Origin: Gammaproteobacteria bacterium
Lineage (GTDB): Bacteria > Pseudomonadota > Gammaproteobacteria > Acidiferrobacterales > Sulfurifustaceae
Length of the DNA stretch: 34,844 bases
NCBI GenBank assembly: GCA_016194665.1
Contig: JACQBD010000155.1
Span: 1 to 34,844 of the forward strand
Direction of reading: 5' to 3'
This document shows positions 1 through 34,844 of this stretch, in pieces (within the stretch, counting starts at the first letter, position 1; the number at the start of each line of letters is the position of its first letter). The notes under the pieces are model-generated. The model was not told the DNA's origin and did no database searches. It worked only from the letters and a program-made list of their open reading frames with translations. The position numbers and the translations under genes are program-made.

Positions 1-2430
1 AATATTAAGTATATCGGTTGCGGGAGCTGTAACACTGTTGAGTGAAGTCCGCCCGTTGTTAATTGCCGGCGCGCCAGCCTTAAGTTGATAGTTATCCGTT
101 GGGACGCTGACAAAAAGACTGGACGGTGTAGTAACGAAGGAATTGGCATCATAGCCCGCGGTTATCCAAGCGATTAAATCGATTACCGTGCTTTCGCCGT
201 TGAAGGATAAGCGGCCGACGAGGGCGTTATTGTTGCTTATGAAGTTGGTATTCGCCACAGAGATGCTCCCGGAGGCGCTGTCGCTGAGCAGAATATTATT
301 GAAGATGGTGTGCCCGCCGAGATCTTCACTCAGTTTGAGCGCCCAGCCGCCGCCACTCGGAGCAAGCAAGGTATTGTTCACGATTTTTAAATTTTTCGGA
401 CCGGCAGCGGCGTCTATTTGGAAAGCGCGCAGGGCGTTGCGTCCGTTTTTATAGATAACATTATTCTGAATCAAGGAATCTTGTACGCCGTCCATGTCCA
501 AACCATTATCGGTATTGCTATACAGAATATTATTTTCAATCGTCAATCCGCTGTGCAAGCCATCGCCGCCGACGCTCAAGTCGCCATTAAAGTGAATGCC
601 ATTTTTAGCGTTATTGAAACAACGATTGCCGCGCAAGATAGTGTTATCCGAACCGCCGTTGGCCAGATAAATACCATGGCTCGCGGCTGATCCGCTGGCG
701 CTGTTGCCTTCGACCAAGGAGTCCGCGACTTCTGAAAGATAAATATTGGTGGAACCGGAATTTTGCACGGTGTTATTGCGGACGATAAGCCCATGCATAG
801 GATTGTCAGGTGTGGCGTTGTGGGTCGCTAAGCCGTAGCCCGACATACCGGTGATGGTGAATCCTTCGATGGTCACGTAACTCGCGTTGTTGATCGTGAT
901 GCCTTCGCCGCTGCTATTGGCTTGATTGATCAAAGCAGAGCTGCCTTGCGCCTTGATCACAATCCGGTTCGACGGATTACCGCTCGCGGCTATCGTGAAG
1001 CCACTATAAGTGCCGTCATACACCAGCACCGTATCGCCGGGGCGCGCCACGTTTACCGCGGATTGGATCGTGGAGTATTCTTGCGTCGCCGCTCCGGCGC
1101 TGTCGTCGACGCACAATATGGTCGAACTACTGCAAGCCAATGGCGCCGAGGTCGTAAAAGTCCAGCTGTAGTTCGATGCCAAGGCGTTGCCCGCGGCATC
1201 TTTTACGCCATTGCTGCCGCCGACAATCGTCGCGGTATAAGTGGTCGAGCTGGCTAACGCGCTGGACGGCGTAAAAGTGGCGCTGGCGCCGTTGACGCTC
1301 ACGCTGCAGCTCACGCCATTAAGCGTAAATGTCGTCGTGGTAATAGAAGCGGCGCTCATTATTTCGCTGAAGCTAACGGTAATCGCGCCGCTGATAGAAA
1401 CATTGCCGGCGCCGCTGATAGGAGTCGTCGAAGAAACGGTCGGCGGCGTAGTGTCAGGCGCTGTGTAAGTGACCGTTAAGACATCGGTGCTCATGTTGCC
1501 GGCGGCATCGCGCGCTGTCAGTGTGATGACATTGCTGCCGCTTTGTAGTGTGATGTTAGTGACAGTCCAGGAAGTTGTTCCGCTTGCGTTGCCGCTGCCA
1601 CCGCGATCATTCGCCCAGGTTACTTGCGTTACGCCGACATTATCCGCAGCGCTGCCGCCGATGTTGAGGGTGCTGCTGGAAGTGGAGTAAGTAGCGGTGC
1701 TTGTCGGTGAGCTGATGGTGACGGTCGGAGGCGTGGTGTCGCCGGTGGTGCCGGTGGAATAGGTGACAGTCAGGGCGTCGGTGTTGACGTTACCGGCGGC
1801 ATCGCGCGCGGTGACGGTAATGACGTTGCTTCCCGTTTGTAAAGCGATGTTGTTCGCGTTCCATGAAGTGGTGCCGACGGCCGTGCCGTTGCCGCCGCGA
1901 TCGTTCGACCAGGTTACTTGCGTGACGCCTACATTATCCGCGGCGCTGCCGCTGAGGTTAATGGTGCCGCTGGAAGTGTTATAAGTAGCGGCGCTGGTAG
2001 GAGTGCTGATGGTCACGGTGGGCGGGGTGCTATCGGTGCTGGTGCCCGTGGAATAGGAAACAGTTAAGACGTCAGTGCTAATGTTGCCTGCCGCGTCGTG
2101 GGCGGTAACGGTAATGACGTTACTGCCGGTTTGCAGAGTAATATTGTTTGCGTTCCACGTGCTGCTGCCCGTAGCGGTGCCGTTGCTGCCACGATCGTTC
2201 GACCAAGTGATCTGCGTGACGCCGACATTGTCCGAAGCGGTGCCGCTAAGATTCAGCGTTGCGCTGTTGGTGCTATAGCTGGAAGCATTGGTAGGACCGG
2301 TAATGGTAATGATGGGCACGGTGGTATCGCTCGCACTGCCGCCAGAACCGCTGCCAGTGCCACCACCGCTACAAGCATTTAAAAAAAATGCCGCAGCCAA
2401 AAGCAAAGCAAGAATGCATTTATTTCGCAT
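1..2430 (-). CDS. Secreted lipoprotein with Ig-like repeats and a right-handed beta-helix (protein A, partial)
   Basis: Minus-strand reading frame open from an ATG at 2430 to the window edge, 810 codons with no stop; the C-terminus lies outside the window. The N-terminus is a lipoprotein signal (MRNKC, a hydrophobic run, then FLNAC with the lipid Cys at residue 20). Next come a Gly/Ser linker, three Ig-like repeats of about 98 residues (roughly residues 33-323), a different Ig-like domain of the SbsA/Big_5 type (about 325-430), and a right-handed beta-helix beginning at CSSSTILCVDD with many Asn-rich turns. The beta-helix is closely similar to the first one of the neighbouring protein B. It is the last visible gene of a C-B-A operon, 20 bp after B. 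The substrate is unknown; beta-helices of this kind occur in polysaccharide lyases, epimerases and adhesins. Being anchored to a membrane by lipid is inferred from the lipobox. Confidence 0.85.
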   Translation of the reverse strand, partial: MRNKCILALLLAAAFFLNACSGGGTGSGSGGSASDTTVPIITITGPTNASSYSTNSATLNLSGTASDNVGVTQITWSNDRGSNGTATGSSTWNANNITLQTGSNVITVTAHDAAGNISTDVLTVSYSTGTSTDSTPPTVTISTPTSAATYNTSSGTINLSGSAADNVGVTQVTWSNDRGGNGTAVGTTSWNANNIALQTGSNVITVTARDAAGNVNTDALTVTYSTGTTGDTTPPTVTISSPTSTATYSTSSSTLNIGGSAADNVGVTQVTWANDRGGSGNASGTTSWTVTNITLQSGSNVITLTARDAAGNMSTDVLTVTYTAPDTTPPTVSSTTPISGAGNVSISGAITVSFSEIMSAASITTTTFTLNGVSCSVSVNGASATFTPSSALASSTTYTATIVGGSNGVKDAAGNALASNYSWTFTTSAPLACSSSTILCVDDSAGAATQEYSTIQSAVNVARPGDTVLVYDGTYSGFTIAASGNPSNRIVIKAQGSSALINQANSSGEGITINNASYVTIEGFTITGMSGYGLATHNATPDNPMHGLIVRNNTVQNSGSTNIYLSEVADSLVEGNSASGSAASHGIYLANGGSDNTILRGNRCFNNAKNGIHFNGDLSVGGDGLHSGLTIENNILYSNTDNGLDMDGVQDSLIQNNVIYKNGRNALRAFQIDAAAGPKNLKIVNNTLLAPSGGGWALKLSEDLGGHTIFNNILLSDSASGSISVANTNFISNNNALVGRLSFNGESTVIDLIAWITAGYDANSFVTTPSSLFVSVPTDNYQLKAGAPAINNGRTSLNSVTAPATDILNI
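1462..2332 (-). repeat. Three tandem Ig-like domain repeats in protein A
   Basis: Three units of about 294-297 bp, each encoding an Ig-like domain. They start near DTTxPxxTIxxPT, run through GVTQxTWxNDRG and end at TARDAAGN or a close variant. The units differ at many positions but keep codon phase and length, as expected from in-frame duplication. Confidence 0.8.
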
Positions 2431-2450
2431 GCTGGCAATGCTAGTAAGAG

Positions 2451-5400
2451 TTAGGGGTAAATGCCAAGAGGAATCGGACTACCGAGGTATTCCCAGATAT
2501 AAGTGGTCAATGTGACGGGGCCTACATTTCCCAAGCGTTGGCCGGTGGCGCAAAAACCGCGCGTGGTGCCGGCGCACATTTCGCGCTTGATGCGGTCTTC
2601 ATTCGGCCACGGCCACAGGGAAGTCGAGCTCAGCGTGTTGTAGCCCGCATCGCCAAAGCGCGCGCCATCCGCACCGTAGCGATACAAAATATTGGCGCCG
2701 ATATCCGCGCCGCCAAAACCCTTGCCGTTTAGCAATGAGCCGGCTTCGATGCGCGTGAGATATTTAAGCGACGGCGTAGCGCCATCCGCGCGCGGATTGC
2801 TGGTGTAGCAGGCAACGGAACAGCTGGTCTGGTTATAGGCGCCATAGGCGGCGCTGTAGACATCGACATAGCTCAGCGTGTACGCCGAGTTAATTCCATA
2901 ATGGCCGCTATTGGTGGAAATCACGTTGCGCAGAATGCCGCTGGTTAATTCCGGCGCCACGCGCACGCCATCGTCGCCGCGGCCGTAAGCGGTGAGATTT
3001 TCTAAAAGACCACTGGGCGCATTGCGCGCGATGTTAAAGCCGCCGCCGGCGGCATCCCATGCCACGGCGTTGGAAATTTTAATGCTGGGATCGGTGGCCG
3101 CATCCGGTTCCATGTAATAGCCGTTATCCGGCGAGTTCAGCGACAACGTGCCGAGCCATTCGGCGCGCCCAAAAATCGGACCGGGATCGTGTTGCGCGAC
3201 CGCGAAATCGGCATACGGTGAACCGCCGCCGAGAATGCGATCGACCACGATAACGTTTTGCAAGGAAACGTCGGTTGAATTGTAGACGGTGATGCCGACG
3301 TTGGGATTGCCGCTGCCGCTGCAAGCGGACGTGCCGCAACCATCGCCGCGTACTAGCACGCGGCGCCACACGTTATGGCTGGCGCGGTAATTGATGGCAA
3401 TGATGCGTTCATTTTGGGCCCAGATCCAAACATCTTCGATCAAGTCGTAGTCGTTGCCGTAGTCATGATCGTTAGTGCCGATGCCAAACGCTCCGTGGAA
3501 ACCGCAATCTTTGACGGTGACGTAACTGGTGTTATAGAGATCGCCGCCGCCTTCGAAGGTGATGCCTTGAATTTTTATGAAGCTGTCTTTGCGCGTCGAG
3601 CGTCCGATAAACAGGCCACCTTGAATCACCACGTTGCCGGGATTTAATGCATGCACATAAGTCATGTTACTGATATTTGTACCCGAGGGCGGTTGCGCGG
3701 AAGCGTTACCGAGATAGCTGATATAACCGGTACCGGCGGATTCCGAATAAGCGCCATCGAGCAAAATCAATTCATCGCCGGCTTTCATGTTGGTGAAAGC
3801 CTTGGAAAAAGTTTTCCAAGGACTGGAAAGCGACTTACCGGTATTGGCGCTGTCGTTGCCGTTGGGGGCAAGATAAAAAGTAGTGCGCGTGACAGGAGTG
3901 CTGATCGCGCCGCTGCTGTAAGTAACGCTCAGTGTGTCGCTGCTGTTATTACCTGCGGCATCGCGCGCCGTCAGCGTAATCGTGTTCGTGCCATTTTGCA
4001 GAGCGATGCTGGCTACGCTCCATGACGTAGTACCGCTGGCCGTGCCGCTGCCGCCCAGACTGTTCGACCAACTCACTTGCGTCACCCCGACGTTATCCGC
4101 AGCGGTGCCCGCCAGATTTAACGTGTTGGACGAAGCGGCATAAGTCGTGTTGCTGGTGGGAGCAGTGATGGTGAGAGTAGGAGGCGTGGTATCCGCCGGC
4201 GCGCTGGGAGCATAACTGACGCTTAACGTATCAACGCTGCTATTTCCCGCCGCATCGCGCGCTGTTACCGTAATCGTATTGGTGCCGTTTTGTAGCGCAA
4301 TACTGCCGACGCTCCATGACGTAGTACCGCTGGCCGTGCCGCTGCCGCCCAAACTGTTTGACCAGCTCACCTGCGTGACAGCTACATCATCCGCAGCCGT
4401 GCCTGCCAGACTTAATGTATTCGATGAAGCTGTGTAGGTTGTGCTGCTGGTAGGAGAAGTAATGCTGACTGAGGGAGGAGTGGTATCGGTGGGAGTGCTT
4501 GAGCCTGTCGAAGAACCGCCGCTAGAACTAGGGGGCGGGGGCGATGGGGCCGGCGTAGGCTCGGGCGGAGGGGCCGAGCTGCCAATATAGAGCGATTCAT
4601 AAGCGCCAATGTCATAAGTAGTTCCTTGCGGACGCACGACATCGCGGATGTCGATACTAGGCGCATAAACGTAATTTAAGACGGAAGTGCCATGATCGAT
4701 AGCGACAGCGCCATTTTTTAGATCATAGTTTCCCGCGGCCATGTCCATAAACAGCGAAGCCGACGTAGAGATTAAAGAATTGCTGTCGTAGCCTTGGCTT
4801 TGCCATTGAGGCAAATCAATGATCGTGGATTCTCCGTCGAGCGAAAATTTTCCAGTGACAACATTGCTGTTGCTAACGAAGTTTGAATTACTGACAACGA
4901 TACTGCCGTTGCTGCCGTTATTCATGAGAATGTTATTAAAAATGGTATGCCCGCCCTGATCGGCTGTGAGCTTGATGGCCCAGCCGCCACCGTTAGGCAC
5001 GACAAAAGTATTATTGAATATCCTAAGATTTTTCGGACCTTGCGCCGCATCTATTTGATAACTGCGCAAAGCATGAGGAGTATTGTTGTAAACGAGATTA
5101 TTCTTAATAGTAGAGCGGCCCACGCCATCCATATCGAGACCGTTATTTTTATTGTTATAAATTATATTTTTTGCCACCGTCAAACCGGTTTGATAACCAT
5201 CGCCGCCGACACTGGCGTCGCCATTAAAATGAATGCCGGCTTTAGCGTTGTTGAAGCACCGATTCCCGCGCAAAATTGTTCGGTCCGATCCGGCATTGGC
5301 GAGATAGATTCCATGGCTGGCGATGGAACCGCTGGCGATATTTTTTTCAATGAGCGAATCGGCGACTTCCGACAAATAAATATTGCTCGAGTTTGAATTC

Positions 5401-5855
5401 TGTACAATGTTATTGCGTAGCGTGATGCCGTGCATGGGGTTGGTGGGGCTGGCGTTATGCGCCGCCACGCCGTATCTCGGCATGCCGGTAATAGTAAAAC
5501 CATCGATAGTGATATAGCTGGCGTTACTGAGTGTGATGCCTTCGCCATTATCGTTGGCGCTGTCGATCACGGCCGAAGTTCCTTGGGCTTTGATCGTGAT
5601 GCGATACACCGATGTTCCGCTGGCGGATATCGAAAACCCGCGATAATTTCCGTCGTACACTAGAACGGTATCGCCTGGCTGCGCGACATCTACGGCTGCT
5701 TGAATGGTGGAGTATTCTTGGGTGGCGCCGACCGCGTCATCCACGCACAGTACGGTTGAGCTGCTGCAACTGAGCGTTTCGGCGCCCGAAATATTATTGA
5801 TACCGAATAAAAATAAAACGCTTAAAAATTTTAGGCAAAGCTTTCCCATGTCCAT
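2451..5855 (-). CDS. Secreted double beta-helix protein with two Ig-like domains (protein B)
   Basis: 1134 residues. The ATG at 5855 has GGAG eight bases upstream, which favours it over the ATG two codons later. A classical signal peptide (MDMGKLCLKF, hydrophobic run, cleavage near SGA-ET) without a lipobox predicts release rather than lipid anchoring. Order of parts: beta-helix 1 (about residues 28-420, starting CSSSTVLCVDD and ending DIGAYE), a Pro/Ser/Thr linker, two Ig-like repeats (about 455-650), then beta-helix 2 (about 660-1134, starting TTFYLAPNGND and ending IWEYLGSPIP). Beta-helix 1 matches protein A; the Ig repeats plus beta-helix 2 match protein C almost throughout. Paired cysteines in beta-helix 2 (CGTSAC, CSVAC, CAGTTRGFC) suggest disulfides. 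No catalytic residues could be assigned. It sits 48 bp after gene C and 20 bp before gene A, so all three are probably cotranscribed. Confidence 0.88.
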   Translation of the reverse strand: MDMGKLCLKFLSVLFLFGINNISGAETLSCSSSTVLCVDDAVGATQEYSTIQAAVDVAQPGDTVLVYDGNYRGFSISASGTSVYRITIKAQGTSAVIDSANDNGEGITLSNASYITIDGFTITGMPRYGVAAHNASPTNPMHGITLRNNIVQNSNSSNIYLSEVADSLIEKNIASGSIASHGIYLANAGSDRTILRGNRCFNNAKAGIHFNGDASVGGDGYQTGLTVAKNIIYNNKNNGLDMDGVGRSTIKNNLVYNNTPHALRSYQIDAAQGPKNLRIFNNTFVVPNGGGWAIKLTADQGGHTIFNNILMNNGSNGSIVVSNSNFVSNSNVVTGKFSLDGESTIIDLPQWQSQGYDSNSLISTSASLFMDMAAGNYDLKNGAVAIDHGTSVLNYVYAPSIDIRDVVRPQGTTYDIGAYESLYIGSSAPPPEPTPAPSPPPPSSSGGSSTGSSTPTDTTPPSVSITSPTSSTTYTASSNTLSLAGTAADDVAVTQVSWSNSLGGSGTASGTTSWSVGSIALQNGTNTITVTARDAAGNSSVDTLSVSYAPSAPADTTPPTLTITAPTSNTTYAASSNTLNLAGTAADNVGVTQVSWSNSLGGSGTASGTTSWSVASIALQNGTNTITLTARDAAGNNSSDTLSVTYSSGAISTPVTRTTFYLAPNGNDSANTGKSLSSPWKTFSKAFTNMKAGDELILLDGAYSESAGTGYISYLGNASAQPPSGTNISNMTYVHALNPGNVVIQGGLFIGRSTRKDSFIKIQGITFEGGGDLYNTSYVTVKDCGFHGAFGIGTNDHDYGNDYDLIEDVWIWAQNERIIAINYRASHNVWRRVLVRGDGCGTSACSGSGNPNVGITVYNSTDVSLQNVIVVDRILGGGSPYADFAVAQHDPGPIFGRAEWLGTLSLNSPDNGYYMEPDAATDPSIKISNAVAWDAAGGGFNIARNAPSGLLENLTAYGRGDDGVRVAPELTSGILRNVISTNSGHYGINSAYTLSYVDVYSAAYGAYNQTSCSVACYTSNPRADGATPSLKYLTRIEAGSLLNGKGFGGADIGANILYRYGADGARFGDAGYNTLSSTSLWPWPNEDRIKREMCAGTTRGFCATGQRLGNVGPVTLTTYIWEYLGSPIPLGIYP
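3905..4490 (-). repeat. Two tandem Ig-like domain repeats in protein B
   Basis: Two units 294 bp apart. They share an uninterrupted identical tract of about 43 bp (4015-4057 and 4309-4351), which points to recent duplication or gene conversion between them. Confidence 0.8.
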
Positions 5856-5903
5856 ACGATGAACTCCATCCTTGTTGTTCTAAGCGGTTAGAGTTGTGGA
5901 AAG

Positions 5904-8180
5904 CTAATAGATTCCCGAAGGAATCGGGTTTCCAAGAAATTCCCAGATATAAGTAGTAAGAGTTGTTGGGCCGAGATTGCCCAGACGTTGACTTGAAGAA
6001 CAAAAACCACGTGTCACACCGCTGCACATTTCACGCTTAATACGATCTTCATTCGGCCACGGCCATAGCGAGGTTGAGCTGAGTGTGTTGTAACCCACAT
6101 CGCCGAAGCGCGCGCCATCCGCGCCATAGCGGTATAAAACATTCGCACCGATATCCGCACCGCTGTAGCCGATCCCTTTAAGAGCCGAGCCGGACTCGAT
6201 GCGAGTGATGTATTTCAGCGAAGCAACTGAGCCGGTAACGGCGAGGATCGGATTTAAAACGTTACAGCCGATTGTGCAGCTGGTCTGGTTGTAAGCGCCT
6301 CTGCTGGCGTTATATACGTTCACGTAGCTTGGGGTGTATTTAGAGTTAATGCCGTAACCGCCGGCATTTACCGAAATGACGTTACGCAAAGTCCCGCTGG
6401 TCAATTCCGGGGCGACGCGCACGCCGTCATCGCTGCGCCCGTAGGCCGTCAGGTTTTCCAGCAAATTATTGGTGCCGGTGCGCGCCAGATTAAAACCACC
6501 GCCCGCGGCACTCCAGGCCACGGCATTGGAGATCTTGATGGTTTGATCGACACTGGTATCCGGCTCCATATAATAGCCGTTATCCGGCGAGTTCAATGAA
6601 ATCGTGCCAAGCCATTCGGCGCGGCCGAAAACCGGACCAGGGTCGTGTTGTGCTACCGCGAAATCGGAGTAAGGCTCATCGCCGCTCGCCAAGATACGAT
6701 CCACCACCATGACGTTCTGCAAGGAGACATCCATCGAGTTATAGACGGAGATGCCGACATTGGGATTTCCACTGCCGGTGCAAGAAGAGGTGCCGCAACC
6801 GTCGCCACGCACCAGTACACGGCGCCAAACGTTGTGATGCGCGCGATAATTAATCGCGACCACGCGCTCGCCCGTAGCCCATATCCAAACATCTTCGACG
6901 AGATCGTAATCGTTGCCATTGTCGTGATCGTTGGTGCCGATGCTGAAGGCGCCATGAAAACCGCAATCTTTAAGTGTGACGTAACTGGTATTGTAAAGAT
7001 CGCCGCTGCCTTCAAAAGTAATTCCTTGGATCTTGATAAAGCTGTCTTTGCGCGTCGAACGTCCAATGAACAAGCCGCCCTGAATCAAAACGCTGCCGGG
7101 GTGCAGAGCGTGCACGTAAGTCATGTTATTTATGTTAGCGCCGGAAGGAGGCTGAGCGGAACCGTTGCCGACCCAATTGATATATCCCGTTCCCGCGGAT
7201 TCTGAGTAGGCGCCATCCAGTAAAATCAATTCATCGCCACCCACCATGCTAGAGAAAGCTTTGGCAAAAGTTTTCCACGGACTCGATTCCGAACGGCCGG
7301 TGTTGCTGTTATCGCTGCCGTTGGGAGAAAGATAAAAAGTTGTGCGGCTGCTGCTGCCGCTGTTGTAAGTGACGATGAGTGTATCGCTGCCCGTGTTGCC
7401 CGCTGCATCGCGCGCGCTGACTGTGATCGTGTTGGTTCCATTCTGCAAAGCAATACCGCCTATGCTCCACGATGTAGTGCCGCTCGCTGTACCGCTGCCG
7501 CCTAAACTATTCGACCAAGTGATTTGCGAAACGCCGACATTGTCGGCAGCTGTGCCTGCCAGATTCAACGTGCTAGCAGAAGAGGCATAGCTGGTGCCAG
7601 TAGTAGGAGAGCTGATGGTAACCGTGGGAGAAGTGATGTCGCCGGAACTGCCGCTGGAATAACTAATGCCTATCGTGTCAGTGCCAATGTTACCGGCGGC
7701 ATCGCGCGCCGATATGGTGATGGTATTTAATCCGTTCTGTAAGCTAATGCCGCTGACGCTCCAGGAAGTCGTGCCGCTGGCGGTACCGCTGCCACCCGCG
7801 CTATTTATCCAAGTGACTTGGGTAACGCCAATGTTATCGGCAGCAGTACCGGCAAGATTTACGGTATTGCCGGTAGAGGTGTAAGTGGCGTTGCTGGTAG
7901 GAGAGGTAATGACGGCGCTCGGGCGAGTGGTGTCCGCCGTGCTACTTGAACCGCCGCTTGAGCCACCCGAGCTTCCAGAAGTTCCAGAACCTGAACCGCC
8001 TGATCCTGAAGTCGAAGACGTTAAAGTGGTGGTGGTCGTACCGCCACCGGTGTTACTGTTATTGCTGCTGGTACCGCCACCGCCGCAAGCGGTTAATAAG
8101 ACAAATGAGAATAGTAAGGCGACGAAGGACTGGCAGCTTGTGTTTTTAACTGCCAAACGTGGTCGGCGAGTGATTTCCAT
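5904..8180 (-). CDS. Beta-helix lipoprotein with two Ig-like domains (protein C)
   Basis: 758 residues, ATG at 8180 preceded by AGGGAG with a 4-base spacer. The N-terminus is basic, then hydrophobic, with lipobox LLTAC (Cys at residue 32), followed by a low-complexity Gly/Ser/Thr/Asn linker of about 45 residues. Two Ig-like domains follow (about 80-280), then a right-handed beta-helix (TTFYLSPNGSD to IWEFLGNPIP) that is closely similar to the second half of protein B, including the paired cysteines CGTSSC, CTIGC and CSGVTRGFC. It is the first gene of the C-B-A operon, and the 317-bp gap upstream should hold the promoter. The family is a generic parallel beta-helix; a polysaccharide-binding or -modifying role is inference only. 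It differs from B by lacking beta-helix 1 and carrying a lipid anchor. Confidence 0.88.
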   Translation of the reverse strand: MEITRRPRLAVKNTSCQSFVALLFSFVLLTACGGGGTSSNNSNTGGGTTTTTLTSSTSGSGGSGSGTSGSSGGSSGGSSSTADTTRPSAVITSPTSNATYTSTGNTVNLAGTAADNIGVTQVTWINSAGGSGTASGTTSWSVSGISLQNGLNTITISARDAAGNIGTDTIGISYSSGSSGDITSPTVTISSPTTGTSYASSASTLNLAGTAADNVGVSQITWSNSLGGSGTASGTTSWSIGGIALQNGTNTITVSARDAAGNTGSDTLIVTYNSGSSSRTTFYLSPNGSDNSNTGRSESSPWKTFAKAFSSMVGGDELILLDGAYSESAGTGYINWVGNGSAQPPSGANINNMTYVHALHPGSVLIQGGLFIGRSTRKDSFIKIQGITFEGSGDLYNTSYVTLKDCGFHGAFSIGTNDHDNGNDYDLVEDVWIWATGERVVAINYRAHHNVWRRVLVRGDGCGTSSCTGSGNPNVGISVYNSMDVSLQNVMVVDRILASGDEPYSDFAVAQHDPGPVFGRAEWLGTISLNSPDNGYYMEPDTSVDQTIKISNAVAWSAAGGGFNLARTGTNNLLENLTAYGRSDDGVRVAPELTSGTLRNVISVNAGGYGINSKYTPSYVNVYNASRGAYNQTSCTIGCNVLNPILAVTGSVASLKYITRIESGSALKGIGYSGADIGANVLYRYGADGARFGDVGYNTLSSTSLWPWPNEDRIKREMCSGVTRGFCSSSQRLGNLGPTTLTTYIWEFLGNPIPSGIY
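7350..7938 (-). repeat. Two tandem Ig-like domain repeats in protein C
   Basis: Two units of about 294 bp with the same phase and landmarks as those in protein B (PTxTISSPT, GTAADN, SGTTSWS, ARDAAGN). Confidence 0.78.
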
Positions 8181-8497
8181 TTAGCTCCCTAATCTCATTT
8201 AATTAAAATTGTTTTTAAAATGTCGCCAGTACCTGGCTGCACTAAAAATGTTAAAGCCTTCAAGACATCGTTAATATAGGGTGAAAACCTGTTATTAAAC
8301 ATAGGGAAGCAGATTTGCGGGAGGTTATTCCTGATGAGTGGCGGCGTATCCGACGGGAGTAAAAGTCTAGGCTGCCAACGGCGACCGCAAAAATTTTTAT
8401 ATCTAAACTCGTCGCCAAATAACGGCAGCGCGGCCTTGGCGCGAAACGATGTAACTTTGGTAATGAATACAATTTAAAAACACTGAGAAAATTGGCA
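8181..8497. promoter_or_regulatory. Divergent intergenic region between the beta-helix operon and the epimerase gene
   Basis: 317 bp with no convincing gene. It must carry promoters for both directions. A short perfect inverted repeat GCCAG-TAC-CTGGC lies at 8225-8237, about 45 bp upstream of gene C, and could be an operator or a 5' leader hairpin. The gene C side is AT-rich. On the epimerase side TACAAT at 8468-8473 is a possible -10 element, but no good -35 is seen. I recognised no known riboswitch here. Confidence 0.4.
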
Positions 8498-9415
8498 ATG
8501 AATATATTGATCACCGGCGGCGCCGGCTTTATCGGCTCGCATCTCGTCGAAAAATTATTGGCGGATGGAAATAAGATCAAAGTTTTGGACGATCTTTCTA
8601 CCGGCAAACGCGAAAATCTCCCACGTCATGCGGCGCTTGAATTTATCGAAGGCGATATTCGCGACGTCGGCAGCGTTAATCGTTGCGTAGCAGGCATGAA
8701 CGCCATCGTGCATCTCGCCGCCGTGGCCTCGGTGCAGGCGAGTATCGATGATCCGATTCGTACGCATCAAGTTAATTTCGACGGCACGCTGAATTTGCTC
8801 GAAGCCGCGCGTCGCTTGGGCGTCAAGCGTTTTGTGTACGCGTGTTCCGCCGCGGTATACGGCGATACGGTAAACGTGCCGGTGGCTGAAACATTAACGC
8901 CGAATCCCTTATCGCCTTACGCCGTGGATAAATTAGCCGGCGAATATTATTTGTTGCATTATCACCGCAAATACGATTTGGCCACGACCTCGTTTCGCTT
9001 TTTTAATATTTACGGTCCACGACAAGATCCGTCTTCGCCTTATTCCGGCGTGATTAGTATTTTTGTCGATCGTTTGCGGCGCAACGAAGCTGTTACCATT
9101 TTCGGCGACGGCGAGCAAACACGGGATTTTGTCTACGTGCAAGATTTAGCTGCGTTGTTGGCGCGCACGGTGCAAGGCGCGGACGGCGTCGGCGGCGTGT
9201 TCAACGTCGGCACAGGCGTGCGCCATTCTTTACTACAGTTGTTGGGCCATCTCGAAAAATTATCCGCCAAGAAAATCGAAAGGCGGCATGTACCGGCGCG
9301 TCTCGGCGATATTCAGCATTCATGCGCGGATGTATCGCGGCTCAAAAGTATTTTTACCCAGGCGCCGTCGACACCGTTCGATCGCGGCTTGAAAAACTTG
9401 CTGGATTCGTTGTGA
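8498..9415 (+). CDS. NAD-dependent epimerase/dehydratase (UDP-glucose 4-epimerase-like)
   Basis: 305 residues, extended short-chain dehydrogenase family acting on nucleotide sugars in the cytoplasm. The Rossmann motif GGAGFIG is at residues 7-13, the catalytic Tyr-Lys pair at Y141 and K145 (YAVDK), and the active-site Ser at S117 (ACSAAVYGD). FRFFNIYGPRQ and DFVYVQDLA are family landmarks. The frame could open at a TTG six bases earlier, but the ATG at 8498 starts the standard MNILITGG and has GAGA nine bases upstream, so I use it. The protein is shorter than classic GalE (about 340 residues) and resembles the sugar epimerases of polysaccharide gene clusters. The exact substrate cannot be read from the sequence. 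It is a single gene, convergent with the next one and only 6 bp from it. Confidence 0.88.
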   Translation: MNILITGGAGFIGSHLVEKLLADGNKIKVLDDLSTGKRENLPRHAALEFIEGDIRDVGSVNRCVAGMNAIVHLAAVASVQASIDDPIRTHQVNFDGTLNLLEAARRLGVKRFVYACSAAVYGDTVNVPVAETLTPNPLSPYAVDKLAGEYYLLHYHRKYDLATTSFRFFNIYGPRQDPSSPYSGVISIFVDRLRRNEAVTIFGDGEQTRDFVYVQDLAALLARTVQGADGVGGVFNVGTGVRHSLLQLLGHLEKLSAKKIERRHVPARLGDIQHSCADVSRLKSIFTQAPSTPFDRGLKNLLDSL

Positions 9416-9421
9416 GAAAAA

Positions 9422-10492
9422 TTAGAAAGGAGTAGAAAAAGAAAAATTAAAAACCACGTCCGGGGAAGTATTAGTGATGATATCTTCGGATACTGAAAAC
9501 TCTAAAAATTGCCGGCGCGAAATTTCCCAGCTGGCTCCCGCCAAACCTTGCGCACTGTAGGCGCTTAATTGCCGATAACTGCTGCCTTCGTAAAAAGGCG
9601 AGTGACCGTCGACTTGCAGGTTAAATGCCAGCTGCGGAAAAAATTTGTGACTGACGCCGAGCGTGCCAAAGCCGACATACTTGCGCTGCAACGACGGCAA
9701 CACTTTTGTTTCGCTCATCAGCAGAACGCCAGCCCCGCCGTAAGGATTCCATGCATTGCCGCCTTGAGTTCGGGCCGCGCTCAACCACAACGCTAAATCG
9801 GTGCTGCCGCTGCCTAATAATTCTTTTTCGTTCCCTGTTGGTAATTTAAGACTTATGCGCAGCGCCGCGTCGAAATCCGAAAATATTTTATTGACGTCAA
9901 GTTGTTTTGCCGCGAATAAACGTAGGTCGCCCGGCCCGCTGGCGGAATGGTCGAGGTTAACCAGATCTACGCCGTTACGCGCGTAATGAAAGTCGATTTG
10001 ATTGAGCGCGACATTTTCGCGTCCGCCCTGCGGCAGGCCCGTGGCCTTATGAAAGCGCTCGATCGTGCTGTCGAGAAAACCGCCGGTATACGATACATAA
10101 GGCAGTTCGGCGCCCCATTCCATGCCGCCGCCCAAGCCTTGGCGCCATTCTAGGCTCAGGCGATGCATCTCGCCGTCCAAGTTAAGAAGTTCAACGTTGC
10201 TGCGGGCGCCGGTAAAATTGTTGGCGATTTGCATGCGCAGCGCCAGGTTGGATTGATTGTGTGCCAGAACGCGGGCTTCACCCAGTGCCGGCAGACCATA
10301 AATTTGAATGAGAGGGCTTTGATTGAAGCTGTAAAGTGGCCGTGTTTCCGAGACAGACGCGGCATAGGCCCCATTTCCGATTAAGAAAAGTAGGCTAAAC
10401 AGCGTCCTGAATGAAGTGCGAGGAGCGTGAAGCAAGTGACGTAAATCGCTTTTTAAATAATTATGTTCAATATCGATGAGGCATTTTCGCAT
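9422..10492 (-). CDS. DUF3187-type outer-membrane protein
   Basis: 356 residues. After an unusually long N-terminal region the hydrophobic segment TLFSLLFLIGNGAYA looks like a signal peptide cleaved near residue 44. The mature part begins RPLYSFNQSPLIQIYGLPA, the typical opening of DUF3187 proteins, and is rich in alternating beta-strand segments with a C-terminal Phe (FSTPF), as in outer-membrane beta-barrels. No function is established for the family. The ATG at 10492 has no clear ribosome site; a downstream non-ATG start giving a normal-length signal peptide is possible. It lies downstream of the VTT-rhodanese gene with a 91-bp gap. Confidence 0.75.
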   Translation of the reverse strand: MRKCLIDIEHNYLKSDLRHLLHAPRTSFRTLFSLLFLIGNGAYAASVSETRPLYSFNQSPLIQIYGLPALGEARVLAHNQSNLALRMQIANNFTGARSNVELLNLDGEMHRLSLEWRQGLGGGMEWGAELPYVSYTGGFLDSTIERFHKATGLPQGGRENVALNQIDFHYARNGVDLVNLDHSASGPGDLRLFAAKQLDVNKIFSDFDAALRISLKLPTGNEKELLGSGSTDLALWLSAARTQGGNAWNPYGGAGVLLMSETKVLPSLQRKYVGFGTLGVSHKFFPQLAFNLQVDGHSPFYEGSSYRQLSAYSAQGLAGASWEISRRQFLEFSVSEDIITNTSPDVVFNFSFSTPF

Positions 10493-10583
10493 GCTTTGAT
10501 AAAAAAACCTATCCTCATCGCGATGTCAGTGGGTTTGATCACATTGCATGAGGTTAAAGGAAAATACTTGCGGCAGATTCATA

Positions 10584-11573
10584 TTAACGTTCGATGGGAA
10601 AACCTTCCTGGTTCCAAGCGGTCATGCCGCCACGAACTAATAACAGCTCGCGCAATCCCGCTTGATGCAGTTGTTCGACGGCTTTCGCTGAGCGCCGATC
10701 GGTACGGCACAAGACGGCAATGGGTTTACTGGCAAGCTGCCGTATCTCATGCAAGTGTTGATCGAGATCGGCAAGCGCGATTTGTTTAGAGCCGCGGATA
10801 TGTCCCAAGGGACCGTGATATTCGTCAGGTCCGCGCACATCTAATAAGAATATGTCTTCACCGCCATCGAGGCGTTGCTTAAGTTCGGTGACATTCAGAA
10901 TCGCGGCCGGAACAATCGTTTGCTTGGGTTTTCGCAGATGTTTAATAAACCGCGGCAGAAAAATGAGCGCCGCTATCAAGGCCAGAGCCAACAATATTTT
11001 TTGCACCATGCCTTGATTGCCGGCAGCGACTTCGCGCCCGGCATAGCCAAAATAGGTAAAAGCAAATGCGCCGGGCAGCATGAACACATACGAAGCCAAC
11101 ACGTAATGCCAAAAGCGTATGCGCGTCAGTCCCAGCGCGTAATTCAAAATAAAAAACGGAAACAGTGGAACCAAGCGCGTGAACGCCACAAAACGCCAGC
11201 CTTCGGTTTCAACACCGTCGATTAATTGTTTGATTTTTCCACCGGCTTTGCGTGCGACCCAGTCCGACGCAAGATAACGCGCTACCAAAAAAGCAAGCGC
11301 CGCGCACAGCGTCGCGCCGGTAAGATTATAAAAGGTGCCGGCAATGGGACCGAAAAGCGCGCCGCCGGCCAAGGTTAGAATCGAGCCGGGCAAAAACAAT
11401 ACCGTGGCGATGGCATAAATCAGCATGAACATTAACGGAGCCAGCAGTCCTGCTTCCTTAACTGCTATATCCAGCGTCACCAGATTCAGCCGATCGCGGT
11501 ACATAAAGGCAGCGACAATACCGGCGATTAAAACAAACAAAAAAACGATGCGAGCTAAACGTTCCAGGTTCAT
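10584..11573 (-). CDS. TVP38/TMEM64 (VTT-domain) membrane protein fused to a rhodanese domain
   Basis: 329 residues. The N-terminal part has several membrane segments (about 8-25, 42-60, 65-98, 135-150, 160-178, 190-206) and the VTT/SNARE-associated signature (FLPGSILTLAGGALFG, then FTRLVPLFPFFILNYALGLT). VTT relatives are lipid scramblases or transporters. A cytoplasmic rhodanese domain follows (about 227-329) with LLDVRGPDEY and the active-site loop CRTDRRSA, in which the catalytic Cys (C289) is present; such domains carry persulfide sulfur. The ATG overlaps the stop of the upstream hydroxylase gene by 4 bp (ATGA), so the two are translationally coupled. The substrate of either half is unknown. 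Confidence 0.85.
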   Translation of the reverse strand: MNLERLARIVFLFVLIAGIVAAFMYRDRLNLVTLDIAVKEAGLLAPLMFMLIYAIATVLFLPGSILTLAGGALFGPIAGTFYNLTGATLCAALAFLVARYLASDWVARKAGGKIKQLIDGVETEGWRFVAFTRLVPLFPFFILNYALGLTRIRFWHYVLASYVFMLPGAFAFTYFGYAGREVAAGNQGMVQKILLALALIAALIFLPRFIKHLRKPKQTIVPAAILNVTELKQRLDGGEDIFLLDVRGPDEYHGPLGHIRGSKQIALADLDQHLHEIRQLASKPIAVLCRTDRRSAKAVEQLHQAGLRELLLVRGGMTAWNQEGFPIER

Positions 11574-12421
11574 GCGCGGGGATTTTCCGAACGGCGGTTG
11601 ATGGCGTAATGAGTCACTTTGCCGACAAAAGGAATCATGAGCATTCCATCGAGACGGCTTGCTTGTTTGGGGTCGCGAAAATCACGGATGCCGATGGTCA
11701 TTCGTTCATGGCCCTCATCCGGTTGATTCTTATAAGTGCCGAAAAGACGATCCCATAATGAAAGATTAAAACCGAAATTGCTATTGGTTTCGTGCGCCAG
11801 AATAGAATGGTGTACGCGATGCATATCGGGCGTGACGACGATATAGCGAATGAATCGATCCCAAGCGAGCGGAATGAACGCATTGCTGTGGTTGAACATG
11901 GACGTCATATTCAGTAAGACCTCGAAAATAATGACCGCCAAGACCGGCGCGCCCAGCACCACGATCACGCAGAATTTAATGAGCATGGATAAAATAATTT
12001 CCACCGGATGAAAGCGTGCGCCGGTGGTGACATCGAAATCGAGATCGGCGTGATGCATGCGATGCAAACGCCAAAATATCGGCACCGCATGAAACATGAC
12101 GTGCTGCAAATAAATGACAAAATCCAAAGCCACGATAGATAGCACGAGCGCCAGTCCATAAGGAGTTTTGAAATAATGAAATAATCCCCACGCTTGGTCG
12201 GTGGCGAATAACGCCACGCCCACGGCGCCCGCTGGAAAAATCACGCGCAGGATGAAGCTGTTTAGAAAAACGATGCCGAGATTGCTGGTCCAACGATAAG
12301 GTTTGGAAATATTTAATACACGCCGCGGTTTGAGAATTTCCCAGGTCGCCATGAGCACGAGAATTGCTACAAAGAAACTCAGTCGAATGATAAGTTGATG
12401 GCCAAGAATAAATTCGGTCAT
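11570..12421 (-). CDS. Sterol desaturase / fatty acid hydroxylase family membrane protein
   Basis: 283 residues from the ATG at 12421, which has GGGA nine bases upstream; a TTG 39 bases earlier is also in frame but less likely. It is an integral membrane di-iron oxygenase with the histidine boxes in place: HVMFH (107-111), HRMHH (120-124), an HPVE box at 138, FNH (178) and HRVHH (201-205). These ligate two irons and hydroxylate or desaturate a lipid. Hydrophobic helices lie at about 10-27, 45-72 and 88-105, and another pair at 143-170. Its stop codon overlaps the start of the VTT-rhodanese gene, suggesting a shared lipid-related task. The lipid substrate cannot be told from the sequence. Confidence 0.88.
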   Translation of the reverse strand: MTEFILGHQLIIRLSFFVAILVLMATWEILKPRRVLNISKPYRWTSNLGIVFLNSFILRVIFPAGAVGVALFATDQAWGLFHYFKTPYGLALVLSIVALDFVIYLQHVMFHAVPIFWRLHRMHHADLDFDVTTGARFHPVEIILSMLIKFCVIVVLGAPVLAVIIFEVLLNMTSMFNHSNAFIPLAWDRFIRYIVVTPDMHRVHHSILAHETNSNFGFNLSLWDRLFGTYKNQPDEGHERMTIGIRDFRDPKQASRLDGMLMIPFVGKVTHYAINRRSENPRA

Positions 12422-12467
12422 ACAGCGTTTTCCCAAGTCAAATGGCTTAAACCAGCACAAGATTGTA

Positions 12468-12480
12468 ACCGCTCAGCGGT
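12468..12480. repeat. Short inverted repeat upstream of the hydroxylase gene
   Basis: ACCGCT-C-AGCGGT, 6-bp arms around a single base, 47 bp upstream of the hydroxylase ATG. On the minus strand it adjoins TACAAT, a possible -10 element, so it could be an operator. This is suggestive only. Confidence 0.3.
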
Positions 12481-12556
12481 AAACGCCACCATTAAAAAAA
12501 TTTAACAAGGCTGGGAGGAGTAATTTTTTTCTGGGAAGAAAAGTGCGTGAATAGCG

Positions 12557-14626
12557 TTAGCGCGATATTTTTTTATGGCCCGGCGGACGCTCGACATAAC
12601 ACGCCACGCCGCCGCCGGCATGTTCCATAATGGCTTTGCACGGCAAAGTCATATCGGGACGGCCGAGATAATAACCTTGTCCATAGTCCACACCGTATTC
12701 TTTCAGTAATACGAAACTGGCCTCATTCTCGACGAATTCGGCGATGGTTTGCTTGCCGAGGGCATGGGCAATTTCATTCATGGCTTTGACCATGGCTTGA
12801 TCCACCGAATTGGTGGCGAGATTTTTCACGAAGCGACCGTCGATTTTCACGTAGTCGACCGGCAAATCTTTGAGATAGGCAAACGACGCCATGCCCGAGC
12901 CAAAATCGTCCAGCGATGTTTTGCAGCCGATCGCCTGCAGTCTGGATAAAAATTTTTCGGCGGCGGCCATGTCGGCGATGGCCACGGTTTCGGTGACTTC
13001 GAAGGTAAGCGCCGCGGCATCCAGGCCCGTGGACTTTAGTTTTTTCATAATGAGATCGCAAATGGACAAATCCGTCAGCGCTTGGCTCGATAGGTTGATG
13101 GAATAATGGAGTTTAGGCAATTCACGCCGCTGTTGTATTAAAGTTTCGATGGCATTAACGATAACCCATTTATCGATATCGGCGGAGAGTCCAAAACGCT
13201 CGGCCGTCGGCAGAAAGCCCATGGGCATAATGAGTTCGTCTTGCTCGTCCAGCATGCGGATGAGCACTTCATAAGATTCAATCTCACGCGTGCGTGTATT
13301 CACGATCGGCTGACAGGCCAAAGCGAAGCGATTTTTGTCGATGGCGTTTTTAATGCGCTGCGACCAACCCATGTCCAAAGACATGGCCATGACGTTTTCG
13401 CTGTCGCTGGAAGTAAAAAGGTGTATCCGATTGCGTCCGGCGCGCTTGGCCAAATGACAGGCCAGATCCGCTTGCGACATAACGGCCGAGGCGTTCTGAG
13501 TTTGCGGCGTGATCAACGCCACGCCGATCGAACATCCCACGTCGACAGTCTCGCCGGCTTTGCGAAAACGATAGTTAGCCAAACTTTTGCGGAACGATTC
13601 CGCGGTTTTAGAGGCTTGCTCGGGCCCGACGTTGTACAGCAATACGGTAAACTCGTCGCCGCCAAAACGCGCCGTGACGTCGGTCTTGCGCGCGCGTTTT
13701 TGCAAGATTGCCGCGACTTCGATGATGAGTTGATCGCCGGCGGCATGACCCAAAGTATCGTTCACGTATTTAAAATTATCCAAATCGATATAAAGCAGCG
13801 CGCACGAATGATTGGTGCGCTTTACGCGCTCGACAAATTGTTCTAACTGGCTGTGAAAGAAAGTACGATTGTGTAGACCGGTGAGGCCGTCATGCTCCGC
13901 CATCACCCGCAAATGCTCCACCATGGCTTTGCGTTCACTGATATCCGCGGCCAGCGCGGTATACACGACATCATCGCCTAATTTTATCTCGCTGACCTTC
14001 AACGCCATCGGAAAACGCGCACCGTCTTTGTGACGTCCGGTGACTTCGCCTTCATGTCCGATGAGGCGTTGAATCTCGGTGCGCATGAAATGATGCAGAT
14101 AACCTTCACGCGCGTCGATAATATTCGGCGGCGGAATAAGGATGCTGATGGGGTGGCCGATCACTTCCACTTGCGAATAGCCAAACAGTTTTTCTCCGGC
14201 TCTATTTATGCTCTGAATGTTGCCGCCCTGATCGAAGGTGATGATGCCTTCGGCGACGTTGTCGAGAATAGTTTCCAGACGGCGTTGCGCCGTGACGATG
14301 CGATAATGTTCATTTTCCAGCTGAGTGTATTGTCTTACATCGCTGATGGTTTTAGAACTTAAATAGGTGACGGTTAAAACGAACGCACCGCCGCCCAGAA
14401 AAATCGAAGACACCACCCACACGACAAAAGAAATCGGCTCGCCGAATATAGCCAGCGTGAAAATTATGTAACCGATGATGAAAAAGATAATCAGCAGATA
14501 CATCATGCGCCAACGATTATCCGGCACCGGCAAATTTTTTATGATTTTGCGCGTGAGCACCAGGCCGCCGCTGAGCAAGATCGCACCAACTATGACGAGA
14601 GCACTGGTTAAATAGGAATAGAGCAT
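12557..14626 (-). CDS. Membrane PAS-GGDEF-EAL cyclic-di-GMP enzyme
   Basis: 689 residues. Three predicted membrane helices (about 5-25, 41-61, 66-88) precede a PAS sensor domain (about 115-233) and a GGDEF domain with an intact GGDEF at 322-326. The inhibitory I-site RKTD (313-316) lies five residues before it. An EAL domain (about 430-670) follows. The EAL signature reads EVL (453-455); other landmarks remain (INLSS, FEVTET, LDDFGSG, VKIDGRF, QGYYLGRP), and AEFVEN replaces the usual AEGVE. The cyclase is predicted active and feedback-inhibited; phosphodiesterase activity is plausible but less certain. No strong ribosome site is seen at the ATG. It is divergent from ppsA and 135 bp upstream of the hydroxylase gene. 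Confidence 0.9.
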   Translation of the reverse strand: MLYSYLTSALVIVGAILLSGGLVLTRKIIKNLPVPDNRWRMMYLLIIFFIIGYIIFTLAIFGEPISFVVWVVSSIFLGGGAFVLTVTYLSSKTISDVRQYTQLENEHYRIVTAQRRLETILDNVAEGIITFDQGGNIQSINRAGEKLFGYSQVEVIGHPISILIPPPNIIDAREGYLHHFMRTEIQRLIGHEGEVTGRHKDGARFPMALKVSEIKLGDDVVYTALAADISERKAMVEHLRVMAEHDGLTGLHNRTFFHSQLEQFVERVKRTNHSCALLYIDLDNFKYVNDTLGHAAGDQLIIEVAAILQKRARKTDVTARFGGDEFTVLLYNVGPEQASKTAESFRKSLANYRFRKAGETVDVGCSIGVALITPQTQNASAVMSQADLACHLAKRAGRNRIHLFTSSDSENVMAMSLDMGWSQRIKNAIDKNRFALACQPIVNTRTREIESYEVLIRMLDEQDELIMPMGFLPTAERFGLSADIDKWVIVNAIETLIQQRRELPKLHYSINLSSQALTDLSICDLIMKKLKSTGLDAAALTFEVTETVAIADMAAAEKFLSRLQAIGCKTSLDDFGSGMASFAYLKDLPVDYVKIDGRFVKNLATNSVDQAMVKAMNEIAHALGKQTIAEFVENEASFVLLKEYGVDYGQGYYLGRPDMTLPCKAIMEHAGGGVACYVERPPGHKKISR

Positions 14627-14791
14627 AGGGAGCGCTTAATTAATGCGTGAATTCATCTTTTCGAAATGACGTGCTTTTAAAGATCTCATCCATATTTAGC
14701 ATAGTTCGTGCCTAAATATAGGCCGCGCCTTCTAGACCGCTGTATTTACTTGTATTCAAGCATTTCTTTAAGTATTGGAAATGCCGCTGGC

Positions 14792-17200
14792 ATGCGTTAC
14801 TTTGTGTCCACGATGCGTTACATCCGCACATTTTCCGAGCTGGGGATGCAAGATATCTCTGTGGTCGGAGGCAAAAATGCTTCTTTAGGCGAAATGGTCC
14901 GCCATTTAAGCAGCGAAGGGGTGCGGGTTCCCAATGGGTTTGCCACCACCGCCGAGGCCTATCGTTATTTTCTAACGCACAATCAACTGACGGACCGCAT
15001 TCGTGATCGTTTGCAGGCTTTGCAGACGCAAGATTTGGCGCAGCTGGAGCAAGCCGGCGCGGAAATACGCCGCTGGATTTTACAAGCAAAAATTCCCACG
15101 GACTTAGCCGCTGAAATTACCGAAGCCTACGCTAATTTAGCGCGCGAATACGGAGCCGACGCGGATGTCGCGGTGCGCAGTTCAGCCACCGCCGAAGATT
15201 TGCCGACCGCGTCGTTCGCCGGACAGCAAGATACCTTGCTTAATATTCGCGGCGCTAAGGATTTGTTGGCCGGTTGCCAACGCGTGTTTGCCTCGCTCTT
15301 CAATGACCGCGCGATTTCCTATCGCGCGCATCAAAATTTTTCGCACGAGCACATCGCGCTTTCGATTGGCGTGCAAAAGATGGTGCGTTCCGACGTCGGC
15401 GCCGCCGGTGTCATGTTCACGCTCGACACCGAAACCGGATTTCGCGACGTGGTTTTTATTACCGCGGCTTACGGCTTGGGCGAGAACGTGGTGCAAGGAG
15501 CGGTGAACCCGGACGAATTTTATCTTTTCAAACCGGCTGTAGCTGCGAAGAAGCAAGCGATCTTAAAGCGTCAATTGGGCAGCAAAGCCGTCAAAATGAT
15601 TTACAGCACGAGCGCCGGTTCAGTCACGCAAAATGTGCCGGTGCCGGAAGCCGAGCGCCAGAATTTTTCGATAACGGATAACGAGGCCCACGAGCTGGCG
15701 CGTTTTGCCATGAAAATTGAGCAACATTATTCCACCGTCGCCGGCCGCGACATGCCCATGGATATCGAATGGGCCAAGGACGGCGTTGACGGCAAACTTT
15801 ATATCGTGCAAGCGCGCCCGGAAACGGTGCGCTCGCGCGAATCGCGCAACGATTACGAAGCTTATTATATGGAATCGCGCGGCGACGTATTGGTGTCGGG
15901 AAAAAGCGTCGGGCGTCGTATCGCCAGCGGACCAGCGCGGGTTATTTTACAAGTCAGCGACATGGCGCAATTGCGCCCCGGCGAAATACTGATCACCGAT
16001 ATGACCGACCCGGATTGGGAACCGGTCATGAAAATCGCCGGCGCCATCGTCACCAATCGCGGCGGCCGCACTTGTCATGCGGCAATCATCGCACGCGAGC
16101 TGGGAGTGCCCGCGGTCGTGGGCAGTGGCAACGCCACCGAAGTCATCGCCAGCGGCATGGCGGTGACGGTGAATTGCGCCGAGGGCGACACCGGCGTGGT
16201 TTATCGCGGCCGCCAAAAATACCGCATCGACAAAATTTCCCTGGATGCAGCGAATCGTCCGCGTACAAAATTAATGATGAACCTGGCTAATCCCGATCAA
16301 GCCTTTGAGCATTCTTTTTTACCCAACGACGGCGTGGGCTTGGCGCGCTTGGAATTTATTATCAACCACAGTATTCAGGTGCATCCGCGCGCGCTATTGG
16401 AATACGCCAAGCTCGATTCCACCGAACAACAATATATCGATCGCTTGACGGCCGGTTATGGCGACCGGCGCAATTATTTTATCCGGCGCTTAGCGGAAGG
16501 CGTCGGCACAATCGCCGCGGCATTTTCGCCCAAGCCGGTGATCGTGCGCCTGAGCGATTTTAAATCCAATGAGTACGCTTTGCTTTTCGGCGGCGCGCGT
16601 TTCGAGCCAAAAGAAGAAAATCCCATGCTCGGTTTGCGCGGCGCCTCGCGTTATTACTCCGATTCGTTCCGCGAAAGTTTTGCGCTCGAATGCGCCGCGC
16701 TCAAGTATGTGCGTGAAGACATGGGCTTAACCAACGTGGCGCTGATGATTCCCTTCGTGCGCAGTGTCGACGAAGTAAAACAAGTATTGAGCTTAATGCG
16801 TTCGTATGGATTGGAGCGCGGCCAAACGGGGCTTAAGATTTATCTTATGTGCGAAATCCCCGCCAATGCTTTGTTGGCGGATGAATTTTTAGAACATCTC
16901 GATGGCTTCTCGATCGGCTCGAACGACTTGACTCAATTAACGCTGGGTGTGGATCGCGACTCGGGCTTACTGAGCGGTTTCGACGAGCGCGATCCGGCAG
17001 TGTTGAAGTTAATGGCCTTGGCTATTCAAGCTGCGCGTCGTTTAGGCAAATACGTCGGTATTTGCGGGCAAGCGCCGTCGGATTATCCCGCGATCACGAC
17101 CTGGCTGGTGCGCCAAGGCATCGAGTCGATTTCGCTCAATCCCGACAGTGTTGTGCCGATGACACGGGTCGTTTTAGAAGCAGAAAGAATGCTGAAATAA
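14792..17200 (+). CDS. ppsA: Phosphoenolpyruvate synthase
   Basis: 802 residues from the ATG at 14792; an ATG at 14813 is an alternative, and the frame is also open upstream to a GTG at 14708. It converts pyruvate and ATP to phosphoenolpyruvate, AMP and phosphate for gluconeogenesis. The N-terminal ATP/pyruvate-binding domain opens with ELGMQDISVVGGKNASLGEM. The mobile phosphohistidine domain contains GGRTCHAAIIARELG with the catalytic His at about residue 429. The C-terminal PEP-binding barrel ends with the active-site Cys in GICGQAPSD and then SLNPDSV. Length matches the family (about 790-800). GGAA eleven bases before 14792 is a weak ribosome site. A terminator follows directly. Confidence 0.95.
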   Translation: MRYFVSTMRYIRTFSELGMQDISVVGGKNASLGEMVRHLSSEGVRVPNGFATTAEAYRYFLTHNQLTDRIRDRLQALQTQDLAQLEQAGAEIRRWILQAKIPTDLAAEITEAYANLAREYGADADVAVRSSATAEDLPTASFAGQQDTLLNIRGAKDLLAGCQRVFASLFNDRAISYRAHQNFSHEHIALSIGVQKMVRSDVGAAGVMFTLDTETGFRDVVFITAAYGLGENVVQGAVNPDEFYLFKPAVAAKKQAILKRQLGSKAVKMIYSTSAGSVTQNVPVPEAERQNFSITDNEAHELARFAMKIEQHYSTVAGRDMPMDIEWAKDGVDGKLYIVQARPETVRSRESRNDYEAYYMESRGDVLVSGKSVGRRIASGPARVILQVSDMAQLRPGEILITDMTDPDWEPVMKIAGAIVTNRGGRTCHAAIIARELGVPAVVGSGNATEVIASGMAVTVNCAEGDTGVVYRGRQKYRIDKISLDAANRPRTKLMMNLANPDQAFEHSFLPNDGVGLARLEFIINHSIQVHPRALLEYAKLDSTEQQYIDRLTAGYGDRRNYFIRRLAEGVGTIAAAFSPKPVIVRLSDFKSNEYALLFGGARFEPKEENPMLGLRGASRYYSDSFRESFALECAALKYVREDMGLTNVALMIPFVRSVDEVKQVLSLMRSYGLERGQTGLKIYLMCEIPANALLADEFLEHLDGFSIGSNDLTQLTLGVDRDSGLLSGFDERDPAVLKLMALAIQAARRLGKYVGICGQAPSDYPAITTWLVRQGIESISLNPDSVVPMTRVVLEAERMLK

Positions 17201-17215
17201 TCGAACCGCCGGCGT

Positions 17216-17263
17216 AAAGCCCCGTCTAATGTCAGCGGGTACGGGGCTTTAAATTGTTTTTTT
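17216..17263 (+). terminator. Rho-independent terminator after ppsA
   Basis: A perfect 9-bp stem AAAGCCCCG / CGGGGCTTT (17216-17224 with 17242-17250), a 17-base loop, then AAATTG and seven Ts. It starts 16 bp after the ppsA stop. The long loop and the short gap before the T-run make it a slightly unusual example. Confidence 0.8.
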
Positions 17264-17333
17264 GAGATTGCTTCCAGTATGATCTTGAGCCACGCATCCG
17301 ACCCCGACTGTCAACTAGCGAGAATTTATAGAT

Positions 17334-18074
17334 ATGTGGCGTTTCCTGATTTTTTTTCTAGGTAGTTTTATTTTTTCCGCGACGGTGCACGCCGATGACA
17401 AGGAAATCAATCAAATCAAAACCGAGCTCACCCGCTCGTTTCCGGAAATGGCGAAAGCCGTGATCAAGCCGGCGCCGGTGCGCGGTTTGTATGAAGTGGA
17501 AATCGATACGCAAATTTTTTACGTCACGCCCGACGGTAAATATTTGTTCATGGGCGACATGATGGATCTCGGCGCGCGCAGTAATTTAACCGAACTTCGG
17601 CGTGCAAGTTTACGCGCCAATTTTCTCAATGAAGTAGGCGAGGACAACATGATTGTCTTCGGCCCAGCCAACGCCAAGCGTACGCTCACGGTATTCACCG
17701 ACGTCGATTGCACGTATTGCGCGATGTTTCATCGCGACGTGCCGACGCTGAATAAGGAAGGAGTGAAGGTGCGCTATTTGTTTTATCCGCGCACCGGCAT
17801 AGGCAGCGAAAGTTATAAACGCGCGGTCGCGGTATGGTGTTCGGCCGATCGCGCCAAGGCCATCGGCGTGGCTAAGTCCGGCGGTAAGTTGGACATGAAA
17901 ACTTGCACCAATCCCGTTGAGCAACATTATCATTTAGGCGAACGTATGGGAGTGGAAGGCACGCCTACTATTTTTCTCGACAACGGCAAAAAATTTCCCG
18001 GCTATTTGCCGGCGCGGGAATTATTAAATCGACTCGGTTTAAAAACCGACGCACCGGCCACGACGGTACACTGA
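17334..18074 (+). CDS. dsbC: Thiol:disulfide interchange protein DsbC
   Basis: 246 residues, periplasmic disulfide isomerase. A signal peptide (MWRFLIFFLG to VHA) is cleaved before DDKEIN at about residue 21. The N-terminal dimerisation domain (about 21-85) leads into a thioredoxin fold with active site DCTYC (126-129) and the cis-proline loop GTPTIFLDNG (about 199). Two further cysteines, VWC (169) and TC (181), match the structural disulfide of DsbC. The ribosome site is weak. It is followed 17 bp later by the diguanylate cyclase gene and probably cotranscribed with it. Its likely clients are secreted cysteine-containing proteins; the beta-helix proteins of this window carry several cysteine pairs, but a specific link is only a guess. 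Confidence 0.92.
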   Translation: MWRFLIFFLGSFIFSATVHADDKEINQIKTELTRSFPEMAKAVIKPAPVRGLYEVEIDTQIFYVTPDGKYLFMGDMMDLGARSNLTELRRASLRANFLNEVGEDNMIVFGPANAKRTLTVFTDVDCTYCAMFHRDVPTLNKEGVKVRYLFYPRTGIGSESYKRAVAVWCSADRAKAIGVAKSGGKLDMKTCTNPVEQHYHLGERMGVEGTPTIFLDNGKKFPGYLPARELLNRLGLKTDAPATTVH

Positions 18075-18091
18075 TGATATAAAAGGGGAGA

Positions 18092-19177
18092 ATGGAACAA
18101 GGGGGGACAACTCTGGATCAAGAGTGGGTGAAGCTTCGCAACCAGCTGCGCGATAACGAACGCATTTGGTCCGGTTTCCGTGAGATTGAAGTGCGCATGA
18201 TCGGTTCCCACTCGCTTACCAATCTCCTGAGTATTCTCACCGAGGGAATTCCCGAAACTTTTCCCGGCATCGAATGCGTCAGCTTGGCCTGCATCGATCC
18301 GGAGTATGAAATGATGCGCTTGATCGATACCGGCGCTGGTTCCAGTCTACGCCCCAATTGTTTTGTCGCCATCTCGCGCCAAGAATTAGACGCCTTGTTC
18401 ATGCGTCCTTGGCGGCCGCGCTTAGGGCCGGTGAATAAACATCTGCACTCCTTACTATTTGCCGAACATCCCAACGCCACAGGCTCGGTGGCGTTGGCGC
18501 CGCTGATTCGCCGCGGCGAGCTCATCGGCAGTCTTAATCAAGGCAGCCGCGATCCGCATCATTTCGTTCCCAGTACCGCCACGGATTTGCTCGAACACCT
18601 CGCCGCCGTGGCGGCGTTGTGCGTGGACAACGCGGTGAATCACGAGCGCTTAAAATTGGACGGCTTGACCGATGCGTTAACCGGCGTATCCAATCGCCGG
18701 TTTTTTGAGCGGCGTTTGGTGGAAGAGGTCGAGCGTTGGGCGCGCCAGGTCGGGCCGCTGGTGGGTATGCTGGTCGATGTGGATTTTTTCAAACAGGTAA
18801 ACGATCAATACGGTCATCAAGTAGGCGATCGGGTGTTGCGTCAAATCGCCAGTCTTTTGGGAAAAGACCTGCGCGGCAGCGACGTGTTGGCGCGCTACGG
18901 CGGTGAAGAATTTGTTTTACTTTTGCCCGGCACCACCGCGGTGCAAGGTTTTGCCATCGCCGACCGCCTGCGCGCCAACATCGAGCAAAGCACGTTTGTC
19001 ATCCCCGAAGGGCTGGATTTAAATATTACCGTGAGCATCGGTATGGCCTGCCTCGAACCGGGTGCTGATTCTTATGGACCCGATCCCGCCGCGTGGCTGT
19101 TTCGCCACGTCGACGCGGCGCTTTACGAAGCTAAACAAACCGGCAGAAACCGCGTGGTACGAGCCCAGCCGCAATAA
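18092..19177 (+). CDS. Diguanylate cyclase with N-terminal DUF484/GAF-like sensor domain
   Basis: 361 residues, soluble. The ATG at 18092 has a strong ribosome site (AGGGGAG). The N-terminal coiled region and GAF-like domain (about 10-190) carry the DUF484-type stretch LIRRGELIGSLNQGS and a following HHFVPSTATDLLEHLAAV. The C-terminal GGDEF domain (about 200-361) has GGEEF at 270-274 and an I-site RGSD at 261-264, so it should make cyclic di-GMP and be product-inhibited. It is transcribed with dsbC, and its 3' end lies 2 bp from the convergent addA-like gene. The signal it senses is unknown. Confidence 0.9.
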   Translation: MEQGGTTLDQEWVKLRNQLRDNERIWSGFREIEVRMIGSHSLTNLLSILTEGIPETFPGIECVSLACIDPEYEMMRLIDTGAGSSLRPNCFVAISRQELDALFMRPWRPRLGPVNKHLHSLLFAEHPNATGSVALAPLIRRGELIGSLNQGSRDPHHFVPSTATDLLEHLAAVAALCVDNAVNHERLKLDGLTDALTGVSNRRFFERRLVEEVERWARQVGPLVGMLVDVDFFKQVNDQYGHQVGDRVLRQIASLLGKDLRGSDVLARYGGEEFVLLLPGTTAVQGFAIADRLRANIEQSTFVIPEGLDLNITVSIGMACLEPGADSYGPDPAAWLFRHVDAALYEAKQTGRNRVVRAQPQ

Positions 19178-19179
19178 AT

Positions 19180-22100
19180 TTACGGCGTTACTTGCAGCAG
19201 CTCGCGGCAGTGGGTGAACAGCAGTATTAAACGAATTTTCTTTTGCGGCCAAAGTTGTTGCACACCCAGCGCGTATTGGCGTATTTGCGGAAAAAAATCC
19301 GGCGCCAATTGCCGTATGTTTTGCGGCGTGGCGTGCGCATGGGTTTTGTAGTCGATAAGAATAATTTCTGTTTCGCGAATGATGAGCCGATCCACCACGC
19401 CATAAATATCCCGTCCGTTATCGCGATAAAGAATCGGAACTTCATTGCGCGCGTCCTGATCGGCGCGCGGCTCGAACAAATCCCGGAAAGCAGGATGATC
19501 CACCACCGCGCAGGCTTCCTTCCAGCAGGCAGCGAATTCTTGATGAGCCAGCGTCGCATCGAATTCGCGGTGCATTCTTTTCTCAATGGATGTTCGATCG
19601 CCGTCATTGGACAATTGTTCGAGCATGCGATGAATCGCGATACCGCGATTTGGTAACGCAGTTATCGTTTCGGGTGCGGTCGTATCGGTTTCGTTGTCTT
19701 CCACGGGATTCATCCAACTGGGATGGAGCAAGCCTATTTCAGGCGCGACCGGCAGCGGATGCATCAATGCCGGATCGATATGAAAATATTGTATCGCTGG
19801 GATCGATGATTTCATTTGTGCCGCGCACATCGCCGGATCGCCAAACTTAAGTTGCGCGCAAGTATTGAAAATGGTGCCGTCGTCGCTGTGTATATGTCGC
19901 AGTATCAGGCGGGAAACTTGCGCGCGTTCGGTTTGTTCGGCGGCGCGCAGGCGCTTTTCGATAAATCCATACCAGCCACGCCCGCCGCGGCCCGGCTCGC
20001 AGCCTGAAATGAACAGCATTTGTTTGGCGCGCGTGAGCGCGACGTATAACAGATTAGTTTCTTCGCGCTGCGTGGCGAATTTCTGACCGTACAGCAAGCT
20101 TTGACTGATATCGTCCTGATATTTCTTGTTGCCGATTAAATGAAAATAACGCGGCCGCGCATCGGTGGCGGGCCATTCCACCAGTGCGCGCGCACCGCTG
20201 TTGCGTTGACCGCCGTCGCGCGCCGCGTCCGCTAGAAATATTACCGGAGCCTCGAGTCCTTTCGCGGCATGAATGGTCATGATGCGTACGCGCGGTTCGC
20301 GGTTCCAGGCGGGCTCCGCCGGCGTTTCGGTATCGTCTTGCGCGCGTCTTTGCAAATGCGCCAGAAAACGCGACAGACTGGGATAGCGTCCGCTGTCGAC
20401 GTCGAGCGCGATTTCCAGAAATCGATTGAGATTGGCTTCCACGCGCGCGCGTAGATGCGGCGGAGCGGCGGCGATATAGCGCGCGATTAAATTGCTTTCG
20501 CAATAAATTCGATCGAGTAAATCGTGCACCGGTATGCGATCGGCATAACCGTTCCAGTTCGGCAGTAATTCTTGTGCGCGCATCAGCGCTGCAGAGGCTT
20601 TATCGGGGCTGTCTAATTTTTTTAGACGCTCAAACCATGAGCCGGATGTCTGCTGCGCTAAAAGTAACAAGTCAGCGTCGGCTACGGCAAAGATGGGCGA
20701 GCGCAACACCGATGCCAAAGCCAGATTGTTATAAGGCTCGATAAGCGTTTGCAGCAGATGCATCAAATCGCGTACTTCCAGCGATTGCAAAAACGATCCG
20801 CGGCCGGTGCCGGTGTAAGCGATACCGGCGCGGCGCAGGGCGTCTTCATACAGGCGCGCATGATTGCGATCGCGCAACAATATAATGATATCGGCGCCGT
20901 TGACAGGGCGGACCTGCGCTTTATCGCTGATCGGCATGCCGATAATTTCTTTGATCTTGTTTGCTATCACTGCGCCTTCTTGATGGTGACGCGTGTCCTC
21001 GTCCGTTTGCAGCGGTTGTTCGATCGGATTGCGCCAGGTTGGCGCGTGCGCGTCGGCAAGTTTTTTTGGACGTGCTATTAACGGCAATAATTCCACATGA
21101 CCCCAGAGTTGTTGTTGATGCGTGGCATGCGCTTGGAAATCTTTTAATGAGTAATCTTCGATTATTTCGTTTTGTTCCGTGGTGCTATCTCGAAAAAGAA
21201 GATTGACGAAATCGATGATGGCGGGCGAAGAGCGCCATGAAATGTGCTGCGTGAAACTTTGAGTTTGCGGATGTTGTTGCAGCCAGCGATGCGCCGCGTG
21301 AAACAACTGCGGATCGGCGCGCCGAAAGCGATAAATCGATTGTTTTTCATCGCCCACCAGAAATATGCTGCGGTTGCGTTCGGGATCGCCCGCGACCATT
21401 TCTTCCAGCAAGGGTAACAGCAGGCGCCATTGGGTGGGGTTGGTGTCCTGAAATTCATCCACCAGCAAATGATCGATGCGTTGATCGAGCTTGTACTGCA
21501 CCCATTCGGCGTAGCGGCTGCGCGTGAGCAGTCGATAGGTTTTCCATTCCAGATCGGCGAAGTCGAGCCAGCCGCGTTCGGCTTTGATTCGTTGATAAGC
21601 CTGCAGCAGCGCCGCGCCGCAAACATACCACGCGCGCGACAGCTTCAGCGTTTGACAGCGTTGATAGCACGCTTGCGTCGCCAGCAGTCGGTCGCCAATT
21701 GTCTGTTGCAGATGCAGTAGTTCTTGTGCGCCCGCGGCGCCGATTTTTTTTATCAGCGTTTGCGTAGCTTTGATTTGACGCGGTTCGAGTTTTTCGGTGA
21801 AGAAAACCCGCATGACATGCGCGAAGCTGGTGACAGACGACGTGTTATCGGTTAAGGCGTGCGTGATGATTTCGATGAATTCTTGATGGGTCGCGGTGGC
21901 ATGGCCGGATAATAATTCAGCGTAACGTTTAAGCTGCTGACGGTTAGGTGCATCGTTAAGAAAGTCTCCGTGGGGATCGAGTTCTTCAGAAACTTGTAAC
22001 AAGTCTTGCAGTTGTCGCGTGGCGGTCTCTACCGGGTGCGCTGCATTTTCCGTGTAAGCCCACCAATCGCTGCGCTGCGTTAAAAAATCCTTAAGCAGCT

Positions 22101-22650
22101 GGCGGGTGGTGCTGACGCTGCCGTTGTCTCTTAATAAGGAATCCAGGGCGCGCGCCACCGGAGTTTCTTTGTTGCGCCCGAGATTTCGTTCGAAAATAGC
22201 CCAGGCGGCGTCGACCAATTCTTCCGTCGATTCGATTAATTCAAACCCCGGTGGCACGTCTGCTTCCAACGGAAAGCGCCGCAGAATTTCTTGGCAAAAA
22301 GCGTGGAAAGTGGTGGTGCGCAAAGTATGCAGCGCGCTGAGATGTTTTTCATACAAATCGCGCGCTAACGCGCAGCTTGCGGAATCGGTGGCGGCGCCCA
22401 ATTCCTTAAGTTGTTGCACCAGGCTTGGTTCGTCGCAAACGGCTAAATTCAATAAGCGTTGTGTGACCCGTTCATAAATTTCCCCGGCGGCTTTGCGCGT
22501 GAAACTGATAGCGAGAATCGCGCCGGGTTCGCTGCCTTGTAACAGCAAACGAATAATGCGGCTGGCGAGCAGCCAGGTTTTACCGCTGCCGGCCGCGGCT
22601 TGCACTACCACATGGTTTTCCGGCGCGGCCGCCAGCGCTGTATCAATCAC
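19180..22650 (-). CDS. addA: AddA-like UvrD-family helicase-nuclease
   Basis: 1156 residues. A superfamily 1A helicase with Walker A AAAGSGKT (18-25), Walker B LLVDEFQDTNPTQW, motif VGDEKQSIYRFRRAD, motif V IMTIHAAKGLEAPVIFL and motif VI LLYVALTRAKQML. The C-terminus is a RecB/AddA-type nuclease with D1087, D1100 and K1102 (GVVDRL then LIDYKTH). Together with the AddB-like protein upstream it should resect double-strand breaks for RecA. The start is forced: the frame opens at a TAA at 22690-22692 and the GTG at 22650 is the first usual start, with no clear ribosome site. The gap to addB holds a terminator and a probable small RNA on the other strand, so this gene may need its own promoter. 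Family naming is inferred from domain order; RecB-like variants are the alternative. Confidence 0.88.
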   Translation of the reverse strand: MIDTALAAAPENHVVVQAAAGSGKTWLLASRIIRLLLQGSEPGAILAISFTRKAAGEIYERVTQRLLNLAVCDEPSLVQQLKELGAATDSASCALARDLYEKHLSALHTLRTTTFHAFCQEILRRFPLEADVPPGFELIESTEELVDAAWAIFERNLGRNKETPVARALDSLLRDNGSVSTTRQLLKDFLTQRSDWWAYTENAAHPVETATRQLQDLLQVSEELDPHGDFLNDAPNRQQLKRYAELLSGHATATHQEFIEIITHALTDNTSSVTSFAHVMRVFFTEKLEPRQIKATQTLIKKIGAAGAQELLHLQQTIGDRLLATQACYQRCQTLKLSRAWYVCGAALLQAYQRIKAERGWLDFADLEWKTYRLLTRSRYAEWVQYKLDQRIDHLLVDEFQDTNPTQWRLLLPLLEEMVAGDPERNRSIFLVGDEKQSIYRFRRADPQLFHAAHRWLQQHPQTQSFTQHISWRSSPAIIDFVNLLFRDSTTEQNEIIEDYSLKDFQAHATHQQQLWGHVELLPLIARPKKLADAHAPTWRNPIEQPLQTDEDTRHHQEGAVIANKIKEIIGMPISDKAQVRPVNGADIIILLRDRNHARLYEDALRRAGIAYTGTGRGSFLQSLEVRDLMHLLQTLIEPYNNLALASVLRSPIFAVADADLLLLAQQTSGSWFERLKKLDSPDKASAALMRAQELLPNWNGYADRIPVHDLLDRIYCESNLIARYIAAAPPHLRARVEANLNRFLEIALDVDSGRYPSLSRFLAHLQRRAQDDTETPAEPAWNREPRVRIMTIHAAKGLEAPVIFLADAARDGGQRNSGARALVEWPATDARPRYFHLIGNKKYQDDISQSLLYGQKFATQREETNLLYVALTRAKQMLFISGCEPGRGGRGWYGFIEKRLRAAEQTERAQVSRLILRHIHSDDGTIFNTCAQLKFGDPAMCAAQMKSSIPAIQYFHIDPALMHPLPVAPEIGLLHPSWMNPVEDNETDTTAPETITALPNRGIAIHRMLEQLSNDGDRTSIEKRMHREFDATLAHQEFAACWKEACAVVDHPAFRDLFEPRADQDARNEVPILYRDNGRDIYGVVDRLIIRETEIILIDYKTHAHATPQNIRQLAPDFFPQIRQYALGVQQLWPQKKIRLILLFTHCRELLQVTP

Positions 22651-22724
22651 GGGAGAGAACGCTGTGATATGTGAGTAAATGCATGAAATTTAACCCAATT
22701 CGTTTCTAGCCTTAAACGCTTGCC

Positions 22725-22752
22725 TTGCAAATGGACTTTCTCGATCTATAGT
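22725..22752 (+). promoter_or_regulatory. Candidate sigma-70 promoter of the small RNA
   Basis: TTGCAA at 22725-22730 and TATAGT at 22747-22752 with a 16-base spacer, predicting transcription start near 22759-22761. I saw no palindrome clearly matching the GacA/LetA upstream box; only a GAAATTT core occurs at 22685-22691. Confidence 0.55.
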
Positions 22753-22759
22753 GAAACCT

Positions 22760-22904
22760 AGGCAGGGAAACAGAAAGGGACTTACAGCGCTGCCTAAATG
22801 GATGTCCACAAGGACGTACCGGGTTTGCAAGGATGTGTCCCGGATGTGCAGATACCCCGTAGAGATTGTATCTAAAAGGCGGCCAAGAATGGCTGCCTTT
22901 TTTA
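22760..22904 (+). ncRNA. Probable Csr/Rsm-type regulatory small RNA
   Basis: A free-standing 145-nt transcription unit between the addA- and addB-like genes, on the opposite strand, with promoter and terminator and no open frame of note. It contains six GGA motifs (22766, 22778, 22800, 22812, 22831, 22842). Four have the wider CsrA-site context: AAATGGATGT, ACAAGGACGT, GCAAGGATGT and CCCGGATGT, compared with the known consensus RUACARGGAUGU. Predicted hairpins are a 5' stem AGGCAG/CTGCCT, GTCC-ACAA-GGAC, CCGGG/CCCGG with an AAGGAT in its loop, AGATAC/GTATCT, and the terminator. By analogy with RsmY/RsmZ/CsrB it would sequester CsrA. It could instead be another sRNA class; no csrA or gacA gene is visible here. 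Confidence 0.6.
22874..22904. terminator. Bidirectional rho-independent terminator
   Basis: Stem AAAGGCGGCC / GGCTGCCTTT around AAGAAT, one G-T pair, followed on the plus strand by TTTTTT. Read on the minus strand, the same stem ends in TTTT about 35 bases after the addB stop. It therefore ends the small RNA and probably addB transcription too. Confidence 0.8.
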
Positions 22905-22912
22905 TTACCGGT

Positions 22913-25837
22913 TTAAGATATCGTTGCGTCCGTTTCAAGCCACATTTCGCGGCGGCATATTCCTTCCATGTCGCAACGCTCGCAAGTTTCACTGTCGCCC
23001 CAAGCAGTCAGCGGCATTTCTTGATCCAAAAGATATTTGAGATGCAGTAATCGTTGTTGCATCGCGATGCCTAGTGTTGCCAGATTTTCTTCATCCAGCC
23101 GCATTTTTTCCGTCACGTCGCCGTCTTGTATCGACAGAAACAAGGCCTGAGTAATTTTTTCTGGTTCCATGAGCAAGGCGTAAAAAGGAAGTTGAATTTT
23201 TTCGCCTTGCATGACTGAGTCGCGCGTAGGAATCACGCCGGTTTTATAATCGATTAGGCGCAGGCCATGAACGCCGCGATCCAATCTATCGATGCGCCCC
23301 GTAATCGATAGCCGCGCGTCCGCGACCTGATAGTCGCGGGTTTTTTTTAATTCGGTCGCCTGTATTTGCCAAGCTGCCGAGCTTTGTTTTTCCCATTCGA
23401 GATAAGCCGGAATACAGACCTCCCAGCGATACAACCAACCGCGCGTAAAAAAACGTCGGCGCAGATCATTGGCGAATACCGCGGCGGTGATTTCGCGTAG
23501 CAGTTTTTCCGCCTCGGCCATGTTTTGTGCATGCAAGCGCGCGCGCCACGGGCCGGGTAGTCCGGGCACACCGCTGTGAAAAGCTTGTAGAATGCGGTGA
23601 ACGTAAGTGCCGAAATCGACTTTTTCCATTTCTTCGCGGATTTGTTGTTCCGCGGCCAGACCTAAACCGCAGGCATATAAAAATTGATACGGACAATCCA
23701 TCAAACGTTGATAGTCCGTGGCGCTGAATATTTCCGGCAACAAGCTTGCCGGTAGCCGCGCTGCCGGGCGCGACACAGATGTTGGCAGCGGCGCTGAGCG
23801 TTCGACGATCAGCGTATCGGCTTGCTGCACCAGCCATTCAAGTTCGGCATCGGCCAAACTTTCCTGATACGCCAGCGCATGAAAACTGCGCAGTCTTTCA
23901 ACCCACGGGCTTGGGACCAGCTTTTCACCCCGATTTTCACGTCGCAGGCTGATCATGACGCTGGGCGCGGCTTCCAGTAAACGCCGAAAATCGGCAAAGT
24001 GTTCGGCGTAACGGCGCGCGAGCGACGGTAAGCCAAGCTCGCTGCGTACGCCATCGTTAAAGTAAGGCGGGACACTGATGTTGCCCGGAAGTTGTTCGCG
24101 CACCGCACCGGCGATGATCAAGGCATCAAACCGATAAAGCCGGCTTTCGGCGAAGCTCATGAGCTCCACGCCGCGCCCCTGCATCGGCGGATGGAAACGT
24201 TGTTGCTCCATATTACGTTTGAGCCATTGATGAAATTCCGGCCATGTCAGGCGCAGTCCACTGTCGCTGGCGGCGCCGCGCATCTTTTCCAACACAGTCA
24301 ACAGCTCGCGACCGGCGCCGTCATTTTGATAGCTTGCGCTTAAACCTAGTTTCTGAAGGCTGTCGTGCAATGCTTCTAAAAGAGACAAGCCGGATTGCGG
24401 TCGATCGTGTGTTAGCGTCGATAAAGTGGCGGCGGCATTTTCCAGTCGTTCCAATAACAACGTCAGCGCATGCACGGCATCGACGTCGAATTCTGCATGC
24501 GGCATATTTTTCGTCCGTTCCAGCGCGAAGCGATAATTGTCCAGGCCCGAAGCGATGTTAAAAGCGCGCACGATATTCTGTTCGAATATCGGCGCCATCC
24601 GATTCAATTCGCCGCGCGTGAAACCGAGCGAGAGAAACGGCGATTTAAGTAGATCCAGCAGCGGCTGATGCGAAAAATTTTGCTCCAGGCATTCCAACCA
24701 GCGCACCAAGACGGTCGCGGCGCTGGTGGTGGATAGCGCCCAGCCTCCCGCGTCTTGCAAGCTGACATGCGCGCGCTCGAGCAGGGCGCGTACGCGTCGC
24801 GCCAGTTTGCGATCATGCGTGACAATGCCGATATCGCGATGTCCCTGCACTAACCAGCGCCGCACTTGTAAGTCGATGGCGCGCGCTTCAAATTCCGCAT
24901 CGGCCGCTTCGTGTATGGTTAGGCGCGCGCGCGCCGGGCTGCTGGCTGCCTGTATCTTTTGTAGATGCGCGCGTTCATGCAGCGTGCCTCGATGGTGCGT
25001 ATAAGTGTTTTCCAGAAAAATAGAATACGGATCTTTAATAACTATTGGAGCGATCGCGACATTGAGCTTTTGCAACAGACTGGCAACGGGACTTTTTTGA
25101 TGGTCTGCTTGCTGGTCAACTTGCCCCTGCAGTAACAGTGTTAACCGACGCTGCGCGTGCAGCGCTTTAAGCCATTCGATTTCCGCGGGCGCGAATTCTA
25201 AAAATCCTGTTACATAAATTTGCGTGTTGACCGGCAGTTTTTTTAGACTGTGACGCAAGCCGTCTATGGTTTGCAAAGTTTGATCTTGTAGTTGATTTTT
25301 GTGTAAGGTTTCGCGCCACGCGCTCCATAAACGATGAACTAAACGAACTTCGTCTTCATAAGTAAAAAAATCATCGGGGTTGGCGCGGTAGTTTCGGAGT
25401 TGGCGCACAAATGCTTCGGTGTCGGCGCTGATATCGCATCGGTGCCGGGTCAATTCATCGAACAGGGTTAGCAAACTATCGATCAGCGGCCAGGCGCTGT
25501 AATGATCGCGCCATTCAGGAAAATCATTCAGCAAACCCAGTAATAAAATTTCACGCGCACTGGAAGTTAACGAACGTTTGTTGTCGTCGCTGAATTGACG
25601 CGCCCACGCGGCTAGCGTGCCGCAGTAAGGAGCGAGTAACGCGGGGTAACCTGCGCGCGCGGCCTGCTCGCGCAGGATTTGCCGAAAACGCGGTACCGCG
25701 CCGGCATGCGAAAATAAAATAATCGGCTGACTTAAGTCAGGCAGCGACTCGCGGTGTTGCGCGAGTAGCAGCGAGGCGAGCTGATGTAGCGGATCTACTC
25801 CGTAAGGAACAAGCTGAATACTGCTGTCAGCGTTCAA
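22913..25837 (-). CDS. addB: AddB-like PD-(D/E)XK nuclease with iron-sulfur staple
   Basis: 974 residues, a relative of AddB and of the ~900-residue 'probable DNA repair protein' family. The C-terminal nuclease has D850, D863 and K865 (GRIDRL then LIDYKTG). The iron-sulfur staple is present: C715 (DCPYQF) plus C952, C955 and C961 (C-x2-C-x5-C) around the nuclease. The middle retains degenerate helicase features but no Walker A, as in AddB. The start is forced to be TTG at 25837, because an in-frame TGA lies three codons upstream; it overlaps the fdxA end by 11 bp, suggesting coupled translation. It partners with the AddA-like protein in double-strand-break processing (inferred from family and adjacency). 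Confidence 0.85.
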
Positions 25838-26150
25838 GATACTTCAGTTTGTCGGGTTTATCTTCCCATTCGGCGGCGTCTGCCGGCGCCGGTTTCTTTT
25901 CGGTCAGCACCGGCCATTTTTTAGCGAGTTCGGCGTTGAGTTGAGTGAATTTTTTCTGCGCATCCGGCAAATCGTCTTCAGCGTAAATGGCGTTTACCGG
26001 GCATTCCGGCACGCATAAAGTGCAGTCGATGCATTCATCCGGGTCGATGACTAGAAAATTAGGCCCTTCATGGAAACAATCCACGGGACAGACTTCCACG
26101 CAGTCGGTGTATTTGCAGCGAATGCAGCTCTCTGTGACCACGTACGTCAT
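25827..26150 (-). CDS. fdxA: 7Fe ferredoxin FdxA
   Basis: 107 residues from the second of two adjacent ATGs (26150), which has GGAG seven bases upstream and gives the family N-terminus MTYVVTE. Cysteines at 9, 12, 17, 21 and 25 and at 40, 43, 46 and 50 match the [3Fe-4S]/[4Fe-4S] pattern of Azotobacter ferredoxin I. The C-terminal tail is acidic and lysine-rich and ends in KLKYLER. It is a soluble low-potential electron carrier. Its last 11 bp overlap the addB-like gene, so the two probably form one transcript. It is divergent from the PilZ gene. Confidence 0.95.
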
Positions 26151-26340
26151 CATTTTTCTCCAACATTAAAAGCGGGCGAATAATACACGCGCCATTGGCT
26201 AGGGGGAATACGCGCGCCGATCTCTTTTACTTACGGCGGGAATCCAATGCTTCGATCGAAAAATCCTTAAATATCAGGGGCGCTTGAATACTTTACCGCT
26301 GGCTAGCACAACCGCCCTGGCGGCCGGAGGCAAAAAGCTG

Positions 26341-26351
26341 TGCTATATAAT
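26341..26351 (+). promoter_or_regulatory. Candidate extended -10 promoter of the PilZ gene
   Basis: TG-C-TATATAAT, an extended -10 pattern with no good -35. If real, transcription starts near 26358, downstream of the GTG at 26340, and favours the GTG at 26394 as the true start. Confidence 0.35.
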
Positions 26352-26393
26352 CAATTGATAGTATTCAGGAAACAAATACCCTCGGAGCGATGT

Positions 26394-28112
26394 GTGCCGG
26401 TGCTTAATCTTTCAATGCCGACGAAACGTGTTTCCGCGTGGATGGCGGAAACCGATCCAAAATACGCGCGCGCGTGGCTCGCGACCTTGCCGTTAGCCGA
26501 TAGCGCCGAATCAGCCCGAGAGATTTACCAGGCTTTATATACCCTGAATCGTCAGGAGCTCGATGCGGCTTGCCGTTTTGAGCTGATGGAACTTTATACT
26601 CGCCCGATTGCCACCGTCACCGCCGCACTGGAGCCATATTTCGCCCGCGCCGCATTACCGCTCACGCCCAAGAAACGACAGCTTGCCGAATTCATACGTC
26701 AGTTGCACATGGAGATGGCGTATGGTTATAAGGGATGTTTGCAGGATTTTGAAAAACAGCGCCTACGTTGGACCAAAAAATCTTTGCGCATTACATCGCT
26801 GGAGCGCGCGCTGCATTATCTCGGCGAGGTGCTGTTGCATTCTTATCAAGTGTACATGCCGTTTCCCACCAGCACCTGGCGCGAAATCCACGCCATTTAT
26901 CGTTACGCCGCGGAACAGAACATGACCGCGGAAGTCATCGACGCGCCGCCGCCGGAAACCGGCAAGACCACCTTAGCGCACGACTACGTAAGAATTTTAT
27001 TGCTTGGATTAAGCAACCCGTATCAATTGCCGCAAAACGAATGCCGCTATGTGCAGCGTTTTTTACAACATTGGGGCGCGAAGGCGGTGTTACGCAATAA
27101 TTTAGAACCGCCGCATCCCGGCGGACATTTCCTGCTCGACCTATCGAGCGACTCTGCGCCGGTTCCATTTCCGCGCGAACCGCGGTTCAAGCCGGAACAA
27201 GATTTGCGTCTATTGGACGCCAGCGAATTGTTGCAGACCGTGCAATTTTTTATCCAACGTTTAAAAAACGGCGACCGCGCGCGTTCGCTTTCGCTCGGCA
27301 TCGATTGTCTTGATTCGGTTTGTCTGGAAATGTTGCAGCGCATGCTGAAGTCGTGGGGGCTGACGCCGCGCCGCCAATACTCGCGTATTCAGCGCAGCGG
27401 CCCGGTATTCTTGTGCGCTGGTTTGTCGGCGATACATTTTTTTTGCAGCGGCCAAAAACCGTTCATGCCGCCGGAAGCCAATCGGCGCGAATTGTCGGAT
27501 GAGAAATTCATCTTGCCGACGCACATCGAGCAAGACATCGCGCGCGAAGCGGATAATCAGGATGAAGAATTTATAGCGCTGGATGAGCCGGTCGAAAAAG
27601 AATCGCCAAGGCCCGCTGTCACCGCGGAATCATACAAAGTCAGCGGTGAAATGATGCATATCGATCGTTGGCAAATTAAGGACACAGCGCCGCGAGGCTT
27701 GCAATTGATTCGCCGCGGCGGTTCGCACACCTACTTGCGTGTCGGCGATGTCGTGGGAGTTCAGCAAATGGACGATGTCGGCCGCTGGGGCGCCGGCGTG
27801 GTGCGTTGGATGAAAAGTCCTGAGACCGACAAACTAGAAATGGGCGTTGAGCTGCTGTCGTCGAATATTCACGCCGCAGCCGTGGCGCTGGCGCGTGGCG
27901 CAACACGCGAATACAAACCGGTGTTGATTCTGCCGGCGATCGAGGCTTTACATCAGCCGGCCACTCTATTAGTGGCGCGCGGTCTGTTTACCACCGGTAA
28001 CGATTTGTGGCTCGCCGAAGAAGCCGCGGACATTCGCATCGTGCGCTTACTGCAACGATTCGAACACACAAGCATGTTTGAATTATTTGTTTTTGCGGAT
28101 GTGCTGACTTAA
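26394..28112 (+). CDS. Large PilZ-domain protein, probable cyclic-di-GMP effector
   Basis: 572 residues from GTG 26394 (GGAG six bases upstream), or 590 from GTG 26340, which also has GGAGG about nine bases upstream. The N-terminal ~400 residues are mostly helical and resemble an uncharacterised family often annotated as cyclic-di-GMP-binding or chaperone-like; no enzymatic motif is seen. The C-terminal region (from HIDRW, about residue 420 onward) reads as PilZ: DTAPRGLQL fits the D/N-x-S/A-x-x-G motif and GVVRWMK with GVELLS fits the later strands. The first PilZ motif is R-x-x-x-K rather than R-x-x-x-R, so ligand binding may be altered. No signal peptide or membrane helix is evident. It is a single gene between fdxA and the suhB remnant. 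Confidence 0.7.
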   Translation: MPVLNLSMPTKRVSAWMAETDPKYARAWLATLPLADSAESAREIYQALYTLNRQELDAACRFELMELYTRPIATVTAALEPYFARAALPLTPKKRQLAEFIRQLHMEMAYGYKGCLQDFEKQRLRWTKKSLRITSLERALHYLGEVLLHSYQVYMPFPTSTWREIHAIYRYAAEQNMTAEVIDAPPPETGKTTLAHDYVRILLLGLSNPYQLPQNECRYVQRFLQHWGAKAVLRNNLEPPHPGGHFLLDLSSDSAPVPFPREPRFKPEQDLRLLDASELLQTVQFFIQRLKNGDRARSLSLGIDCLDSVCLEMLQRMLKSWGLTPRRQYSRIQRSGPVFLCAGLSAIHFFCSGQKPFMPPEANRRELSDEKFILPTHIEQDIAREADNQDEEFIALDEPVEKESPRPAVTAESYKVSGEMMHIDRWQIKDTAPRGLQLIRRGGSHTYLRVGDVVGVQQMDDVGRWGAGVVRWMKSPETDKLEMGVELLSSNIHAAAVALARGATREYKPVLILPAIEALHQPATLLVARGLFTTGNDLWLAEEAADIRIVRLLQRFEHTSMFELFVFADVLT

Positions 28113-28128
28113 TCGAACTGTCTTTAGC

Positions 28129-28236
28129 GCAGTACTTCCGGCGGCAAATGCAGCTAGATACGACGCAAAATTTCGGTGAATATTTTTGGATTGGCGGCAA
28201 CGTTCCAAGGCGTCAAGCTAATTCCCAATCTTTGGT
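28129..28236 (-). pseudogene. Decayed 3' fragment of a suhB-like gene
   Basis: About 58 of 70 bases at 28129-28198 match the 3' end of intact suhB (29147-29216), and about 19 of 26 bases at 28203-28228 match a more upstream suhB stretch near 29308-29335. Translated on the minus strand it reads PWNVAANPKIFTEILRRI, a stop in place of Gln, then LHLPPEVLR and a stop. A single-base deletion lies upstream, and 30 codons are missing inside. In intact suhB the ends of that missing piece fall on a 10-bp direct repeat exactly 90 bp apart. It is not expressed as a working enzyme. Confidence 0.8.
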
Positions 28237-28245
28237 CAACATAGG

Positions 28246-29022
28246 TCAGACAGGATGGATTAGTGGGTATGCCAGAGTATTCCATGTAGCAAGTTGTAGA
28301 GATTTTCTATTATTCTTGTTCGCTGTGGCATCAAAGAGAGTGTAATTAAATTTTTTTAAAATATTTGTTACAGCCTCAGCGTTCTCTGACGACACTTCGC
28401 AAAAAATTACAGGCCTGATTTCCGAGAGAAGCTTTTTGGCTCCATTGAGCACCAGATGTTCTGCGCCCTCGACATCGATTTTTATAAAGCTAGGGGCTGT
28501 ATAATTATCAAGCAGCCAATCTAGACTAACGGTGGGAACAAGGTGGACCTCACGAATACCCCCTGTTTGTGTTGATCCCGTGGAATCACTTAAATGGTTT
28601 GTTGCTCTGCCGCGTTTTGCGACGTTAAATTTTGCAATGCCAACTTGATCTGATATAGCAACAGGAAGAACATCCACATGTAAGCGAATGATATTTTCTT
28701 CCAATTGTGATGATTTGCGCAGAAGACTTACCAGCCATGTATCGGGCTCAATCGCAAGAACTTTGCCAGTAGGCTCGACTAAATTAGCCGCTGCAAAAGT
28801 AAACAGACCGACATTTGCTCCAATATCCCAGACTATATCTCCTTTATTGATATGTTCTTGAGCAACGTTTAATAAGATCGGGTCTACTTCTTCCAAACTG
28901 GATTTCCAGTAAGACAAAGCAGCAGCGGGAGAAACATACAGAGGGCCGTTGTGAAATGCTGAAGGTAATTTTCTTCTGAAAATTATATGTCGACTAACAT
29001 GCTCTAATAATTTTCGGAGCAT
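28246..29022 (-). CDS. FkbM-family SAM-dependent methyltransferase
   Basis: 258 residues, ATG at 29022 with AGGT four bases upstream. The SAM-binding motif is WDIGANVGLF (65-74), followed by IEPD (91-94) and the FkbM hallmark KIDVEGAEHLVLNGA (181-195). Such enzymes O-methylate sugars, often in surface polysaccharides, or other small molecules; the substrate here is unknown. The gene and its 119-bp upstream gap are visibly AT-richer than the flanking suhB and PilZ genes, and codon choice differs (many AAA, ATT, TTA codons), pointing to horizontal acquisition. Its stop lies 10 bp from a suhB pseudogene fragment. No transposase or integrase is seen. Confidence 0.88.
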   Translation of the reverse strand: MLRKLLEHVSRHIIFRRKLPSAFHNGPLYVSPAAALSYWKSSLEEVDPILLNVAQEHINKGDIVWDIGANVGLFTFAAANLVEPTGKVLAIEPDTWLVSLLRKSSQLEENIIRLHVDVLPVAISDQVGIAKFNVAKRGRATNHLSDSTGSTQTGGIREVHLVPTVSLDWLLDNYTAPSFIKIDVEGAEHLVLNGAKKLLSEIRPVIFCEVSSENAEAVTNILKKFNYTLFDATANKNNRKSLQLATWNTLAYPLIHPV

Positions 29023-29141
29023 TTTACCTATGAAATATTTTTATCTTGTTTCATTTAAAAAATCCTAGAAATATAATAAGTTCAATTATGTAAAAAATAA
29101 AGCGTAAATTTTTAGGATTGAAGTGTAATGTTAAATACATT

Positions 29142-29939
29142 CTAACGCAGTAACTCTGGTGGTAAATGCGGCTGGATGCGGCGCAAAATCTCAGCGAATA
29201 TTTTTGGATTGGCGGCGATGATGTTGCCGCTTTCAAGATAATTTTGTTCGCTGGCAAAGTCACTCACCAAACCGCCCGCTTCTTGAACCAGGAGCACGCC
29301 GGCGGCGATGTCCCAGGGCTTCAAACCAATTTCCCAGAAACCTTCGTAACGTCCGCAGGCGACATAAGCCAGGTCGAGCGACGCCGAGCCGGGACGGCGA
29401 ATGCCACTGGTGGTGAGCATGAATTCACGCAGCGTATTTATCCACGGCTCGATATAGTCGTGCGAGCGAAACGGAAAACCGGCGCCTAACAAGGCGTGTT
29501 CCAAATCGGTAATGTGACTGACGCGAATACGCCGATCGTTGAGTTGCGCGCCGTTGCCGCGCGAGGCGGTGAAAAGTTCGTTGCGTGACGGATCGAAAAC
29601 CACGGCTTGTTCCAAGCGGTCTTTGTGCTTGAGCGCGATCGAAACGCCGAAATGCGGGAAACCGTGTAAAAAATTTGTGGTGCCGTCCAGCGGATCGATG
29701 ATCCATACATATTCATCGCCGGCCTGCGCGCCGGATTCTTCACCGAGAAAGCCGTGATTAGGGTAGGCGGCGCGCAATGTGCGGATAATTTCATTTTCCG
29801 CCATGCGGTCGACTTCGCTGACATAATCCTTCAGCCCTTTGCTTTCAACGGTCAAACGCTCGAGGCGATCATGATGACGCATGATAATTTGACCGGCGCT
29901 ACGCGCGGCCTTGATCGCCATGTTCAGCATGGGATGCAT
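29142..29939 (-). CDS. suhB: Inositol-1-monophosphatase SuhB
   Basis: 265 residues, starting MHPMLNMAIKAAR. Mg-dependent phosphatase with the family motifs GEES (metal ligand Glu 67), WIIDPLDGTTNF (Asp 82 and Asp 85) and KPWDIAAG (Asp 210). It hydrolyses inositol monophosphate; in enterobacteria SuhB also joins the rRNA antitermination complex, but whether that applies here cannot be read from this window. Length matches the family. It is divergent from trmJ, a common gammaproteobacterial arrangement. Its 3' end has a decayed copy 1 kb downstream. Confidence 0.95.
   Translation of the reverse strand: MHPMLNMAIKAARSAGQIIMRHHDRLERLTVESKGLKDYVSEVDRMAENEIIRTLRAAYPNHGFLGEESGAQAGDEYVWIIDPLDGTTNFLHGFPHFGVSIALKHKDRLEQAVVFDPSRNELFTASRGNGAQLNDRRIRVSHITDLEHALLGAGFPFRSHDYIEPWINTLREFMLTTSGIRRPGSASLDLAYVACGRYEGFWEIGLKPWDIAAGVLLVQEAGGLVSDFASEQNYLESGNIIAANPKIFAEILRRIQPHLPPELLR
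29211..29310. repeat. 10-bp direct repeat pair inside suhB
   Basis: GGCGGCGATG occurs at 29211-29220 and 29301-29310, exactly 90 bp apart. The suhB remnant at 28129-28236 lacks precisely the 90 bp between the equivalent points, so the repeats probably mediated its deletion. Confidence 0.75.
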
Positions 29940-30058
29940 GGTTTTATCCTAAATAACTAGGTTGAGCGGGGATACGCCGATGTGGGCCGGCATTGTAATC
30001 GGCCGGCGCGCGAGTGCAAAGCAGAAGCTTAGGCGCGAAGCTTGTAGAATCCCTTCTT

Positions 30059-30817
30059 ATGGCGCTTTCGAATATACGCATTGTGTTGGTTCGGCCGACG
30101 CATCCCGGTAACGTCGGCGCCACGGCGCGCGCCATGAAAAACATGTCGCTGCACAACTTATATTTGGTTGCTCCCAAAGATTGCCCTAGCCCCGAGGCGA
30201 CAGACCGCGCTGTCGGTGCTGACGATGTTTTGCACAGCGCGATCATTTGTCCGTCGCTGGACGAAGCCATCAAGGACTGTCATTTGGTGATAGGCACCAG
30301 CGCGCGCCAACGGCGTATCGAGTGGCCGACGCTCGATCCTGCCGGCGGCGCGGCGCGGTTAATAGAAGGTGCACGCCATGGCCCGGTAGCGTTATTATTC
30401 GGCCAGGAAAGAACCGGACTTCTCAATTCCGAGCTGGATCGTTGCCACTTGATGCTTAGTATTCCCGCCGATAAAAACTATTCTTCGCTTAATTTGGCGA
30501 GTGCGGTGCAGATTTTTGCTTATGAAATCTATCAAGCCCATCTCGCTGAAACTGATCGGGACTCGGACGCGGTGTTTGCCGCCCAATCTAATTTAGCCAG
30601 CCACGAAGATTTGCAGGGCTTGTATCGTCATCTGGAACAAGTATTGATGCAGATCGGTTTCCTGGATCCGGAAAACCCACGTTATTTGATGCGTCGATTG
30701 ATGCGTTTGTTTAACCGCTCAGGTCTCGATCAGAATGAATTAAATATCTTGCGCGGTATTCTTACCTCCGTGCAACAACAGTCAAAAATAAATCTTGACA
30801 AGAATAGTCAGGAATAG
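30059..30817 (+). CDS. trmJ: tRNA (cytidine/uridine-32-2'-O)-methyltransferase TrmJ
   Basis: 252 residues from the ATG at 30059 (MALSNIRIVLVRPTHPGN, the usual family start); the frame extends to a GTG at 30014, but those residues are not family-like. SPOUT-class RNA methyltransferase that modifies position 32 of tRNA anticodon loops. Conserved pieces are RPTHPGNVGATARAMKNM (12-29), LLFGQERTGL (112-121) and YSSLNLASAVQI (141-152), which form the SAM-binding knot. A C-terminal helical region of about 80 residues is typical of TrmJ. No clear ribosome site is seen. It is 35 bp upstream of cysE and heads the trmJ-cysE-isc series. Confidence 0.93.
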   Translation: MALSNIRIVLVRPTHPGNVGATARAMKNMSLHNLYLVAPKDCPSPEATDRAVGADDVLHSAIICPSLDEAIKDCHLVIGTSARQRRIEWPTLDPAGGAARLIEGARHGPVALLFGQERTGLLNSELDRCHLMLSIPADKNYSSLNLASAVQIFAYEIYQAHLAETDRDSDAVFAAQSNLASHEDLQGLYRHLEQVLMQIGFLDPENPRYLMRRLMRLFNRSGLDQNELNILRGILTSVQQQSKINLDKNSQE

Positions 30818-30852
30818 GTTAATACAGCATAACAACTAGAAGTTTTACAAAC

Positions 30853-31644
30853 ATGTTCAAAAACTTACGTGATTATCTTAATAGTATTTTTCAGCGTGAT
30901 CCGGCGGCTCGGTCGACACTGGAATTGCTGACAGCTTATCCAGGCATACATGCTTTGGCGTTTCATCGCATCTCGCATCGCCTATGGGGCTGGCGCCTCA
31001 GGCTGCTGGCACGGCTGCTATCGCAGTTGGCGCGCTGGTTAACAGGCATTGAAATTCATCCGGGGGCTAAGATCGGTCGGCGGTTTTTCATCGACCATGG
31101 AATGGGGGTGGTAATAGGGGAAACCGCAGAAATCGGTGATGACTGCACGCTATATCATGGCGTCACCTTGGGTGGTACCACTTGGAATAAGCAAAAGCGT
31201 CATCCAACGCTAGGTAATAACGTGGTGGTCGGCGCAGGCGCTAAAATTCTTGGCCCACTTACTATCGGCAATAACGCGCGCATTGGGTCCAATTCAGTCG
31301 TGGTAAAAGACGTCCCCGAAGGTGCCACAGTTGTTGGTATTCCGGGTCGTATCATCGGTCCTAAAACAGACCCCAAATCCCAACTCAGAGAGGCCATGGC
31401 GAAGAAAATCGGCTTCGATGCCTATGGTCAAAGCACGCAAATGCCGGATCCGGTGGCGCATGCCATCGATTTAATCCTGGATCACCTGCATGTCGCTGAT
31501 CAAAAGATGAAAATATTGTCCCTGGCGCTAGATAAAGCGGGAATAAAAGTAAATTTAGATATGCCGGAACTAGATATGAACAAGCTCGAAGAGACTAAGA
31601 ATTCCATCTATCCGCAAAGAGATAGTCCCAAAGAGAATAGTTGA
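30853..31644 (+). CDS. cysE: Serine O-acetyltransferase
   Basis: 263 residues. Acetylates serine with acetyl-CoA in the first step of cysteine synthesis. It is the short form: an N-terminal helical segment of about 60 residues, then the left-handed hexapeptide beta-helix (about 65-165: [57 protein letters not shown]), then a C-terminal tail with [18 protein letters not shown], typical of copies placed next to iscR. Its context, directly before iscR and iscS, links cysteine supply to sulfur mobilisation, as in the Azotobacter isc cluster. The stop codon lies inside the IscR site. Confidence 0.95.
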
Positions 31645-31661
31645 CTAAATCCATCAGGTAT
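31637..31661 (+). promoter_or_regulatory. Type 1 IscR binding site
   Basis: A 25-bp element matching 23 of 25 positions of the known type 1 IscR consensus (left half ATAGTTGACT, right half ATCAGGTAT; mismatches only at positions 16 and 17). It overlaps the cysE stop and contains TTGACT, a possible -35 element. It should allow repression of iscR-iscS-iscU-iscA by [2Fe-2S]-IscR. Confidence 0.85.
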
Positions 31662-31702
31662 GTAAACTTACGACGGTACATAAACCGTGTGGGAATATAT
31701 CT

Positions 31703-32158
31703 ATGAAACTGACTACGAAAGGTCGCTATGCCGTGACGGCCATGTTGGATCTGGCTCTGCGTTATGACAAAGGTGCAGTTACGTTAGCTGATATTGCCCG
31801 GCGCCAAGGTATTTCCCTGTCTTACCTCGAGCAGCTTTTTGCCAAACTACGTCGCAGCGGATTGGTCGACAGCGTTCGCGGTCCTGGCGGTGGATACACT
31901 CTGGCTATGGAACCCAACAAAGTTTCAGTTGCGGAAATTATTGTAGCAATCAATGAGAATATCGATGCAACCCGTTGTGGCGGCGAGAAAAACTGTCACG
32001 GCGACGAAGCTTGTCTGACCCATCAATTATGGGAAGATCTGAGTGTTCGTATCCATGAATTTTTACATGGCATCACCTTGGGAGACTTGGTGAATAAGCC
32101 GCATGTACAAGAAGTGGCCTCACGCCAAGAAGGGCGTATGCAGGTTGTGGCTCATTAA
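31703..32158 (+). CDS. iscR: Iron-sulfur cluster regulator IscR
   Basis: 151 residues, Rrf2-family transcription factor. The winged-helix N-terminus is [19 protein letters not shown] with recognition region [14 protein letters not shown], and PGGGYTL forms the wing. The [2Fe-2S] ligands are all present: Cys 92, Cys 98, Cys 104 and His 107, the same numbers as in E. coli. It represses its own operon when the cluster is bound. A matching operator lies 42 bp upstream of the start. It is first in the isc operon, 42 bp before iscS. Confidence 0.97.
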
Positions 32159-32200
32159 AGTGAAAGCTTGCTAAAAGTTTTCCAGGCAAACGAAGGACCC

Positions 32201-33415
32201 ATGAAGAAACCGATTTATCTCGATTATTCCGCGACCACGCCGGTCGATCCGCGCGTCGCCGAAAAAATGTGTAAATATCTGACGCTGGACGGGGAATTTG
32301 GTAATCCGGCGTCACGCTCGCATCCCTTCGGCTGGCATGCAGAAGAGGCCGTTGAGGAAGCACGCGCGCATATCGCCGCGTTAATCGGGGCGGACGCAAA
32401 AGAAATAGTTTGGACCTCGGGCGCGACCGAGTCCGATAACCTAGCCATTAAAGGCGTCGCCAATTTTTACGGCAAAAAGGGTAAGCACATTATTACCTGC
32501 AAGACCGAGCACAAAGCCGTGCTCGATACTTGTAGGCAGTTGGAGCGCGAAGGTTTTGAAGTCACTTATCTCGATCCGGCGGCCAATGGCCTGCTCGATC
32601 ACGATAAGCTCAAGCAAGCGATTCGTGCCGATACGATTTTAGTGTCGGTGATGCACGTGAACAACGAAATCGGCGTGATTCAAGATATCGCCGCCATCAG
32701 TAAAATCACCCGCGCACGCGGCGTGCTATTGCATACCGACGCCGCGCAAAGCGCCGGCAAGATTCCGATCGACGTGAATGCGCTGGATGTCGATTTGATG
32801 TCCTTGTCCGCGCACAAAGTATATGGTCCCAAAGGCATCGGCGCTTTGTATGTACGGCGCAAGCCGCGCGTGCGCTTAGAGGCGCAGATGCATGGCGGCG
32901 GTCACGAGCGCGGTATGCGCTCCGGCACTTTACCGACGCATCAATGTGTCGGCATGGGCGAAGCCTTCCGCTTAGCGAAACTGGAAATGGCCGCGGAAAT
33001 TGAACGCATCGGTAAACTGCGTAATCGTTTGCTGAACGCGCTGAAAGACATGCCCGAGGTTTACGTCAACGGCGATCTGGAACATCGTATCGCCGGCAAC
33101 CTTAATATGAGTTTTAATTTTGTCGAAGGCGAATCGCTGATCATGGCGCTTAAAGATATCGCGGTGTCTTCCGGATCGGCATGCACTTCGGCGAGTCTAG
33201 AACCGTCGTATGTATTACGCGCTTTGGGACGCAACGATGAATTGGCGCACAGCTCCATTCGTTTCACCATCGGACGCTTCACGACGCAAGATGAGATTGA
33301 TTACGCCGCAGCGCTGGTAAGAGAAAAAGTAGTCAAGCTGCGCGACCTGTCACCGTTATGGGAGATGCATCAAGAAGGCATCGATCTCAGCAAAGTACAA
33401 TGGGCGGCACATTGA
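32201..33415 (+). CDS. iscS: Cysteine desulfurase IscS
   Basis: 404 residues from the ATG at 32201 ([16 protein letters not shown], the family start, with AAGGA just upstream); the frame also opens 33 bp earlier but that stretch is not family-like. PLP enzyme that takes sulfur from cysteine as a persulfide and passes it to IscU and other acceptors. The PLP lysine is Lys 206 ([10 protein letters not shown]), the catalytic cysteine is Cys 328 ([14 protein letters not shown]), and the cofactor-binding stretch [10 protein letters not shown] is present. Length and residue numbers match E. coli IscS exactly. Confidence 0.97.
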
Positions 33416-33454
33416 CCCCCGATTAAAGATTTTATTTTTTTAGGAGGCATCATC

Positions 33455-33862
33455 ATGGCATACAGCGAAAAAGTATTGGATCATTACGAACATCCGCGTA
33501 ACGTCGGTACGTTTGAAAAAAACGATCCGAATGTTGGCACTGGCATGGTCGGCGCGCCGGCTTGCGGCGACGTGATGAAACTGCAAATCAAAGTCAACGA
33601 GCAGGGCATCATCGAAGACGCTAAATTTAAAACCTACGGTTGCGGCAGCGCGATCGCTTCGAGCTCGCTATTGACCGAGTGGGTAAAAGGCAAGACGCTG
33701 GATGAAGCCGGCAAAATTAAAAACACGCATATTGCCGAAGAGCTGGCCTTGCCGCCGGTAAAGATTCATTGCTCGGTGTTGGCCGAAGACGCGATTAAAG
33801 CAGCGATCGCCGATTACCAAGCCAAGACTAAAGATAAAGATTCAAAAGCGAACGCCGCTTAA
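33455..33862 (+). CDS. iscU: Iron-sulfur scaffold protein IscU
   Basis: 135 residues with a strong ribosome site (TAGGAGG). Scaffold on which [2Fe-2S] clusters are built. Ligands are Cys 37 and Asp 39 (GAPACGD), Cys 63 (YGCGSAIASSS) and Cys 106 (KIHCSVLAEDAI). The HscA recognition motif LPPVK is at 99-103. The C-terminal tail is lysine-rich and slightly longer than usual. It is 39 bp after iscS and 15 bp before iscA. Confidence 0.97.
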   Translation: MAYSEKVLDHYEHPRNVGTFEKNDPNVGTGMVGAPACGDVMKLQIKVNEQGIIEDAKFKTYGCGSAIASSSLLTEWVKGKTLDEAGKIKNTHIAEELALPPVKIHCSVLAEDAIKAAIADYQAKTKDKDSKANAA

Positions 33863-33877
33863 GCAGGAGATATCGAT

Positions 33878-34201
33878 ATGGCGATTACCATGACTCAGAA
33901 TGCAGCGGAACGCGTGCGCAAGTTTATTGCGCAACGCGGTAACGGCGCTGGCCTGCGCGTGGGCGTGCGTACTACCGGTTGCTCGGGAAAAGCCTATGTT
34001 ATCGAATACGCCGATCGTATCGAGCCAGACGATCTGGTTTACGAAAGTCACGGCGTAAAAGTGATCGTCGATCCCAAGAGTCTTATTTATCTCGACGGCA
34101 CCGAACTCGATTACACCCGCGAAGGTTTAAAAGAAGGTTTCAAATTTAATAATCCCAACGTTAAGGACAGCTGCGGCTGCGGCGAAAGCTTTAACGTCTA
34201 A
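33878..34201 (+). CDS. iscA: Iron-sulfur carrier protein IscA
   Basis: 107 residues, ATG preceded by AGGAG. A-type carrier that receives clusters and delivers them to apoproteins, especially 4Fe-4S types. The three conserved cysteines are Cys 35 ([10 protein letters not shown]), Cys 99 and Cys 101 (SCGCGESF). Length and order match the family. It lies between iscU and hscB within the operon. Confidence 0.97.
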
Positions 34202-34218
34202 AAACGGAATTCGCCGGC

Positions 34219-34758
34219 ATGCAACAGGCTCCGGGCAAAAATTATTTTGAATTGTTCGGATTGCCGGTAAGCTTCGAGCTCGACGTCAACAATCTGGCCG
34301 CACGTTATCGCGATTTACAGCGCCATGTTCACCCGGATAAATTCGCCAATGCTTCGGATACCGAGCGTCGTTTATCTTTACAAATGGCGGGGCTTATCAA
34401 TGAGGCTTTTCAAACACTCAAAGATCCGGTGCAGCGCGGGCGCTATCTTCTGAGCCTGCGCGGCGTTGATCTTGGCGAAGAAACCGATACCGCCATGGAC
34501 CCCGTTTTTTTAATGCAACAAATGGAATGGCGCGAAAATCTGGACGAAGTCCGTCAGACTAAAAATCCTCATAAACAGTTGGTGCAGCTGGCAAATCAAA
34601 TCGAAAAGCGCATGCAGGAAAGTATCGGTCGATTTCGTTCGGCATTTTCCGCTGAAACGCCGGAAGGGCTGAAACAAGCGCGCAACCTGGTGCGTGAAAT
34701 GCAATTTTTGGGAAAGATGCGGCAAGAAATAGATAGCCTCGAGGAAGAATTGATTTAG
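34219..34758 (+). CDS. hscB: Fe-S cochaperone HscB
   Basis: 179 residues. J-domain cochaperone that delivers IscU to HscA and stimulates its ATPase. The N-terminal J-domain starts NYFELFGLPVSFELD and has the HPD motif at 38-40 (HVHPDKF). The C-terminal three-helix bundle (about 90-179) carries the IscU-binding surface. It is 17 bp after iscA and 68 bp before hscA. Confidence 0.95.
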   Translation: MQQAPGKNYFELFGLPVSFELDVNNLAARYRDLQRHVHPDKFANASDTERRLSLQMAGLINEAFQTLKDPVQRGRYLLSLRGVDLGEETDTAMDPVFLMQQMEWRENLDEVRQTKNPHKQLVQLANQIEKRMQESIGRFRSAFSAETPEGLKQARNLVREMQFLGKMRQEIDSLEEELI

Positions 34759-34826
34759 CATCGGCCTTCGGTTCAACGTCGCGCGGCGTCATTGTAATCA
34801 GCCTCAGTAACCTTATATTAACGATC

Positions 34827-34844
34827 ATGGCACTTTTTCAAATC
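34827..34844 (+). CDS. hscA: Fe-S chaperone HscA (first six codons only)
   Basis: The window ends six codons into a frame that starts MALFQI, matching the usual HscA opening MALLQI. Its position directly after hscB fits the conserved order. Nothing more can be seen. Confidence 0.7.

Follow-up and report, generated by a model that had tools for sequence, protein, structure and literature searches.

Two linked beta-helix modules, separate and fused, in a gammaproteobacterial C-B-A gene cluster with a predicted role in EPS processing

Proteins of beta-helix fold that act on the exopolysaccharide (EPS) of the cell producing them are already a known kind, and phages of hosts with such enzymes direct beta-helix spikes of their own at the same polymer (PMC11637428, PMC7949094, PMC13320782). 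RbmB of Vibrio cholerae is a beta-helix VPS polysaccharide lyase encoded with EPS genes (PMC11637428), and WceF of Pantoea stewartii, a stewartan glycosidase with a tailspike fold and a trimer in its native state, binds and cleaves its host's own EPS (PMC7949094). Peru-2, a T7-like phage of V. cholerae, carries a beta-helix pectin-lyase tailspike (PMC13320782). Here we describe two further beta-helix modules, H1 and H2, encoded by three adjacent genes, C, B and A, and occurring separately in A and C and joined in B. No published account of an H1/H2 pair was found in a literature search; as far as the searched libraries and papers go, the recurring pair with fusions in both orders is new, and so is H2 as a family without a model that is common to EPS loci and phages.

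The window analysed, 34,844 nucleotides, is the entire contig C197 of a draft metagenome-assembled genome (MAG) that is 82% complete; the sister genome G006, of the same genus, is 99% complete, and its genes are marked here with a prime. C, B and A lie head to tail on the minus strand and are transcribed in the order C-B-A, with intergenic gaps of 48 (C/B) and 20 (B/A) bases. Gene C (5904..8180, 758 aa; ORF call, profile search and BLASTP) encodes a lipoprotein composed of a signal sequence (8085..8180), two Big_7-like Ig domains (7362..7934; profile search and Ig tree) and helix H2 (5907..7346). Gene B (2451..5855, 1134 aa; ORF call and BLASTP) encodes the fusion protein H1-Ig-Ig-H2, in which an ordinary type I signal peptide (5781..5855) is followed by helix H1 (4581..5774; P0002, profile search and BLASTP) with a choice-of-anchor-Q-like C-terminus, a proline-rich linker, two Ig domains of C type (3915..4487; Ig tree) and helix H2 (2454..3887; P0001, BLASTP). 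Gene A (1..2430; ORF call, profile search and BLASTP) encodes a lipoprotein with a signal sequence (2371..2430) and helix H1 (1..1140; BLASTP and profile search); it is not simply Ig plus helix, because three Big_7-like Ig domains and one Big_5 domain lie between them (1150..2328; profile search and Ig tree). Gene A is truncated by the contig end, so that its 3' end and the C-terminus of its helix are lost and it comprises at least 810 aa; it falls beyond the coordinates 2451-8180 that the sequence-only reading gives for the cassette. To the right, a divergent GalE-type NAD-dependent sugar epimerase gene (8492..9415, plus strand; 76% to that of G006) is the conserved neighbour of the cluster.

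Lipoboxes, taken as [LVI][ASTVI][GAS]C behind a hydrophobic stretch and judged by inspection, were seen in C (LTAC) and A (LNAC) and not in B, whose signal has an end of signal peptidase I type (..NISGA) and whose 'TLSC' has E at -4. This agrees with the sequence-only reading, which had taken A and C for lipoproteins and B for a secreted protein lacking a lipobox.

H1 of A, B and A' scores above the curated cut-off for the right-handed beta-helix families PF13229 and PF05048 (NosD/Beta_helix). H1 of B also matches choice-of-anchor Q (NF041518) at 36.5 bits against a cut-off of 25 bits, as do H1 of A' (36.5 bits) and of Aliikangiella (46), A being truncated at that point. These families are broad and defined at fold level. 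H2 belongs to none of them by profile: it has no match to PF13229 or PF05048 above the cut-off nor to any other model in Pfam or NCBIfam, and C, made up of Ig domains and H2 only, yields Ig families only. The two helices are distant homologues of each other (hhalign probability 98.9; 19% identity over 180 columns).

Residues 431-810 of A align by BLASTP with residues 28-406 of B across H1 (380 residues, 65.5% identity, E 1e-158), and residues 457-1133 of B align with residues 83-758 of C across Ig-Ig-H2 (about 680 residues, 76.3% identity, E 0; 80% aa identity for H2 alone), both far above chance, while C and A have only Ig domains in common (about 60%). In maximum-likelihood trees, H1 of B falls in a clade with A and A' (support 100/98) and H2 of B in a clade with C and C' (100/97), and an origin of the modules from unrelated proteins is contradicted by both trees. 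B is thus, as judged from these alignments and trees, a genuine chimera of A-type and C-type parts. The sequence-only reading had composed B of the A-type helix followed by the Ig pair and second helix of C. For the helices the identities (65.5%; 76-80%) and the module-by-module phylogeny bear it out, and the Ig domains of B do group with the C type (100/98). The copying of the Ig pair as such is doubtful: Ig1 and Ig2 of B resemble each other most (84% aa) and could therefore have arisen by duplication inside B rather than as an intact copy of the C pair.

Within the H1 clade, A and A' are sisters with B outside (98/96), a grouping of A with B is disfavoured (AU p 0.043), and H1 of A has 72% identity to that of A' versus 66% to that of B. 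Within the H2 clade, B and C are sisters with C' outside (96/90); C with C' gives p 0.031, and B with C' is not rejected (p 0.178). H2 of B is about equally distant from C and C', and the nucleotide sites in H2 come near a trichotomy (169 with B=C, 170 with B=C' and 135 with C=C'). Furthermore, dS is saturated and dN low among the modules, suggesting purifying selection on an old arrangement; by these comparisons, the chimera is about as old as, or older than, the divergence between the window species and G006, both members of one genus. The proposal of local duplication with recombination therefore survives as a tandem of related genes with domain recombination, and straightforward duplication of the present A and C finds no support, given the closer match of A to A' and the saturated dS. 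Recent gene conversion between B and C was rejected, as identity windows range over 62-82% with no high-identity tract. The 3' end of C' leans towards B in identity and ends in ..YP as B does, and we considered whether C' joins a 5' part from C to a 3' part from B, with B lost by crossing-over between H2 copies; the max-chi p of 0.16 leads us not to claim it.

A possible origin would start from tandem duplication of a C-A pair to C1-A1-C2-A2, followed by joining of the A1 helix to the Ig-H2 part of C2, which would give the observed order C-B-A. B would have arisen no later than roughly the divergence from G006, in which the gene was either lost or never present. This route needs a further step for the missing lipobox and missing N-terminal Ig domains of B, and a single duplication giving both halves of B is unsupported by the trees, where the H1 half of B seems the older of the two, although H2 of B, C and C' comes near a trichotomy.

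In the sister genome G006, C' and A' adjoin the same epimerase gene and B is absent. The genes 3' of A' encode a methyltransferase/kinase-like protein, a GT2, a conserved 352-aa protein and three GT4s, and further along are an AMP-ligase, deacetylases, a lone H2 protein (D'), an O-ligase-like protein and a flippase. In the window genome, D occupies the corresponding stretch on contig C179. With 12 genes of the G006 locus as synteny probes, 10 of the 12 were recovered in G399, 8 beside an H2-H2-H1 gene set in Aliikangiella sp. G2MR2-5, 6 near a divergent H2 of G004 and 5 on contig C179. Among NCBIfam models, the XrtA polysaccharide deacetylase (TIGR03006) scores above its cut-off, and the XrtA-type ATPase, amidotransferase and O-ligase (TIGR03015, TIGR03108 and TIGR03097) score below theirs. 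Exosortase was found in G004, G006 and G007 of the genus, and no exosortase EpsH was found in the 82%-complete window MAG. A search of the window genome for the GT2 of G006, in pursuit of a contig between C179 and C197, gave no match, and the MAG probably lacks this stretch. Because the contig ends inside A and no exosortase was found in the MAG, the join to the EPS locus is drawn from G006, from whose synteny we infer that C-B-A forms the outer edge of an exosortase-A-like (XrtA/PEP-CTERM) EPS locus.

H1 and H2 recur together well beyond the window. Strong H1 matches were found in three genomes of the class survey (369 genomes, the window's own included) and, among the relatives surveyed, in G006; a phylum sample of 398 genomes gave none beyond the window's own. 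H2 occurs in 7 of the 369 class-survey genomes, and all genomes of the class and relatives surveys that gave a strong H1 match (G000, G006, G242 and G399) have H2 as well. With the window genome left out, both of the H1 genomes fall within the six H2 genomes out of 368, for which the chance is about 2e-4. In every H1 genome found, moreover, H2 is adjacent or fused to H1, mostly inside the conserved exosortase-A-like EPS locus. Among further loci, which were located through H2 and are thus a biased sample for pair linkage, H2-H1 fusions occur in L021, in L029 and, with three H2 segments, in L016; the two modules are adjacent in L024 and L018, and they lie close together in L051. L018 (9290-15390) comes from an isolate, Aliikangiella sp. 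G2MR2-5; there three lipoprotein genes stand next to each other as H2-H2-H1 within the same EPS locus, making the pair testable.

Both fusion orders exist, B being the only H1-first fusion seen. G399 has one H2-H1 fusion and, separately, an H1 adjoining an H2; its fused and unfused H2s are 87% identical and its two H1s 54% identical, a parallel to B in which, by these identities, a younger H2 copy is joined to an older H1. The linkers vary by lineage, with Big_7 in the window, PASTA/fn3 in G399, PKD in L021 and He_PIG in L016; by this comparison the helices are kept and the stalks exchanged between lineages. When the same two modules are fused repeatedly and in opposite orders, this is classically taken to mean that the two proteins cooperate; two beta-helices without annotation thereby become a pair open to test. 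Carriage of H2 by plasmids was rejected, since none of 72,556 plasmids had H2, and the H1-like beta-helices found there are only distant. For L016, L022 and L029 the bins are Spirochaetes or Pacearchaeota, but these H2/H1 loci are on short contigs whose binning may be wrong, so the taxonomic breadth of the modules is uncertain. In L017 (11529-20999), from a Patescibacteria MAG, a frame of 3157 aa comes after an H2 gene.

Several IMG/VR contigs also encode H2, as does the archaeal-virus genome vir555, where it stands at the end of the tail module. The best phage H2 (L057 5545-7392; G422:C1:15759-17147) has, for L057, 55% identity to the bacterial module by BLASTP and 59% in the profile alignment. 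The L057 contig is T7-like and encodes a terminase, a portal/adaptor protein, the major head protein and internal virion proteins; its H2 gene directly follows the ejection protein, a tail-fibre/spike position; T7-like phages keep a tail fibre or spike gene after the ejection protein. About 150 N-terminal residues precede H2 in the L057 protein, and phage H2 itself has no match in Pfam, NCBIfam or PHROGs. A, B and C have signal peptides and are not phage proteins. In the tree, phage and bacterial H2s interleave at several points, suggesting that H2 has moved between phages and bacteria more than once, the number of transfers being unsure because some bacterial contigs come from doubtful bins. 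H2 thereby gives a handle both on which polysaccharide these phages recognise and on bacterial matrix trimming. The sequence-only reading had not covered the setting in an EPS locus, the repeated occurrence of the H1/H2 pair in other genomes or the homologues in phages.

AlphaFold2 models of H2 (pLDDT 90.5) and H1 (pLDDT 88.9) of B are both right-handed beta-helices with the predicted fold of the PL9/PL6/RbmB-type lyase superfamily (Z 22-35). The structural matches of H2, AlgE4 (Z 26.9), Pel9A (24.9), RbmB (24.6), PL6 lyases and tailspikes, all lie within Z 22-27 with no clear winner. H1 matches the PL9 pectate lyase Pel9A (1ru4) first, at Z 34.6 (2.6 A over 316 residues, 19% identity; next match at 31), then AlgE, with RbmB at 29.3; its likeness to Pel9A is one of fold, with no significant sequence-profile match. 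By sequence profile H1 does match AlgE4 (E 1.5e-9), and its invariant His154 lines up with His196 of AlgE4, but the D-P-H motif is absent from H1 in the profile alignment, where A-V-R replaces D152-P153-H154. In 17 close H2 relatives, bacterial and phage (two are phage proteins), the polar residues E151, D152, R161, R175, R176, Y202, D216, R217, D227, H233, D254, E260 and D262 are invariant, which suggests a conserved pocket. A shared beta-helix fold by itself reveals no function, and the chemistry is not readable from the models.

RbmB (PDB 9ozl/9ozd) is likewise a beta-helix encoded with EPS/matrix genes, but has no detectable sequence relation to H1 or H2, and no H1/H2 pair is described for it; its activity is demonstrated, whereas H1 and H2 are likened to it by predicted fold and locus. 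WceF, like H1 and H2, is a beta-helix from an EPS cluster that resembles phage spikes; its resemblance is structural, whereas bacterial and phage H2 share up to 59% aligned identity. WceF is absent among the structural matches listed for H1 or H2, which excludes nothing. The arrangement shared with RbmB, WceF and Peru-2 favours, as the best reading, proteins that bind EPS and trim or remodel it. We therefore hold it to be fairly probable that C, B and A are surface and secreted proteins whose paired H1/H2 helices bind, and probably cleave or remodel, the EPS of their own locus. The analysis shows how the modules are composed and related by phylogeny, their recurrent linkage and fusion, the EPS locus by way of the sister genome, the confidently predicted folds and the phage relatives; substrate, catalysis, placement and order of action we infer as follows. 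H1 and H2 would work jointly on the polymer that the EPS locus produces, with C (H2) and A (H1) lipid-anchored at the cell surface on Ig stalks and B soluble and secreted, carrying one of each helix in a single chain. The modules would bind EPS and at least H2 would cleave or remodel it, and B might bridge EPS or work on it away from the cell surface. The lipoboxes thus make plausible a set with shared binding and different placement, as the sequence-only reading had supposed. More tentatively, H1/H2 could be an undescribed two-part EPS-processing system of two different beta-helix enzymes that act in sequence on one polysaccharide and stay together through linkage and repeated fusion in both orders, H2 having been taken up as a spike by phages of the EPS producers, or having passed the other way; we offer this as a possibility only. 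If it is true, the window holds the split and fused forms of one machine, differing in placement.

Lipoproteins on Ig stalks, beta-helix adhesins such as PfbA among the structural matches and the lack of an identified catalytic motif in H1 or H2 would also fit non-catalytic lectins or adhesins that only bind polysaccharide, own EPS or external, with B cross-linking matrix and cells, and WceF itself agglutinates like a lectin (PMC7949094). We nevertheless regard this as rather doubtful, since the invariant polar residues of bacterial and phage H2s suggest a conserved pocket and phages that use the beta-helix fold as spikes usually cleave. Glycan C5-epimerases working on EPS while it is made or once it is secreted, in the way AlgE/AlgG modify alginate, share the fold with H1 and H2, and AlgG is encoded in an EPS operon; the A-modules of AlgE4/AlgE6 are the first match for H2 and the second for H1, and such an activity would fit an EPS locus. 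Yet the DPH motif is missing from H1 when aligned to AlgE4, many lyases lie within 1-3 Z of AlgE4/AlgE6, no alginate genes were seen and phage spikes have no need of epimerases, so that we consider epimerases unlikely and lyase-like chemistry more likely than epimerisation for H2.

The closeness of H1 to the fold of Pel9A could instead indicate secreted catabolic enzymes for foreign polysaccharides such as plant or algal pectin or alginate, standing near EPS genes incidentally. No sugar importer, TonB receptor or glycan-degradation genes adjoin the cluster, however, and the same EPS-synthesis genes adjoin H1/H2 in several lineages, which makes this quite improbable. That B is an assembly chimera of the MAG is hardly credible, even though the assembly is metagenomic with repeats nearby and G006 lacks B: the modules of B differ throughout from A (66% aa) and C (80% aa) and are therefore not pieces of either, a single uninterrupted 1134-aa frame runs across a unique linker, and independent H1/H2 fusions exist in other genomes. 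Own-EPS binding with probable cleavage or remodelling remains our preferred reading.

Some minor observations concern the EPS loci and the rest of the window. The roughly 352-aa protein is conserved in EPS loci across several classes at 45-58% identity with no Pfam or NCBIfam match (L030 10645-11700, minus strand; also L018 994-2127, L050 7969-9078, L033 12355-13533, L026 3569-4705 and L024 12815-14086). In the EPS locus L032 (932-3941), the gene after that of an asparagine-synthase-like amidotransferase encodes an NAD-synthase-like protein (PRK00876); the combination is unusual and might serve to modify the polysaccharide. At 26340-28112 of the window (plus strand), a 590-aa ORF with no Pfam or NCBIfam match stands between an AddAB-like pair and an FkbM methyltransferase. 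This pair (19180-22650 and 22913-25837, minus strand), in which a UvrD-like helicase with a PDDEXK nuclease adjoins a second PDDEXK protein, resembles an AddAB recombination system, RecBCD being more usual than AddAB in gammaproteobacteria.
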